Origin: Bifidobacterium sp.
GTDB taxonomy: Bacteria; Actinomycetota; Actinomycetes; Actinomycetales; Bifidobacteriaceae
DNA: 64,000 nt
Reading direction: 5' to 3'
Assembly: GCF_022647885.1 (NCBI RefSeq)
Contig: NZ_JALCLM010000001.1
Span: 2,030,610-2,094,609 of the forward strand
The first letter of the stretch is position 1, and the number at the start of each line of letters is the position of its first letter. Below the pieces are notes generated by a model. It saw nothing but the letters and a program-made list of their open reading frames with translations. It ran no database searches and had not been told where the DNA came from. Positions 1-64,000 of this stretch are shown here, one piece after another. The position numbers and the translations under genes were made by a program.

Positions 1-1839
1 GCAGGGGAAGTGCTGCTCGAAGTATTCCTTGTTTTCAAAGGGATAATGGAACTGCGCGAATGGCATAGAACCAGAATCGAACCAGCAGTCAAGCACATCG
101 CTGATGCGGTGCATTTGCGACTTCCCGGTGGGATCATCGGGATTCGGGCGTGTGAGGTTGTCAATCCATGGACGGTGTAGATTCACCTCTCCCTTGTCGT
201 CAACCGGATAGCTACCGAAGTCGGCCTTCAACTCATCCAATGAACCATACACATCCACACGTGGATACTTCGGGTCGTCGGACACCCAGACTGGAATCGG
301 CGAACCCCAGAAACGGTTACGGCTGATCGACCAGTCGCGGGCATTCGCCAGCCACTTGCCGAACTGCCCGTCCTTCACATTCTCGGGAATCCAGTTGATC
401 TCCTGATTGTGGGCTAGCAACCTGTCCTTGAACTTCGTCACACTGACGAACCAGCTCGAAACAGGCTTGTAGATCAGCGGTGAACCGCAGCGCCAGCAGT
501 GCGGATAGCTGTGCACATAGCTCTTCTCTTGGAAGAGGATAGCTTTGCGGTCCGCAGGAATATCAGCCAGAGGGCCGTCGCCCGCACGCAGATTGCGGAT
601 GATTGGCATATTCGCATCAAAAGCCTGCATGCCTTCATAATCTGGGCATTGTGAGGTAAATACTGCACCGTCGTCGAGCACATCAACACTACGAATGCCC
701 CTAGCATTCAGCGTGTTCATATCGTCCTCGCCGTAAGGAGCTTGATGAACCAGTCCAGTTCCCTCTACTGTATCAACGTAGTCCGCAGTGAAAATCTGGT
801 AGGCATTCGCACCTGGCATGCCACCTTCGGCCAGCGACTTCTCGTCAGAGAAGTACGGGAATACCGGCCAATAGCGCCAGCCTTCCATATCCGCACCCTT
901 CAGGGTGCGTACGACCGTATAGTCCTCCCCTAGTTCCTTCGCGAAATCCTCGACGCGCGGTGAGGCGATATAGAATTTCTTGCCTGCATTCGGCCCATTC
1001 ACAGCCTCGACTTCGCTGTATTCGATGTCGGCACCGACAACGATGGCGAAGTTGGTTGGCACAGTCCAAGGCGTAGTGGTCCAGAAGACCGCATAGGCAT
1101 CGTCCTCGTCCTTAAGGCGCACGGCCACGGAAACCGTGGTGTCCTGACGATCCTGATACACGTCGGCGTCCATGCGCAGCTCATGGTTGCTCAGAGGCGT
1201 CTGATCCTTCCAGCAGTAAGGCAGCACGCGGTATCCCTGATAGGCCAGACCCTTGTCGTAGAGCTGTTTGAACGCCCAGATGACAGACTCCATGTACGGC
1301 ACATTCAGCGTTTTGTAACCATGCTCAAAATCAACCCACCGAGCCTGACGATGGACATAATCCTTCCACTCTTCGGTGTATTTCAACACCGAAGTGCGGC
1401 AGGCATCATTGAATTTCGCTATGCCCATCTCTTCGATTTCATCGACGCTTTCGATGCCGAGCTCCCGCTGAGCTTCAAGCTCTGCAGGCAAGCCGTGTGT
1501 ATCCCAGCCGAAGACTCGGTTGACCTTGTGACCCTTCATCGTTTGATAGCGAGGAATCACATCCTTGGCGTAACCGGTCAGCAAATGACCATAGTGTGGA
1601 AGTCCGTTGGCGAATGGTGGGCCGTCAAAGAACACAAATTCGTTGTTGTAGTGTTCACCGGAATCATGCTCATCGATAGACTTCTGGAAGGTATCGTCTT
1701 TATCCCAGTATTTGAGAGTATCCACTTCCATTTGCGGAAAGTCTGGATTCGGCGTAACCGCTTGAGCTTTCGCATCCGTTGATGCCTTCGGATACACATT
1801 GCTCTGATTCACGCTCTGGGAAGCTGTGGTATCACTCAC
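1..1839 (-). CDS. ileS: Isoleucyl-tRNA synthetase, eukaryote-type (5' part; 3' end outside window)
   Basis: Class I aminoacyl-tRNA synthetase that charges tRNA-Ile in the cytoplasm. The first 613 codons are visible. The class I signature appears as HYGH at about residues 82-85, preceded by [12 protein letters not shown], and followed by [17 protein letters not shown] and [10 protein letters not shown]. The HYGH form with this context is typical of the eukaryote-like (type 2) IleS group. The reading frame is open to base 1, where it reads [10 protein letters not shown], so the KMSKS loop and the anticodon-binding domain lie outside. The start is the GTG at 1839: it has AGGAG six bases upstream, and that SD is the one contacted by the T-box leader just upstream. 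The identity is clear; the C-terminal part cannot be judged here. Confidence 0.96.
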
Positions 1840-2100
1840 TGCAATCTCCTCGTTCGTCACTTCTGTAACTTCAGTCAGTTGACGAGGACGATGCTCCGCA
1901 CCTTGTGGTGCAATTCACCGCGGTACCACCCCGCTTGCTACGTGAGATGCACATGACATGCTCTCGCAGCCGCTTGAGACAGGCTATGTCGGGCCCACCC
2001 GTCGGTTCTACTAAGATTCAGACAGCAAGTGCTGGCTGCCGATTCCGTTCTTCCAAAAGACTCCCCGCTGATAACGGATCATCGCCACAACGAAGCCAAT
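1840..2100 (-). promoter_or_regulatory. T-box riboswitch of ileS, translational type
   Basis: On the minus strand the ileS leader carries the T-box core GGGTGGTACCGCGG (about 1932-1917), which pairs with the NCCA end of uncharged tRNA. Upstream are an AGTAGAACCGACGGG segment (about 2012-1998) and a short Stem I region (about 2085-2065) with an ATC triplet near 2079 that could be the Ile specifier. Downstream, TCCTCGT at 1888-1882 is perfectly complementary to ACGAGGA at 1853-1847, which contains the ileS ribosome binding site. This fits the actinobacterial ileS T-boxes known to control translation initiation rather than termination. No terminator T-run is seen. The specifier assignment is tentative. 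Confidence 0.9.
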
Positions 2101-2124
2101 CATAACACTGGACTCCGCGCAGAG

Positions 2125-2195
2125 GATAACTGCAATAATAATGGGGATTTTCCGAGGTTTTTTCCATATTTATCCCCACTTATATTGCAGTTATC
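2125..2195. repeat. Palindromic GATAACTGC repeat, copy 1
   Basis: The left arm is 2125-2147 and the right arm 2173-2195, with a 25-base loop. Both arms begin GATAACTGCAATA from the outside and end TGGGGA inside; three or four middle positions do not pair. It lies between the ileS T-box (minus) and the gene at 2313 (plus), so it is upstream of both. It is the only copy of the family not beside a stop codon. Confidence 0.8.
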
Positions 2196-2312
2196 TCATT
2201 CGACCACCTTTCACATCTGAGGCTACAAGTTAGCCAACGATTCTTAAGCTCTGTGTATAAGCAACAAACATGCCATTGAGATTCGACTGCACCTGGCGCA
2301 CCAACAGGGTCT

Positions 2313-3230
2313 GTGTCTCGAAGGCGAGGGTGGTCAGAGCAAGACTCATTACGTTTGCGAGCGAGCGATGGTCGCCTTTGTGAACCCTACCCCAATTTTT
2401 ATGCTCAACAAGCTTGGTGGGATGGACTTGATCCCCATCAGCAATGCGTGACAATGATCCGCTCTCTCAGCCTAAGACACCCTGAATGGGTATTTTGTTC
2501 GCTCTCTGCTTCTTGTATATATGCCTTTGAGCATGCCCATCGTTTGCACCGTGGATTAGTTCATGTAGCCACAACAGGGTCAGTCAACGGATGCCACGCC
2601 CCTCAACTACGCCGTCATCATATTCCCGCATCACAATTACATGTCAACATCCACCATGGGATCCGTCTGACCAGCCCATTACGTACGGTATTCGATTGCG
2701 GTCGAGAATATGACTTCGTCTCTGCGCTGCCCATTGTTGATTCGGCGTTGGCTCGAGGTGCCGTGCTACATAATGACCTTATCGAGTATTGCGAGACACC
2801 GAAGCGAGGGCGAGGCCGCGCACAAGCTTTGAAAGTTGCTCAAGCCGCAGATCCACACAGCGAGAACGGCGGAGAATCTATGTGCCGCGCCGTCATCATC
2901 GAGCAAGGCTTTGAAGCCCCTACACTGCAAGTCGAGATCATCGACCCGATTGAGTCCTGGAAACATTACCGAACGGACTTCCTCTGGGAATTACCTGATG
3001 GCAGACGCATTGTTGGGGAATACGATGGCAAACAGAAGTATCTGGACCGCGACATGACCGGGGATACTCACACTGGTGAGGTTATTTTGGAAGAGCGCAA
3101 ACGTGAACAACGCATATTGCTCGCCGGAATCAGTAAAATCATCAGATTCGACTTCTCAGACATCATCAACCCGACCTACATGGCCAATAAACTGACCATA
3201 TCCGGCATCCCGCGGCAGCATAGGAGATAA
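2313..3230 (+). CDS. AbiEi-antitoxin-like / DUF559-type nuclease-fold protein
   Basis: 305 residues; a type seen repeatedly in bifidobacterial genomes and usually left as hypothetical. The N-terminal third (WSEQDSLRLRASDGRLCEPYPNFYA, split here by position 9-33) resembles the winged-helix opening of AbiEi-type antitoxins. The C-terminal third has PD-(D/E)XK-like spacing: TDFLWELPDGRRIVGEYDGK followed by KYLD and a later EERKREQRIL, as in the DUF559/Vsr-like fold. The GTG at 2313 is the only start after the in-frame stop at 2277-2279, and its ribosome binding site is weak. The N-terminus may therefore be shortened compared with relatives. The TAA at 3228-3230 lies inside the left arm of a palindromic repeat, which may end the transcript. 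It has no AbiEii toxin partner beside it. The function is unknown and the domain call is by inspection only. Confidence 0.7.
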   Translation: MSRRRGWSEQDSLRLRASDGRLCEPYPNFYAQQAWWDGLDPHQQCVTMIRSLSLRHPEWVFCSLSASCIYAFEHAHRLHRGLVHVATTGSVNGCHAPQLRRHHIPASQLHVNIHHGIRLTSPLRTVFDCGREYDFVSALPIVDSALARGAVLHNDLIEYCETPKRGRGRAQALKVAQAADPHSENGGESMCRAVIIEQGFEAPTLQVEIIDPIESWKHYRTDFLWELPDGRRIVGEYDGKQKYLDRDMTGDTHTGEVILEERKREQRILLAGISKIIRFDFSDIINPTYMANKLTISGIPRQHRR

Positions 3231-3296
3231 CTGCAATAAAACTTGGGATACCAGCGCAAATATTGCCGCAAAAACCCTAGTTTTATTGCAGTTATC
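3226..3296. repeat. Palindromic GATAACTGC repeat, copy 2
   Basis: Left arm 3226-3247 (GATAACTGCAATAAAACTTGGG), right arm 3275-3296, with one mismatch in 22 positions and a 27-base loop. It contains the TAA of the upstream plus-strand gene and lies between convergent genes. On the plus strand it is followed by CCCTTTTTG, so it can act as an intrinsic terminator for the 2313 gene. Confidence 0.85.
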
Positions 3297-3312
3297 CCTT
3301 TTTGCTGCGTAT

Positions 3313-4581
3313 TTACTCTTGAAAGACGTCGGGGTGAGCGGGATCTCCAGGAATTTCGGGCATGATTCCCTCTAGACCGAGGAATTCCTGCCAAAATCCG
3401 AGAGGTTGACCGTATGGACCCGCGTTGCGACCTTGGGCCTGGATATTAGCCTTGGCCTCAAGCACGTCTTCTTCAGTTAAACCGTCAAAATAGGTTTGCA
3501 AGCGCTCTAACCGTCGTTCATCGTAAAAAAGTTCATTAATGATTTCGGTCAGACGCTCCACACGCTCGATTGGTAAAGAGTCCCAATGACGGAGCTCGAC
3601 GAAATTCTTCAAGCGAACATCATTAAAATGTGTAGACAGAATATGGTTCACTTCATAAGTATTGAGTGCACGGTCAGGGTATATCTCGCCGGCATTCTCG
3701 TGCCAAGCGATAACATGTGGATCGTCGACCGTATCTTTCAGTTCAGGTGTATGCGTCAAGTCGGCAAACATCAAAGGTGTGCTCAGCACATCAACCGCAT
3801 AATCTTCCCAGCTGAAATGAGGGTTAAATAGGCCTGGCGTCAAGCCTGTCCGCTGGGGATCCATCCAATCCCACATTCGCTGTCTGAGCAGTGGGAATGG
3901 ATTGACTTCTCCTTCACAATAGGGAGAATTCCAGAAGAACCACGCCAAAATCGGCCCAATCGCTGATCCTATGCGCATTTTGGCAATAGCATCGCGCTCA
4001 TTCTTAAAATCGATACTGACCTGTGTTGCAGATGAGCATCGCATCATCATTGGCCCACATTCGCCAATCCTGCCGAGGTAGGCATTCATAGCGGAGTATC
4101 TGCTCTTAGGATTCAACGGCACATCAGCGAACGATGATACAGGTTGGTAGCCATACTCAACTAGACGGAACCCAAGCTCCTCAGTGATGGTGTCAACCTC
4201 ACGTCTAAATGCTCTATAAGCCGCACTCACCTCACGAGGATCATGCAACACATCTAATGAACACTCAAACTGTCCGCCTGGTTCTAGAGAGATTGCCACA
4301 CCTTTACGAGCCAAGCCAACAAGATGATCATTCTCCCAGTATTCCTTTTCAGGGTCATAATACGGAGCGAGGCGCTTGAGCAACGTTTCTATACCGTTCG
4401 GCTCGTAATAGGTCACAGCTGTATCCGAGCCATTATGTACTGGAAGATGCTCAATTTCAATACCAAAGCCAAATGGACCATCCGGCTTTGAACCGCTCTC
4501 AAAAAGCTTGACTAAGCTTTCTACATGCTTGGGATTGGTCGTTGCAAGCATATGAGCAAAATTGACACGTTTAGTGTTCAT
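3313..4581 (-). CDS. gshA: Glutamate-cysteine ligase (plant/proteobacterial-type GCS2 family)
   Basis: ATP-dependent ligase that joins glutamate and cysteine to gamma-glutamylcysteine in the cytosol. Recognisable segments are FGFGIEIEHLPV near residue 37, VAISLEPGGQFECS near residue 95, MMMRCSSATQVSIDF, WFFWNSPYCEGEVNPF and MWDWMDPQRTGL. These follow the order seen in the plant GSH1-like group. Length (about 422 residues) is normal for the bacterial members. The start is uncertain. ATG 4581 has no good ribosome binding site of its own, but a 16-codon reading frame ending in an overlapping ATGA lies just upstream. An in-frame ATG at 4599 is the alternative. No glutathione synthetase (gshB) or bifunctional gshF is in the window, so the product may be used as gamma-glutamylcysteine. 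Convergent with the 2313 gene. Confidence 0.85.
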   Translation of the reverse strand: MNTKRVNFAHMLATTNPKHVESLVKLFESGSKPDGPFGFGIEIEHLPVHNGSDTAVTYYEPNGIETLLKRLAPYYDPEKEYWENDHLVGLARKGVAISLEPGGQFECSLDVLHDPREVSAAYRAFRREVDTITEELGFRLVEYGYQPVSSFADVPLNPKSRYSAMNAYLGRIGECGPMMMRCSSATQVSIDFKNERDAIAKMRIGSAIGPILAWFFWNSPYCEGEVNPFPLLRQRMWDWMDPQRTGLTPGLFNPHFSWEDYAVDVLSTPLMFADLTHTPELKDTVDDPHVIAWHENAGEIYPDRALNTYEVNHILSTHFNDVRLKNFVELRHWDSLPIERVERLTEIINELFYDERRLERLQTYFDGLTEEDVLEAKANIQAQGRNAGPYGQPLGFWQEFLGLEGIMPEIPGDPAHPDVFQE

Positions 4582-4628
4582 GCTCTGATGGTATTGCAAA
4601 CTTTGACTTCAGCACGCGCATACTGCAC
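4578..4628 (-). other. Possible 16-residue leader reading frame coupled to gshA
   Basis: GTG at 4628 follows AGGAG (4637-4633) by four bases and reads sixteen codons, one of them Cys, to a TGA at 4580-4578. This overlaps the ATG of gshA as ATGA. That geometry would allow translational coupling and would explain why gshA has no SD of its own. A second short overlapping frame starts at the ATG near 4621, so the coding status is uncertain. Confidence 0.25.
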
Positions 4629-4670
4629 AAATCTCCTATACGAATAATCGATGACAGATTCACTATCAGC

Positions 4671-7600
4671 TCAGCTGCAGCAACTATCACTTGCCGTATT
4701 TATCTCGTTTTTCTTTGCAGCGGCAATCATCAGTTTGATTCTGTTGAGCTGATTAGCCTGTGAAGCGCCCGGGTCATAATCAATCGAAACGATGTTTGCG
4801 CTCGGATATTCGCGTCGAATCTTTCCGAATATGCCACGCCCTGTTACATGGTTGGGTAGGCAAGCAAAAGGCTGGGCACAAATGATATTCGGCGTTCCAG
4901 ACTGCACCAAATCAACAATTTCACCAGTGAGCAGCCATCCTTCCCCTGCTTGCACTCCAAGTGAGGTAACAGTGCTAGCTTTCTGCCGCAACTCTTGGAT
5001 CGATACCGGCACATCAAACTTACCGTGTGTTGAACGTAAAGCCTTAAGCATCGGTTTACGGTATTGCTCAGCAATATTGAGAGCAAGCTTTTTCACCCAA
5101 GTCTTACCGCCGGTTCCAAGATGCTCTTCATTCCATTCAGCATTGGATATGCCGTTAATCATAAAATCGCAGATACCAGGAAGAACCGCCTCGCAATCTT
5201 GATCTTCAATCACATCGATTACGTGGTTGTTAGCATCGGGGTGGTACTTCACCAGTATCTCGCCAACCACACCGACACGAGGTTTGCGCTCAATGTTTTG
5301 TAACGGCAACTTGTCAAAAGCTGTGATCATATTGTGCATCAGCTTCGCATAACGCATTTTCCCAAAACCATACAAATTCTTGGCTGTTTCAGAATAGCCA
5401 TGGTGTTCGAGGCTTTCACGAATAATCGTGTTCCACACGCTATACAGCTCGTTGGCTGCTCCCTGCTCCATTTCGTAAGGTCGCACACGAAGCAAGCATT
5501 CCATCAGCGCATCACCTAAATAGAAGGCCTTGACTGCTCTATGCAGCAAAGTCGGGGTCGCTTTGAGCCCAGGGTTTGCATTCAGACCGTTAACGCTCAG
5601 GGTAATAATCGGCACATATCCAAATCCTGCATCTTCCATCGCTTTGCGAAGCAGCCCGAAATAATTCGTAGCTCTACACATACCACCAGTTTGAGTCACG
5701 ATTACAGCGCATTTATGAGGATCATATGTTCCAGTAAGGAAGGCATTAACTAACTGCCCCACGATAATAATTGCAGGGAAACAGGCATCATTATTGACGA
5801 ATTTAGTGCCGGTATTGATATCATCCTGCGAGGCTGTTTGCAACAATCGGAAGTCATATCCACCACTACGAAACACAGATTCTAATAGCGAGAAATGTAC
5901 AGGCGACATTTGAGGGGCGAGCACAGTGTATTTATGGCCCATCTCTTTACTGAATGGACGAACGTTAGCATAACGCGACAAAGCGGAAGGCTCTTGTGTC
6001 TCAACTCTGTGTTCAGGTGAGGTTGTGGTAGATGCAGTTTCGCTAATCTCAGATGCCCTGGAAGGCGAAACGCTGCGCGGAGCAACATGATGAGCTGATG
6101 AAAGTTCATCCTGCGATGATCTGTCGCGCTCCTCCATAGCTGCTTTCAGAGAACGCAAACGTATCTTTGCAGCACCAAGGTTGGATACCTCATCAATTTT
6201 TAGCTGAGTGTATACATCATTCTTGTCGGCGAGTATCTCTTGCACTTGATCGGTAGTGATTGCGTCAATACCACAGCCGAAACTCACCATTTGCACGAGT
6301 TGTAGATTCTTGTATCCTCCAACAAAACGTGCAGCTTCATATAGTCGAGAGTGGTATGCCCATTGATTCTCAACGCGCAGAGGAAGCCGCTGATGCCCTT
6401 CGTAAGCGGGTACAGTCTTGCGAAAACCATCTGCATTCTTATTTGATTCCAATGCACGCTGACCATCCTCATCCACAAAAGCGCTGAAATCAGGCATACT
6501 TTTGGGATTTAGCTCGCATATGGAATCTTCTGAAAGCACTACCATGCCTAGAGAACAGATGGTTTCTGGAATACCATGATTAATTTCTGGGTCCACATGA
6601 TATGGACGGCCCGCTAATACAATTCCTCGTGTTTGATGCTCACGCATGTACGCTAATGCGCGTAAACCCTCTTGCCGAATATCGTTTTTGAAAACGGCAT
6701 CTTCTCGGTATGCCGCTGCTACCGCAATACGAGCCTCTTCCTCACTCACATCAGTCCATGAGAAAATGTCCACAATTCGCTCGATGAGTTTGTTTCTGTC
6801 AGAAAGATTGATGTATGGCCTAAGAAAACGGACATCAGGCTCTTGCAATCCTGCCAAATTCGCTTCAATCACTACAGGATAGTGTGCCACTACCGGACAG
6901 TTGTAACGATTGTCTGTATCGGGAGCAAGTTCTTGTTCATAGGTCACGCATGGATAGAAAATCGTATGAATTCCTTTATCAAGCAAGGATTCAATATGAC
7001 CATGCACCAGTTTGGCAGGGTAACAAATATTTTCTGAAGCAATTGAGTCCATGCCACGTTCAAATACTTCATGATTCGAACGTCCTGAAATCATTACGCG
7101 GAAGCCCAAAGAAGTGAGCAAAGTAAACCAGAAAGGGTAATCTTCATACATGTTTAACGCCCTAGGAATACCAATATCACCACGTGTGGCTTTCTTAGGA
7201 GTTAAACGACGGTATGCGAATGCTCGTTTATATTTGAAATCATAAAGATTCGGGCGATCTGAACGCTGTTTATTCTTATCTCCTCCGCGTTCACATCGAT
7301 TGCCGGTTACGAAGTGTGAACCATCCTGGAATTGTGTGATGGTTAATTTGCAGTGGTTTTGGCATAGATTGCATACATCATGTGTGGTATCCATCGACAG
7401 ACCATCGAGGTCAGCGCCCATCAAGATTGAGCTGCGTTGCAACTGATTATGAGCTGCCGCGGATTCTTCTTCAACACAGTGAATTCGGGCCGTTAATGCC
7501 GCCCCATAAGCACCCATCAATCCTGCGATATTAGGTCGTGTCACTTCTCGACCGGTAAGTAGTTCAAATGCTCTGAGCACGGCATCGTTCAAGAACGTCC

Positions 7601-9350
7601 CACCTTGTACCACCACAGTGGAACCTAAGGATTGAGAATCGCGAAGCTTAATAACCTTATATAAAGCATTGCGCACTACCGAATAGCACAATCCAGCGGC
7701 AATATCTTCAGGCGTAGCACCCTCTTTTTGTGCTTGCTTGACTGAAGAATTCATAAAGACTGTGCATCGTGAACCTAGATCAACAGGTGCTTTGGATGCG
7801 AGCGCTTGCTGAGTAAATTCTTGAATGCTGATACCCAGTGACTGTGCGAAGGTCTGCAGGAAGGATCCACAACCTGAGGAGCAAGCTTCATTCACACATA
7901 TCGAATCAATCACGCCGGAAGTCACCGACATGAACTTCATATCTTGGCCACCGATGTCAATCACAGAAGTCACACCCGGGCTAATCTCTTCGGCAGCCCT
8001 GTAATGTGCCATGGTTTCTACAACGCCCTCGTCGACATGCAATCCAGCAGTGATAAGGCCTTCGCCATATCCTGTAGCACAGGAGCGAGCAATATAGCAG
8101 TCCTTAGGAAGCACCTCTTGAATACTGCGAACGATATCTGCTGCGGCAAGCAAAGGGTTTTCTTGATGAGTGGCATATGTGGACCACACAATACAGTTGT
8201 CATCGTCTACCACAGTTGCCTTGATAGTAGTGCTTCCAGCATCTATGCCTAGGAACAGCGGCCCGTGCGCCTGCTCAAGTTTTCCAAAGGGGATAGTTGA
8301 CTGCGCATGACGTTGATTGAAAGCCTCACGCTCAGCATCATCCAAGAAGAAGGGACGCAATGTTCTAGCCTGAGATGGTAATGACTCAAGCATATGCAGT
8401 GCAGCGATTATGCCGCGTAAGGAATGTAATTCTTCAAAAGTAAAATGCGTATCTTTGCCGGTATCATCATGTGCTGTCACCGTCTGTTCAGCATTCGGCT
8501 GCATCTCATCTTGAGCCATTAATGCAGCTCCATATGCCACAAACAAATGTGCATCTTCAGGAACGATGTAGTGCTCAGCTTTACCTTCGAGAAAGGTCGC
8601 AAAGGCGTTACGTAATTCCGGCATGAAGAACAGCGGTCCACCAAGAAATACCACATTGCCGCGAATTGGTCTGCCACAAGCAAGGCCAGAGATTGTTTGA
8701 GTAGCAACAGCTGAAAAAATTGATGCTGCAAGATCTGTTTTATCAGCACCATCATTAATTAAGGGTTGTAAATCAGATTTGGCAAACACGCCACATCGCG
8801 AAGCAATAGGATAGATGGTCTTGTGACGAGAAGCTAACTGGTTAAGCCCCTGGGCATCTACGTTGAGTAGCGTTGCCATCTGATCAATGAAAGCACCAGT
8901 GCCGCCAGCACAGGATCCATTCATACGCTGTTCTGGTGTCGGCTTGAGATACGTGATTTTCGCATCTTCGCCACCGAGTTCGATAATCACGTCAGCCTCA
9001 GGGTTTGTGGTGTTAATGGCTTCTGTTTCAGCGATGACTTCCTGAACGAATTCGACGCCTAACTGCTTGGCCAGTCCTAGACCACCCGAGCCAGTTATTG
9101 TCACTTGAATCGGTTGCGAATCCTGACCACTACGCGACAGACTCTCGAGAATGTCACCCAGTAATTGTGCAACGCAGCGTCGTACATTGGCATGGTGACG
9201 CCGATAGTCGCTAAACAAGGCATCTGAAAGACGGTTAGAATCGCCAAGAACCACAGCTTTAACCGTTGTCGAACCGACATCGAGACCAACACGTAAAGGA
9301 CGAAGACGCCTATCGGTATCGGCTGTTTTGGTATATTTCACGCCTGTCAT
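4671..9350 (-). CDS. Giant acyl-CoA dehydratase activase-like protein (two ASKHA domains plus dehydratase-like region)
   Basis: About 1559 residues, belonging to the BadF/BadG/BcrA/BcrD ATPase family of 2-hydroxyacyl-CoA dehydratase activators fused to dehydratase-like sequence. Domain 1 begins VGLDVGSTTVKAVVL near residue 20 and has CAGGTGAF and ASRCGVF. Domain 2 begins FLGIDAGSTTIKATVV near residue 365 and has CSSGCGSF and GSRCTVF. The SRC and CxxG(C/T)G cysteines are those that bind the bridging [4Fe-4S] cluster in activases. A CNLCQNHC cluster follows near residue 690, then a long DUF2229/HgdB-like part with YPCVTYE, SFGCGIDAI and TGGMCRATN. Start at ATG 9350, preceded by GAAGGGGCGG; upstream in-frame codons to 9461 look non-coding and overlap an inverted repeat. 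No CoA-transferase or dehydratase subunits adjoin it. The physiological role of these long proteins is unknown. An oxygen-sensitive cytoplasmic enzyme is likely. Confidence 0.85.
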   Translation of the reverse strand: MTGVKYTKTADTDRRLRPLRVGLDVGSTTVKAVVLGDSNRLSDALFSDYRRHHANVRRCVAQLLGDILESLSRSGQDSQPIQVTITGSGGLGLAKQLGVEFVQEVIAETEAINTTNPEADVIIELGGEDAKITYLKPTPEQRMNGSCAGGTGAFIDQMATLLNVDAQGLNQLASRHKTIYPIASRCGVFAKSDLQPLINDGADKTDLAASIFSAVATQTISGLACGRPIRGNVVFLGGPLFFMPELRNAFATFLEGKAEHYIVPEDAHLFVAYGAALMAQDEMQPNAEQTVTAHDDTGKDTHFTFEELHSLRGIIAALHMLESLPSQARTLRPFFLDDAEREAFNQRHAQSTIPFGKLEQAHGPLFLGIDAGSTTIKATVVDDDNCIVWSTYATHQENPLLAAADIVRSIQEVLPKDCYIARSCATGYGEGLITAGLHVDEGVVETMAHYRAAEEISPGVTSVIDIGGQDMKFMSVTSGVIDSICVNEACSSGCGSFLQTFAQSLGISIQEFTQQALASKAPVDLGSRCTVFMNSSVKQAQKEGATPEDIAAGLCYSVVRNALYKVIKLRDSQSLGSTVVVQGGTFLNDAVLRAFELLTGREVTRPNIAGLMGAYGAALTARIHCVEEESAAAHNQLQRSSILMGADLDGLSMDTTHDVCNLCQNHCKLTITQFQDGSHFVTGNRCERGGDKNKQRSDRPNLYDFKYKRAFAYRRLTPKKATRGDIGIPRALNMYEDYPFWFTLLTSLGFRVMISGRSNHEVFERGMDSIASENICYPAKLVHGHIESLLDKGIHTIFYPCVTYEQELAPDTDNRYNCPVVAHYPVVIEANLAGLQEPDVRFLRPYINLSDRNKLIERIVDIFSWTDVSEEEARIAVAAAYREDAVFKNDIRQEGLRALAYMREHQTRGIVLAGRPYHVDPEINHGIPETICSLGMVVLSEDSICELNPKSMPDFSAFVDEDGQRALESNKNADGFRKTVPAYEGHQRLPLRVENQWAYHSRLYEAARFVGGYKNLQLVQMVSFGCGIDAITTDQVQEILADKNDVYTQLKIDEVSNLGAAKIRLRSLKAAMEERDRSSQDELSSAHHVAPRSVSPSRASEISETASTTTSPEHRVETQEPSALSRYANVRPFSKEMGHKYTVLAPQMSPVHFSLLESVFRSGGYDFRLLQTASQDDINTGTKFVNNDACFPAIIIVGQLVNAFLTGTYDPHKCAVIVTQTGGMCRATNYFGLLRKAMEDAGFGYVPIITLSVNGLNANPGLKATPTLLHRAVKAFYLGDALMECLLRVRPYEMEQGAANELYSVWNTIIRESLEHHGYSETAKNLYGFGKMRYAKLMHNMITAFDKLPLQNIERKPRVGVVGEILVKYHPDANNHVIDVIEDQDCEAVLPGICDFMINGISNAEWNEEHLGTGGKTWVKKLALNIAEQYRKPMLKALRSTHGKFDVPVSIQELRQKASTVTSLGVQAGEGWLLTGEIVDLVQSGTPNIICAQPFACLPNHVTGRGIFGKIRREYPSANIVSIDYDPGASQANQLNRIKLMIAAAKKNEINTASDSCCS

Positions 9351-9766
9351 CCGACCCGCCCCTTCTCGACACCTGTCACCTTGGAAGTTTGGACTATGCA
9401 CGTTTTTGCATCCAACGAGCTGTTCCATACAGTGGTGACTGTGGCAAACACTGTTGCGCAAAGTGAATCAAGCATCGAAGCATGCCGAGCGCTCACATAG
9501 TCCAAACGTCGAAACGTCCAAAGTGTCGGAGTACTTCACCGCCTTCTGCGAAAGTGGTATTCCGCCGTATCTCCTATGCACAGTATTTGTGTACTTCTAC
9601 CGTAGTGAATGCTAACCCCAAATTGATGATTTCGCATATGGATTTTTGGGCTTGTTGCAGATACCCGCATAAGAAAACCTTGTAGGAGTAAGTTCAATCC
9701 CGATAAACATCTGTAAATATTTCTTTACAAATGATTATGTCCCCGTGGTGTCGGAAAGTGGAGCTT
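9351..9766. other. Divergent intergenic region with a perfect 12-bp inverted repeat
   Basis: About 416 bases between the activase gene (minus) and xseA (plus), with no convincing gene. It holds GTTTGGACTATG at 9387-9398 and its exact complement CATAGTCCAAAC at 9496-9507, 97 bases apart. A second partial copy (CGTCCAAAG) lies at about 9515-9523. A small dyad, TGTAAA-TATTTC-TTTACA, lies at 9712-9729 just before xseA. These could be operator sites, or the arms of a long leader hairpin for the activase mRNA. Confidence 0.5.
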
Positions 9767-11104
9767 ATGAGCGAAACGCTTTTCTCTTCATCCTCGCAAC
9801 GTGGATTTACCAGCACACCCCACGCGAACGAGCAATACAACGACCAAGCTCCATCAGCACCTACAGAGATACCAAGGCTGGCACGCGATACCACGGCAGA
9901 ACAACCTTGGCCTGTGAGCGTACTCAGCCAGAAGTTCCACGATGCCGTCTCAAAATGGCCAGGAGCATGGATTGAGGGGCAAATCGTCGAGATTAATACC
10001 AGACGCAGCGGCTCGGCTTACCTCACCGTTAGGGACAACTTCGAAGACATCTCTATCTCAGTGATGGGCTTCCGTCAATTTGCCGTTATGGCTCGCGAAT
10101 TTCACCAAGGAGACCGCGTAGTTATTCACGGACATCCGGATCTGTGGGTAAAGCAGACACGACTGAGTTTCATGGCTGACGATATTCGTCGCGTTGGTAC
10201 AGGTGATCTTAAACAACAAATTGAGGAGCTCCGCAAAAAGCTCAAAGGCGAAGGACTATTCGACATTGAGCGTAAATTAGCGTTGCCAGAATTCCCAGCA
10301 CGTATCGGTTTAGTATGCGCACCCCAAGCACGTGCTGAGGGAGATGTCATCACTAACGCACGTTTACGATGGCCAACCATTGAATTCACTGTGGTACATG
10401 CCCATGTTCAAGGCCCCCAGTGCCCGCCTGATGTTATTGCAGCAATTCAACGTCTCGACGCAGACTCTTCAGTCGATGTCATCATTGTTGCCCGCGGCGG
10501 AGGAAGTTTTGAAGATTTACTCGGTTTCTCAGATGAGGGTGTGGTTAGGGCAGCGGCATCCTGCCAAACTCCTCTGATTTCTGCAGTCGGCCATGAAGAC
10601 GATTGGACGCTCATTGATTTAGCAGCCGATCTCAGGGCATCAACTCCAACCGATGCAGCAAAACGAGCAGTGCCAGATGTAAATGAGCAGCTGCAGATAG
10701 TTGCTGAGGGACGTCGCCGAATCCGAGACCGCGTTACTTACATAGTCAGTAACGAATCGAGATTAATCGAAGGATATGCCAATCGACCAAGCTTGACCCA
10801 GCCGCTTCTCATGCTTGAGCGCCCACAGCGCTTCGTAGATGAATCTGGTCAACGACTAGACATAGCGCTTAGAAGAATAGTCGACGATGCAGGGTTGACT
10901 ATCGAAAAGTTGCATGCATCACTGACAGCACTGAGCCCACAGTCCACCTTGAACAGAGGATATGCTGTTGTTCAATCTGTGACCGGACACGTTGTAGATA
11001 ATGCGCAGACCGTTCATAGCGGTGATGAACTGACGATCACACTCAGACACGGGACAGTCCTCGCAACTGCTTCGACAACTGCACCTTCAACACCAAACAC
11101 CTGA
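9767..11104 (+). CDS. xseA: Exodeoxyribonuclease VII large subunit
   Basis: Catalytic and DNA-binding subunit of exonuclease VII, which degrades single-stranded DNA to oligonucleotides in repair. An OB-fold N-terminus is visible (VSVLSQKFHDAVSKWPGAW, then IEGQIVEI and YLTVRDN). The catalytic core has PARIGLVCAPQARAEGDVI, VARGGGSFEDLLGFSDE and VGHEDDWTLIDLAADLRAST, and a coiled-coil-rich C-terminus ends with SPQSTLNRGYAVV. The ATG at 9767 has GTGGAG just upstream with short spacing; an in-frame ATG at 9731 has no ribosome binding site. About 445 residues, a usual length. xseB follows 79 bases later, so the two are likely co-transcribed. Confidence 0.95.
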   Translation: MSETLFSSSSQRGFTSTPHANEQYNDQAPSAPTEIPRLARDTTAEQPWPVSVLSQKFHDAVSKWPGAWIEGQIVEINTRRSGSAYLTVRDNFEDISISVMGFRQFAVMAREFHQGDRVVIHGHPDLWVKQTRLSFMADDIRRVGTGDLKQQIEELRKKLKGEGLFDIERKLALPEFPARIGLVCAPQARAEGDVITNARLRWPTIEFTVVHAHVQGPQCPPDVIAAIQRLDADSSVDVIIVARGGGSFEDLLGFSDEGVVRAAASCQTPLISAVGHEDDWTLIDLAADLRASTPTDAAKRAVPDVNEQLQIVAEGRRRIRDRVTYIVSNESRLIEGYANRPSLTQPLLMLERPQRFVDESGQRLDIALRRIVDDAGLTIEKLHASLTALSPQSTLNRGYAVVQSVTGHVVDNAQTVHSGDELTITLRHGTVLATASTTAPSTPNT

Positions 11105-11183
11105 GTACCCATACGCAGGTGAAAGCTTAAACCCCACACAACACGCAATACCTATTCCAGAGGAATACACGAAGGAGCGCAAC

Positions 11184-11516
11184 ATGGCCAATACATCAGA
11201 GAATAAGCAAGTCAGCAACGGTGAGACCACCACAACAACGCAACCCACAGTCGCCAGCAGTCTGAGCGACAAAGAACGCGAAGCTATCTCAAAAATGCCA
11301 TATGAGCAGGCACGCGACCAACTCATCCAAGCAGTCCAATCACTAGAAGCTGGTGGTCTTGATCTCGACGCGTCAATGAGGCAATGGGAAATAGGCGAAG
11401 CTCTCGCCAAACGCGCTCAGGAACTACTCGATCAAGTTCGGGCCAAACTCGACGATGCACAGGCCGCACAATCTAGCGCTGGAGAAAATGCGGGTACTCA
11501 GTCCAATTTAGAATAA
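11184..11516 (+). CDS. xseB: Exodeoxyribonuclease VII small subunit
   Basis: Small subunit of exonuclease VII; several copies bind the coiled-coil arm of XseA. The conserved part is residues 37-90: MPYEQARDQLIQAVQSLE, then GGLDLDASMRQWEIGEALAK, giving one helical hairpin. The first 30 residues are Thr/Ser-rich and the last 20 are low-complexity. Total 110 residues, longer than the 80 or so of E. coli because of these tails. GAAGGAG lies seven bases before the ATG. The stop codon TAA is in the loop and 3' arm of a strong perfect hairpin, so the mRNA end overlaps the coding end. Confidence 0.92.
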   Translation: MANTSENKQVSNGETTTTTQPTVASSLSDKEREAISKMPYEQARDQLIQAVQSLEAGGLDLDASMRQWEIGEALAKRAQELLDQVRAKLDDAQAAQSSAGENAGTQSNLE

Positions 11517-11532
11517 ATTGGACTGAGTACCC
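11492..11532 (+). terminator. Perfect 18-bp hairpin overlapping the xseB stop codon
   Basis: GGGTACTCAGTCCAATTT at 11492-11509 pairs fully with 11515-11532 around the loop AGAAT. It contains the xseB TAA (11514-11516). There is no long T-run after it, so termination may be partly Rho-dependent or the hairpin may protect the 3' end. Confidence 0.7.
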
Positions 11533-11637
11533 TTCGCGCCCCTAGTGGGCGCTCACCTCACCTTTGTACAGCGCACCGCGCTGTACAACCTCACGGCTCA
11601 GCCCAGCCAAATTTAGAATAAATTGGACTGAGTACCC
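11505..11637. repeat. Direct repeat of the xseB hairpin 3' half, with two further hairpins between
   Basis: A 29-base sequence starting AATTTAGAATAAATTGG occurs at 11505-11533 and again unchanged at 11609-11637. The left arm of the second copy (CTCAGCCCAGCCAAATTT) is a degenerate version of the first. Between them lie GCGCCC/GGGCGC (11536-11552) and TTGTACAGCGC/GCGCTGTACAA (11564-11588). The 146-base block is therefore four hairpins in a row. Confidence 0.75.
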
Positions 11638-11813
11638 TCCGCAGCCGCAAGAGCTTTCGTTTCACTGGCTGACAATATTGTCATCATGTCTAATTATGTT
11701 AATGTTCATTAATGTTGACACCATTTGACAAACAGCACTCCTCAATTCATCCTGCTGACATCCATCAACAGTAAAAGATGAAGACCTTTCACCGTCAAGA
11801 ACAGGATTTCGCT

Positions 11814-12491
11814 ATGCCGATGTCTATGCCTTGGAAACACCTACTGTCTGCAACATCGTGCTGTCTCGGTATAGTCATGACACTCGCTGCCTGCAGCGTC
11901 GCTTCGGGAACATATGACAATCCGCTGTCCTCGACTTCGCGGACGTACTCCCCATATCTCGAACGCAACGTGGCGCCGATACCGCAGGCGACCTTCGGCA
12001 CCTACTACCAGGTGTTCACCAACCCGGTGCTCGCACAATGCGTAGCGGAGATCCTTGACGCCAAGCCCACCGACCAGCTCTGGCTTTCGACAGCTTACGA
12101 AACATTGTCACTAACCGAGATCGGCGCCTCAAATGGGTATGATCGCACCAACGAAGAGCACCCACACTGCGCAGGCGCCCTACGCGACAGCATCAGCCCC
12201 GAAGGCCTCGACATTACTGGTCTGGAAGTGTTCGCCAACCTGGAGGTCATCGACTTCACCGGCATGCACCACATACCCGATCTCACACCGCTAGGCGGAC
12301 TGTCCAACCTCATGCATGTTTATCTCTTCGGCACACAAATCACCAGCCTGGAGCCCCTCAAACGCACGCAATGGGAACAAAAGCTCGTCGTGAGTGTCGA
12401 AGACGAACGCGTCAGCCGACTCTCCATTCCCGAACTCGCACAATGGGGCATCTTAGTCGAAGGAAACATCTCTGACCAGCCAAAGTTCTGA
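11814..12491 (+). CDS. Lipoprotein with leucine-rich-repeat (internalin-like) region
   Basis: A secreted, lipid-anchored protein of unknown function. A type II signal peptide is clear from ATG 11814: MPMSMPWKH, a hydrophobic stretch, then the lipobox TLAAC with the modified Cys near residue 27. The C-terminal half has LRR-like units (LDITGLEVFANLEVIDFTG, then PDLTPLGGLSNLMHVYLFG and TQITSLEPLK) of the kind found in internalins and bifidobacterial surface proteins. Two Cys near residues 70 and 130 could form a disulfide. An in-frame ATG at 11778 is possible, but 11814 has AGGA seven bases upstream and gives a normal signal sequence. It is GC-richer than neighbouring genes. It stands alone between the xseB hairpin array and a terminator at 12519. 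Confidence 0.8.
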   Translation: MPMSMPWKHLLSATSCCLGIVMTLAACSVASGTYDNPLSSTSRTYSPYLERNVAPIPQATFGTYYQVFTNPVLAQCVAEILDAKPTDQLWLSTAYETLSLTEIGASNGYDRTNEEHPHCAGALRDSISPEGLDITGLEVFANLEVIDFTGMHHIPDLTPLGGLSNLMHVYLFGTQITSLEPLKRTQWEQKLVVSVEDERVSRLSIPELAQWGILVEGNISDQPKF

Positions 12492-12518
12492 ACGCATGGT
12501 TACCATTATCCCCTTATT

Positions 12519-12537
12519 GGCTTGATATAAGCCTTTT
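12519..12537 (+). terminator. Intrinsic terminator after the LRR lipoprotein gene
   Basis: GGCTT-GATAT-AAGCC followed by TTTT, 27 bases after the stop codon at 12491. The stem is short but the form is right. Confidence 0.6.
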
Positions 12538-12560
12538 GAGGTAATGAAGCCCCGTGATTG

Positions 12561-12633
12561 TGCCCCGGATGCGATTCGAACGCACGACACCTTCTTTAGG
12601 AGAGAAGTGCTCTATCCCCTGAGCTACCGGGGC
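12561..12633 (-). tRNA. tRNA-Arg (anticodon CCU)
   Basis: The minus strand folds into a full cloverleaf of 73 bases: acceptor GCCCCGG/CCGGGGC plus discriminator A, D arm GCTC...GAGC, anticodon stem CTTCT/AGAAG with loop CTCCTAA, and T loop TTCGAAT. The anticodon CCT reads AGG codons. CCA is not encoded. Confidence 0.96.
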
Positions 12634-12685
12634 AACGATGTTCTATCGTACACGTACTCAGAGAAAATCTTTCGTGCAACTGTAA

Positions 12686-12714
12686 AAAACCCACATCCCT
12701 CTGAATATGGGTCT
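12686..12714 (-). terminator. Intrinsic terminator on the minus strand with no gene in front of it
   Basis: Read on the minus strand: ACCCATAT, an eight-base loop, ATGTGGGT, then TTTTTT. It would stop transcription running leftward toward tRNA-Arg. Upstream on that strand (12713-12906) there is no protein gene, only a second stem (CCGC...GCGG with inner GGAG/CTCC at 12761-12785). A small RNA is possible. Confidence 0.55.
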
Positions 12715-12906
12715 TATGCACAGATAAAACTCCACATTGTTGCTGCGACAGTAATAAATCCGCTTATCGGAGAACTCCCCTGCGGCATTGAAAGCTTAAG
12801 AATCCATAAGGTATAACGCTAATAAACCAAGTAGCACGGTCTTTGAAAACGATAGGTGATAAATGTCAACCATTATCCTTGAGATTGCGTCGAAAGGAAA
12901 GCAGCT

Positions 12907-13941
12907 ATGAATACTCAACGAGGATCCCACTCGTCGTTGCTAAGAATGATTGTCAGCATCATCGCAAGGATTATCATGTTGCTGGCGGTATTAGGCACGC
13001 TCACACGGCTCGTTCCTTCGCAATTCTCCGATATCCCCTACCTTCCAGCGATAATCTCCCTAATGCCTTGGTTTGCACTTGCATCTGCCATCGCACTGGC
13101 GCTAGGGCTACTCTCACGACGTTGGACAACTGCTTTGATAGCTCTAGTGTGCTTATGCGCACAGGTATGGTGGCAGTATCCATTTTTCACTTCTCACCAA
13201 AGCTTACCGTCGAGTGCCAGTGCTGTAACTTCCACAGCGCCAAACACCGCTGATGCGTATGCCCGCGTGATGACATTCAACGTCTACAAAGGACGAGCCG
13301 ATGCACAAAGCATTGTGAATACGGTAAAAAACGAACGCGTCGAAGTTCTCGCTTTACAAGAAACCACTGATGACTTCATTACTAAACTGGACCAGGCCGG
13401 TCTCAGTGATTATCTTCCTTATTCAAAGGTCTCATCATCTGATAATCACTTTGGCAACGGCATTTGGTCAGCAACACAACTCACCAGCGCAGTGAAAGAC
13501 CAAGTTAATTCCAGCGCATCATATATGCCAGCTGGAACAGTGATGCTTTCTGGAGGGAAGGCATCAATTCGTTTTATTTCCGTTCATACCACATCCCCCA
13601 CATCTGGCAACTGGAAACAGTGGAAGCGCAGTTTGTCCGAGTTGCAGCAATTCACTGAGCACGCAGATGTGAATACTAAATTTGTGTTAATGGGAGACTT
13701 CAACGCCACCTATGATCATGCACCTTTCCGAGATTTTCTTGGCAGCAGATTTAGTGATGCAGCTCGTACATCCGGTGCTGGATTTACCCTCACGTGGCCT
13801 TCCAATCGAGAATATATCCCACGCTTAGTAGCCATTGATCACATCGTAACCGACCAAGGCGTGTCTGTAGGAAACGTGAAGGTGCTGCCTATAACCGGAT
13901 CTGATCACGCTGCTTTACTCTCAACGCTCTACGTTCAATAG
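12907..13941 (+). CDS. Membrane-anchored endonuclease/exonuclease/phosphatase family protein
   Basis: 344 residues. Three N-terminal hydrophobic segments (about residues 12-32, 45-67 and 73-92) are followed by an EEP catalytic domain presumably facing outside. Catalytic landmarks are MTFNVYKGRAD near 119, LALQETTDD, ISVHTTSP, VLMGDFNATYDHAPFR near 263, and AIDHIV...GSDHAAL at the end. These are the Asn, Glu, Asp/Asn and paired His expected for metal-dependent phosphodiesterases. Substrates in this family range from nucleic acids to phospholipids and cannot be told from sequence. AAAGGA lies before ATG 12907. It has no operon partner; a Fur-family gene follows after 150 bases. Confidence 0.88.
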   Translation: MNTQRGSHSSLLRMIVSIIARIIMLLAVLGTLTRLVPSQFSDIPYLPAIISLMPWFALASAIALALGLLSRRWTTALIALVCLCAQVWWQYPFFTSHQSLPSSASAVTSTAPNTADAYARVMTFNVYKGRADAQSIVNTVKNERVEVLALQETTDDFITKLDQAGLSDYLPYSKVSSSDNHFGNGIWSATQLTSAVKDQVNSSASYMPAGTVMLSGGKASIRFISVHTTSPTSGNWKQWKRSLSELQQFTEHADVNTKFVLMGDFNATYDHAPFRDFLGSRFSDAARTSGAGFTLTWPSNREYIPRLVAIDHIVTDQGVSVGNVKVLPITGSDHAALLSTLYVQ

Positions 13942-14003
13942 TTACAACAGAGGTTAGCTCAGTAATTCGCAACAAACACGACAACGCTAAGACTTGATAT
14001 ACT

Positions 14004-14023
14004 ATAATGATAATTGTTATTAA
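14004..14023. promoter_or_regulatory. Candidate Fur/Zur operator upstream of the Fur-family gene
   Basis: TAATGATAATTGTTATTAAT is an A/T-rich imperfect palindrome of the GATAAT-type seen at Fur and Zur sites. It lies about 70 bases before the start of the regulator, suggesting autoregulation. A TTGATA at 13995 and TATAAT-like bases overlap it. Confidence 0.5.
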
Positions 14024-14091
14024 TATCTGTCTTGTAGTGCTCTTGTTCGCAAACAAGTTCACTGCGTTAAATGTGCGTCGAGAGGTTGGCA

Positions 14092-14514
14092 ATGTCTGCG
14101 TCAAGAAGAGTGACACGGCCAAGGACACTTATCAGTGAGCAACTCAATCATTCAGGTGTCTTTTCAACTGCTCAAATGATTTATAACAGATTGCTCCAAA
14201 AGGGCAAGAAAGTTGGCATAGCAACCGTATATCGCAATTTGCAAAGCATGGCAGACCATCAAGAAGTTGATACCTTGCATGTTCAGGGAGAAACTTTTTA
14301 TCGACTTTGTAAGGATCAACATCATCATCACCATCTTGTCTGCCGTAAGTGTGGCAGAGCGGTAGAACTGGAAATCCCGGGTTTCGAGGAATGGACTGAA
14401 CAACGAGGGAGAACTCTTGGATTCAGCGACATCAGCCATTCACTCGAAATATTTGGGATTTGCGCCCAGTGTCGGCACCACCCTTCTTCTCACACCTCTG
14501 TGATAGCGGATTGA
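14092..14514 (+). CDS. Fur-family metalloregulator, Zur-like
   Basis: 140 residues from ATG 14092, which has GAGAGG upstream; an in-frame ATG at 14071 lacks a ribosome binding site. The N-terminal winged helix includes HSGVFSTAQMIYNRLLQKG and GIATVYRNLQSMA, the recognition-helix motif of the family. The C-terminal dimer and metal domain has CKDQHHHHHLVCRKCG and CAQC, giving the two CxxC pairs of the structural zinc site, and a run of histidines for the sensing site. FYRLC before the His run is common in Zur (FurB). Whether it senses Zn or Fe cannot be proven. The next gene encodes a Cys/His-rich protein, which favours zinc. Confidence 0.85.
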   Translation: MSASRRVTRPRTLISEQLNHSGVFSTAQMIYNRLLQKGKKVGIATVYRNLQSMADHQEVDTLHVQGETFYRLCKDQHHHHHLVCRKCGRAVELEIPGFEEWTEQRGRTLGFSDISHSLEIFGICAQCRHHPSSHTSVIAD

Positions 14515-14619
14515 TACTCACTCTCAGCAGCTTTTATCTACGAAAGGTCTGCTTTATTGTTTGAGCCATGTATGACAGCCCAAAGCTGTCCAATCCACCG
14601 CACAAGGAGATTACTAATC

Positions 14620-14967
14620 ATGGCTGATATCAAAAAGTACGACGAGCATGCATTTGAAATTGATACAGTTTCTGCGGGAAAACTTGCCGTAGATATCGAG
14701 ACCCTGAAGCACTTTGATGTTTCCAAGCACGAGCACGGCGTTGCCGCATGTGGGTGCTGCGGATGTTGTTTCACTGGCGACTGCTGCGGTGACTCAGATT
14801 GTGTCAACGGCAAGGAGTGTGGAGCAAAAGATTGCCATGAAGCATGCCGAGAAAACAACGAGCATCACGATTGCGCTTTCTGCCATCTGGCATTTGATAC
14901 AGACGAAGAGTCTCATGAAGAAATCCTCAACGATCTGAAGGATTTGTCGCAAGCCCTTGCCGCCTAA
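14620..14967 (+). CDS. Small cysteine/histidine-rich putative metal-binding protein
   Basis: 115 residues starting at ATG 14620, which follows AAGGAG by ten bases. The N-terminal 40 residues form a compact acidic/basic segment (DIKKYDEHAFEIDTVSAG). The middle has 13 cysteines in about 45 residues (CGCCGCCFTGDCC, CVNGKECGAKDCHEAC, CAFC) with several His. The tail is an acidic helix (EESHEEILNDLKDLSQAL). I do not recognise a named family. The cysteine density is like metallothioneins or zinc-storage proteins. It lies 105 bases downstream of the Zur-like gene on the same strand, so metal storage or delivery under Zur control is a reasonable inference. There is no signal peptide, so it is cytoplasmic. 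Confidence 0.7.
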   Translation: MADIKKYDEHAFEIDTVSAGKLAVDIETLKHFDVSKHEHGVAACGCCGCCFTGDCCGDSDCVNGKECGAKDCHEACRENNEHHDCAFCHLAFDTDEESHEEILNDLKDLSQALAA

Positions 14968-15308
14968 GAAGGAAAACGATTATCTCAGTTAATAGCTGCG
15001 CTCACAACGCAAGATGGTTGAGGATTAGTAGCGACCACCGACTACGTTGCCAGTGCAGCTATTGCTATCACACAGCATTATTGACTCAATATTGCTGACA
15101 CAGCAATATTATTAGCAACATAGCAAATTGAGAAACTTCTCCCAGTAGCACCCTCGCATAACGGCACACATCCCAGATCTCAGCATGAACAACTTGAGAA
15201 TTGAGTTCTCAGCCTCCAAACAGCAATGCTGAAAAGTTGTATTGTGCCTGCATTACCTCTAATCAGCCGATGCACTCAGTAGAGCAATTGCAGATGTCGA
15301 CCTGCTTT
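14968..15308. other. Intergenic region with a small perfect dyad
   Basis: 341 bases between convergent genes, with no credible reading frame. It contains AATATTGCT-GACAC-AGCAATATT (15088-15110) and a degenerate relative, ATTGCTATCACACAGCATTATT, at 15061-15082. Several CAGCAAT/ATTGCT units recur to about 15230. A bidirectional terminator or remnant is possible; nothing else is seen. Confidence 0.4.
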
Positions 15309-15668
15309 CTATGACTCCGGAGCCTGAATAATCGGCGCATTCCGCAGCACTTCTTCAATTATCGATTTTGTAACCGTAAGTTGTTGTATCTGTTGTTCAA
15401 TATCTTCAGCTTTGGCTTTGAGCTCTGCCCGTTCTCTCAAACACACACCGCGCTCATAATTCAGACATGACGACAAGCGCTGAACTTGTTCAATGCTCAG
15501 TCCAGCGGACAACATATCACGCACGCGTAGAGCAATCTTCGAATCTTCCTTGCAATATTCGCGATAACCGGATTGATCTCGATTGTCAGGCAGCACATGA
15601 TGGATACTCCAATACCTCACCTGCCTTGGACTCACACCGATTGACTGTGCAAATTCACCTATATGCAT
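15309..15668 (-). CDS. MerR-family transcriptional regulator
   Basis: 119 residues. The MerR winged helix opens the protein: MHIGEFAQSIGVSPRQVRYW, then SGYREYCKED (the RxY wing). A dimerising coiled coil covers residues 70-105 (RERAELKAKAEDIEQQIQQL). There is no large C-terminal effector domain, so it is a short MerR like those controlling efflux or stress genes. Two Cys lie near residues 68-76 (SSCLNYERGVC) but do not match the CueR or MerR metal sites. It is divergent from the MFS transporter at 15805 with 136 bases between, and that gap contains a MerR-type operator. Confidence 0.88.
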   Translation of the reverse strand: MHIGEFAQSIGVSPRQVRYWSIHHVLPDNRDQSGYREYCKEDSKIALRVRDMLSAGLSIEQVQRLSSCLNYERGVCLRERAELKAKAEDIEQQIQQLTVTKSIIEEVLRNAPIIQAPES

Positions 15669-15696
15669 GACCCATCCCTTTCAAATCACCGTCGAT

Positions 15697-15728
15697 TTGA
15701 CCTTAACACTAATGTCAAGGTTTAGGGT
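15697..15728 (+). promoter_or_regulatory. MerR-type promoter/operator for the MFS gene
   Basis: TTGACC at 15697-15702 serves as -35 and TTTAGG/TTAGGG at 15721-15727 as a weak -10, with a spacer of about 19 bases. The spacer is filled by the dyad CCTTAACA-CTAA-TGTCAAGG (15701-15720, one mismatch). An over-long spacer carrying the dyad is the hallmark of MerR-activated promoters. A second dyad, CAAATC/GATTTG, lies at 15682-15699. Confidence 0.6.
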
Positions 15729-15804
15729 GAGTCACGTCCAAACGCAAAAGCGCTGAAACCACAGACTGCCTATATTCATTTCAACTTATTACCAAGGACT
15801 CAGT

Positions 15805-17055
15805 ATGAAGAAACTGCTTACGCTTTCTTTCCTGGTCATGTTCCTCATCGGAACTGACACATTTCTGGTCTCACCGTTATTACCCGCTCTATCCGCGCAG
15901 ATGTCATTTCCCATCGCCCAAGGAGGATGGCTTGTTTCAGCTTATGCGATAGGGTACTGCGTCGCAGCAATTATCATTGGGCCACTTTCAGATGAGTTGA
16001 ACCGCCGAAATGTATTGATAACAGGGGTCTTCCTCTTCTCGATTGCCACAATGGCTTGTGCTGCAGCCACGAGTTTTTCGATGCTACTGATATTACGATT
16101 CATTACTGGTATATGTGCAGCCATAGGCTCTCCACAAATATGGGCAATCATCCCCCAATTAGTACACAAAGACAAGATTGCTGCAGTCATGTCAGCTCCG
16201 ACGGCGGGACTCACCATAGCCACAATGCTCGGAGTACCCATTGGTAGCTTTCTTTCAGCCAGAGATATTCACAGCCCGTTCCTCGCCGTAGGAGGCGCGT
16301 CATTCATAGTAACGTTGGCGCTGGCATTGTTATTTCCCCATCTGCCCAACACCCGTTCAATCGCAGGCCACGGCACAACAACACTTCAGCGAAGCTATCC
16401 AGAAAATAACCATCTGGGAATGAGACATTTCAACGTGAGTCATCTGCGCAAGCACTCATTGCCAAGCATTATCTCGTCACTAGTCGGCTCATATCACAGA
16501 CTCTTCATGAATCCGCAGGCTCGACCCTATTTTTTGGCCTATTTCATCTTCCAAATTGGCAACTTTGCAGTGATGACTTTCATCGCTACATGGTTTGCAC
16601 AAGCTTTCGATCTCAACCAGACACAAATCGGTCTAGCAGTACTGATTATCGGCGTAGGAAACTGCATAGGGGCCTTCGCTGGTCCTCTGCTGACCTCACG
16701 CTTAGCTCACGGTAAATTGCTACTGTCTGGATTCTGCATATATCTCGCGGTGTACGCCTGCCTAGCTAGCGCTCCTAGTATCGTCGTCGCCTGCATATTG
16801 CTCAGCATCAGCTACATGGTTAGTGGAGCAATTTTTCCGCTATTTATCGAACGCTTACAATCCCTAACTACCAATCAACGTGGCACTGTATCGACTCTCA
16901 GCAATATCACCATGTACGCAGGAAGTACTGTTGCAGGCTTCGTGGGCGGGCCTGCAATGGCTCATCTCCCTGGATTCTGGGGCATATCGATTCTTGCGTT
17001 TCTGTGCATGCTGATGTCACTGCTGTTGTGGTATCGATCCAAAGCCCTGACATGA
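15805..17055 (+). CDS. MFS transporter (drug/metabolite:H+ antiporter type)
   Basis: 416 residues with about twelve hydrophobic segments. Motif A appears between segments 2 and 3 as GPLSDELNRRNVLITG. A long polar loop (about residues 185-230) separates the halves. This is the arrangement of 12-TM DHA1-type exporters. ATG 15805 follows AAGGAC at about seven bases. It is divergent from a MerR regulator whose operator fits its promoter, so inducible efflux of a small toxic compound is the likely role; the substrate is unknown. Ends 127 bases before the convergent P-type ATPase gene. Confidence 0.85.
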   Translation: MKKLLTLSFLVMFLIGTDTFLVSPLLPALSAQMSFPIAQGGWLVSAYAIGYCVAAIIIGPLSDELNRRNVLITGVFLFSIATMACAAATSFSMLLILRFITGICAAIGSPQIWAIIPQLVHKDKIAAVMSAPTAGLTIATMLGVPIGSFLSARDIHSPFLAVGGASFIVTLALALLFPHLPNTRSIAGHGTTTLQRSYPENNHLGMRHFNVSHLRKHSLPSIISSLVGSYHRLFMNPQARPYFLAYFIFQIGNFAVMTFIATWFAQAFDLNQTQIGLAVLIIGVGNCIGAFAGPLLTSRLAHGKLLLSGFCIYLAVYACLASAPSIVVACILLSISYMVSGAIFPLFIERLQSLTTNQRGTVSTLSNITMYAGSTVAGFVGGPAMAHLPGFWGISILAFLCMLMSLLLWYRSKALT

Positions 17056-17181
17056 TAGCAATAATGATCCAATACAGGCCTGTGTTGCATGACTATTCGC
17101 AAGCTTCAACGATTGTCATTACAGAAGCTTGTCTCAGGCAGTGTTGCTCAAGCCCAGTAATTTCGAGAACAAAGTATGACC

Positions 17182-19191
17182 TCACTGAACATCAGGTATC
17201 GAATGGTGACGACGAGGGATCAGCCGAGCAGAGTTGAGAATGAATGCTGACTCGCTACCAACATGCACTATTGCAGAAAACAGCGGAGTAAGAATGCCAA
17301 ATGCCGCAAGCAACATGCCAATAGCATCTACCACAATGGTGCCTACAAAATTACACATGATAATGCGCCGAGCGCGGCGTGCAGTGTGTAATAACGAAGC
17401 CACATCATTGAGATCGGAACTGATAAGCACCACATCAGCACTTTCTCGCGCAATATCAGTGCCGCTCCCCATAGCGATGCCAACATCTGCGAGCGCTAAT
17501 ACTGGAGCATCATTAACGCCATCACCAACCATAGCTATGCGATGCCCAGCCTCTCGCTGGCGCTTCAAAGCTGTAGCTTTATCTTCCGGTAATAGTTCTG
17601 CATGCACATGGTCGATTCCCAACTGCTTGGCAATCTCTTCAGCAACCTGAGTACGGTCTCCTGTGAGCATCACCACTCGTATGCCCTGACGATGCAGTTC
17701 GGCAATGCACGAGGCGGCACTTGTCCTAGGAGCATCGGCGAGCATGATGCTCCCCAAATAATGCTCATCACAAGCAATGTGCACAGCGCTCTGTACTACT
17801 GTGCGATCGGCTGAATTTGCAGTCGAAGGCGCTGAAGTTGATGACTGCAGGGAAGTACTCGTGAGCGTGGCAATGCTTTCGCGAACTCTCTGAGGCATAA
17901 ATGCCTCTGTCCCCACAGTAACTATCTGACCATTGATAGAGCACCGTACACCACGGCCAGCCGTACTTTCAAAATGTTCCGCATGTATTGGCTTGATTCC
18001 ATGGGCATTGGCATACTCAACAATAGCTTTCCCCAACGGATGCTCTGAATAGGACTCTGCAGATGAGGCAATGCCCAGTAAGACTGACTCGTCTATATCG
18101 GGCTCCGCGAGTACTTGCGTGACCTCAGGAGTCCCTTTTGTCAAAGTACCGGTTTTATCAAAAATAACCGTGTCGATTCCTGACAATGACTCCATATGCA
18201 GCCCATCTTTAACAAATGCCCCTGTTCGAGCTACACGAGCCATTGATGCCAACATTGCCAATGGAGTACCTGCAACCACACCGCATGAACCCGCAACTAT
18301 CACCACAGAAATTGCACTGCGGATATCTTGGGTAACGATCCATGTCAATACAGCACCTGCTACAGCAATCAATACCAGTGCGGTGGCGAGCGTATCAGCC
18401 AGTCGTTGCACGGGAGCTGATGAAGATTGTGCATCCTTTAATGCAGTAATAATTCGACCAAATGAGGAATCTTCACCAACCTTGGATACACTGATTTCCA
18501 GAGCTCCATCTTGATTGACCGAGCCCGAATACACTGCGCTTCCGACGCTCAGAGCAACAGGCATTGATTCGCCAGTAATTCTTGATTCATCAACACTCGA
18601 AGATCCAGCAACCACTTCTCCATCAACAGGGATTCGCCCACCAGGAGAGACTATAACAACTTGACCAATCTGAACCTCTGATAGAGGAATGTCTTTTTGC
18701 TCAAACTCGCTCACACGCACACGGACCTGATGAGGAAGAAAAGACATCAAATCTGATAAGGCATCTTCGCCTTGATCCATACATAAGTCTTCAAGAATTT
18801 CTGCAAGAAGCACAAATACCACAATTACCAAAGATGTTAGCCACTGCCCTATCGCTGCAGCTGCCACGATTGCAATAAGCATTGACAAATCCATGCTCAT
18901 TTTTTTGGCACGGATATCTTCCCAAGATTCCTTAACGATCGGCCAACAACCAACGATCAGGCCTACTATCGTTAATCCGATAATCAGCGGCACCATCACG
19001 GTGGAAACATCTTGAAACAGATCCAACAGTCCAACTGCCGCAGTCAGCGCCAAACAGACTAATACTCTAATGAGATCTTCGTGCTCGATTCGACGCAACA
19101 ACGACAATATCGAAGATCTCGAGCCGTTACGCTCAACCTGAGCTGTGCTTTCGTCGATATGCCTTATCTGATTCTCAGCCGCTTCATTCAT
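17182..19191 (-). CDS. P1B-type heavy-metal-transporting ATPase
   Basis: 669 residues. Six to eight membrane segments; no N-terminal metal-binding CxxC domain. The A domain has DESRITGESMPV. The P domain has DKTGTLTKG with the phosphorylated Asp near residue 345, plus MLTGDR and MVGDGVNDAPVLA. The N domain has SEHPLGKAI, the family's HP motif. The membrane metal motif usually written CPC is here GSCGVVAGTPLA (Ser302-Cys303-Gly304), a single-Cys variant. The C-terminal helix reads HVGSESAFILNSARL. ATG 19191 has GAGGAG eight bases upstream and overlaps the end of the arsR gene by eight bases, so the pair is translationally coupled. Export of Zn, Co, Cd or a related ion is inferred from the ArsR partner; the exact metal is open. 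Confidence 0.9.
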   Translation of the reverse strand: MNEAAENQIRHIDESTAQVERNGSRSSILSLLRRIEHEDLIRVLVCLALTAAVGLLDLFQDVSTVMVPLIIGLTIVGLIVGCWPIVKESWEDIRAKKMSMDLSMLIAIVAAAAIGQWLTSLVIVVFVLLAEILEDLCMDQGEDALSDLMSFLPHQVRVRVSEFEQKDIPLSEVQIGQVVIVSPGGRIPVDGEVVAGSSSVDESRITGESMPVALSVGSAVYSGSVNQDGALEISVSKVGEDSSFGRIITALKDAQSSSAPVQRLADTLATALVLIAVAGAVLTWIVTQDIRSAISVVIVAGSCGVVAGTPLAMLASMARVARTGAFVKDGLHMESLSGIDTVIFDKTGTLTKGTPEVTQVLAEPDIDESVLLGIASSAESYSEHPLGKAIVEYANAHGIKPIHAEHFESTAGRGVRCSINGQIVTVGTEAFMPQRVRESIATLTSTSLQSSTSAPSTANSADRTVVQSAVHIACDEHYLGSIMLADAPRTSAASCIAELHRQGIRVVMLTGDRTQVAEEIAKQLGIDHVHAELLPEDKATALKRQREAGHRIAMVGDGVNDAPVLALADVGIAMGSGTDIARESADVVLISSDLNDVASLLHTARRARRIIMCNFVGTIVVDAIGMLLAAFGILTPLFSAIVHVGSESAFILNSARLIPRRHHSIPDVQ

Positions 19192-19645
19192 GGCTAAGCT
19201 CCTCATTCACGGGTACCGTTGCCGAGGCTGGCTGATTTGCATCACCTGAGCTTACTGAGACATATTGAGTATTGCCTACGCCTTGCAGATGAGAGGACTC
19301 GATTGAGTGATGCGCCGGCACAACATCCACAATATGTTCTGATTGATAGATGGCCTGATCTACCAAGGCGCTTACATGCTCATCACTCAATCTGTAATAC
19401 ACATAAGTACCTTCTTGACGAGCGAGCACTAACTTTCCTAAACGCATTTTTGCAAGATGTTGTGAGATGACAGCCTGTCTTTTCCCTAGTCGATGAGCAA
19501 TCTCACCGACTGGAAATTCGCCATTCTTGAGCAGCAAAATAATTCTCAGTCTTGTCGGATCAGACAGCAGAGAAAAGACACTGGCAGCAAGCTCGATATA
19601 GGCGTTATTCTCGCCATACTCGTATATATTCATATCTTCGAACAT
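19184..19645 (-). CDS. ArsR/SmtB-family metal-sensing repressor
   Basis: About 153 residues from ATG 19645. The winged helix is clear: ASVFSLLSDPTRLRIILLL, GEFPVGEIAHRLGKRQA and VISQHLAKMRLGKLV, with wing QEGTYVYYRL. The last helix reads DEHVSALVDQAIYQSEH. This places Asp, His and a final His as in the alpha-5 zinc site of CzrA/SmtB, with Gln at the fourth position. There are no cysteines, so an alpha-3N Cd/Pb site is absent. A His-containing tail of 50 residues follows. Starts at 19696, 19666 and 19633 are also in frame. I chose 19645 because a promoter (-35 TGTACA, 17 bases, -10 TACTAT) would start transcription at that ATG, and the operator covers the same bases. Confidence 0.85.
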   Translation of the reverse strand: MFEDMNIYEYGENNAYIELAASVFSLLSDPTRLRIILLLKNGEFPVGEIAHRLGKRQAVISQHLAKMRLGKLVLARQEGTYVYYRLSDEHVSALVDQAIYQSEHIVDVVPAHHSIESSHLQGVGNTQYVSVSSGDANQPASATVPVNEELSHE

Positions 19646-19680
19646 ATGAATATAGTAGGTTGACATACGAGGGTTGTACA
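19625..19680 (-). promoter_or_regulatory. Promoter and ArsR/SmtB operator of the metal operon
   Basis: A perfect 11-bp inverted repeat, TATATTCATAT (19625-19635) and ATATGAATATA (19644-19654), with an eight-base centre, matches the ArsR/SmtB operator type. It overlaps a -10 TACTAT (19657-19652). The -35 is TGTACA at 19680-19675 with a 17-base spacer. Repression by blocking the start site is expected. Confidence 0.7.
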
Positions 19681-19771
19681 GTGACGCGCCGAGCATTGAG
19701 GCTTCTTTGCATAGGACACACGTATTTCATAGAAGCAGCGCCAACCACAAGAAACTATGCACATAACAAAT

Positions 19772-19825
19772 ACGCCAATGCCGCTCCCCACCTATTCATA
19801 CAACTTAAGAGAGCGCCATTGGCGT
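19772..19825. terminator. Hairpin downstream of the MHS transporter gene
   Basis: ACGCCAATGCCGCTC (19772-19786) pairs with 19811-19825 in 14 of 15 positions. It follows the stop codon of the minus-strand transporter by about 43 bases and is followed by ATTTGTTAT on that strand. Confidence 0.5.
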
Positions 19826-19867
19826 AACAAGGATTGTCAGCTACATGCTGGCAACATCAAGCGCTAA

Positions 19868-21280
19868 TCATGCAACAGCATCATTTTCTACAACACTTGC
19901 CTCGGTGTAGTCCACACCCTTGGTCTCCTTCATCAGGAGCAAAGAAATCAACGTCAATACCGAAGCCGCAGCAAGATATACACCGACAAGCCATGTGCTA
20001 CCCCCTGCAAGACTCCACAAGGCAGTTGCAATGATTGGAGCGAGAGCTGCTCCAAGAATTGAACTAACATTGTATGCAATCGCAGAACCGGTGTATCGCA
20101 CATTAGTAGGGAACATCTCAGGCAATAGCGCCCCCATAGGGCCAAATGTGACACCCATTAGCGTAAAACCAATTATCAAGAAAGCTTCTACCAAAGCTCC
20201 ATTGAATGACGTACCGCTCTTGTCATCAAGGAATAGCGGGAAGGCAAGCGCAAATACGATGATGATACTGGTAATAATGAGCAGTAATTTGCGTCGCCCC
20301 ATCGAATCAGCCATTGGTCCCGACAACAGCGTGAATACTCCGAAGAACACCACCCCAATAATCTGCATAATCACAAAGTCGGTATAGGTGATCCCTAATC
20401 CGGCCGGTGTTGCTGAAGTGGATTTCGTTCCGTACGTCAGGCTGAAAGTCGTCATCAAATAGAACAGCACATAGGTTGCTAGCATGGCGAAAGTTCCAAG
20501 GACTACAGCTTTGAAGTGGTGCTTCATGGTATCCACAAACGGTACTTTAACGATTGCACCCTGCTTTTGTGCCTTCTTAAAAGCATCCGATTCAACGAGC
20601 TTGAAACGTACCCACAATCCAATTGCCACCATCACCGAAGAGAATATAAACGGAATACGCCAACCCCAGGAGAGGAATGCCTCAGACTGCATCAAGCTGC
20701 TTGTTGGATGAGGCAGCAGGAAGTTAATAATCAAGAACAGACCATTGGCAATAATAAAGCCAATGGGGGCACCCAGCTGAGGGAAAGTCCCGTACCAAGC
20801 ACGCTTATCGGCAGGTGCATTCTCTGTAGCCACCAAGGCAGCACCCGACCATTCACCACCAATGGCAAATCCCTGTGTCAAACGCAACAACAGCAGGAGA
20901 ATCGGGGCAATGATACCGATGTGGTTATACGTTGGCAGTAGCCCGATAACAAATGTTGCAATGCCCATAGTCAACAGCGAAGCAACCAATGTCGCCTTAC
21001 GTCCGCGCTTATCCCCCATATGTCCGTAGAAGACAGCCCCAATAGGACGAGCAACCATCGCAGCCCCAAAAACTGCAAAAGATGCCAACAGCGAAGCGGT
21101 ATCGCTAGCAACAGGGAAGAACAGCTTTGGAAATACCAGCACCGCAGCTGTAGCATAAACGTAGAAATCATAAAACTCTACAGTGGTGCCAACCAAGCTC
21201 GCAGCAATAACTCTTGCTGGTGAATTCAGTGGTTTGGACACGGATGCAGGCGCGTTAGCCTGCGAGGACGTTGAAGACAC
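19868..21280 (-). CDS. MHS-family metabolite:H+ symporter
   Basis: About 470 residues, twelve membrane segments, in the metabolite:H+ symporter branch of the MFS (relatives include ProP, KgtP and ShiA). Diagnostic parts are GTTVEFYDFYVYATAAV in segment 1, GHMGDKRGRKATL in the 2-3 loop, RLTQGFAIGGEWSGAAL in segment 4 and SGPMADSMGRRKLLL in the 8-9 loop. The substrate, probably an organic acid, shikimate or betaine-like compound, is not predictable. GTG 21280 with AAGGG five to six bases upstream is preferred over a longer frame from 21328, because the latter would cover a terminator hairpin. Its leader carries an intrinsic terminator, so attenuation is likely. Confidence 0.87.
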   Translation of the reverse strand: MSSTSSQANAPASVSKPLNSPARVIAASLVGTTVEFYDFYVYATAAVLVFPKLFFPVASDTASLLASFAVFGAAMVARPIGAVFYGHMGDKRGRKATLVASLLTMGIATFVIGLLPTYNHIGIIAPILLLLLRLTQGFAIGGEWSGAALVATENAPADKRAWYGTFPQLGAPIGFIIANGLFLIINFLLPHPTSSLMQSEAFLSWGWRIPFIFSSVMVAIGLWVRFKLVESDAFKKAQKQGAIVKVPFVDTMKHHFKAVVLGTFAMLATYVLFYLMTTFSLTYGTKSTSATPAGLGITYTDFVIMQIIGVVFFGVFTLLSGPMADSMGRRKLLLIITSIIIVFALAFPLFLDDKSGTSFNGALVEAFLIIGFTLMGVTFGPMGALLPEMFPTNVRYTGSAIAYNVSSILGAALAPIIATALWSLAGGSTWLVGVYLAAASVLTLISLLLMKETKGVDYTEASVVENDAVA

Positions 21281-21303
21281 GATGACCCTTCTGCTCGTGT
21301 AAA

Positions 21304-21410
21304 ACAAAAAACCATGACCAACCGTCATGGTTAAACTCTCTGCTCAGGCGCTTCGTCCTTGTGGGAACCCGCTGGACAGCGATAATAGCACTATCTCGCC
21401 ACATATTGAA
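21304..21410 (-). promoter_or_regulatory. Promoter and attenuator leader of the MHS transporter
   Basis: On the minus strand a -10 TATTAT (about 21386) follows a weak -35 TTCAAT by 17 bases. The leader then reaches AACCATGAC-GGTTG-GTCATGGTT (21332-21310) followed directly by TTTTTTGTTTT, a textbook intrinsic terminator about 25 bases before the GTG start. Stems GTCC/GGAC and GGG/CCC lie in the 45 bases in front. I could not match the leader to a known riboswitch class. Confidence 0.55.
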
Positions 21411-21548
21411 CATTTTTCCGAAATATGAACCGACATTGGGAGCGCCATACCATCACGCAGTAATGTGCGTATCCTCCCCAGCAGATACTAATCAATCAAA
21501 TTCCCAAAACAGGCAATACACTATGTCAAAACTATTGCTTTGAGTTGA

Positions 21549-21562
21549 AACATAATTATGTT
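21549..21562. promoter_or_regulatory. 14-bp palindrome before the LysE-type gene
   Basis: AACATAATTATGTT is a perfect palindrome 11 bases before the ATG at 21574. It could be an operator, or A/T-rich promoter sequence by chance. Confidence 0.3.
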
Positions 21563-21573
21563 GTAATGCGAAA

Positions 21574-22208
21574 ATGTTGACATTCTTTCTTCAAGGTGTT
21601 GTTGCCGGACTAGCCATTGCTATACCCGTAGGATCAAGCTCTGCACTGACGATGACCATCGGTGCCCGATACGGCTGGAAATCAGGATTAGCCGCAGGAG
21701 CTGGTACAGGAGTCATACTCGGAGTATTTGCCTTCCTGGCTGTGTTTCTAGGGAATATGATTTCGCCAATAATCGTTGAGGCTTCCCCAGTATTGCGCTG
21801 GGTCTGTTGCACGGTGTTAATTGGTATGGGATTATTCATGGTGCTTAGTGCTATTGCCTCATTACGAAGTTCAGACACGACACTGAAGAAGGCACGCAAG
21901 TAAGTAACGCACTCAGACAACCGTGGAAGGCCTTCGCAGTCTTACTTACCGCTACACTTGCAAATCCGGTAGCTATTGTGTACTTCGCCACTTTGGTGCT
22001 CTCCCTACCGGCAGGTATCAGCAATCCTGAGAACGGTTTGATGTTCTGCATAGGTGTGCTCTTACCGTCCCTATGCTGGATGATGCTCCTGTCATTGGTC
22101 GGCGTAGCCATTGGCATGGTGTTAAAGGGGCGTCACGCCCAATTCGCCACCGGAACCTTCGGCGGCTGCGCAATCATCGCCCTAGCAGTGTGGAACACCT
22201 TCGGATAA
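21574..22208 (+). pseudogene. LysE/RhtB-family amino-acid exporter, frameshifted
   Basis: Two adjoining frames make one LysE-family protein of about 211 residues. Frame one (21574-21903) gives GVVAGLAIAIPVGSSSALT and further segments, ending SDTTLKKARK at a TAA. The second frame is open from 21849 and continues LRQPWKAFAVLLTATLANP, then VAIVYFATLVLSLPAG, to 22208. The frames overlap over 21849-21903 in the hydrophilic loop between segments 3 and 4; one base appears to be missing. Lysine/threonine exporters of this family export amino acids at the membrane. No classical slippery heptamer is present, so this is a pseudogene or a sequencing error rather than clear programmed frameshifting. No strong ribosome binding site precedes the ATG. 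Confidence 0.8.
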
Positions 22209-22217
22209 GTCTCCACA

Positions 22218-22292
22218 GAGATAACTGCGATAAAAGTGGAGATAATATGGTCAAATTTCAAGAATTATCTCCACTTTTATCGCAGTTATCTC
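22218..22292. repeat. Palindromic GATAACTGC repeat, copy 3 (29-bp perfect arms)
   Basis: Arms 22218-22246 and 22264-22292 are exact complements over 29 bases: outer GAGATAACTGCGATAAAAG, inner TGGAGATAAT, with a 17-base loop. It lies between the convergent ends of the LysE-type gene (stop 22208) and the SDR gene (stop 22305). It is the most perfect copy. Neither side has a T-run. Confidence 0.9.
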
Positions 22293-22304
22293 ACTTACAT
22301 ACGG

Positions 22305-23099
22305 TTACTTGCGGAAGACCTTCGTATACGAGCCCTCGGCGCGTGGGCGGATAACCAATGAATCGACGTCGACGGTATCTGGCAGGTCAATCGCCCAGCG
22401 TACAGACTCAGCCACATCAGCCGCGCTCAAGGGATCAGGAACGCCGTCATATACGCTGGATGCCTTGCTCGCATCGCCACCAAAGCGCTTGAGAGAGAAT
22501 TCCTCGGTTTTAACCATGCCAGGTGACACATCAATAATTCGTACCGGTTCACCAATCTGCTCAAGTCTGAGCACACGAGCCATCACTCGTTCAGCGAACT
22601 TTGAAGCACAGTACCCTGCCCCTCCTTCATAAGGCTCAATACCTGCGGTTGAGGAAATAATGAGCACAGTGCCTTCTGATTCCTTCAGGGTAGGCAAGAG
22701 TTTCTGAGTTATACGCAGCGTACCGATGACGTTGAGCTCATACATACCACGCCAATCATCAAGATTGGCCGTGGCAACTGGGTCTTTACCGATTGCCCCG
22801 CCTGCACAATTTACTAAGGCTTTCACAGGGCCTTGATCAATAATCTTCTTAACAGCAATGTCCGTAGAATCTTCATCCGTGATGTCACAAACCTGATAGC
22901 TACTGACACCACCAGCCGATTCAATTTCCTCAGCTAAGGCTTTAAGCTTTTCTTCACGTCGTGCCAACAGAACAACGTGCCATCCATCTGCTGCCAACAC
23001 TCTTGCAGTTTCAGCACCGATTCCGCTTGACGCACCTGTTATCACCACGCGCTTCGCATCTTGTGTCACTGTTTGTGCTGTTTGAGACACGTCAGCCAT
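22305..23099 (-). CDS. Short-chain dehydrogenase/reductase
   Basis: 264 residues, classical SDR with one Rossmann fold. The cofactor motif TGASSGIG is at residues 21-28, and LLARREEKL suggests NADP preference. Further motifs are NCAGGAIG, the catalytic ISSTAG serine, and YCASK tyrosine/lysine near residue 163, with SPGMVKTEEF after it. It resembles NADP-dependent 3-hydroxy-acid (serine/malonic semialdehyde) dehydrogenases of the YdfG type, but the substrate cannot be fixed. GGGAGG lies six bases before ATG 23099. It stands as a single gene behind a repeat element. Confidence 0.88.
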   Translation of the reverse strand: MADVSQTAQTVTQDAKRVVITGASSGIGAETARVLAADGWHVVLLARREEKLKALAEEIESAGGVSSYQVCDITDEDSTDIAVKKIIDQGPVKALVNCAGGAIGKDPVATANLDDWRGMYELNVIGTLRITQKLLPTLKESEGTVLIISSTAGIEPYEGGAGYCASKFAERVMARVLRLEQIGEPVRIIDVSPGMVKTEEFSLKRFGGDASKASSVYDGVPDPLSAADVAESVRWAIDLPDTVDVDSLVIRPRAEGSYTKVFRK

Positions 23100-23314
23100 A
23101 TTGTTCCTCCCAAATATAATTTTTCAGCATTCCTCATCAATCACCATCAGGCTAAGGCATCAGGTACGATTAATGTTACGAATGATCCTCTTGGCGAATC
23201 GTTACTGTGTAAAATCACACCATGTAAATCACACCGTATACATGACACCATATAGGCCACAGAGCTTGATTCGACCATACTGAATCAGTCATCTTACTTA
23301 AGAGTCAAAGTTCT

Positions 23315-24640
23315 TCAGCATCCAAGCTCAGTGAGCACGCTATCAAGAATATCAATCCCTCGTTGCGCTTCCTCCGGTGTGATTACACAGGGAGGCACGA
23401 CATGGATACGGTTGTCATGAACATCGATAAACAATCCCGCATCCTTTGCTTTAGTGTGAATTGCTGACATCGTTTCACTGTCAAGCATCTCCTTACTGGA
23501 ACGATCAGCCACCATCTCTGCGACCCACATCACACCTTTACCGCGTACATCACCGATATGTTCATGCTTAGCTTTCAGATCGTTGAGTCCCGTGGCAATG
23601 ACTTCCTCACCCACACGGTGAGCATTGCCAACGATATCCTCGGCCTGCATGGCTTCCTGCGCAGCAACGATTGAAGCCATCGCCAGTGGATGACCGGAAT
23701 AGGTAAGTCCACCAGGAAACACTCGTTCATCAAAGTAGTGCGCAATTTCATCAGAGAAAATCACACCGCCAGCTGGCACATAACCAGAATTACAACCCTT
23801 AGCAAAGGAGATCAAATCAGGTACATAGTCGAATGCGTCCAAAGCAAACCATTCGCCAGTACGTCCGAAACCAGCCATAACTTCATCTGTAATCATCAAA
23901 ATGCCATACTTCTTGGTGATCTCTCGGATGCCCTTGAAATAGTCTTTTGGTGGGACCATAACCCCTGCAGTTCCTGGAATAGATTCCAACAATACGGCAG
24001 CGATGGTGTCTGGCCCCTCGAAGCGAACTACTTGTTCAAAATGTTCGAGTGCACGAGCGCATTCTTCCTCTTCAGTGTTCGCAAAGAATGGTGAGCGATA
24101 CAAGTACGGCGTCATGATATGGACATGTCCGCGTGAAAAATCATTGGGCTTTCTGCGCCAATCACCTGTCGCTGATATTGCAGCTCCAGTATTGCCATGG
24201 TAACTACGATATGAAGAGATGATTTTGTCACGACCGGTAAATTGTCTTGCTGCACGAATGGCATTTTCATTAGCGTCGGCACCTGCATTGGTAAAGAACA
24301 CCTTCGAAAAGCCCTCTGGTGCCCGCTTAGCTACTAGATTAGCCGCTCGGCCTCGTGCCAAGTTTGCATATCCTGGACCAAGAGTGCACATCAATGCGGA
24401 TTGCTGAGCAATCCCCTCAAGTACCTTCGGGTGTTGATAACCTATGTTGACATTCACCAGCTGACTCGTGAAATCGAGATACTCTTTGCCCTGTGCATCG
24501 ACCAAGGTTGAACCGTGCCCCGTTACGATTTCAAAAGGATGTATCTTTTTCTGTGCACTCCATGAATGGAATACATGAGCTCTATCCAATGCCACTGCGT
24601 CATCCCAAATTGCTGAATCCTCGGGAAATTCATGTCCCAT
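23315..24640 (-). CDS. Class III (omega) aminotransferase, taurine:pyruvate-like
   Basis: PLP-dependent transaminase of 441 residues. Landmarks are VFFTNAGADANENAIRAA (phosphate site), SSYRSYHGNTGAA, AVLLESIPGTAGVMVPP, LMITDEVMAGFGRTGEWFA with the cofactor Asp, and SFAKGCNSGYVPAGG with the PLP lysine near residue 279. The start of the chain (DRAHVFHSWSAQKKIHPFE) is typical of the taurine-pyruvate and aspartate-family group; amino donor unproven. ATG 24640 follows GAGGAG by six bases; an ATG at 24673 lacks one. It is monocistronic, with a 215-base gap to the SDR gene downstream. Confidence 0.88.
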   Translation of the reverse strand: MGHEFPEDSAIWDDAVALDRAHVFHSWSAQKKIHPFEIVTGHGSTLVDAQGKEYLDFTSQLVNVNIGYQHPKVLEGIAQQSALMCTLGPGYANLARGRAANLVAKRAPEGFSKVFFTNAGADANENAIRAARQFTGRDKIISSYRSYHGNTGAAISATGDWRRKPNDFSRGHVHIMTPYLYRSPFFANTEEEECARALEHFEQVVRFEGPDTIAAVLLESIPGTAGVMVPPKDYFKGIREITKKYGILMITDEVMAGFGRTGEWFALDAFDYVPDLISFAKGCNSGYVPAGGVIFSDEIAHYFDERVFPGGLTYSGHPLAMASIVAAQEAMQAEDIVGNAHRVGEEVIATGLNDLKAKHEHIGDVRGKGVMWVAEMVADRSSKEMLDSETMSAIHTKAKDAGLFIDVHDNRIHVVPPCVITPEEAQRGIDILDSVLTELGC

Positions 24641-24977
24641 AGTGCGCTCCTCACCATTCGTATCGCCAAACACCGATGTGCAAGATTGTTATCGGATATC
24701 TCAGATTCTTCGACATGAACATTTCTCGGTCATTTCGATTCGTATCACTGTCGATACACGTTCCCAAAACCAGCTATTGATCGAATACAGTTAACGATTG
24801 GCCTCAGAAGTAGCGCCATTGCATACACTTACAAATGCAAGTACGAAAATCTCACAAATACTGCGGAATAATACCAATGCAGCTAAACCCCACATAAACA
24901 GTAGGATTTCACAGCAATCCAGAATATGGATTGCCCCATCTCATATGAGTGTGTTGCTGCTTAACACCACGAGTAAT
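24641..24977. other. Intergenic region between ppx and the aminotransferase gene
   Basis: 337 bases with no credible gene. It holds a hairpin CAATCCA-GAATA-TGGATTG at 24915-24933, about 45 bases beyond the ppx stop, which may end the glmM-def-ppx transcript. The aminotransferase promoter must lie at the left part; no clear boxes are seen. Confidence 0.4.
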
Positions 24978-25943
24978 TCAGAAGCCTAAGCGAGTACGAC
25001 CGAATTGGTCCAACCACCGCAAGATAGAACCCTCCCGAAGGGCCCAAGGGCATATTTCTACTTGTTCCACTTTCAAGATACGCATGATTTCAGAAGCAAC
25101 TATGCCTCCCCCGACGATTTGCACTGTTCGCTCAACGGTGATGCCCGGCAAAGCGACGCGTTGTTCTGGTGAAATTGCAGCGAGTCTCGGAATCCAATCA
25201 TCCAATTGTTCTCGGGTCATAATCCAACTGTCACCCGAAGGTGTCTGCACAATGTTTCCAGCTAGACGTGCCAAAGATCGGAAGGTCTTTGAGGTCGCTA
25301 CTGCATGATCCGGTTTTTTCTCGTCGTTGAAAGCCTTGGCAATAGGCTCCATGATGTCTCGCACATTATTGCGAACGGATTCGAGCTCCTTGGCGGTGGC
25401 CATACCTTCAGGTAATAGCTCACGAGTAATGCGTCCTGCTCCTGCAGGAACAGACATAGCCAAGGATGGGTCTTCATCCGCGCCTATCGCAACTTCCAAG
25501 GACCCTCCACCGATGTCGAGTACCAGCAGTCGTCCCGCATCCCATCCATACCATCGTCGTGCAGCTAAAAAGGTGAGTCGAGCTTCGTCATTACCTGATA
25601 GAACCACTACTCCTCTACCAATGTGTTGCTCGATTTGTTGCAATATTTTTGCTCCGTTAGGGGCTTCTCGAATTGCTGAGGTGGCCATCGGCAGTAATTG
25701 AGTGACATTATATTCCTCAGCAAGTGCCATGCCTTGATCGACACCTGCCAGGATTGCCTCAACGCCAGCTTTTTTGATGCAACCATCCTCTTTAAGGTAC
25801 TGCATCAAGCGAACTGTGGACTTTGTAGATGCTTCGGGATCTGGCCTTGACCCTGGAGCCGCATCGACAATCAACATATGAATAGTGTTGGAACCTATAT
25901 CGAGCACTCCCAAGCGGGTAGTATCTGGACGATGTTTAGCCAT
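24978..25943 (-). CDS. ppx: Ppx/GppA-family exopolyphosphatase
   Basis: 321 residues of the ASKHA phosphatase family that removes terminal phosphate from polyphosphate or from pppGpp. It begins TRLGVLDIGSNTIHMLIVD (phosphate-1), then ATSAIREAPNG, LSGNDEARLTF, LLVLDIGGGSLEVAIG (phosphate-2) and VPAGAGRIT. The chain ends after the second ASKHA half, so it lacks the HD domain of E. coli Ppx. That is the short actinobacterial Ppx1/Ppx2 form. ATG 25943 is chosen because homology begins directly after it; a longer frame to 25988 looks non-coding. It follows def by 49 bases on the same strand. Confidence 0.87.
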   Translation of the reverse strand: MAKHRPDTTRLGVLDIGSNTIHMLIVDAAPGSRPDPEASTKSTVRLMQYLKEDGCIKKAGVEAILAGVDQGMALAEEYNVTQLLPMATSAIREAPNGAKILQQIEQHIGRGVVVLSGNDEARLTFLAARRWYGWDAGRLLVLDIGGGSLEVAIGADEDPSLAMSVPAGAGRITRELLPEGMATAKELESVRNNVRDIMEPIAKAFNDEKKPDHAVATSKTFRSLARLAGNIVQTPSGDSWIMTREQLDDWIPRLAAISPEQRVALPGITVERTVQIVGGGIVASEIMRILKVEQVEICPWALREGSILRWLDQFGRTRLGF

Positions 25944-25992
25944 GATTCTTGACTGTAGCAAGCACCGTAGTCGAATACTTATACACACATGC

Positions 25993-26700
25993 TCAGATGG
26001 TGAATCCTAGCTCAGTTGCTGCCTCCTGAGGATTAGGGTCATAGGACCACAAATCTTCAAGATTTTCATTAGTTGTTAGACTCCGGATTTCTGCCTTATC
26101 GATGTACAACTCTCCAGAAAGATGATCCGTTTCATGTTGGAATATGCGAGCAGGCCAACCATGGAGGCGCTCTTCATGATGTTTACCTTTCGCATCATCC
26201 CAACGTGCAATGATGTCTAGCCAACGCCGACGAACAGCCTGATACCCATCAAATGACAGGCACCCCTCATAAAAGCTACGAGTGGCATCACCGATATTTT
26301 CATAACTAGGGTTGATAATCTCGTGAAATGGCAACTCAGCAATTTCACGAGGATCATGCTGATCGTTGCTATCATCACCGTCGTTATCATCCGCGTTGCT
26401 AGTGCTGTCGTTGTCATCATAATCATCATCACCGGCACGAACGTGGTCTTCCACCACTGCAATCGCGAGACCAAGCCCAACTTGTGGACCTGCTAGACCT
26501 ACGCCAGGAGCCTCAAGCATCGTGGCACGCATCGCGTTAATGAGTTTGTTGAGTGTTCGTTTCGAAAGCTGGCCATTAAGCTGTTCCGTTGGCTGGCGTA
26601 ACACCACTTCACCCGCTTGCACAATTGGCAGCAGATGACTACTACCGGCCTCATGCAGTAAGTGTTCAACTTCTTGATCCCAAACTGTGGCGTTACGCAC
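25993..26700 (-). CDS. def: Peptide deformylase with an acidic insertion
   Basis: Removes the formyl group from the N-terminus of new proteins. The three motifs are present: GVGLAGPQ (residues 66-73), EGCLS (145-149, metal Cys) and HETDH (189-193, metal His and catalytic Glu). Between motifs 1 and 2, residues 91-116 are almost all Asp, Asn and Ser, an insertion not usual for the enzyme. Total length 235 residues, about 50 above normal. GTG 26700 has AAGGGGAG five bases upstream. It lies between glmM and ppx, so it probably forms part of a three-gene transcript. Gly-Pro in motif 1 replaces the common Ala-x. Confidence 0.9.
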   Translation of the reverse strand: MRNATVWDQEVEHLLHEAGSSHLLPIVQAGEVVLRQPTEQLNGQLSKRTLNKLINAMRATMLEAPGVGLAGPQVGLGLAIAVVEDHVRAGDDDYDDNDSTSNADDNDGDDSNDQHDPREIAELPFHEIINPSYENIGDATRSFYEGCLSFDGYQAVRRRWLDIIARWDDAKGKHHEERLHGWPARIFQHETDHLSGELYIDKAEIRSLTTNENLEDLWSYDPNPQEAATELGFTI

Positions 26701-26780
26701 CTACACACTCCCCTTCACGACTTAACTCAATCCGGACAATTCTCGGCACTTGCAATGAATATATTGAATAAGCTATTGCG

Positions 26781-28154
26781 TTACAGACTGAGTTCGTCAG
26801 CAACAATTTGCGCCAGTCGGTGGCACACTTCGTCTGCCTGCTCCTGTGTTTCAGCCTCGGCCATGACGCGAACGAGAGGCTCTGTCCCGCTGGGACGTAA
26901 GAGCACACGACCAGTCTCACCCAACAAAGCTTCTTCGCGTTCAACGGCAGCCTGTACCTTAGCGTTGGTTGGAGCAGCAAGCTTGTCAACATTAGGAACA
27001 TTGATTAGCTGTTGCGGCAACTGTGGAAAATCAGCTGCTAATTCTTTGAGCCCACGGCCTGTACGTACCACTTCATTGGCAAGCGTCAGTGCCGTCAACG
27101 TTCCATCTCCTGTTGTGGCAAATTCGCGATTGATAACGTGACCTGACTGCTCACCACCGAGGGTGAACCCACCTCGCAGCATTTCTTCGAGGACATAGCG
27201 ATCTCCAACGCCTGTTTGCACTGTAGCTATACCCATATCTTTCAGTGCGAGTTTGAGACCCAGATTACTCATGACAGTGACCACTAAGGTGTTGTTAGCT
27301 AACTTGCCTTCGCGCTGTTTAGCGTGGGCAAGGATACCCATGATTTGATCGCCATTCACCATGGTACCTTCTTCATCTACAGCAAGGCATCTATCTGCAT
27401 CGCCGTCAAAGGCCACACCCATCACTGCATCGGATGCCTTGACCATAGCTTGCAATTGCTCTGGATGAGTTGAGCCTGCATGCTTATTGATGTTGTACCC
27501 ATCAGGAGAAGCATTAATCACCACGACATCAGCGCCTGCTTGGCGCAAAGCTTCAGGTGCTACCACTGAGGTCGCTCCGTTTGCACAGTCAGCCACAATT
27601 CGTAGCCCAGCTAAGGGTTTCGGTCTCGTTTTATCCGCACCCGTCGGTGCCACAGCACTCACCAGATGATCTATGTACATATTGGTCGCAGTCACAGTGT
27701 CGTGCGAAACACGTCCGACGCCCTCGCCAGTTGGTCGATCCCACTGCGCACCGAGGACTTTTTCAATATCATCCTCTTTAGTATCAGCCAATTTGAAGCC
27801 GCCACGGGCAAAGAATTTAATGCCATTATCCGGCATAGGGTTATGAGATGCAGAAATAACCGCACCCATTTCAACATTGAGTTCAGAAGTCAGATAAGCG
27901 ATACCAGGCGTGGGAATAATACCGACATCAATGACGTCGAAACCTCCTGAGCTCATGCCTGCAGCTAGTGCTGCAGCCAAAAAATCACCTGAGACACGTG
28001 TATCGCGCCCTATCAGAGCACGCCTGCGTCCACCGTTCTGGTCGCTGCTCCCCAACACCCGAACAGCCGCGTCACCCAACTCTAAAGCCAACTGCGCTGT
28101 CAGTTTCCTATTGGCCAGTCCTCGCACGCCGTCAGTTCCAAATAGCCTTGGCAT
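26781..28154 (-). CDS. glmM: Phosphoglucosamine mutase
   Basis: Converts glucosamine-6-phosphate to glucosamine-1-phosphate for UDP-GlcNAc and peptidoglycan synthesis. 457 residues. The start MPRLFGTDGVRGLAN is diagnostic of GlmM. The phosphoserine loop ISASHNPMPDNG has the active Ser at 103. The metal loop is DGDADRCLAVDE, the sugar loop GGEQSGHVI and the phosphate loop RPSGTEPLVRVM. ATG 28154 follows CGAGGAG by five bases; upstream in-frame sequence to 28232 is non-homologous. First gene of glmM-def-ppx. Confidence 0.96.
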   Translation of the reverse strand: MPRLFGTDGVRGLANRKLTAQLALELGDAAVRVLGSSDQNGGRRRALIGRDTRVSGDFLAAALAAGMSSGGFDVIDVGIIPTPGIAYLTSELNVEMGAVISASHNPMPDNGIKFFARGGFKLADTKEDDIEKVLGAQWDRPTGEGVGRVSHDTVTATNMYIDHLVSAVAPTGADKTRPKPLAGLRIVADCANGATSVVAPEALRQAGADVVVINASPDGYNINKHAGSTHPEQLQAMVKASDAVMGVAFDGDADRCLAVDEEGTMVNGDQIMGILAHAKQREGKLANNTLVVTVMSNLGLKLALKDMGIATVQTGVGDRYVLEEMLRGGFTLGGEQSGHVINREFATTGDGTLTALTLANEVVRTGRGLKELAADFPQLPQQLINVPNVDKLAAPTNAKVQAAVEREEALLGETGRVLLRPSGTEPLVRVMAEAETQEQADEVCHRLAQIVADELSL

Positions 28155-28281
28155 CTTGCTCCTCGTCTCTGTGCCGAACACCAAGCTCCATGGTAACCAT
28201 GATGAGCTATGTCTCGGCAAGGCGACGCGCAATCATACGGAACTCTTCGCAATTCGCCTGTATGTACCTGATACAAACCAG

Positions 28282-28344
28282 TGTGTGTGATGAATTCCCT
28301 GTCCAGAAGGATGAAAAACTCATTACCCGAACTCATCACACACA
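28282..28344. terminator. Candidate stem-loop downstream of pepN
   Basis: TGTGTGTGATGA (28282-28293) and TCATCACACACA (28333-28344) are exact complements 39 bases apart, 26 bases after the pepN stop on the minus strand and upstream of glmM. The T-run is poor. Confidence 0.4.
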
Positions 28345-28369
28345 GTGCAGTAACTAGACTGCGCAGTAA

Positions 28370-30988
28370 CTAACTAAGCTGCTCATTAAAACTGCGGACC
28401 TTGAGCGTGCGACGTGATTCCTCGGTGTTCTTGGTAATCATGCCTCTGAGCGCACGGTCTGCATCCTGGTGAGATTCAAGCCAACGCTCCCCTGCATCGA
28501 CCAATTTAGCCGGATCAGCATAGCGTGGATAAAGACCACGGCCCGAGAGCGGATCAATCAGACTTTCAGCAACGTGGAAGGACTTGTTCTTCCAAATCCA
28601 ATCGACGCTATCGAAATAACGCTCAACATAATCGCTGTACAAGGCAGGAATGGCATTATCGGAGAAACCGCCAGCTACCTCCTCGATCTGCGAATTTGTC
28701 AGGGTATCGTCATGCAGAGCAGCATCCCAAGCCCAAGCCTTAGCACTGTCCGTAGGCACGGAGGCCTTCGCACCAATGGCAAACTCTCTGTTTTCGGTGG
28801 TGTCCTTCTTTGCCAGCTCGGCATCAATCTCGCCATCCGCCAACAAATCCTGGGCTGCAAGCGCTGTAATAATCGCCCAACGCAAGTTGTTATCCACTCT
28901 TAGCCCTTCAAATTTCAGGTCACCATTGAGCAAGCCACGCGCATGATCTTCGAAATCAGGATCTACACCATAACCAAGATACGAACGCACCAACTGGAAT
29001 TGCTCATCCGAGCCCGCCTTGCTATGCATTGCCAGATCCCAAAGATTCTGTGCAACCAGCGACAGCACCGGCTCACGACGACGTCCGGCTACATAGGAAT
29101 GCGCGGCGGTTGAAAGTTGCCCTACGGCATAACGGAAGGTGGTCGAATGCTTCTCAGTGGATAGAGCTTTCAAAGACAGCCCAATGAAACGTTCGGCTGA
29201 GTATTCGCCATCGCGAGTGATATCCCAGAAACTTAACCAGACCAGTGCGCGGGCGAGCGAATCATCGAAACGGTAGAGGTTCTCCTCCGCGAACTTACGC
29301 GAGTCCTCATCTAGACGAATCTTGGTATACGTAAGGTCATCATCGTTAATCAGGATGAACGCTGGACGCTTCTTACCTACAACAGCATCCACCTGAGTGC
29401 TCTCACCATCAACATCAAGCTCAAAGCGTTCCTTACGAACGACAGAACCCTTGTCGTTCACATCATAGAAGCCCACCGCCAGACGATGCGGGCGCAGCAC
29501 CGGATACTCCTTAGATGCGCTTTGAGTCAGGGTCATTGAAGTAATAACACCCTCATTATCCGTTTGCACATCCGCGCTGATGGTGTTGATACCTGACTGC
29601 TCGAGCCAGAGCTTCGACCACGCGTTGAGATCACGTCCTGAAGCTGCAGCGAGTTCAGTCAGTAAATCGTTCAAAGTTGCGTTGGAATACGCGTGCTTCT
29701 CCAAGTAGTTGTGAATACCCTTGAAGAAGTCATCACGGCCAACATAAGCCACTAGCTGCTTGAGTACAGAAGCACCCTTGGCATACGTTATGCCATCAAA
29801 ATTGACGTAAGTGTCGTTCAAATCGTTAATTGGAGCAACGATTGGGTGCGTCGTCGAGAGCTGATCTTCACGGAGCGCCCAGCTTTTCTCACCGGAGCAG
29901 AAGGTGGCCCAATCGCCAGTCCATTCTGTCGCCTCAGCAGTGGCCAATGTGGACATGAATTCCGCAAATGACTCATTGAGCCACAGGTCATTCCACCATT
30001 TCATGGTCACATAATCACCGAACCACATATGTGCCAGCTCGTGCAGCACCGTTTCGACACGGCGATTCGACACTGCATCGGTGACCTTAGATTCGAAAAT
30101 ATACGAATCGCGGAAAGTGACCATGCCGATATTCTCCATCGCACCGGCATTGTATTCTGGCACGAAAACCTGATCGTATTTCGCGTATGGATATGGCACA
30201 CCCCATATGTTGGCATAAAAGGCAAAACCCTTTTTGGTGATGTCGAAGAGGTACTCCGCATCCTTCTCCATCGCATCCTTGAGAGCCTGTCGGCAGTAAA
30301 GTGCCATCGGCACGGTACGCCCGTCTTCATTGGCATATTCACTAGTCCACTGAGCGTATGGTCCTACAGCAAATGAAGTCAAATAAGAACTCATCTTTAC
30401 CGTGGGTTCAAAAACCCAGCGACGTATACCCTCTGCTTGACGGCCTTCACCAAGCGTGCCATCTTGCGTTAGACGGTCGATATTGTTGACCGATGCGACT
30501 GGCATATTCGAGATGACTTCCCAAGATTGTGGAGCTTCGACAGTGAAGTTGAAAGTCGCCTTCAAATCTGGTTGATCGAATACTGCATAGACACGTCTGG
30601 CATCTGGCACCTCGAACTGGCTATACAAATAGATATTGCCATCGGAAGGGTCAATGCTACGGTGCAATCCCTCACCGGTATTTGAATATTGGCATGTTGC
30701 CAGAACTTCTACAGTGTTGTGCTCAGCAAGATCAGATAATTCAATTCTGCTATCAACAAATACCTGTGCTGGGTTGAGCTCCTTGCCGTTAAGCGTAATC
30801 TTCTCTACGCTATCCGCGATGAGATCAAGGAAACTGCTGGCGCCTTGCTTGGCATCAAAAGTGAGCGTGGTGTTCGAGATGAAGTTCTTTGGTCCTACCG
30901 TAAGATCAAGCTCCACCGTATAGAGCGGATTCGCTACGATTTCGCTGCGCTCCTGCGCTTCAACTCTAGTGAGATTTGCTCCTGGCAT
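28370..30988 (-). CDS. pepN: Aminopeptidase N (M1 family)
   Basis: 872-residue zinc metallopeptidase that removes N-terminal residues from peptides in the cytosol. The exopeptidase motif GAMENIG is near residue 282. The zinc motif HELAHMWFGD is near 315, with the second zinc ligand in NESFAEF about 20 residues on. The order N-terminal beta domain, thermolysin-like domain, then a long helical ERAP1-type C-terminal domain is normal for actinobacterial PepN. ATG 30988 with AAGGAGTGCA upstream is well supported. Single gene between the rnj terminator and glmM. Confidence 0.96.
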   Translation of the reverse strand: MPGANLTRVEAQERSEIVANPLYTVELDLTVGPKNFISNTTLTFDAKQGASSFLDLIADSVEKITLNGKELNPAQVFVDSRIELSDLAEHNTVEVLATCQYSNTGEGLHRSIDPSDGNIYLYSQFEVPDARRVYAVFDQPDLKATFNFTVEAPQSWEVISNMPVASVNNIDRLTQDGTLGEGRQAEGIRRWVFEPTVKMSSYLTSFAVGPYAQWTSEYANEDGRTVPMALYCRQALKDAMEKDAEYLFDITKKGFAFYANIWGVPYPYAKYDQVFVPEYNAGAMENIGMVTFRDSYIFESKVTDAVSNRRVETVLHELAHMWFGDYVTMKWWNDLWLNESFAEFMSTLATAEATEWTGDWATFCSGEKSWALREDQLSTTHPIVAPINDLNDTYVNFDGITYAKGASVLKQLVAYVGRDDFFKGIHNYLEKHAYSNATLNDLLTELAAASGRDLNAWSKLWLEQSGINTISADVQTDNEGVITSMTLTQSASKEYPVLRPHRLAVGFYDVNDKGSVVRKERFELDVDGESTQVDAVVGKKRPAFILINDDDLTYTKIRLDEDSRKFAEENLYRFDDSLARALVWLSFWDITRDGEYSAERFIGLSLKALSTEKHSTTFRYAVGQLSTAAHSYVAGRRREPVLSLVAQNLWDLAMHSKAGSDEQFQLVRSYLGYGVDPDFEDHARGLLNGDLKFEGLRVDNNLRWAIITALAAQDLLADGEIDAELAKKDTTENREFAIGAKASVPTDSAKAWAWDAALHDDTLTNSQIEEVAGGFSDNAIPALYSDYVERYFDSVDWIWKNKSFHVAESLIDPLSGRGLYPRYADPAKLVDAGERWLESHQDADRALRGMITKNTEESRRTLKVRSFNEQLS

Positions 30989-31098
30989 TGCACTCCTTAT
31001 ACGTTTATGCGACTTCTGGCCGCTACCCCGACTCTGGCCGGTCTAACTTACTCCGTCAGATAGCCTATCGCGTTCTCAGACGAATGTCAGTATGACAA

Positions 31099-31134
31099 GG
31101 GTCTGACCAATGCATATGCGCGTTGGTCAGACCC
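31099..31134 (-). terminator. Terminator of the dapB-dapA-rnj transcript
   Basis: GGGTCTGACCAA (31099-31110) is the exact complement of 31123-31134 with a 12-base loop, 32 bases past the rnj stop. The T-run is short (TTGTCAT). Confidence 0.6.
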
Positions 31135-31165
31135 ATATTCCGCTGTGTTATCAGCAGTGAATCAC

Positions 31166-33004
31166 TTAGTGCTGTTGCTCTTGCACATCCTGTGCTATAT
31201 CGGCTACAACCGGCACGATCATAGGACGACGATGCAGCTTTCGCGATACCCATCCACCTAAGGTGCGACGCATGATCTGCTGAAGCTGATAGGTGCTACG
31301 TGTCCCTTGCATCATTGCATCTTGCAATTGCTGAGTGATTTGCTCACGTACTTTAACGAATTCGCTTTCATCCTCAGCTACAGCATTCAAGAAGATCTTT
31401 GGTCCCGAAACCACATCAGAACTATCAGTATCTACTACAGCAAATGCCGAAACGAAACCTTCAGAACCTAGGATGCGACGTTTCTCTAGTTCGTCATCGG
31501 TCAACTCACCGACAGAATCACCATCGACATACACATAACCACACGGGACTGATCCAACAACTGCTGCCTGACCATGATAGAGATCAACCACATCACCATC
31601 CTCAGCAAGCACTACATTCTTAGGATCAACACCAGTCTTGACTGCGATTAGACCATTAGCCACCAAATGACGATTCTCGCCGTGGATAGGCATCGCACAC
31701 TTTGGTTGCACAATGTTGTAGAAGTAGAGTAGCTCTCCCTCATCGGCATGTCCGGAAACGTGAATTGCGGCGTTGTCTTTATTGATAACGCGAGCACCCA
31801 TACGAATGAGTTTGTTGATGACCTTATACACTCCATGCTCATTACCAGGAATGAGCGAGCTGGCGAGCACCACAGTATCAAACTCATTGACAGTGATGTC
31901 CCGATGCGTTCCATCCGCAATGCGACCAAGAGCTGCCATGGGCTCGCCCTGAGAACCGGTGCACATATAGACAATCTTGTCATCCTGAATATCATGAGCT
32001 TGCTTGAGATCCACAACGGTATTTTCAGGAAGGTGCAGGTAGCCCAAATCTGAGGCTATACCCATATTGCGCACCATAGAACGACCGACAAAAACTACTT
32101 TGCGTCCATTCTTATGAGCAGCATCCACAACTTGTTGCACACGATGAACGTGGCTAGAGAAGCTTGCAACGATTATCTTGCGCGTCGCTTCTGCGAAAGC
32201 GCGATCCAAAGCCGGACCAATAGTAGTTTCAGGCTTCACAAAACCTGGTACCTCAGCGTTCGTGGAATCGACCATCAGCAGATCCACACCTTGCTCACCA
32301 AGGCGACCGAACTCACGCAAATCTGTAATTTTGTGATCTAAAGGCAGCTGATCCAGCTTCATATCACCAGTGTCGATGATATGACCTGCAGGAGTCTTGA
32401 CCGATACCGCAAGAGCGTCAGGAATTGAATGAGTTACGGTAATGAATTCGAGGGTAAAGGGACCAACTTTGAGCTTATCCCGTCCCTCAACTTCAACCTT
32501 AGTTGGATCCAGACGGTGCTCTTTGCACTTCGCATCCACAAATGCCAGTGTCAGCTTAGAACCAATCAATGGAATATCTGGACGAAGTTTTAGCAGATAA
32601 GGTACGCCGCCAATGTGATCTTCATGTCCGTGAGTCAGCACTAATGCATCAACCTCGTCAAGGCGGTCTTTGATATAGCTGAAATCAGGCAGAATCAGGT
32701 CGACGCCAGGCTGCTCTTCTTCAGGGAAGAGCACACCACAATCGATGAGTAATATGTGTCCGTTGTACTCGACCACATTCATATTGCGGCCTATTTCGCC
32801 GAGTCCACCCAGGGGGACGATGCGCATCGAACCCTTGCGATACTTTGGCGGTGGTACCAACACCACTTCTTGCTGCTCAGTCTTATTCCTGGAATTGCGC
32901 GAGTTTCCCTGGCGCGATCGACCTCGGCCAGCTCCTTTTGAGCGCCCCTTATTCGAGGACTGACGGTTGTTGCTACGTGTATTCGTTTCTTGTTCTTTTG
33001 CCAT
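31166..33004 (-). CDS. rnj: Ribonuclease J
   Basis: Metallo-beta-lactamase-fold RNase with endonuclease and 5' exonuclease activity in mRNA decay and rRNA maturation. About 612 residues. An Arg/Ser/Asn-rich, disordered N-terminal extension of about 50 residues, common in actinobacteria, precedes the core. The core has PLGGLGEIGRNM, LTHGHEDHIGG (metal site, near residue 122), VTHSIPDAL, DTGDMKLDQ and the beta-CASP segment SSHVHRVQQVV. CTGSQGEPMA and HVSGHADEGEL follow, then a C-terminal domain. ATG 33004 or a GTG two codons earlier may start it; neither has a strong ribosome binding site. Third gene after dapB and dapA, an order conserved in actinobacteria. Confidence 0.95.
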   Translation of the reverse strand: MAKEQETNTRSNNRQSSNKGRSKGAGRGRSRQGNSRNSRNKTEQQEVVLVPPPKYRKGSMRIVPLGGLGEIGRNMNVVEYNGHILLIDCGVLFPEEEQPGVDLILPDFSYIKDRLDEVDALVLTHGHEDHIGGVPYLLKLRPDIPLIGSKLTLAFVDAKCKEHRLDPTKVEVEGRDKLKVGPFTLEFITVTHSIPDALAVSVKTPAGHIIDTGDMKLDQLPLDHKITDLREFGRLGEQGVDLLMVDSTNAEVPGFVKPETTIGPALDRAFAEATRKIIVASFSSHVHRVQQVVDAAHKNGRKVVFVGRSMVRNMGIASDLGYLHLPENTVVDLKQAHDIQDDKIVYMCTGSQGEPMAALGRIADGTHRDITVNEFDTVVLASSLIPGNEHGVYKVINKLIRMGARVINKDNAAIHVSGHADEGELLYFYNIVQPKCAMPIHGENRHLVANGLIAVKTGVDPKNVVLAEDGDVVDLYHGQAAVVGSVPCGYVYVDGDSVGELTDDELEKRRILGSEGFVSAFAVVDTDSSDVVSGPKIFLNAVAEDESEFVKVREQITQQLQDAMMQGTRSTYQLQQIMRRTLGGWVSRKLHRRPMIVPVVADIAQDVQEQQH

Positions 33005-33051
33005 TCTCACTTGATTTTCTGTTATTTTGCTACCGCCTGTACGGAAGCGAC

Positions 33052-33171
33052 GTTCGACATTCGGCGAACGCGTAGTGCATCAGGGACATTGCTTACAGCA
33101 AGCCCGCCTGACGCATGCCTTCTTCAGCCTTATCGAGTTCTTTGGGACCCGGTTCGACATTCGGCAAACGC
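33052..33171. repeat. Two 20-base near-identical copies 100 bases apart
   Basis: GTTCGACATTCGGCGAACGC at 33052-33071 and the same with one change (A for G) at 33152-33171. The second is inside the 3' end of dapA, the first in the dapA-rnj gap. The first copy also has a CGTTCG/CGAACG dyad. Confidence 0.6.
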
Positions 33172-33998
33172 ATTGCCGCCGTGGGTATATAACCCTTGAT
33201 TTTGAGCGCGGCTTTGGCCATCACTGCTTGGTATCCATCCCCATTCAGCGCTTCGACAATCGGGCTCAGCCGCTCGGCGAGTTCCTGCGCCTTACGAATA
33301 TCACCACGGTTAAAAGCCTGAGCCAACTCTTGCATCGGTTTGGCAGCCACATGAGCTGTCACTGAAATGATTCCCACAGCCCCGATAGCAAGGAAGGGGA
33401 GGAACAAGCCGTCATCGCCGGAATACCAAGCAAGTCCAGTTGCCTTTTTCTTGACTATCGCTTCAGTCAAGTTGCCCGTAGCATCCTTAACTGCTGCAAT
33501 ATGTCCCAATTCAGCCAGTCTGCGATACGTATTGATGTTGACATGTAGTCCAGTACGCCCCGGGACATCATAAATCACGATAGGCTTCTCAGCCACGGCG
33601 TTAACCGCTCGATAATGTTCTACTACCCCATTGGCAGAAGGTCGGGAATAATACGGCATCACAATCAGTAAGCCATCGGCTCCGGCTTCCTGAGTCATTT
33701 CAGCCATGCGCACAGTGTGTGCAGTGTCGTTGGAACCTGCACCTGAAATAACTGGTACATCAACAGCAGCTTTTACGGCTTTGACTAAATCAACTTTTTC
33801 ATCGAGATGTGTCACTGGTGACTCACCCGTAGTGCCGTTGACTACAAGACCATCAGCGCCATCAGCAACAAGGCGTTGAGCCAATGTGGCTGCGGCATCA
33901 AAATCTACCGAGCCATCAGCCCTCATTGGGGTAGCCATAGCAGGAAGGACGCGCCCAAAAGGCGCAGCGTCTAGCAGTTGCATCTCACCGTCACTCAT
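33093..33998 (-). CDS. dapA: 4-hydroxy-tetrahydrodipicolinate synthase
   Basis: Condenses pyruvate with aspartate semialdehyde, the first step of the lysine/diaminopimelate branch; cytosolic TIM barrel of 301 residues. Motifs: VNGTTGESP (Thr pair of the proton relay), IVIYDVPGRTGL (catalytic Tyr and substrate Arg) and AAVKDATGN (Schiff-base Lys). ATG 33998 matches the usual start; the longer frame to 34034 adds unrelated residues. It lies 73 bases after dapB, so the two consecutive enzymes are co-expressed, with rnj 88 bases downstream. Confidence 0.95.
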   Translation of the reverse strand: MSDGEMQLLDAAPFGRVLPAMATPMRADGSVDFDAAATLAQRLVADGADGLVVNGTTGESPVTHLDEKVDLVKAVKAAVDVPVISGAGSNDTAHTVRMAEMTQEAGADGLLIVMPYYSRPSANGVVEHYRAVNAVAEKPIVIYDVPGRTGLHVNINTYRRLAELGHIAAVKDATGNLTEAIVKKKATGLAWYSGDDGLFLPFLAIGAVGIISVTAHVAAKPMQELAQAFNRGDIRKAQELAERLSPIVEALNGDGYQAVMAKAALKIKGYIPTAAMRLPNVEPGPKELDKAEEGMRQAGLL

Positions 33999-34071
33999 AC
34001 ATCTCAAGGTACTTCTGGGTTGAGACCAGAGCAAGTCATTGAGAAATTATTGGACATCAGAGTAGTAAACA

Positions 34072-34818
34072 TCACAGATCGAGGAAGGAATCCAGCCCTA
34101 TCGTTAACCCTGGATACTGGCCAGTTGCCACTTGTTGCACGGCCAACACCACACCCGGCATAAAGGATGATCGGTCAAAGCTATCGGCGCGAATAACCAG
34201 TTGCTCACCAGCATTACCGAATAGCACTTCCTCGTGGGCATTAAGGCCACGCAAACGCACAGCATGTACATGAACCCCGTCAACGATCTGGCCGCGTGAA
34301 CCGCCATCACTCGTGGTGTTGTCGGGCACATCGCCTAGCCCTGCAAGACGGCGAGCAGATGCAATGGCTTTAGCAGTGTGAAGAGCAGTGCCTGAAGGAG
34401 CATCAACCTTATCCGGATGATGCAGTTCTATAACTTCGGCGGATTCAAAATATTTTGCGGCGATACCGGCGAAATGATCGGCAAGCACCGCTGATATGGC
34501 GAAATTCGGTGCAATGAATACGCTGACCTCAGGGTGTTCATCGAGTGCTTTCCGCACTTTGTCGAGTTTGTCGTCCGTCCAACCGGTGGTCCCGACCACG
34601 GTATTAACTCCCTGAGCTATCAACGTCAGTACATTATCCAATGTCACCGAAGGAACAGTGAAATCGACTGCAACATCGGTGTTCTCCGGCGTAATAGCCG
34701 CCAGATCATCACCTGCATCCACACCTTTCGCAAATTCCATGCCATCGGTGTTCTGCACCGTCTTCACTACATTTCCGCCCATACGCCCATGCGCACCCAC
34801 CACTGAGACACGAATCAT
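34072..34818 (-). CDS. dapB: 4-hydroxy-tetrahydrodipicolinate reductase
   Basis: Reduces the product of DapA with NAD(P)H in the diaminopimelate pathway. 248 residues. The Rossmann motif VSVVGAHGRMG starts the protein. VVGTTGW and the catalytic ELHHPDKVDAPSGTAL follow, then a C-terminal tetramer domain with GLNAHEEVLFGN. ATG 34818 has GGAGG seven bases upstream. A palindromic repeat lies 61 bases upstream of the start, between dapB and the GNAT gene. Confidence 0.96.
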   Translation of the reverse strand: MIRVSVVGAHGRMGGNVVKTVQNTDGMEFAKGVDAGDDLAAITPENTDVAVDFTVPSVTLDNVLTLIAQGVNTVVGTTGWTDDKLDKVRKALDEHPEVSVFIAPNFAISAVLADHFAGIAAKYFESAEVIELHHPDKVDAPSGTALHTAKAIASARRLAGLGDVPDNTTSDGGSRGQIVDGVHVHAVRLRGLNAHEEVLFGNAGEQLVIRADSFDRSSFMPGVVLAVQQVATGQYPGLTIGLDSFLDL

Positions 34819-34878
34819 CCCAAACCTCCATCCACTCGACAACCATGACCAAATTCCACCATACAGCCCCCTAAACAG

Positions 34879-34951
34879 AGATAACTGCAATAAAAGTGCA
34901 GCTATTCGACATATTTTTGGCGAAAAAGCTGCACTTTTATTGCAGTTATCT
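34879..34951. repeat. Palindromic GATAACTGC repeat, copy 4
   Basis: Arms 34879-34903 and 34927-34951 are exact complements over 25 bases (outer AGATAACTGCAATAAAAG, inner TGCAGCT), with a 23-base loop. It begins 15 bases after the GNAT stop and ends 61 bases before dapB on the same strand. Confidence 0.9.
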
Positions 34952-34965
34952 TGATTCGGAGAGGA

Positions 34966-35673
34966 CTAGGCAGCACCTAAGTAGATGTAACGAGTGTCAT
35001 CCGAGGGCCAGAAGGGATGTTCATCATCACCCGCAACCACACAATCGTCAGCAGCTGGCAATTCTGCGATTCGTTCGAGTTGCTGATGATCGTAGAAACT
35101 GTAGTTGCAACTGGTGTCGGTATGCAGGAAGAAATGGTTGACACCCTGCTCGCGTAAGCGTTGCTTCATGTTGCCAAACAATGTGCCACCAACGCCGTGT
35201 CCACGAGAGCGTGAGGAAACAAGAAACAGCTGTAACTCGGCCTGACTCCGATCTTGCACATCAGCGTCTTTGTCCATACAAACTTCAATACCGTGCCAGT
35301 GCATCAAATCAGACAGCGCTCTGCAACCTTCGGGGTTGGCAGACATCTGAGCGTCAACAATATTCAGCTTGGTACCCGCCTCTTTGAATAGCGCTGGACG
35401 GTCTTCAATCTTGAGCAGCACCACCCCGACAATGTGACCATCTAATACGGCGACTTCACCATCCGTGCTCTCGCGCAAGTATCGCAGTACACTTCTCCGT
35501 GCGCTCAAAGCCGCGATAAGAGTACCAATATGAGGCTCAATGTGGAACCACATATCTTCAAAGAGTTTGCAGATTTCGTCCACATCAGACCAAGCAATCT
35601 CACGATACATCACCTGACCTTGGCGAGATTCTGGCGTTGTCTTCTCAACCATGTTGTCTGTTGAATTCTGCAT
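34966..35673 (-). CDS. GNAT-family acetyltransferase
   Basis: 235 residues. The acetyl-CoA loop reads FLVSSRSRGHGVGGTLF, the RxxGxG/A motif of the GNAT fold, near residue 165. VAVLDGHIVGVVLL forms the central strands and HTDTSCNYSFYDHQQLERI the C-terminal motif B. The substrate is not predictable. ATG 35673 has AGGAGA five bases upstream; the longer frame to 35703 is not needed. Its stop is 15 bases from the repeat element, which could separate it from dapB. Confidence 0.85.
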   Translation of the reverse strand: MQNSTDNMVEKTTPESRQGQVMYREIAWSDVDEICKLFEDMWFHIEPHIGTLIAALSARRSVLRYLRESTDGEVAVLDGHIVGVVLLKIEDRPALFKEAGTKLNIVDAQMSANPEGCRALSDLMHWHGIEVCMDKDADVQDRSQAELQLFLVSSRSRGHGVGGTLFGNMKQRLREQGVNHFFLHTDTSCNYSFYDHQQLERIAELPAADDCVVAGDDEHPFWPSDDTRYIYLGAA

Positions 35674-35754
35674 AACTCTCTCCTGCGCGGCGATCCGACG
35701 CAAAATCTATGTTCTGATAACTTTTTGAATGTTATTACGTTGTTGTAAGTAATA

Positions 35755-35771
35755 AACCACAATATGTGGTT
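35755..35771 (-). terminator. Terminator of the adnA-adnB-like operon
   Basis: AACCACA-ATA-TGTGGTT, 70 bases after the stop codon on the minus strand, followed by TATTACTT. Stem of seven pairs. Confidence 0.45.
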
Positions 35772-35840
35772 ATGGGAAATCACACTTACCCAGCATGCCC
35801 GCTTACGCATCTGCGGACTGTGCCCTTTTATGCATGTACC

Positions 35841-38800
35841 TCAATCATTGTCAGATGCAGTTGGGACACCAAGCCTGACGATGTCCATAATTGCCTCTCG
35901 CGTTTCCCCTAGTACAGGAATTTCAGCGCTCTGTGCTGTCTCCTCACTCAGATAGTAGAGGCAAGCGTCGATGCTGTCCAATTCCACACCTTCTATCACT
36001 GAGAGCAATAAGCGATATATCTCTAATTGCATCAGCTTTTCCTTACGTTCGGCAGCACTTCTCGGACGGCGTCCCGTTTTCCAATCGACAATCGTAAAAC
36101 GCTTAGTCGTGTCATTGGGGTCTAAGCCACCTTCGAATATGGCATCTAACTTGCCGTTGACCACTGAACCATCAAGATATGCCACGATCGGACGTTCCAC
36201 CCAAAGCACTGTTCTGCTCGCCCACGCCGATGCTGCCAACCTTCGTTGCCACATACTTAGTTGCGCGTTAACAGTCGAGCTCATAACGTCACTACTCACT
36301 GCACTAGCATCCTGAGCTTCATCGATTGCGCGTAGCATTCCCTTCCTCATCTGCTCAACATCTACTAGTCCTCGATCATCGCCTTGCGAAGGTGCGTCAC
36401 TGTCGATGCTTGGTATCAAAAATCGACTTGCCCACTCATGGAACATCGTTCCAGCAGCGGCTGAGGGGGACGACACCTTGGGAATAGGACGAACGACACC
36501 TTGCCAGTACTCTCGTTCATGTTCTTCAGAGAGCACACCTGATCTTGCCTGTATAGCTGTCACATGCTGTGTGCCGTGTTGAAGAATACGACCGCCAAGA
36601 TTGCGCAGCTCCTCAAGGTTCTCAGAATTGATAGATGGACCACCGAAACGGCCCACGGTAGATTGCACCACACGTTCAGCCTGAGCAAACAATGAAAACT
36701 CTGCGTTGTATTTGCTGTCGTCTGCATCTCGTAACTCACTGGCCAACTCTGCAGAGCGCTCCAACGCAGCTGATACTGAGGGCGTTAATGAGATGGGCCA
36801 GAGAGCAGGCTGAGCATTAACATGGCCAATTGAGGGGGCATCCTGCTGTGCAGATTGCACAACAGCGCATTCGTATTCCTGAGCATTGGCACCGACAAAC
36901 AAGCCCACCGGAGGCATGGCTTCACCATCATTAACCGCACGACTGCCTCCGGATGGCACGCAGGAATTGTCACGAATAAATAAATCTCGTAATTCCACCC
37001 AAAAATTGGAAGCCACACCTTCAACATCTACCTGCTGAGTATCCAGAGCTGCCATAGGATCGCTGGGGGTGGCTGCGAAAGTCAGCAGGATATCGTGTTT
37101 TGCACGAGTAAGCGCCACATATGCCAGACGACGCTCATCGTCATGTTGTCTAGCACCATATTCCTGCATTTGTGTTAGGAAATGCTCACTGCGGTGCGGC
37201 ACACCTTGCTGAAGCTCATCTACTGATGGGAAGGGACGCAAAGTACCGAAGGCCTCATCCACAATGGCATCAAGCGTAAGATTTCCTATCGTTTGTACTG
37301 GATCGCTGTCAAGAGAAGCATCATGTGGTAAACGTGGCAGTATCATCGCATCAGCACGCACCGGTACCGGCACTGCAGTTGGATCACTAAGCCAGCTGTT
37401 CGCAGTTTGTTCATAACGAATTGATGCGTAGTCATTATCCTCTTGCGTATTGTTCTCATCTATACGCGTGATACTCAGATAGTCGCCTTGACTGCTAGGA
37501 AAACTTCCATCTTTTAACCCCACTAGAGCTACAGCATCCCATTCAAGACCTTTAGCTTGATGTATGGTCATCAGCACTACATCAGCATGATTCTGCTGGG
37601 CAGATGATGGCTCATCAGGGCTTTTTCTCATGGAATCTAGCCAAGCAACAAAACCGTAAAGACTTGCCACACCGTCATCCGGCAGATCAGCAACAAAGTT
37701 ATCAACCAAGCTGTCAAGAGACCCCAATGTTGCGGTAGCTTCACTGGCCTGTAAACCATCCGAGGGTTGTTGTATTACGCGCGAGAGCACTACATCAATA
37801 TCGAGGTCTAAAGCCTCAATCGCACCCCTTACTGCCTGCTTCACACCAGAGGTGCTCTGAGATTGAGCTTGACGCAATACTCGTGACGCACGACACAACG
37901 AACGCCATCCATCCTCGCTAAACCGACTTTTCGCAGCATTACCGGATTCAAGAGAGAAACAGCGTTCATCCATCAACACGTCTACGAGGAACACACCATC
38001 CGGAACCAAATCACGATGCAGCCGAACCGCCTGAGCAAGATCCTTACCGAATAAGCCGTTAACAACCACACCTGCCTCCACAAGCGCACGGTAGCGGTGT
38101 TCGTTGTTGAGATCCTCGCACCATCTAGCCAAAGCGTTGAGATCACGTGGCGAAATTCGATATCGTGCCGAGGCTAGCAAGCGCATCAGCGAAGCCGAAT
38201 CCGTATGGTCGCTGATAACGTGTAGCACGGCAAGCACATCCATTATTTCGGGTTTCTCCAACAAAGCGGAGTACCCTACCACTTCACAACGTAGTCCGGC
38301 CGCTTGCATCGCATCACGATATTTTGGCATCTCTGATTTAGAGCGAAACAGCACTGCTACGTGTGGAGCTGAAATATCAACGCGATCATCCCCACCAGAT
38401 TTTTTACCGAAACGTGTAATCGCATGTTTGGCGAAACGAATTACTCCATCGATCTCTTGTGCGACAGTCCGATACCCCAACAGACCGAGAGTGCCTTCAT
38501 CAGCTTCATCTCTCGGGCGAAGCTCATGCACCTCAACTTCGTGCATTCTCGCACTGGAAGCTGGACCGCTGTGTTCACGCAGATTACGTGTTAAAGCATT
38601 TGCTGCTCGAAGCACAATACGAGGATTACGAAATGTGATAGACAGCGTATTCGGCTCACGCAGGGTCCCGAATTGTTCCTGAAAAGTTCGAAAAGCACCT
38701 GGGCTGGCGCCTCTCCATGCGTAGATAGATTGGAAGGGATCCCCCACTGCAGTTACAGATGTGGTATCCGTGACTGCTGCCCCATTCCCCTCTTCAAAAG

Positions 38801-39908
38801 TTCCGGTGCCGCTATGGAACGAAGCATCAGTGTGAAAAAGAGCAGCCAACAACATTGCCTGGGTGGTTGACGTATCTTGATATTCATCCAAAAAAACGTG
38901 AGAGAATCGTTTGCGATATTGCGTGCCTATGGAGGGGAATCGCGTTAAGAGCTGGAAAGCAGCCAAGGTAAAATCGCTAAATTCCGCCATACTCGCTTCA
39001 CGTTTCGCCCGTTGATATTGCTCAGCCAAAGCAAGCAACAACTCACGTTGACGTGCAACTCCTAACAATTCATGAGCTTTGAACAGCGTTTGCTGATGCT
39101 GTCTATACCCCATCTGACGAATCTTCTCGGCATAATCTGAATCAGAATCTTTCTTCAGACGTTTCGGAGCCTTCAATTTGACATCCGTGAATGCTACTGC
39201 AGGTATCTCCTCACCATGCATCCTTTGCTGCAATGTGGAGATAAATCCCTCATCCCATTGACTCACACGCTCGGCAGCTTCTTCAAAGCTTGGACATTGT
39301 TCACTAATCATCGCACTCGTGCACGCATGCGCTAGTGCCAACACCTGATCCACAATCGTACCGAAGGATACAGTCGGTACATCAGCTTCATCGTCATTGG
39401 AAGACTGATTGCTATCAGCTCGCGCCTGTCTGAATGCCTCGAAAATTGTTTCACTGTTCTGATGGACCACTGAAGCAGCGAGTTGGTATGCACCAGCATC
39501 ACTGAGAGGTTGAGTCTGCTGATCCATGCCTACCAATAAGCCATAACGACGAACGATAGATTGGAAGAAAGCATCATAGGTAAACACTTCTGGTTTCAGA
39601 AAACCCTTGTCTGCATCAAGTTGCTTTTCCGTAACCTCGATGTGATTCGGAGTAGGGTCTAGTCCTTCACTTTGCACAGAATGCTCTTCGGCAAGCACCG
39701 CTGCCGACACTCGTGAAAGCAATTCAGAAGCTGCCTTGCGAGTAAAGGTGAGGCCTAAGATTTTCTCAGGTGGAACCCCTTGACGAATGAGGTTGATGAT
39801 ACGAAGCGTCATCGTCCAAGTTTTACCTGAACCTGCGCCTGCAACGACAAGCAAATCACCATGGATCGGTGCCCCAATCACGGAATGCTGCTCAGCAGTG
39901 TCCCTCAT
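35841..39908 (-). CDS. AdnB-like UvrD-family helicase with C-terminal nuclease
   Basis: 1355 residues; motor and nuclease subunit of an actinobacterial double-strand-break resection machine. Walker A is VVAGAGSGKTWTM near residue 25, motif II HVFLDEYQDTST, motif III AVGDPFQSIYAWRGA and motif VI YVALTRAKHDILLT, all intact. The C-terminal PD-(D/E)XK nuclease has GKLDAIFE, IVDWKTGRR and QLEIYRLL. It is larger than mycobacterial AdnB (about 1100 residues) through extra polar linkers. The start ATG overlaps the stop of the upstream partner by four bases (ATGA), so the two are coupled. Family assignment is firm; the adnB name rests on motif quality and order. Confidence 0.88.
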   Translation of the reverse strand: MRDTAEQHSVIGAPIHGDLLVVAGAGSGKTWTMTLRIINLIRQGVPPEKILGLTFTRKAASELLSRVSAAVLAEEHSVQSEGLDPTPNHIEVTEKQLDADKGFLKPEVFTYDAFFQSIVRRYGLLVGMDQQTQPLSDAGAYQLAASVVHQNSETIFEAFRQARADSNQSSNDDEADVPTVSFGTIVDQVLALAHACTSAMISEQCPSFEEAAERVSQWDEGFISTLQQRMHGEEIPAVAFTDVKLKAPKRLKKDSDSDYAEKIRQMGYRQHQQTLFKAHELLGVARQRELLLALAEQYQRAKREASMAEFSDFTLAAFQLLTRFPSIGTQYRKRFSHVFLDEYQDTSTTQAMLLAALFHTDASFHSGTGTFEEGNGAAVTDTTSVTAVGDPFQSIYAWRGASPGAFRTFQEQFGTLREPNTLSITFRNPRIVLRAANALTRNLREHSGPASSARMHEVEVHELRPRDEADEGTLGLLGYRTVAQEIDGVIRFAKHAITRFGKKSGGDDRVDISAPHVAVLFRSKSEMPKYRDAMQAAGLRCEVVGYSALLEKPEIMDVLAVLHVISDHTDSASLMRLLASARYRISPRDLNALARWCEDLNNEHRYRALVEAGVVVNGLFGKDLAQAVRLHRDLVPDGVFLVDVLMDERCFSLESGNAAKSRFSEDGWRSLCRASRVLRQAQSQSTSGVKQAVRGAIEALDLDIDVVLSRVIQQPSDGLQASEATATLGSLDSLVDNFVADLPDDGVASLYGFVAWLDSMRKSPDEPSSAQQNHADVVLMTIHQAKGLEWDAVALVGLKDGSFPSSQGDYLSITRIDENNTQEDNDYASIRYEQTANSWLSDPTAVPVPVRADAMILPRLPHDASLDSDPVQTIGNLTLDAIVDEAFGTLRPFPSVDELQQGVPHRSEHFLTQMQEYGARQHDDERRLAYVALTRAKHDILLTFAATPSDPMAALDTQQVDVEGVASNFWVELRDLFIRDNSCVPSGGSRAVNDGEAMPPVGLFVGANAQEYECAVVQSAQQDAPSIGHVNAQPALWPISLTPSVSAALERSAELASELRDADDSKYNAEFSLFAQAERVVQSTVGRFGGPSINSENLEELRNLGGRILQHGTQHVTAIQARSGVLSEEHEREYWQGVVRPIPKVSSPSAAAGTMFHEWASRFLIPSIDSDAPSQGDDRGLVDVEQMRKGMLRAIDEAQDASAVSSDVMSSTVNAQLSMWQRRLAASAWASRTVLWVERPIVAYLDGSVVNGKLDAIFEGGLDPNDTTKRFTIVDWKTGRRPRSAAERKEKLMQLEIYRLLLSVIEGVELDSIDACLYYLSEETAQSAEIPVLGETREAIMDIVRLGVPTASDND

Positions 39909-42900
39909 CCCTTATCCTCCATCACACTGTTATGCAGTGCCTTCCAAGCAGGGCATCCCTCTGAACCACCTTTGTGACAACGATCGGCATTAAACTGAGC
40001 CAAATCGCTACTCAGTGACAGTTTCACACCTGCTGCAAAAAAGACACGCGATATCATGGTCAATGCCCAAATTCCTTGCTGCCCACACTGTTGCCGCACA
40101 AAACTCCATACTCGTTCACTGACACCAGACGGTGTCTCCTCAGGTAACTCATCTGGCTTATACGATGCGTCGATGGTGGGTGAACCCGTTCTCGGAACGA
40201 ATACTGAATTAAACTTGCCCTCTCTAATCAACGCAGGCTGATAACTTGATTCCTCTGCTCTCGAGGTTGCGGGTGCATCAGACACAGCAACGTCAAAGAG
40301 TACAGCCTGAGAAATGCTCTGTGGTACATCACCATTGCTAATATCACCAGCACCAAAATATTGTCCCAACTGATAACACACCAGTTGCAAATCTGAAAAT
40401 ACTTCCCTACGCGAATGTCCTTTACCGGTTTTGTAATCCACCAATCGTGTTACTCGTTGGCCATTCAAGATACGATGCTCAAGACGATCAATACGACCTG
40501 AGAGTTGTACCGCTAATCCGGTGTTCACCTGCGCGGGGAATCCCCCAACCAAAGCTGACATCACCGCACATAATTCTGGCAGTTCCAGCAAGTACTCATC
40601 GCCATACGTAGCGTTCCATATAGAAAGTATGTCTGAGAAAGTCAGTCTGGCAGTGAATGGCAACTCGCATTCCACACTTTCCAGCTGACCAACGTCAATA
40701 GGCGCTTTGCCTGATTGCGCATAATTCTTTTGCACACTCCGTACAAAATATGAAGCAATATTGCTCATGATTTTGCGAGCGCTGGCATCTCGACGAAGCA
40801 GGTCATAGTTTTGCTGATAGTTGGGTGGACTACTGAGCTCATGAGAAAGCTGCTTGTACAAAGCCATCATGACATCGGTTCTGGAATCAATGAGAGTTTG
40901 CTCTCCCTGATGTTGTAGACCCTCATCAATGCTTTCAGCCTTATCCAAACCTTGTTCGCTGGCCAACTGCGCTACATGATGCACTACTGTGCCAAAGCTC
41001 ATATAGATTGATCCTGGCTGCGGGCCGCTGAGCTGCCTACCCAATGCCCATTCAAGTGGACATTGCCAGATACTGTCTACAGCGGAGGGAGACAGTGTGA
41101 CCGTAATCGTGGACTCTGCGGTGGTGTGTTCGGCAGTCTGCAAAGAGTGGACTGTCGCCTCATCTGCAGCGCCGGATATATCGAGCACCGTTGACGAATC
41201 CGAGATGGGCATCTGCTGCTCTACCTCACCATGGTGCGTGTCACCACGGTAGAGAAATGCCCAGGAATCAGGATTGGCTGCTTGGTATCCAAGACTATCT
41301 AACAGTCTCAATGTGCGAGATGCGTCTTCAATCTCGCGTTTGGTTGGAGCCCCGCCCGGTGCCATATCGACAGTATTTCCATGGCTATGTTGCTTTGTTG
41401 CCTCGCTCATTGATGCTCTGAGTAACACGCTTCGTGCCACAGTGATTAGCCCGCGTGGACTGAGTTCTAGACCTCCAAAATCTGAATGCTCGCCATTGGA
41501 CGATCCAACCTCAGTAAATTGTGCATGCGTTGCATCATTCACACGAGGGCAGAGTTCTGGTAAATAGCCGAAGAGGAAGTCAGAAGGGACAGTATCCTCA
41601 TTCCAAACGGCGCTCCATATCGCCTGTTGCGAAGCTCGGCTCAAGGCCATCAGCATATTTTTCTTCTCCGCATGCAATGTGCTGCGCAAACGGCCGCCAG
41701 CAGATGAGAAAACGAAACCGGCTGGCACATCATGAAAACGCATCACCAAATCAGCAAGATCTTCGGTACCAAACAAAGTATCGCGTTGCGTAACATTCGG
41801 CCATACCCCCTCTTGCAAAGTAGGAAGCCACACCAAAGGCCAGCGCTGTGCCTCCGCCGCTGCTCCAGCTGGCGTGGTCAAGGTCACCGCATGCTCCACC
41901 GGTCCGATGTGTGCCAAGGAATCCGCTTCGATTTGCATGCCTGAGACCTGCGTAATAAATGCATCAACATTGTTGAAGGTCTGTGTGCCAGAAGCAAATT
42001 GGAACAAACGCATCATTGCATCAAGGCGGTCATTGGCGAGCTCGCCTCGATGTGTGGCAGATAGTGACTCACGTTGCCACTCACTTGCTAGTCCACAGGC
42101 ATCCCAAGCTTGCCACAACACATATTCTGGTTCAGAAACATCCAAAGCAGAAATCCCTGAACACACTTTGTGCAATATGTCGCATAAGCGTCTCAAAGCA
42201 TCAACGTCAGCATCGTGTCCATGTTTTGAGGCGATCGCGTCCATCATATTCAGCAGATTTTCCCGATCTTGCTGTTCAGAAAGCAGTAGTACTGCATACA
42301 TAGAAGATCGATTGAGTGCTCCCTTCGTTTGGGAGCGCGAACGTCCTGTAGCAGTCAGAGAATCGTCGACAACTATGCCTCGTTCATCGAAGCGTTGCTG
42401 CCTCATGGCTTCGATGCCCTCGTGAAGACGCTTCCACACGAGCATCAGTTGCGAGGCTTTAGAAGCGTCTGAAGATTCAGAACTGCGATTATCTTGATCT
42501 CTTATCTTGTCATTGAACGCGACCATATTCACGGAGATTTTTTCTCCGTCAGTTCGGTCCGTACTCGAAGATGCGTCAGAATATGCAGTTAGATTATCGA
42601 GTTTGGCCAAAGCCACACATGAATCCATCAGCATATCGAGGCGCTGCAAACGCACTGGTCGTTCACCTGCGCCCTCAGGCATCTTCGCCATAACAAGCGG
42701 GCTCGAAAGCACAGCTCTGATGCGATTACGAATCCACTGAGCTTGAGTATCACTATCTGGAATCGTTTGCGTGCTACCAGCGACATCGCCTGAATGAGTG
42801 TTACACCGCCGCTCCGCTAATTCAATCAGAGCAAATAAACCTTGTACAACAGGTTCTTCCCTAAGGGGTCTAGTAACTGAAGAATACCGAACCGGTACAC

Positions 42901-44563
42901 CCTCTTGACGTAGCCGCTGCCCGAAGCTCTCTACCGTCACATTATCGTGAGCGATAACCGCCATATCGTTCCAATCTCTGTCATTCGCCAAAGATTCGTG
43001 CTTAATCTGCCAAACTACGTGAGCCAGTTCTTCCTCTGGAGTATGGAATAGATGCGCTTGGATGCTACCGTCCTTAGACGTACCATTCTCAGCACTGAGC
43101 TTTCGGATAGGCAGCGATCCTTCCCACTGCGGGAGTTTCCCTGGCCTTCGAGGTAGAGCTGTGTTTTCTTGCTCTTCGCTGGGTATGCTCAACGAAACTC
43201 TGGCCGCCACTAAATCCAGATAGCTATGACTTTGTTGCTCTGTTAGGTTAGCCGCATCCAACAAAGGTCTCGCCGGCAAAAGAATTCTTTTAGCATTCAA
43301 ACGACCCAGCTGACACGCATTATCGAAAAGATGAGCGTGAGCTCGCTGGGCATTGTCCATATTGAGCACCTCAGCATGTTTCTGGCTGGTAAGCCCAGTA
43401 GTTATGCGCAGATCAAGGTATTCAGGGTACGAACCTCTGAACACCTGCACTGCTTCATCGCTATTGCCCACTAATATCAGAGAACACCCATGCTTGTGGA
43501 CTGATTCAGACGGTGCTGATTCAGACAGCGCCTGCAGCAATGACATCCCCGCGAGAGTGACATCTTGCCAATCATCAACAACTAACAATTTCGGGATACG
43601 CAGCAATTGAGGGTTGCTTCGGACTGCTTGTGCAGCCTCAACTAACAGCCGAGATGAGTCCAAACGAGCCTCGTCGGGGTATGTGCTTTCTATATGTTCG
43701 GCGTATTCACGCCACAAGCTGAAAGCCAAACGCCATTGTATTTCGAGTGATGACCGCTCCTGCTCGGGCAACATAGTTGTTTGCAGAGCATCTATGACCT
43801 CTTGCTCGTCGTCAAATTCCAAACCTAGTTCGTTGATACGGGCGAGAGTGTCACGTAGCTGGGCCACGAAGTCGGCTCTGATGGCATCCGATAATGTGGG
43901 CAAAGAATCCAATCCGCCATCGCTCTGTTGCATGCTGCGCATAAACGCGCCGGATTGATATTGCTCACCACTCGTTCCTATTGATTGTTGCAAGTCTCTG
44001 CCGGTAAGCATATTGACCCAGGATGGGACATTACCGTAATACTTGCGTAGTAGGCCACAAGATTCACATGAATCTCCCCTAAGGACATGTTGAACATGCT
44101 GCGCTAACACGTTCCTTAAGAGTGTTTCCTGTTCCGCGCCATTAAGCAATTTCGGGATGGGCAAATGCTTGGCACGATGATCTTCATTAAGTAGACGAAA
44201 TGCCAAAGCTGACAGTGTGCCAACTGGTCTTGATTGGTCGACGACTCCTCTAGACTCGATCACTTTTCTACTCATATGAGCAGCTGCTTGACGTCCTGAG
44301 ACCACCATAAGGGCATTATCAACGCCGAAAATCTCAATACCTTCCAGAAGACTTGCGAGTGCAAAACTTGTTTTGCCACTGCACGGTGGTCCTGTCACCA
44401 CCAAGCTTGAGGTGCTCTCACCGTTATCGTTGCGCAGTGTGCCGCTAAACAGTCGCCTTGTCAAGGACAGCGCCTGCCTTATACCTTTGTCCTCAAGATC
44501 AGTCATATCCTCAAGAATATGACCTGGTCTGTCCGTCCTCACGGAACCTTCAGAGATCAGCAC
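39905..44563 (-). CDS. AdnA-like helicase-nuclease subunit with degenerate motor
   Basis: 1552 residues; partner of the AdnB-like protein. Walker A (VVTGPPCSGKTSFAL) is present, but motif II reads VVDDWQDVTL and motif III GNSDEAVQVFRGS, lacking the usual DExQD and GDxxQSI. That matches the weak motor of mycobacterial AdnA. The C-terminal nuclease is intact: GRIDRLE, RLVDYKTGKG and LQLVCYQLG. Cysteines at WQCPLEWAL before the nuclease and at QQC, DRC and EGCPAW after it are placed as in Fe-S nucleases of the AddB type, though the last spacing is altered. Start uncertain: GTG 44563, a GTG seven codons on, or ATG 44506. First gene of the operon. Confidence 0.85.
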   Translation of the reverse strand: MLISEGSVRTDRPGHILEDMTDLEDKGIRQALSLTRRLFSGTLRNDNGESTSSLVVTGPPCSGKTSFALASLLEGIEIFGVDNALMVVSGRQAAAHMSRKVIESRGVVDQSRPVGTLSALAFRLLNEDHRAKHLPIPKLLNGAEQETLLRNVLAQHVQHVLRGDSCESCGLLRKYYGNVPSWVNMLTGRDLQQSIGTSGEQYQSGAFMRSMQQSDGGLDSLPTLSDAIRADFVAQLRDTLARINELGLEFDDEQEVIDALQTTMLPEQERSSLEIQWRLAFSLWREYAEHIESTYPDEARLDSSRLLVEAAQAVRSNPQLLRIPKLLVVDDWQDVTLAGMSLLQALSESAPSESVHKHGCSLILVGNSDEAVQVFRGSYPEYLDLRITTGLTSQKHAEVLNMDNAQRAHAHLFDNACQLGRLNAKRILLPARPLLDAANLTEQQSHSYLDLVAARVSLSIPSEEQENTALPRRPGKLPQWEGSLPIRKLSAENGTSKDGSIQAHLFHTPEEELAHVVWQIKHESLANDRDWNDMAVIAHDNVTVESFGQRLRQEGVPVRYSSVTRPLREEPVVQGLFALIELAERRCNTHSGDVAGSTQTIPDSDTQAQWIRNRIRAVLSSPLVMAKMPEGAGERPVRLQRLDMLMDSCVALAKLDNLTAYSDASSSTDRTDGEKISVNMVAFNDKIRDQDNRSSESSDASKASQLMLVWKRLHEGIEAMRQQRFDERGIVVDDSLTATGRSRSQTKGALNRSSMYAVLLLSEQQDRENLLNMMDAIASKHGHDADVDALRRLCDILHKVCSGISALDVSEPEYVLWQAWDACGLASEWQRESLSATHRGELANDRLDAMMRLFQFASGTQTFNNVDAFITQVSGMQIEADSLAHIGPVEHAVTLTTPAGAAAEAQRWPLVWLPTLQEGVWPNVTQRDTLFGTEDLADLVMRFHDVPAGFVFSSAGGRLRSTLHAEKKNMLMALSRASQQAIWSAVWNEDTVPSDFLFGYLPELCPRVNDATHAQFTEVGSSNGEHSDFGGLELSPRGLITVARSVLLRASMSEATKQHSHGNTVDMAPGGAPTKREIEDASRTLRLLDSLGYQAANPDSWAFLYRGDTHHGEVEQQMPISDSSTVLDISGAADEATVHSLQTAEHTTAESTITVTLSPSAVDSIWQCPLEWALGRQLSGPQPGSIYMSFGTVVHHVAQLASEQGLDKAESIDEGLQHQGEQTLIDSRTDVMMALYKQLSHELSSPPNYQQNYDLLRRDASARKIMSNIASYFVRSVQKNYAQSGKAPIDVGQLESVECELPFTARLTFSDILSIWNATYGDEYLLELPELCAVMSALVGGFPAQVNTGLAVQLSGRIDRLEHRILNGQRVTRLVDYKTGKGHSRREVFSDLQLVCYQLGQYFGAGDISNGDVPQSISQAVLFDVAVSDAPATSRAEESSYQPALIREGKFNSVFVPRTGSPTIDASYKPDELPEETPSGVSERVWSFVRQQCGQQGIWALTMISRVFFAAGVKLSLSSDLAQFNADRCHKGGSEGCPAWKALHNSVMEDKG

Positions 44564-44894
44564 ATACAGGATTGAGCTATTGCATAGTTTGCTGTCGGCA
44601 ACTGCCTAAACGCGATGCCCCGACTGGGCTTGTCATCAGTCATCTCTGGGACCGTAATAGTCAGACCTACACAGGATTTCAACAAACATCAATACGGCTA
44701 TTCGTCGCTTTGGCGGATAGTGTGAACGACTGCGACAAAGACTGTTCCTCAAAAGCTGACACGGCGAGGATATGTTAAGGCATCGGTCATGGATGTTGTT
44801 GCGGAATGTATCCATACCCTGCCTGAGATAGGTAAGTAAGTATTCGTACCGCCAAGACGGTGCACTGCAGCGTAACTTTACGACACGGGAGATT
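44564..44894. other. Intergenic region between the adnA-like gene and an MFS gene
   Basis: 331 bases between divergent genes. No reading frame with a ribosome binding site, no strong hairpin and no clear promoter boxes are seen. Confidence 0.35.
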
Positions 44895-46079
44895 ATGAAA
44901 ACATCAACATACGGCTGGGCGATGAAGTTCTCTTTGCTGTCGATATCCATGCTCTTAACCTCATACAATGCCATCGCCGGAGCATTACCTGCCCTTATTC
45001 AGCAGTTTCCAGAGCAATCTCGAACCAATGTGGAGCTATTAACTACTGCTCCGACTTGCGCAATGATTGTGATGATTATTGTTTCTGGATTACTGGCTAA
45101 ATCAGTAAGCGACCGCACTCTGGTAGTTACCGGTATTTCAATAGCCACCATATTCGGTATCATTCCCTTCTTCATGACTAACAATTTCTGGTTGATTATG
45201 GCCTCACGCATCGGTTTGGGCATCGGTCTCGGTCTCATTAATTCCTTGGCTGTAAGCATGATTGGCAAATATTTTTCAGGAGAAGAACGTGCCACACTGA
45301 TGGGCTTCCGCAGCGCTTTTGTATCCTTGGGACAGGCCACATTAACACTGATTGCAGGTTTCCTACTCAATATGGGCTGGCACGGACCGTTCCTGCTGTA
45401 CCTATTGGCAATTCCTGTATTGATACTCTTTGTGTCTTTCGTGCCCAAAGAACCAGTACAACGCACTTCTGAAGCAGTTTCTGATCCAGGTGACAAGCAG
45501 CATATTAACGGGTCGATTTTGGTAATAACTGTATTCCTATTTTTCACAGTCACGATGTATACAGGTGTGACTGTCAGGTTATCTTCGATCATTACCGCCT
45601 CAGGCTTCGGCAGTATGCAACAGGCCAGTACACTGCTGAGCGTTATGGTATTTTGCGGGATGCTGATGGGATTCGCCTTCGGCAGGGTTCATCGTGCACT
45701 CAAACGCCAAACACTGACCCTTGGCGTGGTGTTCCTTGCCGTCGCTTGCTATATCGTGTATTTTGCCCCCAATTTCCCGATTCTGTGCATAGGTGCGCTG
45801 ATAGCAGGTTTGTCATACCCAACAATGATCGCCTACTGCTTCAACAAAATTAACGAAGTCTGCCCACCACACTCGTTAAATCTATGTACTTCAGTGGTGT
45901 TAGTAGGCTGTAACCTCAGTATTTTCACAGCTCCGTACATGCTGAAACTTGCTGCCATGGTCACTTCTTCCGACGCTTTGCAATCGCCCTTCATCGTCTA
46001 TGGTCTACTAATGACCGCTCTTGCCCTTGGATACGGCTTGTGGTTCGCACGACGCAAACCGCAAGGGATAGAATCATAG
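44895..46079 (+). CDS. MFS transporter (CynX/NimT or sugar-phosphate-like)
   Basis: 394 residues with twelve hydrophobic segments and a short central loop near residues 185-200. The first segment has SMLLTSYNAIAGALPALIQ. SRIGLGIGLGLINSLAVS lies in segment 4, and FSGEERATLMGFRSAFVSLG follows. It resembles bacterial MFS carriers for anions or drugs; the substrate is unknown. GGGAG three bases before ATG 44895 supports the start. A 63-residue membrane protein gene follows 56 bases later and may share the transcript. Confidence 0.82.
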   Translation: MKTSTYGWAMKFSLLSISMLLTSYNAIAGALPALIQQFPEQSRTNVELLTTAPTCAMIVMIIVSGLLAKSVSDRTLVVTGISIATIFGIIPFFMTNNFWLIMASRIGLGIGLGLINSLAVSMIGKYFSGEERATLMGFRSAFVSLGQATLTLIAGFLLNMGWHGPFLLYLLAIPVLILFVSFVPKEPVQRTSEAVSDPGDKQHINGSILVITVFLFFTVTMYTGVTVRLSSIITASGFGSMQQASTLLSVMVFCGMLMGFAFGRVHRALKRQTLTLGVVFLAVACYIVYFAPNFPILCIGALIAGLSYPTMIAYCFNKINEVCPPHSLNLCTSVVLVGCNLSIFTAPYMLKLAAMVTSSDALQSPFIVYGLLMTALALGYGLWFARRKPQGIES

Positions 46080-46135
46080 CAATGAGAATAGGCGGTGACT
46101 GTCGCCACAGTAGTCACCGAAGTTAGGGGCATCTG

Positions 46136-46327
46136 ATGTCTTGGGGAACTATCATTACCATCGTTGTAATTGCTGCGATTTCTATAGTGTTGTCCATATT
46201 TTTCAGCGTTAAACGACGCTTAGACAAGAAGTCGCAATCGGAGCCAAATCCTGAACTACGTCAGGCTTATCAAGAAATTCGTAGGCAGATTGACCAAGGT
46301 CACGCTGCCTCTGGACGTTTCTTGTAA
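46136..46327 (+). CDS. Small single-span membrane protein
   Basis: 63 residues: a hydrophobic span (residues 3-24, WGTIITIVVIAAISIVLSIF), then a basic KRRLDKK stop-transfer and an amphipathic C-terminal helix (PELRQAYQEIRRQIDQ). AGGGG lies six bases before the ATG. No family recognised. Orientation would be N-out, C-in by the positive-inside rule. Confidence 0.6.
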   Translation: MSWGTIITIVVIAAISIVLSIFFSVKRRLDKKSQSEPNPELRQAYQEIRRQIDQGHAASGRFL

Positions 46328-46369
46328 AAACTGCATTTTTGCAGCATGACCACAGTACCCTTCAAAAGT

Positions 46370-46720
46370 TCATGCCCATACGGGCTGGTCGGTATCAGGA
46401 GGAGCACCAATTTCGGATATCGCTTGATCTATTGATGCTTGAACGGTGAGATGTGCGGCGTCGATTCTATCCAGTCGAAACCATCTGATGGCCTGCTTCT
46501 GATGACAATATGCAACGAGATAACAGATACCAAAAGTTTTACCCAACAATTGTGGGTCAACGCGGCGCTCAGTCGCATGTCCATTCAAATCTGTATAACG
46601 CATGGATACAGTACGTCTCGTTGCCAACGCATTTTCAAGTATCCGCTGTACTTGCGCATTGACACGCTGTTCTTCCTCAGTGTAGTTAATCCATACTCTT
46701 CCCGCTAAACGTTGTGCTCG
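46370..46720 (-). pseudogene. Remnant of a WYL-domain transcriptional regulator
   Basis: The frame is open from a TGA at 46723-46721 and reads RAQRLAGRVWINYTEEEQR, then ILENALATRRTVSMRYTDLNG, VDPQLLGKTFGICYLVAYC and IRWFRLDRI. That is the C-terminal WYL ligand-binding domain of YafY/PafBC-like regulators. The N-terminal helix-turn-helix is absent and only a TTG at 46627 could start translation. I take it as a decayed gene. Confidence 0.6.
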
Positions 46721-46870
46721 TCACCGCAGGTTTCCAGAGAGTCCATACATTTTTCACAGCATGTTGAATATGTTACCGAGATGTTGAAGGCTGTTCACAC
46801 ACCGGTGGTCTTGGTAGCGCATAGCGGTGCAGGCGCTGTTGCCACAGCGGTGGCAGCGCGGATCATGTAA
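46711..46870 (+). pseudogene. Fragment of an alpha/beta-hydrolase gene
   Basis: From 46711 the plus strand reads, without a stop, to TAA 46868-46870; its last 29 codons from ATG 46781 are MLKAVHTPVVLVAHSGAGAV followed by ATAVAARIM. VLVAHSGAG is the nucleophile elbow of alpha/beta hydrolases. No flanking part of such an enzyme is present. It overlaps the left end of the WYL remnant on the other strand. Confidence 0.45.
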
Positions 46871-46936
46871 GTATCGGAATGAATAGCCTGGCAATACTCA
46901 CATGACCACCCACATTTGCATGCTGTTGCTCACTGA

Positions 46937-48565
46937 TTACTGTGACAGTCTCGTGGCCCACTCCTGCAACTGCTTAGCCTGATTCTGTCGGATCACAGAG
47001 AATCGTAGTTCAGACTCCCCAGAGTAGACAAAAAGCGGCATGGTCATCCGCTCTATTCCCCGACGTTGGCGCATCCACGATGTCTGCCTCTGCACACTCT
47101 GGATTCTCGATCTTCGAGTAACCACCCAGAACAGAGCGAAACCCCGTGCACCCGAGACAACGATTCGATGGTCGTCCAGTAACTGGAATCCTTCGTATCT
47201 TCCCCGCAGCCAACGTAACAAACTCCACAAAGCACCGAGAATCAGAGGAAGTAACGCCCACCACAGCAATATTTCTTCATGCTTGATTACTGCGAATAGT
47301 ACAACCGACAGCACGGCCAATGTCGTCGTTACCCAAGGCACAAATAGTAGATATCGTGTCAGATGACGAGCAGTGCGTTGTACATGAGGATTGGGAATGT
47401 CCCATTGAGGCAACACTCGTGCAAGCGTATCAATGAGTTCTCGCTGTCTGATGACTGGCAATACACTGATGCTAGTGGAGTCTCCGTCGTCGTCTTCACC
47501 GTGTGAGGCGCTGAGTGCCAGAGTGACAGAATTCAAGTGCAACATGCGACGAATCACTGATTGTTGAATGCCTACGCTCTGGATTCTGTCTACAGGAACA
47601 GTCACTCTTCGCCTGGTCATCAGCCCGCGAACGATGACCAAATCATCCTCTCTGCGCCACACTTCAAAACCATAAAATTGCAGCATACTGTTGGCCACAC
47701 TCACCAACATGATCGAAACCACCAAAAATAGCACCAGCAATATCACCACGAGCACTCCACCCCTGAGAAAACTGCTTACCGTGCTCGCCGCTTCGTCGAA
47801 AAGCTGCTCTGAAACCACGTCTCTGACTCTGTCAAACAGTCCGAACAACGCCACAATTGCAGCAAGAAACCGTAAATCGGTGAGAGCGTACAACAAGATA
47901 TCTGAGGTCGAAGCTCTGTAGAGTCTTGTACCTTGCACCTGAGCCTGTTCAGGCTGTTGTACGCCCTCAGTTGATGCACTACCTCCGGCAGGCAGAGTCT
48001 CTGCAGAAAACTCTTCATGCGTTGCAGCACTATCTAAGCGAGACGAGTGTGATGCATTCCTCAAATGCTCAAGCTCATACTGCACCTTGGATGGCACCGC
48101 TTTGAGCAACATATCAGCGGAGGTTATTCCTGCACTAGCAATGTTGAGCTTTACCACCGAAAACGGTTTGTAATAGAAGGGCTCATCACTACTTATCGCA
48201 TGAATATGCGAGTAGGCGATAATATTGTGCTTACGCACTACGATGCCAGAATGGTATTCAACTGATTCGCCGGTCAAACGGTATTTAGTGTTGAGATAAC
48301 TCAGCAACGGAGCAATAACGCAAGCGCAGAGCACTATGGCCGTACCGACGGCCCAGATTGTCCAACGTGGCGGATTAAAGCGAAAAAGAATCACCGCAAC
48401 TGCAATAATCAACGATACGCTGCTTTTGATGCCATCTATAGCATCTACAACCAACGCCAAAGGATGCAGCAGCCGCCAATCCCCAATCTGTTGATTGCCT
48501 TGGTCAGACTGGTTGTCCTGGTCAGACAGTTCATCCTGGCTTATATTCGCTGTTTGCATGCTCAC
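46937..48565 (-). CDS. Membrane protein with bacterial PH domains (YdbT-like)
   Basis: 542 residues. Two transmembrane pairs open and divide the protein (about residues 45-90 and 225-290), with further spans near 415-455. Three PH-like (DUF304) segments can be seen: LTGESVEYHSGIVVRKHNII, FEVWRREDDLVIVRGLMTRR with VPVDRIQSVGIQQS, and LLDDHRIVVSGARG with SRIQSVQRQTSW. This is the YdbT layout. A low-complexity stretch (residues 185-215) separates the first two. GTG 48565 overlaps the stop of the upstream YdbS-like gene as GTGA, so the pair is coupled. The function is unknown; B. subtilis homologues are linked to resistance to antimicrobial peptides. Confidence 0.82.
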   Translation of the reverse strand: MSMQTANISQDELSDQDNQSDQGNQQIGDWRLLHPLALVVDAIDGIKSSVSLIIAVAVILFRFNPPRWTIWAVGTAIVLCACVIAPLLSYLNTKYRLTGESVEYHSGIVVRKHNIIAYSHIHAISSDEPFYYKPFSVVKLNIASAGITSADMLLKAVPSKVQYELEHLRNASHSSRLDSAATHEEFSAETLPAGGSASTEGVQQPEQAQVQGTRLYRASTSDILLYALTDLRFLAAIVALFGLFDRVRDVVSEQLFDEAASTVSSFLRGGVLVVILLVLFLVVSIMLVSVANSMLQFYGFEVWRREDDLVIVRGLMTRRRVTVPVDRIQSVGIQQSVIRRMLHLNSVTLALSASHGEDDDGDSTSISVLPVIRQRELIDTLARVLPQWDIPNPHVQRTARHLTRYLLFVPWVTTTLAVLSVVLFAVIKHEEILLWWALLPLILGALWSLLRWLRGRYEGFQLLDDHRIVVSGARGFALFWVVTRRSRIQSVQRQTSWMRQRRGIERMTMPLFVYSGESELRFSVIRQNQAKQLQEWATRLSQ

Positions 48566-49155
48566 AGGTCTGCCTTTTCAATACGAACCTTGGCAGTGAT
48601 TTGGCTCACCACGCTTAGGGCATCATCAACGTCCAAGGCATCGATGGTGTGCGAGCCTACAGCTGTATGAACTTCAACGGACATAAGAGAGAATGCACGT
48701 AGCAATGGACCTTGCTTCGTCTCCACATGTTGAACGCGGCTATAGGGAACCACTGTCAGATTTCGAAAGAACCAACCCTTGCGGATTGAGACTTCGTGTT
48801 CGCCAAGAATGAATCGATTCACAGCATATTCGTATCTCGACAGGAATGGTCGCACCACAAGATCAAGAATTGAAAGGATAGCAGCCACACATACAATTAC
48901 TCGTTGCCAAAAACCCCACCACCCAATATGTATCAATATTCCGGCCGCAACTGCGCAGATAAGCAACACCACAATATCTGAAATCGCAGAGGACAGAAAC
49001 CATACACGTATTACTCTGCGTGGAAGCCTATTCCAGCGTTCCTCATTATCCCAATCTGTATATTCCGCTTGCAATTGCTGAGAATCTTCAACATTTCTAT
49101 TGAAATCAGCACTGTTATCCTGATACAAATACCCAACTCCTCTGAGTCGCGACAC
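48562..49155 (-). CDS. Membrane protein with one bacterial PH domain (YdbS-like)
   Basis: 197 residues. Acidic N-terminus, two membrane segments (about residues 52-72 and 80-100), then one PH/DUF304 domain: YAVNRFILGEHEVSIRKGWF, PYSRVQHVETKQGP and VEVHTAVGSHTIDALD. This is the companion of YdbT in the two-gene ydbS-ydbT module. GTG 49155 lacks a ribosome binding site; a TTG nine codons on follows AGAGGAG and could be the true start. The 327-base gap upstream holds a long inverted repeat and the rpoC terminator. Confidence 0.8.
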   Translation of the reverse strand: MSRLRGVGYLYQDNSADFNRNVEDSQQLQAEYTDWDNEERWNRLPRRVIRVWFLSSAISDIVVLLICAVAAGILIHIGWWGFWQRVIVCVAAILSILDLVVRPFLSRYEYAVNRFILGEHEVSIRKGWFFRNLTVVPYSRVQHVETKQGPLLRAFSLMSVEVHTAVGSHTIDALDVDDALSVVSQITAKVRIEKADL

Positions 49156-49229
49156 GATTGATTCGTGTATCTGTGACTTTTCTCCCGCATTAACCCTAAC
49201 AGTCGCAATTCTTGAGGCCGAATTCTCAT

Positions 49230-49335
49230 TGTGTAGGGATTTTCAAATAGAACGCCAACCAGTAAGAATTACTCCGTTGCAATAACGCCATTCATCTCAG
49301 ACCAAACCATGCTGCAACTTGAAAATCCCTACACA
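49230..49335. repeat. 17-bp perfect inverted repeat enclosing 72 bases
   Basis: TGTGTAGGGATTTTCAA (49230-49246) and its exact complement TTGAAAATCCCTACACA (49319-49335). The interior has no strong structure. It resembles a small mobile-element or long-hairpin layout, and lies between the rpoC terminator and the YdbS-like gene. Confidence 0.7.
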
Positions 49336-49400
49336 AACGGATATCCAGATACTGATAGCTAGCAATATCCCACGAAAAATGGTGTTTTACCACACACAAA

Positions 49401-49436
49401 AGGGGTCTGATTGCGTGTACACGCAATCAGACCCCT
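49401..49436 (-). terminator. rpoC terminator (36-bp perfect palindrome)
   Basis: AGGGGTCTGATTGCGTGT followed at once by its complement (49419-49436). On the minus strand it is followed by TTTTGTGTG. It lies 47 bases after the rpoC stop. Confidence 0.85.
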
Positions 49437-49482
49437 GCAATCACCAACCCACCCAACAGCGAATCAGTGTCACTCTCGTATT

Positions 49483-52400
49483 TTAGAGAGCTGTGTCACT
49501 TGGCGTTGTATCATCAGTGCCGCCTAGTCCGGACTGACCTCCCTGGTCATTGAGGAAGTCATCAGGATTGAAGTCATCTCCGAGCTTGAGATCCCCAAAA
49601 TCAATATTGGAGAAATCAACATCACTCAAATCTGCATCACTCAAGTCGACATCACTTCCGTCACCACCCAAGCCGAAGTTTGGATAGATCGTGTCACGAA
49701 TAGCCTTATCTGGCTCCACAACAGCATTGTGATAACGAGCAAGTCCAGTTCCAGCAGGAATGAGCTTACCAATGATGACGTTCTCCTTAAGACCCTTCAA
49801 ATCATCAACCTTCTGGCTCAACGAAGCTTCTGTGAGCACACGAGTTGTCTCCTGGAAGGATGCCGCAGAGAGCCATGAATCAGTCGCCAGGGAAGCCTTG
49901 GTAATACCCATCAGCTCAGGACGACCAGCCGCCGGACGACCGCCATTCTTCACAGCTTTGATGTTCGCAGCCTTGAATCGTGACTGATCAGCCAGCTCGC
50001 CTGGGAGCAGGTCGGTGTCGCCAGAATCAATCACCGTCACGCGGCGAAGCATCTGGTGGACGATAACCTCAATATGCTTATCGTGGATATCCACACCCTG
50101 TGAGCGATATACATTGTGAACCTCTTCCACAATGTTTACCTGAGCTGCACGAGGACCAAGGATTCGCAGGATCTTCTTCGGATCCATTGAACCCTCAATG
50201 AGCTGTGTACCTGCCTCAACTCGATCGCCGTCTTTGACCAGCAAGGGGGCGCGACGAGTCACGGTGTAAGCAATCGGCTCGACTGACGAATCATCGGGGC
50301 TCAGCGTAACCTGACGGCCACGGTCAGTATCCTCAATCTTGATAATTCCTGGGAACTCGGCAATAGGTGCTTCGCCCTTAGGAGTACGAGCTTCGAAAAG
50401 CTCGGTCACACGAGGAAGACCCTGAGTGATATCCGAAGCTGAAGCAACACCACCGGAGTGGAAGGAACGAAGTGTCAACTGAGTACCAGGCTCGCCGATG
50501 GACTGTGCTGCAACAATACCCACTGCCTCACCAACATCAACCAACTTGTTGGTAGCTAGTGACCATCCGTAGCACTTGGCACACACGCCGCGCTTAGATT
50601 CACAGGTCAGCACGGAACGCGCTTTGACTTCCTCAACACCATGAGCTACGAGATCACGTAACACATCCATGGACAGTGCATCACCGCTCTTGTACAGAAC
50701 CGTTTTGCTATCTTTTGGATCTAGCACATCGGAGGAAAGCAGACGGGAGTATGGGCCACCGTCAGCGTTCTTCACGAGCACCAAGTTACCTGCTTCGTCA
50801 CGCTCTGCGACCTTCATCGGCAGACCACGCTTAGTACCGCAATCCTCTTCACGCACAATAACGTCCTGAGAAACATCAACCAGACGACGTGTGAGGTATC
50901 CCGATTCTGCAGTACGTAGTGCCGTATCAGCCAGACCCTTACGAGCACCGTGCTGAGAGATGAAGTACTCCAGCACTGATAGACCATCACGGTAGTTCGA
51001 CTTGACTGGACGAGGAATAATCTCGCCCTTCGGGTTTGCCACAAGACCACGCATACCAGCAATCTGACGAATCTGCATCCAGTTTCCGCGGGCTCCAGAC
51101 TGCACCATGATGTTCACATTGTTGTCAGAAGTGAAGTGCTGCTGCATCGCGTCTGCAACCTTATCGGTGCATTCGGTCCACAGGTTAATCAGCTCTTGAC
51201 GACGTTCTTCATCAGTTAACAGACCCATATCAAACTGTGCATTAACCTTATCGGCTTGCTTCTCGTAGCTCTGCACGATTTCATCGCGCTCAGGTGGCGC
51301 CACGATATCCGAGAATGCCATAGTTACGCCGGACCACGGTGCACGGGTAAAGCCAAGATCCTTGAGCGCATCAAGGGTAGCTGCAACCTGTGCTGTGGAG
51401 TAGCGGGTAGCGATGTCATCAACGATGCCAGCAAGCTTGCCTTTAGCAACCTGCTCATTAATGAAGGGGTAGTTAGTTGGCAGAGTTTCATTGAACAGAA
51501 TGCGTCCGTAGCTAGTGGCGAAGAGGTATGAGCCATCGCTCAGACGCTCTTCCTTCACTACATCTGGGCTGCCTGGCTCTGGGTCTACAACCTTGAGTTC
51601 GCTTGGTTCCCAATTCTTTGAAGGTACAAAATCGGAAGCCACTCGAATGAGTACCTTCGACTGCATCTCGATTTCGCCGAGATCCAAGGCCATATGCGCC
51701 TCAGCGAGAGTGCTGAAGATACGTCCCTGTCCCTTGGCTCCGTCCTTACCAGTAGTCAAGTAATAGAGACCCAGAATCATATCCTGAGAAGGCATAGTCA
51801 CCGTGTGACCATCAGCTGGCTTAAGAATATTGTCAGATGCCATCATCAACGAGCGTGCCTCGGCTTGTGCCTCAGCGCTCAAAGGAAGATGGACTGCCAT
51901 CTGGTCACCATCGAAGTCGGCGTTGAAAGCAGCGCAAGCCAGAGGTGGAAGATGAATTGCCTTACCTTCAACCAAAATCGGCTCGAAGGCCTGTATGCCC
52001 AGACGATGCAGTGTAGGTGCACGGTTCAGCAGTACAGGGTGCTCTGAAATGACCTCTTCAAGCACACCCCACACTTCGGCATCGCCACGGTCAACCAAAC
52101 GCTTGGCACTCTTCATATTCTGCGCATAGTTCAAATCCACCAAACGCTTAATAACGAAGGGCTTGAACAATTCCAATGCCATTGGCTTTGGCAGACCACA
52201 CTGATGCATACGCAGGCTAGGTCCAACCACGATCACCGAACGACCTGAATAATCGACGCGCTTACCGAGCAGGTTCTGACGGAAACGTCCCTGCTTGCCT
52301 TTGAGCATATCGGAAAGAGACTTGAGCGGACGATTAGAAGCACCGGTAACAGGGCGTCCACGGCGACCATTATCGAAGAGTGAATCCACAGCTTCCTGCA

Positions 52401-53523
52401 GCATTCGCTTCTCGTTGTTGAGCATAATCTCAGGAGCACCTAGCTCGATAAGACGCTTCAAACGGTTGTTACGGTTGATAACACGACGGTATAGATCGTT
52501 GAGATCAGAAGTCGCGAATCGTCCACCATCAAGCTGCACCATAGGACGTAGATCAGGAGGGATAACTGGAACAACATCCAAAACCATAGCCTCAGGACTA
52601 TTGCCATTGGATAGGAAGGCGTTAACAACTTTCAGACGCTTGAGAGCACGAGCTTTACGCTGGCCAGTACCTGTCTCAATCTCCTCGCGAAGTTCCTTCG
52701 ACGATGATTCAAGATCAAATGCCTGTAGACGCTTCTTAATAGCTTCTGCGCCCATGCAACCTTCGAAGTAATCGCCGTAACGATCCTCCATTTCACGCCA
52801 CAGATCGACATCACCTTCCATGTCGCCTGGCTTAAGGCTCTTAAAGCGGTCGAATACGGCACTCAAACGCTGAATTTGATCGTCATAGCGCTGGCGGATT
52901 GAAGCCATGTCGCGCTCTGCGCCGTTTCGCAGTTTGGACTTCACAGCACCCTTGGCTTCTCCTGAAGCCTCAAGCTCTGCCAAGTCTTCTTCGATTTTCT
53001 TAGCGCGTTTCTCAATCTCGTTATCGCGCGCCTTCTCGAGATGATTAATCTCAGTATCGAACTCATCCTGAAGATCTGGAAGATCTTGATGACGCTGATC
53101 CTCATCAACTTTCGTCACCATATACGCAGCGAAGTAGATAACCTTTTCTAGATCCTTCGGCGCAATATCCAGAAGGTATCCCAGACGCGACGGCACACCT
53201 TTGAAGAACCAAATGTGAGTCACAGGAGCAGCTAGCTCGATGTGTCCCATACGCTCACGACGCACGCGCGAACGGGTGACTTCAACACCGCAGCGTTCGC
53301 AGACGATGCCTTTGAAACGAACACGCTTGTATTTGCCACAAGCACATTCCCAATCGCGTGTAGGTCCAAAGATTTGTTCTCCGAACAGACCGTCCTTCTC
53401 AGGCTTCAAAGTACGGTAATTAATAGTTTCAGGCTTCTTTACCTCACCGAAGCTCCAGCTGCGGATATCCTCTGCCGTAGCCAGGCCGATTCTCAGTTTG
53501 TCAAATGCGTTGACGTCCAGCAC
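49483..53523 (-). CDS. rpoC: DNA-directed RNA polymerase subunit beta'
   Basis: 1346 residues. The N-terminal zinc ribbon [20 protein letters not shown] lies near residue 60. The active-site motif [14 protein letters not shown] is near residue 533, with the three magnesium-binding Asp. The bridge helix and trigger-loop region follow ([20 protein letters not shown]), and the second zinc site [16 protein letters not shown] lies in the C-terminal third. The tail (residues 1290-1346) is acidic with repeated [17 protein letters not shown]-like units. ATG 53523 starts 99 bases after the rpoB stop. The usual rpoB-rpoC transcript; the terminator is at 49401. Confidence 0.98.
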
Positions 53524-53622
53524 TCTATGTCCTGTCTTTCGCTTGTTACTGCTTGTACGTTCTTAAGGGGCTGTGCGGGTGGGTTGTGTATCCCTTCACC
53601 CGCACGCCATATGAACCTGCGT

Positions 53623-56600
53623 TCAGCGGTATTCCGGTTCTGAATCATTCGATGACATTGCAGCACCCGCATCTGGCCTTGCGCCGATGTTGAAACCGAG
53701 GTCATTTGATGCAGAGGCCGGATCGTCGTCCTCATCCTTCATGTCAATGGCTACACCTTCGGCATTGAGCACTTCGACATTGAGAGACAGAGACTGCATT
53801 TCCTTAAGCAGCACCCTGAAGGACTCTGGAATACCTGCAGGAGGAAGGTTGTCACCCTTTACGATGGCCCCATAGACGCGCACACGCCCGTCAACATCAT
53901 CAGACTTGGTAGTCATCATTTCGTGCAGCGTGTAGGCGGCACCATAAGCCTCGAGTGCCCACACCTCCATCTCGCCGAAACGCTGTCCACCGAACTGAGC
54001 TTTACCACCAAGTGGCTGCTGGGTAATCATCGAGTAAGGACCAGTTGAACGTGCGTGGATTTTATCGTCCACGAGGTGGTGGAGCTTCAGCATGTACATG
54101 TAGCCCACCGAAATTGGCTTAGTGAAAGGCTCACCGGTACGGCCGTCATACAACACAGCCTTGCCGTGGTCTCCTACAAGATGCTCACCATCACGGTTTG
54201 GCAATGTGGTTGTCAGCAGACCGTGCAGCGCATCCTGACGGACACCATCAAAGACTGGTGAAGCGACAGGAGTGTCTGGGTCGGCCTTCTCAGCGCCTGC
54301 TGGGATGTGTTTCTTCCACTCTGCCTCGAGATTCGGATCGAGGTTGATATCCCATCCTGCATGAGCAATCCATCCAAGATGCAGCTCAAGAACCTGTCCG
54401 AGGTTCATTCGGCTTGGCACACCCAATGGGTTGAGCATGATGTCGATAGGAGTACCATCCGGCAGGAATGGCATATCTTCTTCCGGCAGGATACGTGAGA
54501 TAACACCCTTGTTGCCGTGACGGCCTGAGAGCTTATCACCCTGAGTAATCTTGCGGTGCTGCGCGATATATACGCGAATCATTTGATTTACACCGTTTGG
54601 CAGCTCGTCGCCATCTTCTTCGGCATCCTCGCGTGATACCTCTTTGACTGCAATAACAGTTCCAGTCTCACCGTGAGGCACTCGGAGCGACGTATCGCGA
54701 ACTTCGCGGCTCTTCTCACCAAATATGGCGCGGAGCAGTCGTTCTTCAGGGGTCAACTCAGTTTCGCCCTTCGGAGTGACCTTACCCACGAGAATATCGC
54801 CAGCTTCAATTTCAGCACCGATGCGAATCACGCCACGCTCATCAAGGTTAGCGACCGCGTCTTCACCAACATTTGGCAAATCGCGAGTAATTTCCTCGGA
54901 GCCCAGCTTCGTCTCACGAGCATCGATTTCGTATTCTTCGATGTGAATCGAGCTCAGCGTATCGTCCTGAACCAGACGCTGAGAAATAATCACAGCATCC
55001 TCGTAGTTGTAGCCATTCCAAGGCATGAATGCTACCAACAGATTCTTGCCGAGAGCCATCTCACCGTTTTGAGTGGCAGGACCATCAGCTAGCACTGAAC
55101 CAGCTTCAACACGTTCACCATCTTTAATCGTTGGCACTTGGTTGTAGCAGGTGGTCTGGTTGGAACGTTGGAACTTGGAAAGCTTATAGCTTGACTGAGT
55201 ACCGTCGTCGTTCAGGACGCGAATGATGTCACCAGAAACGTAAGTGACTACACCTGGCTTGTCAGCCAAAATCACATCGCCTGAATCAACTGCAGCACGC
55301 CATTCAGAGCCTGTTCCCACCAGCGGACGCTCAGACTTAATGAGTGGAACTGCCTGACGCTGCATGTTGGTCCCCATCAGTGCTCGGTGGCCCTCATCAT
55401 GCTCTAGGAAGGGAATCAGCGAAGCACCCAGCGAAACCATCTGACGTGGAGAAACATCCATGTAGTCGACCTGCTCGACCGGCACATCCTCTGCTTCACC
55501 CTCACTGTCTCGCACCAAAGCTGTGGACTCGACCAGATGACCCTTGTCGTCAATAATCTGGTTGGCCTGAGCAATCACATGCTCAGCCTCTTGATCGGCA
55601 GTCATGTAGGTAATCTCATCAGTCAGCTGACCATTGTCTACCTTGCGGTATGGGGTCTCGATGAATCCGAAGGGATTGATACGACCGAAGGTAGCCAGTG
55701 AGCCAATCAGACCAATGTTCGGTCCTTCAGGGGACTCGATTGGGCACATACGACCAAAGTGAGAGGGGTGAACGTCTCGCACTTCCATCGAAGCGCGGTC
55801 GCGGGAAAGGCCGCCAGGGCCCAGAGCGGACAGACGACGCTTATTGGTCACACCTGCAAGTGGGTTGTTCTGATCCATGAACTGCGAGAGCTGCGAGGTT
55901 CCGAAGAATTCCTTGATTGTCGCGTTCACTGGACGGATGTTAATCAACGACTGTGGGGTGATAGCTTCCGCATCTTGAGTAGTCATACGTTCACGAACCA
56001 CACGCTCCATACGGGATAGACCTGTACGCAGCTGATTCTGAATGAGCTCGCCGACCTGACGGATACGACGGTTACCGAAGTGATCGATATCGTCCACATC
56101 CACGCGCAGATCAACAGCTTCTCCGTTACGTGAACCAGGGAAAGTCTTGTCTCCAGCGTGCAAAGTTACCAAGTACTTGATGGTGGCGATGATATCGTCG
56201 CGGTTAAGGCTGCGATCGTTAAAATCAGCTTCAAGACCGAGCTTGCGGTTGATCTTGTAGCGGCCAACGCGGGCGAGATCGTAACGCTTCGTATTGAAGT
56301 AGAAGGAATCTAGCAGGTTGCGTCCTGCTTCAGGAGTTGCGGTGTCTGAAGGACGAATCTTGCGATACAGATCAGTTAATGCTGCATCCTGATTGTCGAT
56401 GGACTCCTTTTCCAAAGCATCCAACACCAGTGGATATCCTTGGAAGGACTCTTTGATTTCAGACTTGGTCATGCCAATGGCTTCGAGGAACACGATGGCG
56501 GACTGCTTACGCTTACGGTCAACACGTACGCCTAGGACATCACGCTTATCGATTTCAAACTCAAGCCATGCTCCGCGGCTTGGAATAATTTTCGCTCCGA

Positions 56601-57189
56601 AAACTTCTTTATCGGTTGTGCGGTCGCGGTTACGGTCGAAGTACACACCTGGGGAACGCACCAGCTGTGAAACGATAACGCGCTCAGTTCCACCAATAAT
56701 AAAAGTTCCATGAGGTGTCTGCAGTGGAAAATCACCCATGAATACAGTCTGTGACTTGATTTCCCCTGTGTCGCCGTTCTCAAACTCAGCATTCACATAT
56801 AGTGGTGCAGAGTAAGTGTAATCCTTTTCTTTGCATTCGAGCACCGTGTGACGTGGCTCCTCGAAATAAGGATCTGAGAATGCGAGGCTCATCGTCTGGG
56901 CGAAGTTCTCAATTGGTGAGATCTCCTTGAATACTTCATCGAGCCCTGAGATGTGTCCAACCGTGTTGGTCCCATCACGCTCATCCTCTTCAACACGCTT
57001 CTTCCAGCGCTCATTGCCGATCAGCCAATCGAAGCTATCGGTCTGTACGCCCAACAGGTATGGGACGTCAAGTGGCTCTTGAATTGAGCCGAAGTTCACG
57101 CGGTTCGGTGCCTTGTGAAGTCTGATGTCTTCTTCATCAGCGCGTGCGTATGTTTGTGTGCTATTTCTTGCAGCTTTGTTGGCAGCCAA
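53623..57189 (-). CDS. rpoB: DNA-directed RNA polymerase subunit beta
   Basis: 1188 residues. The core segments are in order: [20 protein letters not shown], the rifampicin region [18 protein letters not shown] from about residue 426, [30 protein letters not shown] and [20 protein letters not shown]. At the position of E. coli His526 this protein has Asn449 (codon 55845-55843), and at Ser522 it has Ala445. Both are in the rifamycin pocket. The start is TTG 57189 with AAGGAAAG six bases upstream. A promoter is visible at 57358-57330, leaving a leader of about 130 bases. Confidence 0.98.
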
Positions 57190-57271
57190 AGTAGACTTTC
57201 CTTATCGCTCGCTATGTTCGATGGATCGTTGCTTGCCTGGAAAACGCCTCATGGCCACCATATGCCTATTC

Positions 57272-57358
57272 GCGGGCATTTCCCCAATGATGCATGCCCG
57301 CTATATGACACACTTCACGCAGAAACAAAAGAATAGCACACCTTACCGAATCTCACAA
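57272..57358 (-). promoter_or_regulatory. rpoBC promoter and leader hairpin
   Basis: -35 TTGTGA (57358-57353), 17-base spacer, -10 TATTCT (57335-57330). About 20 bases after the expected start the leader folds GCGGGCAT (57301-57294) onto ATGCCCGC (57279-57272), a strong eight-pair stem. No T-run follows. Confidence 0.65.
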
Positions 57359-57468
57359 GCACGACATATTACTGCCAATCTCTCTAATCGTCACGCAAAC
57401 AAAGGTGACTTTACATGCGGTGTATCTGCAATGACACACCGTCTACTGCACACCATGAAAATCAGACT

Positions 57469-58080
57469 TTACTGCACCACTACGGAGACTGGATCAGACT
57501 GGACTTTGTCGTTGCTTTTCATGGAGAGCTTGGCTACATACGTACCTCTATTAACATTAGGCAGAGTAGCATCCTGCTGACACTGTTCCCCCGTAGCATT
57601 GGCATTCCAAGTAATAGTCTGGATGTCTTTGTCATTACCAGCCATAAGCAGCATGCGCGAATCTACGGGGCAAGAGTCCGAACGCCAAATTGTCTCATTG
57701 CCGGATGTTATCGTCAGCACCCGCGAAGCGTTGGAGCCATCGATAAGGCAACTCGCAGCTCCGTGATGCTTAATAGTCACAGTAAATTTTACAGAGCCAG
57801 CGAGTGACAACGTTGCTGAGCTTGCACTGACGCTGAGGTCCACATCATTCGCTGTGCAATCCTTAACTCCCGAAACCTCTTTTGGACTAGGAGCCGCCTG
57901 ACGAGCAATAGCATTGATGTCGTCCTTATTAATGGCGTAATTAATTGCACTAACCCCACGAACAAGAAGCCAACCAAAGCCCCAACACAAAGCGATTATT
58001 ACGACCGCGAGTATGCCGGCTACAATCCTTCGACGACGATATATCCGGCGTTGTCTTGCACTGATCCTTCGCTTGGCCAT
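57469..58080 (-). CDS. Membrane-anchored extracytoplasmic protein of unknown function
   Basis: 203 residues. A strongly basic N-terminus (AKRRISARQRRIYRRRR) precedes one transmembrane segment (about residues 21-43), placing the remainder outside. The outer part has an Ig-like beta pattern (VDLSVSASSATLSLAGSVKF, TVTIKHHGAASCLIDG and YVAKLSMKSNDKVQSD) and four cysteines (KDC, SC, DSC, EQC) that could form two disulfides. Similar small anchored proteins are frequent in bifidobacteria, often next to mutY and rpoB. ATG 58080 is chosen since the TM segment follows directly; a longer frame to 58131 overlaps the mutY stop. Confidence 0.75.
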   Translation of the reverse strand: MAKRRISARQRRIYRRRRIVAGILAVVIIALCWGFGWLLVRGVSAINYAINKDDINAIARQAAPSPKEVSGVKDCTANDVDLSVSASSATLSLAGSVKFTVTIKHHGAASCLIDGSNASRVLTITSGNETIWRSDSCPVDSRMLLMAGNDKDIQTITWNANATGEQCQQDATLPNVNRGTYVAKLSMKSNDKVQSDPVSVVVQ

Positions 58081-58127
58081 AGTGCCGAGTGTACGACGAG
58101 AGCCGTAACAGTTGCACGTTAACGCGC

Positions 58128-59096
58128 TCAATCAGGCAATGAAATAGAAGAATCTCGATGAATCACAATAAGACCATCGTCATCTAGAGAAGCTAAACAA
58201 GCATCCAACTGACCAGGAACAGACCACAACTGGTCAATCTCTATGCGACTCACCCGTGCATGTGCAGGTCGACCGCGTAATGCATCGAGAATGATACCTC
58301 TCACTTGTCGATCAGTACCTTTGAAATGTTGTCGTGGTCTTGTAGGGCGATTACCGAGTCCAGGCTTACCTGCCGCTTTAAAAGTACACCACTGAGCGAG
58401 AGGACAAATATCGCACAACGGCCTTCTAGCAGTACACAGCAAAGCTCCCAGTTCCATCAAGGATTGATTCCATAAAACCGATTCACGGAGTTCATCTGGT
58501 AACACCATCGAAGCCAAGCTTCGTTCTTCCACAGAAGAAGAGCCACCTTGTGACTCCACACCAAGAAATACTCGAGAAAGCACTCGTCGAATATTAGTGT
58601 CTATTACGGCGATCCTCTCGCCGTACGCAAAGCTCATTACTGCACTCGCCGTGTAATCTCCAACTCCAGGCAAGCTGGTGAGCTCCTCATATGTTCGTGG
58701 CAATTCATCATGGTACTGTTCACTCACCACACGCGCGCAAGCTTGTAATCGCAGTGCACGTCGCGGATATCCTAACTTTCCCCAAGCAGTTATTACGGCG
58801 GCAGGACTAGCTTCTGCGAGTGCACGAGCATCCGGCCATATATCCATCCAAGCTTTCCAATAAGGAACAACTCTGCTCATTTGAGTTTGCTGGCTCATCA
58901 CCTCTGAAACCAGAACTCCCCAAGGCGTCGTCCTCCCGAAACGCCACGGCAAATCACGTTTGTTGATTTCCCACCAAGAACATAGCTGCTGCCGCATCTG
59001 GCTGGTGTTCAATGAAATACCGTCAGCAGTAATGTCTTCAATGCCGTATCCGCTGCGTTCTCGGTGCGCTTGCTGATTTTCATGTTCTGCCGTCAT
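58128..59096 (-). CDS. mutY: A/G-specific adenine DNA glycosylase
   Basis: Removes adenine mispaired with 8-oxoguanine or guanine. About 322 residues. WEINKRDLPWRFGRTTPWGV and VSEVMSQQTQM carry the catalytic Glu (about 65). The helix-hairpin-helix LPGVGDYTASAV and AVIDTNIRRV with the conserved Asp follow. The [4Fe-4S] cluster CTARRPLCDICPLAQWC has the correct C-x6-C-x2-C-x5-C spacing. The C-terminal NUDIX-like domain is much reduced, as in actinobacterial MutY. ATG 59096 is a guess; TTG 59150 and a later ATG (33 codons on) are alternatives. Divergent from the trmL-like gene. Confidence 0.92.
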   Translation of the reverse strand: MTAEHENQQAHRERSGYGIEDITADGISLNTSQMRQQLCSWWEINKRDLPWRFGRTTPWGVLVSEVMSQQTQMSRVVPYWKAWMDIWPDARALAEASPAAVITAWGKLGYPRRALRLQACARVVSEQYHDELPRTYEELTSLPGVGDYTASAVMSFAYGERIAVIDTNIRRVLSRVFLGVESQGGSSSVEERSLASMVLPDELRESVLWNQSLMELGALLCTARRPLCDICPLAQWCTFKAAGKPGLGNRPTRPRQHFKGTDRQVRGIILDALRGRPAHARVSRIEIDQLWSVPGQLDACLASLDDDGLIVIHRDSSISLPD

Positions 59097-59227
59097 ATGC
59101 CCATCACGATTGACCAGCCTAGCCGATATCAGATTATCTACAATCAACAAGCGCTCACAGCGATAGGATGTGTTGAAATCAAGAAGCGAAGCATGAGCTG
59201 TCGTTCTTCACTTCTATTCTTGCCCAT

Positions 59228-59920
59228 GTGAGCAATGAGGAACAAAGAACACACACTGGAAGTGCACGTGAGCACGGTAATACCGCATCTACAGCAGGCA
59301 GTGAAGAAGCTGTCGAAGCTATGTATGAGTATGGGTACCGCAAATCTACTATCCGGACCGACGAATTAGTAACTGATGCTCATGGCAACCCAATTAGCGT
59401 TGTTGACGCGATGCTCAAAGCCGAGGACGCTGCCAAATCCACGACGCACACCCCACATCTGTGCTACTACTCTCCTAGAATTCCAGGTAATACCGGCTCA
59501 GCTATCAGACTGTGCGCAGTAACTGGAACGATCTTGCATCTAGTAGAACCCTTAGGTTTCAATCTGCACGACACCAAACTTCGCAGAGCTGGTCTGGATT
59601 ATCACGATATGGCACATGTGGTGTTGCATCCAAACTTCGAAAGTTTGGTTGACTCTATGCCCGACTCACGCATCATCGCCTTTACCGCGAATGCCACAAA
59701 GCTCTACACAGAGATTCAATATCGTCCCACAGATATTCTGCTCTTTGGCCCTGAGCCAGGCGACATTCCCGATCCGATGGATATTATGGGTGGCCCGCAT
59801 GTGGCGGAACAGGTTCGCTTGCCTATGCGCCCGTCGCTGCGAAGTCTCAATCTCACCAATTGTGCTTCAATCGCTATATACGAAGCATGGCGACAACTCG
59901 ATTTCGCCGGCGGGAACTGA
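59228..59920 (+). CDS. tRNA 2'-O-methyltransferase of the SPOUT (TrmL-like) family
   Basis: 230 residues. A polar N-terminal extension of about 75 residues precedes a SPOUT knot domain: PRIPGNTGSAIRLCAVTG, HLVEPLGFNL, DILLFGPEPGDIPD, and the last motif LPMRPSLRSLNLTNCASIAI. This is the TrmL arrangement, the enzyme that methylates the ribose of wobble C/U34 in tRNA-Leu. The second motif has Gly-Pro-Glu-Pro-Gly in place of the usual GxExxG, still compatible. GTG 59228 lacks a clear ribosome binding site, and a start further in would remove part of the unusual extension. Exact tRNA target not shown. Confidence 0.85.
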   Translation: MSNEEQRTHTGSAREHGNTASTAGSEEAVEAMYEYGYRKSTIRTDELVTDAHGNPISVVDAMLKAEDAAKSTTHTPHLCYYSPRIPGNTGSAIRLCAVTGTILHLVEPLGFNLHDTKLRRAGLDYHDMAHVVLHPNFESLVDSMPDSRIIAFTANATKLYTEIQYRPTDILLFGPEPGDIPDPMDIMGGPHVAEQVRLPMRPSLRSLNLTNCASIAIYEAWRQLDFAGGN

Positions 59921-60089
59921 ATGCCTCGTCGTCCATGAGGACACTCACCCGCAGTGTGCGTAGTTGCACCTATATAGGCATCATCAAGCGATTAGTAGAT
60001 TCAGCATTCCGAAGAATCCACCGCTGAGCTATATAAGACGTCGGAACGTGGCTACGCACATCATGTCATTATTTAGCAATTAGTCAGCG

Positions 60090-60710
60090 TCATCGGCCGA
60101 GCACCATGTTGTCGAGAAAATATCGATGCGTGAACAGGTTATCGTTCAGTTCAGGATGGAATGAAGTGACAAGCATATTACTCTGGCGAGCAGCCACAAT
60201 ATGACCATCCACCTCAGCTAGTACCTCAACACCCTCCCCAACGCTTTCGATATATGGAGCTCGAATGAAGGTCATCGGTATTTCTCCGATTCCTGTAACT
60301 GCTGCTCTTGTAGAGAATGAGCCCAGTTGGCGCCCATAAGCGTTTCTTTTGGCGACAATATCCATCATGGCGAGATGACTATCGCCATCTTCAACACGCT
60401 TTGCTAACAACAACAATCCCGCACAGGTTCCAAAGACCGGTAATCCAGCAGCAATGCGTTGACGTAGGTCGTCCAGCATACCCAAATCTCGTAGCAATTT
60501 GCCCTGAACAGTAGACTCGCCACCAGGCAGCACCACACCGTCTATACCACCACTAAGATCACTGAGCTGACGTATTTGGACAGTTCTCGCGCCAAGTTGT
60601 GACAGCATACGCTGATGCTCAGCAAATGCACCTTGCAGCGCTAGAACACCAATCAATGGCCCCGTTGCAGCGCCCATCTTTCCCTTGCTCTGTGCAGCAA
60701 CTTGGCTCAC
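60090..60710 (-). CDS. pdxT: Pyridoxal 5'-phosphate synthase glutaminase subunit
   Basis: Class I-type glutaminase that feeds ammonia to PdxS for vitamin B6 synthesis. 206 residues. [14 protein letters not shown] begins the fold; [23 protein letters not shown] (nucleophile Cys96), [11 protein letters not shown] and SFHPEL (His-Glu of the triad) complete it. The GTG start at 60710 overlaps the pdxS stop as GTGA. The common GESTT is here GESTVQ, a small change in the glutamine site. Confidence 0.95.
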
Positions 60711-61582
60711 TTGCCACGCTCCGCCATTAATACAGCGATTTCATTTTCGTTAATACCAACCATGGCTTCACCAAGACCCTCGGATACACGCGCCACAAGG
60801 TCCCAATCCTGATAGTTGGTTGTTGCCTGCACAATCGCCGTTGCACGTTGAGCTGGATCGCCTGACTTGAATATTCCCGAACCCACGAATACACCTTCAG
60901 CACCTAGCTGCATCATCAAAGAAGCATCGGCTGGTGTCGCCACGCCACCTGCAGCAAAATTAACCACAGGCAGACGACCATTGTCATGTACTGAGCGCAA
61001 CAATTCCACCGGCACTTCAAGTTCCTTAGCCTTTTCAAAGATTTCATCATCGCGCAATCCGGCCACTTCTCGAATCTGTCTGTTCATCTCGCGCATATGT
61101 CTGACAGCTTGAACCACGTCACCGGTTCCAGGCTCACCCTTAGTGCGAATCATAGAAGCACCTTCAGTAATACGACGAAGTGCCTCACCAAGGTTCTTTG
61201 CACCGCATACGAATGGCACACTGTATTGGGTTTTATCAATGTGATAGACATCATCTGCTGGTGTCAATACTTCAGATTCATCGATGTAATCAATGTCGAG
61301 AGCCTGTAGAACTTGCGCCTCAACAAAATGACCGATACGTACCTTTGCCATAACTGGAATTGAAACTGCCTGTTGGATGCCTCGTATCATTTTGGGGTCA
61401 CTCATACGAGAGACACCACCAGCAGCACGAATATCAGCGGGGATCCGTTCCAGAGCCATTACTGCACATGCACCAGCATCTTGGGCAATAACAGCCTGCT
61501 CTGGCGTAGTGACATCCATAATGACGCCACCTTTGAGCATTTGGGCAAGATTCTTATTCAATTCATATCGATCATTGGTCAT
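60707..61582 (-). CDS. pdxS: Pyridoxal 5'-phosphate synthase PdxS subunit
   Basis: 291-residue TIM barrel that builds PLP from ribose 5-phosphate, glyceraldehyde 3-phosphate and ammonia. [18 protein letters not shown] is the N-terminal glutaminase contact. [15 protein letters not shown] carries the first Schiff-base lysine (Lys80), [12 protein letters not shown] the second, and GEPGTGDVV and [13 protein letters not shown] bind phosphate. ATG 61582 has no clear ribosome binding site but gives the family length; a longer GTG-like frame to 61639 is improbable. A palindromic repeat ends 63 bases upstream, so the promoter must overlap it or lie in the short gap. Confidence 0.95.
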
Positions 61583-61645
61583 GAAGGCAAGGATACCCAC
61601 AATCAGATTTCCAGCAAGCAACACGACCACACTCACCACAAAAAT

Positions 61646-61718
61646 AGATAACTGCGATAAAAGTTGGGATTATGCTGCCATTTCGTCCAACATATCCCAA
61701 CTTTTATCGCAGTTATCT
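61646..61718. repeat. Palindromic GATAACTGC repeat, copy 5
   Basis: Arms 61646-61670 and 61694-61718 are exact complements over 25 bases (outer AGATAACTGCGATAAAAG, inner TTGGGAT), with a 23-base loop. It begins 17 bases after the DUF711 gene stop on the minus strand and is followed there by ATTTTTG, so it can serve as a terminator. Confidence 0.9.
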
Positions 61719-61735
61719 CTCAGTATCGACTCAGA

Positions 61736-63100
61736 TTAGTTTTTGAAGCTGTGAATTGGGGCGGGGATTCTTCCACCGCGGTTAACAAAGGCAGCACAAC
61801 TCTTTTGATTGACAGCCATAATCGGGGCATGCCCCAATAAACCACCAAATTCTGCCGTATCACCCACACCTTTGCCAATGACGGGGATTACACGCACCGC
61901 GGTGGTCTTTTGGTTGATCATACCGATGGCAGATTCGTCGGCAATAATGCCCGAAATCGTAGTAGCAGTGGTGTTACCTGGAATAGCAATCATATCTAAA
62001 CCTACGCTACACACGCAGGTCATCGCTTCTAACTTCTCGATTGTCAGGCACCCAGATGCCGCAGCGTCAATCATGTTTTGATCTTCTGAGACAGGGATAA
62101 ACGCTCCAGAAAGACCGCCAACATAGCTAGATGCCATAATGCCGCCCTTTTTCACCTGATCGTTAAGTAAGGCAAGTGCAGCAGTTGTGCCAGGGGCACC
62201 AACCTGTTCAAGACCCATCTCTTCTAATACCTCACCTACAGAATCTCCGACAGCAGGTGTCGGAGCCAACGATAAATCGATGATGCCAAATGGTACACCA
62301 AGCCGTTTGCTTGCCTCTTGCGCAACTAATTGGCCCACACGAGTTATTTTGAATGCGGTGCGCTTTATGGTTTCACACAGCACACCGAAATCTTTTCCTC
62401 GAGCAGTTTCTAGCGCAGTACGAACTACTCCAGGACCAGAGACGCCGACATTGATAACAGCATCGCCTTCGGTAACTCCGTGGAATCCGCCAGCCATAAA
62501 TGGATTGTCGTCAGGTGCATTGCAAAAAACCACCAGTTTTGAGTTGCCGGAACTATCTGAATCAGCAGTAGCTTCTGAAACCTCTAGAATCTTTCGCCCA
62601 AGCAAAGCAACTGCATCCATATCAATACCAGTTTTTGTCGAGCCAACATTCACACTCGCGCAGACCCGTTCTGTCTCAGAAAGTGCCTGCGGCAGTGATT
62701 CTATAAGTAAACGCTCCGTTGGTGTCATTGATTTGCTGACTAAAGCCGAATACCCACCGATAAAATTGACGCCAACCTCTTTAGCGATGTTATCGAGAGT
62801 ATGTGCAATCTGTACATAGTCATCCACGCTGTTACAAGCACTGGCAGCAACCAATGAGATAGGTGTTACTGTAATTCGTTTATTGACGATAGGGATGCCA
62901 TATTCCCTCTCAATCGCTTCTCCCGTAGAGACTAGGTTCTTCGCGTAACTGCTGATTTTCTGGTAAATATTAGTCCGAAGCGTCGCAAGATCATCGCTGG
63001 CGCAATCTAACAGGCTGATGCCCATAGTAATAGTGCGCACGTCGAGCTTTTCCTGCTCAATCATCTGATTAGTCTCGTGAACCTCCATGATATTCAACAT
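61736..63100 (-). CDS. DUF711 / UPF0210 protein (PFL family protein)
   Basis: 454 residues of the UPF0210 family, a glycyl-radical-like fold of unknown activity. Conserved parts include [88 protein letters not shown] and [19 protein letters not shown]. The last 80 residues have [22 protein letters not shown] 63100 follows AAAGGTG by nine bases; a GTG four codons earlier has no space for one. It lies 48 bases after an ACT-domain gene, the usual UPF0237-UPF0210 pairing, suggesting that a small ligand controls both. Confidence 0.9.
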
Positions 63101-63148
63101 GGCTATCTTCACCTTTCTTAGGGCTGTGGTTACGTTCTGACTGATTCC

Positions 63149-63421
63149 TCAGACGCGATGCATTCCGGTGAAGATCTCTTCTCGCTGACAACGAATGCGG
63201 ACGCCAATTTCTTCTCCAAGGCTGTCTAAATCAGCTACAATTTCGCCAAACTCTTTGTCGGATGTGCTGTAATCAACGATCATCATCATGTTGAAGAAAC
63301 CGTCGATTATAGTCTGGGAAATATCGAGAACGTTGGTCTGATGAGCAGATAGATAAGTACACACTCGTGCGATGATACCGACCGTGTCTTGTCCGACCAC
63401 GGTGATTATTGCCTTATTCAT
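63149..63421 (-). CDS. ACT-domain protein, UPF0237 family
   Basis: 90 residues, a single ACT domain with little else. MNKAIITVVGQDTVGIIARV, then CTYLSAHQTNVLDISQTIID and FFNMMMIVDYS, match the UPF0237 family. AGGAG five bases before ATG 63421 fixes the start; the longer frame to 63508 overlaps the galK terminator. The ACT fold binds amino acids or similar effectors. It is paired with the DUF711 gene. Confidence 0.9.
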   Translation of the reverse strand: MNKAIITVVGQDTVGIIARVCTYLSAHQTNVLDISQTIIDGFFNMMMIVDYSTSDKEFGEIVADLDSLGEEIGVRIRCQREEIFTGMHRV

Positions 63422-63520
63422 GGGGGTCTCCTGAATACGCCTGGCTGAGAGTTGGGAACTCCCCCAGTATATGTGTAAGACTGCCAAAGCCTTTGATTGT
63501 CTCGTCATTCACCAGCACAA

Positions 63521-63556
63521 CAGCATAACCCCGAGCATATGCTCGGGGTTATGCTG
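63521..63556 (-). terminator. galK terminator (36-bp perfect palindrome)
   Basis: CAGCATAACCCCGAGCAT (63521-63538) followed at once by its complement. It lies 36 bases past the galK stop on the minus strand, with TTGTG after it. Confidence 0.75.
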
Positions 63557-63591
63557 GAAATAGCTAGGTTGCGAACTAGGCGTCTGGACCT

Positions 63592-64000
63592 TTAGTACAC
63601 CCGCCGAGCCGAATCCGACGCAACAGCTGCGAGTGCACGAGGCGCATGAAAACCGCGCTCGGCAAACTCATCAGCTATCTTCTGGGCAAGTTCCTCACTC
63701 CGCCCCTCATCAATGAGCGCGATGATAGAACCTCCAAAACCGCCGCCAGTCATCCTCGCTCCGTATGCGCCATTTTTGCGTGCTACATCCACAGCGACAT
63801 CGAGTTCTGGGACAGTAACTTCGTAATCAGCCTTTAACGAATCGTGTGAAGCGTTGAACAAACGACCAGCTTCTTCAATCTGTCCGTTCGCAAATGCTCG
63901 CACAAAACCCCGCACACGTGCTATCTCAGTGACTACGTGGCGTACACGCTTTTTCATCACCTCATCGGGCAGAGCATCTAATGTTTCTTTCAAAGCTTGG
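63592..64000 (-). CDS. galK: Galactokinase, C-terminal part (5' end outside window)
   Basis: The GHMP-kinase C-terminal domain of galactokinase, which phosphorylates galactose in the Leloir pathway. Visible: ALKETLDALPDEVMKKRVRH, FNASHDSLKADYEVTVPELD and the motif GARMTGGGFGGSIIALI, which is the galactokinase signature 3. The frame stays open to the right edge of the window; only about 135 residues can be seen. In bifidobacteria it usually follows galT, which would be to the right. Confidence 0.95.
   Translation of the reverse strand, partial: QALKETLDALPDEVMKKRVRHVVTEIARVRGFVRAFANGQIEEAGRLFNASHDSLKADYEVTVPELDVAVDVARKNGAYGARMTGGGFGGSIIALIDEGRSEELAQKIADEFAERGFHAPRALAAVASDSARRVY

Follow-up and report, generated by a model that had tools for sequence, protein, structure and literature searches.

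What are the near-perfect palindromes that recur in this Bifidobacterium genome, and how do their two arms stay complementary while their sequences change? The window, by which we mean the whole stretch of 64,000 nucleotides that was analyzed (positions 2030610-2094609 of a genome of 2,342,264 bp in one contig), carries five of them. We favor, with a probability of about 0.6, the reading that they belong to a RAYT-less, REPIN-like family of hairpins placed at gene 3' ends, whose copies act as recombination junctions.

The five palindromes proposed in the first-pass annotation were all found where it had placed them (Table 1), and each measures 71 bp from GATAAC to GTTATC. Two of the three copies it described as perfect are so (22218, 29/29; 61646, 25/25), but 34879 is complementary at 96% over 28 positions; the remaining copies reach 95% over 22 (3226) and 88% over 24 (2125). 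Four of the five lie within 18 bp of a stop codon, as it had stated, with 2125 as the exception. At 3226, the TAA within GATAAC is itself the stop codon of the preceding gene. An SDR gene has its stop codon 14 bp from element 22218, and G016, a genome of another species of the genus, carries an element (L200) at the same site. The neighbors of element 61646 are a DUF711 gene and a SOR/SNZ (pdxS-like) gene. At the gathering score, the sole Rfam match in the window is a tRNA, and the elements are left without a family.

Table 1. Palindromic elements of the window and the gene enclosed by two of them (window coordinates).
Feature	Position	Strand	Remarks
71-bp palindromic element	2125..2195	.	Left border of a gene absent from this locus in G016
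305-aa gene	2313..3230	+	Flanked by two elements; stop codon inside element 3226
71-bp palindromic element	3226..3296	.	Right border of the 305-aa gene
Weak decayed candidate element	14991..15063	.	73 bp; E 0.013 on one strand and 0.096 on the other; possibly a chance match
Palindromic element	22218..22292	.	71-bp unit 22220-22290; palindrome 2 bp longer on each side
Palindromic element	34879..34951	.	Unit 34880-34950; between a GNAT gene and dapB
Palindromic element	61646..61718	.	Unit 61647-61717; site common to G016 (L202)

Three observations concern the surroundings of these elements. The plus-strand gene upstream of element 22218 (window 21574-22209) seems split across two frames and is perhaps decayed: one open reading frame ends at 21903, and the open frame continues to a stop at 22207. 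The DUF711 protein (window 61736-63112) is closest, among the matches listed, to a Slackia protein (85%), ahead of other bifidobacteria, which reach 83% at most, in a list that may omit records close to the genome of the window. On the minus strand at about 1880-2060, upstream of a minus-strand gene, there is a GGTGGTACCGCGG motif, uncalled by Rfam at the gathering score, that is presumably T-box-like.

Could five copies be a chance cluster? The outer 13-mer has 15 matches in the window at up to two mismatches, against a shuffle mean of 2.66 (largest 6), and genome-wide GATAACTGCRATA has 47 exact matches against 0 for its reversed control, which rules out chance. Of these matches, 46 can be joined into 23 pairs that all span 71 bp, and the partner of the remaining one is decayed. 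The first-pass annotation would have read fewer than a handful of copies genome-wide as a chance cluster; with a covariance model based on 66 copies, the count in this genome is 44 elements, or about 42 without two weak ones (window 14991-15063, E 0.013; L077, E 0.018). The same model, searched against sampled loci of G016, gives at least 104 full elements in 87 loci, leaving out L197:5039, which is cut by the locus end. The family is also specific to a clade, as had been supposed: pairs of the outer 9-mer with a spacer of 40-66 bases number 30 in the own genome and 106 in G016, and there are none in the other 187 genomes of the family Bifidobacteriaceae. A third relative (G024) has three weak decayed sites only and G005 has one, and scanning the whole family with the model, under stricter filters and a ceiling of 26 scored candidates per genome, added one weak match in G132. 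The viral contigs gave 0 matches to the 71-bp pattern. Of 14 unpaired arm matches in the sampled DNA, 13 can be assigned to elements already counted, whose partner arm is decayed or cut, or to the second copy of such a locus, and one arm stands alone beside an element (L050:2453). Arms are thus hardly ever unpaired, which rules out a DNA uptake sequence.

The plan of the elements is simple: two inverted arms of ~23-27 bp surround a variable core of about 25 bp, and the ends read GATAACTGC...GCAGTTATC. The length is 71 bp in 38/44 own and 94/104 G016 elements, and 69-73 bp in the rest. Columns 1-9 are invariant save one change in the 66 aligned copies, which were picked by their outer motif (other ends, e.g., AATAACTGC and GATACCTGC, occur in the wider set); variation is present at columns 10-12 and 18-20 and is greatest in the core. 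Pairing holds in 92% of the cells over 27 positions. The covariation of the arms claimed at the outset is real, with 162 cells changed on both sides versus 59.2 in shuffles, 16 of the 27 pairs affected, and a score of 0.249 versus 0.090 when shuffled and 0.03-0.07 when slid. At columns 18-20, the own elements carry TGG (13 of 44), TGC (5), GGC (3), GAC (3), or others, and the two arms usually agree. The palindrome reaches at least one base further outward in 82 of 148 elements, where one quarter is expected, the commonest added pair being A...T (68).

Selection for structure was one of the two explanations first offered for this symmetry. Selection on RNA pairing should favor G-U over A-C. Yet the 74 elements between tandem genes, read in the sense of transcription along arm columns 1-23, have 1630 Watson-Crick pairs, 19 G-U, 19 A-C, and 34 other combinations. 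Since G-U equals A-C, the symmetry is seemingly kept at the level of the DNA and not by selection on RNA pairing, so that the earlier explanation, in its RNA form, finds no support.

Palindromes of other kinds occur in the same set of genomes. The own genome has a second type of ~108 bp with arms TTGTGTAGGGATTTT (window 49229-49336; L081:837-1049), and a palindrome similar to this type sits where G016 carries a 71-bp element. G005 has another type of 106-108 bp (L269:13517, L270:10813, L270:11840), whose arms end in ATTATTTTGTTGCC or, with the matching change, in ATTTTGCGGCC; hence, covarying palindromes are not unique to the 71-bp family. Palindromes of 98-104 bp in G005 (L270:15650, L270:16934, L272:5971) start with GTCATCCCGAGCG or a close variant, a motif found in many phyla. 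After the DUF711 gene of B. aerophilum, B. catenulatum, and one relative, there are palindromes of 85-92 bp (L086:4433 and 4577; L088:4466 and 4621; L090:4465 and 4621), without an Rfam match at the gathering score. They have variable arms and a similar core (GACTTGGCC...GGAGCGTGTC), which is the reverse of the pattern in the 71-bp family.

How do the elements spread? Cores that are identical or one base apart occur in G016 at distances of up to 1.36 Mb and in both orientations, and identical 25-bp cores lie 1.0 Mb apart. Such near-identical cores suggest recent dispersal in that genome, and they support the proposal of a mobile non-autonomous repeat. The own genome offers two near-identical pairs of neighbors, one at a spacing of 4.2 kb (71/71) and the other at 4.5 kb (65/71). 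Of 908 element pairs separated by more than 30 kb, only 9 have a core identity of at least 0.8, which indicates little recent long-range copying.

The comparison of the two species gives a view of older events. Among the 44 own elements, 18 have both flanks mapped in the sampled G016 DNA, and an element is present at 16 of these sites; in reverse, 22 of 104 G016 elements map, and 15 of the 22 have an own element. These fractions are biased upward because the DNA was sampled around elements. The flanks of the shared sites are ~64-85% identical between the species. The very recent hairpin-copying spread suggested by the first-pass annotation may thus fit G016, but it does not fit the whole family, of which at least 16 sites are shared at such divergence. 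Of the 16 shared pairs, 15 show a difference between the species in both arms, at columns 10-12 or 18-20; the exception is L210/L043, whose copies are alike, and the pair L077/L166 has a decayed own copy. Both arms read AAT or GAT at columns 10-12 in the own copy of 11/16 pairs, and ACT/GCT or GAC is present in both arms of the G016 copy in 15/16. At columns 18-20, both arms carry GAC in 90 of 104 G016 elements versus 3/44 in the own genome; old-looking elements of both species also have this triplet, which may therefore be the older state.

The cores behave differently from the arms. Four shared pairs have cores that are 80-88% identical (34880/L201, at 88% with changed arms; L027/L178; L032/L197; L076/L064), and two more reach 0.72, where unrelated cores give ~0.56-0.60 in the same kind of alignment. 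The four kept cores indicate that these elements were inherited and that their arms changed in place, in a direction between the species that is not polarized; the two arms of L201 are of different types at columns 10-12, which would suit an intermediate. Beyond these four pairs (core 0.80-0.88), clear inheritance covers the site and not the element itself. Over 20 pairs of equal length (of 26 in a list that includes some pairs with a single flank only; two share L199), the core keeps a locus signal (0.50 versus 0.43, p 0.0005) and the inner arm has none (0.66 versus 0.65, p 0.30).

Species-specific arms at shared sites could be produced in another way. If the elements were sites of a sequence-specific DNA-binding protein, for example, a chromosome organizer or a transcription stopper, with two half-sites at fixed spacing, a shift of its specificity between the species would have been followed by the sites. 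The near-invariance of the outer 9 bp in the 66 copies, the narrow range of lengths, and the different arm types at many shared sites agree with this idea. However, own copies vary among themselves at columns 18-20 while the arms of one copy usually agree, which points to symmetry more than to an exact site, and the near-identical dispersed cores of G016 are not expected from binding sites. We regard this explanation, a form of the protein-binding site offered by the first-pass annotation, as unlikely.

The position of the elements raises a further question: are they simply terminators? With gene calls made by a home-made codon-usage script in place of a standard annotation, none of the 148 elements lies wholly within a called gene, and 12 overlap a gene end. 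They occupy 58 convergent, 74 tandem, and 11 divergent gaps, with 5 at locus edges, against 14 convergent, 128 tandem, and 44 divergent among 186 element-free gaps of at least 80 bp in the same loci. A neighboring gene ends toward 137 elements, at a median of 15 bp (40 own) and 24 bp (97 G016). A stop codon is within 60 bp of 113/148 elements (36/44 own, 77/104 G016; raw distances without a placement control), in line with the gene 3'-end location first proposed. Of nine orthologous sites free of an element, four carry another hairpin (z of -2.6 or lower by mononucleotide shuffles, without control regions), and five have no clear hairpin, which we count against our reading. Placement and the presence of another hairpin at four of the nine element-free sites are our reasons for proposing a 3'-end role, and, from these sequence comparisons, the elements are probably tolerated after stop codons and play such a role.

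Ordinary bidirectional terminators, shaped solely by selection on the RNA hairpin, would go further and explain the whole family by this role. They would account for the location after stop codons, the enrichment between convergent genes (58/148 versus 14/186), the hairpins at the four element-free sites, and the very stable RNA fold at element 22218 (-47.3 kcal/mol, z -11.8). No U-tract terminator was called at 22218, however; across the family, the eight bases after the hairpins have a mean of 3.11 T, versus 1.79 across all sampled DNA (a baseline that is not intergenic), and at least 5 T in 27 of 190 ends. The shared arm sequence, the narrow length range, the equality of G-U and A-C, and the dispersed near-identical cores of G016 are all foreign to such hairpins, and we find this alternative quite improbable.

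The elements also mark places where the gene content of the two species differs. At locus A (window 2125-3296), where the own genome has element, gene, and element, G016 has one element that homology meets from both sides. The ortholog of the 305-aa gene in G016 (79% identical) is at locus B, where it lies between elements and precedes an MFS-type gene, with a third element after that; there, it is the own genome that has one element with homology meeting it from both sides. On the right-hand side, the two gene copies stay homologous into the element, and on the left-hand side their homology fades ~100-190 bp short of it. At locus C, the own genome has one element and G016 has two, enclosing an ABC-transporter set; a further own element lies 4.4 kb on, where G016 has none. 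At locus D, both species have two elements and similar outer flanks, and no homology was detected between the interiors. The elements bounding these interiors are near-copies in three cases, D of the own genome (71/71), C of G016 (67/71), and one flank of B in G016 (68/71); those at locus A (52/71 at best) and in D of G016 (45/71) are not. Synteny is broken at 9 of 27 testable element junctions, compared with 1/34 for plain junctions (p 0.003); the reverse direction gives 10/33 versus 3/36 (p 0.03). Both counts use the original loci only, none of which was chosen for breaks. The two tests share loci, and the plain junctions include operon-internal ones, so that part of the excess may reflect position.

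The 305-aa protein has no Pfam or NCBIfam family, a weak match to AbiEi, and no relative in the viral contigs. Its close ortholog was found only in the two element-rich genomes, and relatives at 31-38% identity are present in five other members of the genus and once more in the own genome. We considered this gene as the mobilizing enzyme and rejected it on the lack of a family and the relatives elsewhere; these relatives make it likelier to be cargo than enzyme.

Are these differences the work of a recombinase? Integron attC sites are imperfect palindromes after stop codons with conserved ends, a variable center, and the core RYYYAAC, and they move as gene-plus-site units. The 71-bp elements share the post-stop position, the conserved ends, the variable center, and the gene-plus-element units, and a putative site-specific recombinase could shuttle such cassettes between dispersed elements. 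That the same gene is flanked by elements in both species, at A in the own genome and at B in G016, with single elements at the counterpart loci, would be expected under this scheme, as would the element-bounded differences at C and D. On the other hand, the elements are dispersed and not arrayed, and their stems lack the attC core, the arm ends failing to fit RYYYAAC. Most mapped elements keep the same neighbors in both species, and homologous recombination between repeats accounts for the same junctions. We therefore give little credence to integron-like sites.

Which enzyme could copy the elements? A MITE of a DDE-type insertion sequence would fit their terminal inverted repeats, small size, repetition, and position at gene ends, but it is very improbable and can be set aside, since flanking direct repeats of 4-9 bp show no excess in 44 own, 103 G016, or 62 young G016 elements, and since exact arms in the own genome always come in 71-bp pairs, which leaves no longer element with these exact ends in the own genome. 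The only hint of target duplication is in 3-bp flanking repeats of G016 (4 versus 0.9 expected). A check for a partner insertion sequence gave, in the own genome, no unpaired exact arm save one with a decayed partner; G016 was covered in its sampled loci only. ERIC and other MITE-like elements are multi-copy intergenic palindromes of set length, and the 71-bp family resembles them in these traits and differs in sequence, size, clade, and the lack of a 4-9 bp target duplication. No RAYT was found in the four genomes searched: Y1_Tnp (PF01797) had no match at E 0.001 or better in the own genome, G016, G024, or G005, and a control run on known genomes detected it in 5 of 14, among them E. coli.

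The closest known system is the REPIN, a doublet of REPs forming a hairpin in Pseudomonas fluorescens SBW25, with inverted conserved ends, a less conserved spacer of constrained length, common compensatory changes, and an extragenic location (PMC3116915). The 71-bp elements have similar inverted ends, a length-constrained spacer, compensatory changes, an extragenic position, and the potential for a hairpin. They differ from REPINs in that their ends have no GTAG (or CGTC) tag, that no Y1 gene was found in the four searched genomes, and that their arms are almost never single. Arms particular to each species at shared sites, and junctions of gene content, are seen in this family and are not among the REPIN features that we drew from PMC3116915. 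REPs themselves are 20-40 bp long with a tetranucleotide tag, and those with CGTC have no dedicated transposase (PMC3733652). The GTAG/CGTC REP and TIR families resemble ours in being palindromic and repeated, some of them without a dedicated transposase; the 71-bp elements are longer (~71 versus 20-40 bp) and tagless. The main text of PMC3733652 does not mention Bifidobacterium, and a literature search, mostly at the level of listings and of freely accessible papers, returned no REPIN or palindrome family of that genus (works used for comparison: PMC3733652, PMC5746004, PMC12306157, PMC2267715, PMC8355165, PMC3116915, PMC8049555). We do not claim membership among the REPINs, as the GTAG tag is absent and no RAYT was found in the genomes searched; the family would work like one.

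How might a RAYT-less, REPIN-like family of this kind be maintained? We propose that a process at the DNA level, e.g., template switching within the hairpin, would hold the arms complementary. Homogenization of arms between copies, or the specificity of one trans-acting factor, could set the arm type of each species, and a putative enzyme other than a Y1 RAYT would make the copies. Elements located after stop codons would be tolerated and probably used as two-way 3'-end hairpins, and recombination between copies could add, remove, or move gene-plus-element units. A bolder version, which is speculative and which we hold to be unlikely, is a hairpin-DNA system outside the Y1 world, in which a novel putative enzyme would rewrite the arms in concert genome-wide, leave the cores behind, and use the elements as scattered docking sites for gene-plus-element cassettes, as in an integron without an array.

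These elements may be useful beyond their own family. REPINs are explained by the RAYT, and the same anatomy without a RAYT in the genomes searched makes it testable which of their features depend on the transposase. The changed arms and kept cores at shared sites are a natural experiment that sets gene conversion, hairpin correction, and a co-evolving binding protein against each other. Finally, if the differences in gene-plus-element units turn out to reflect actual moves, these bacteria would gain and lose genes by an overlooked route, through small palindromes at the ends of genes.
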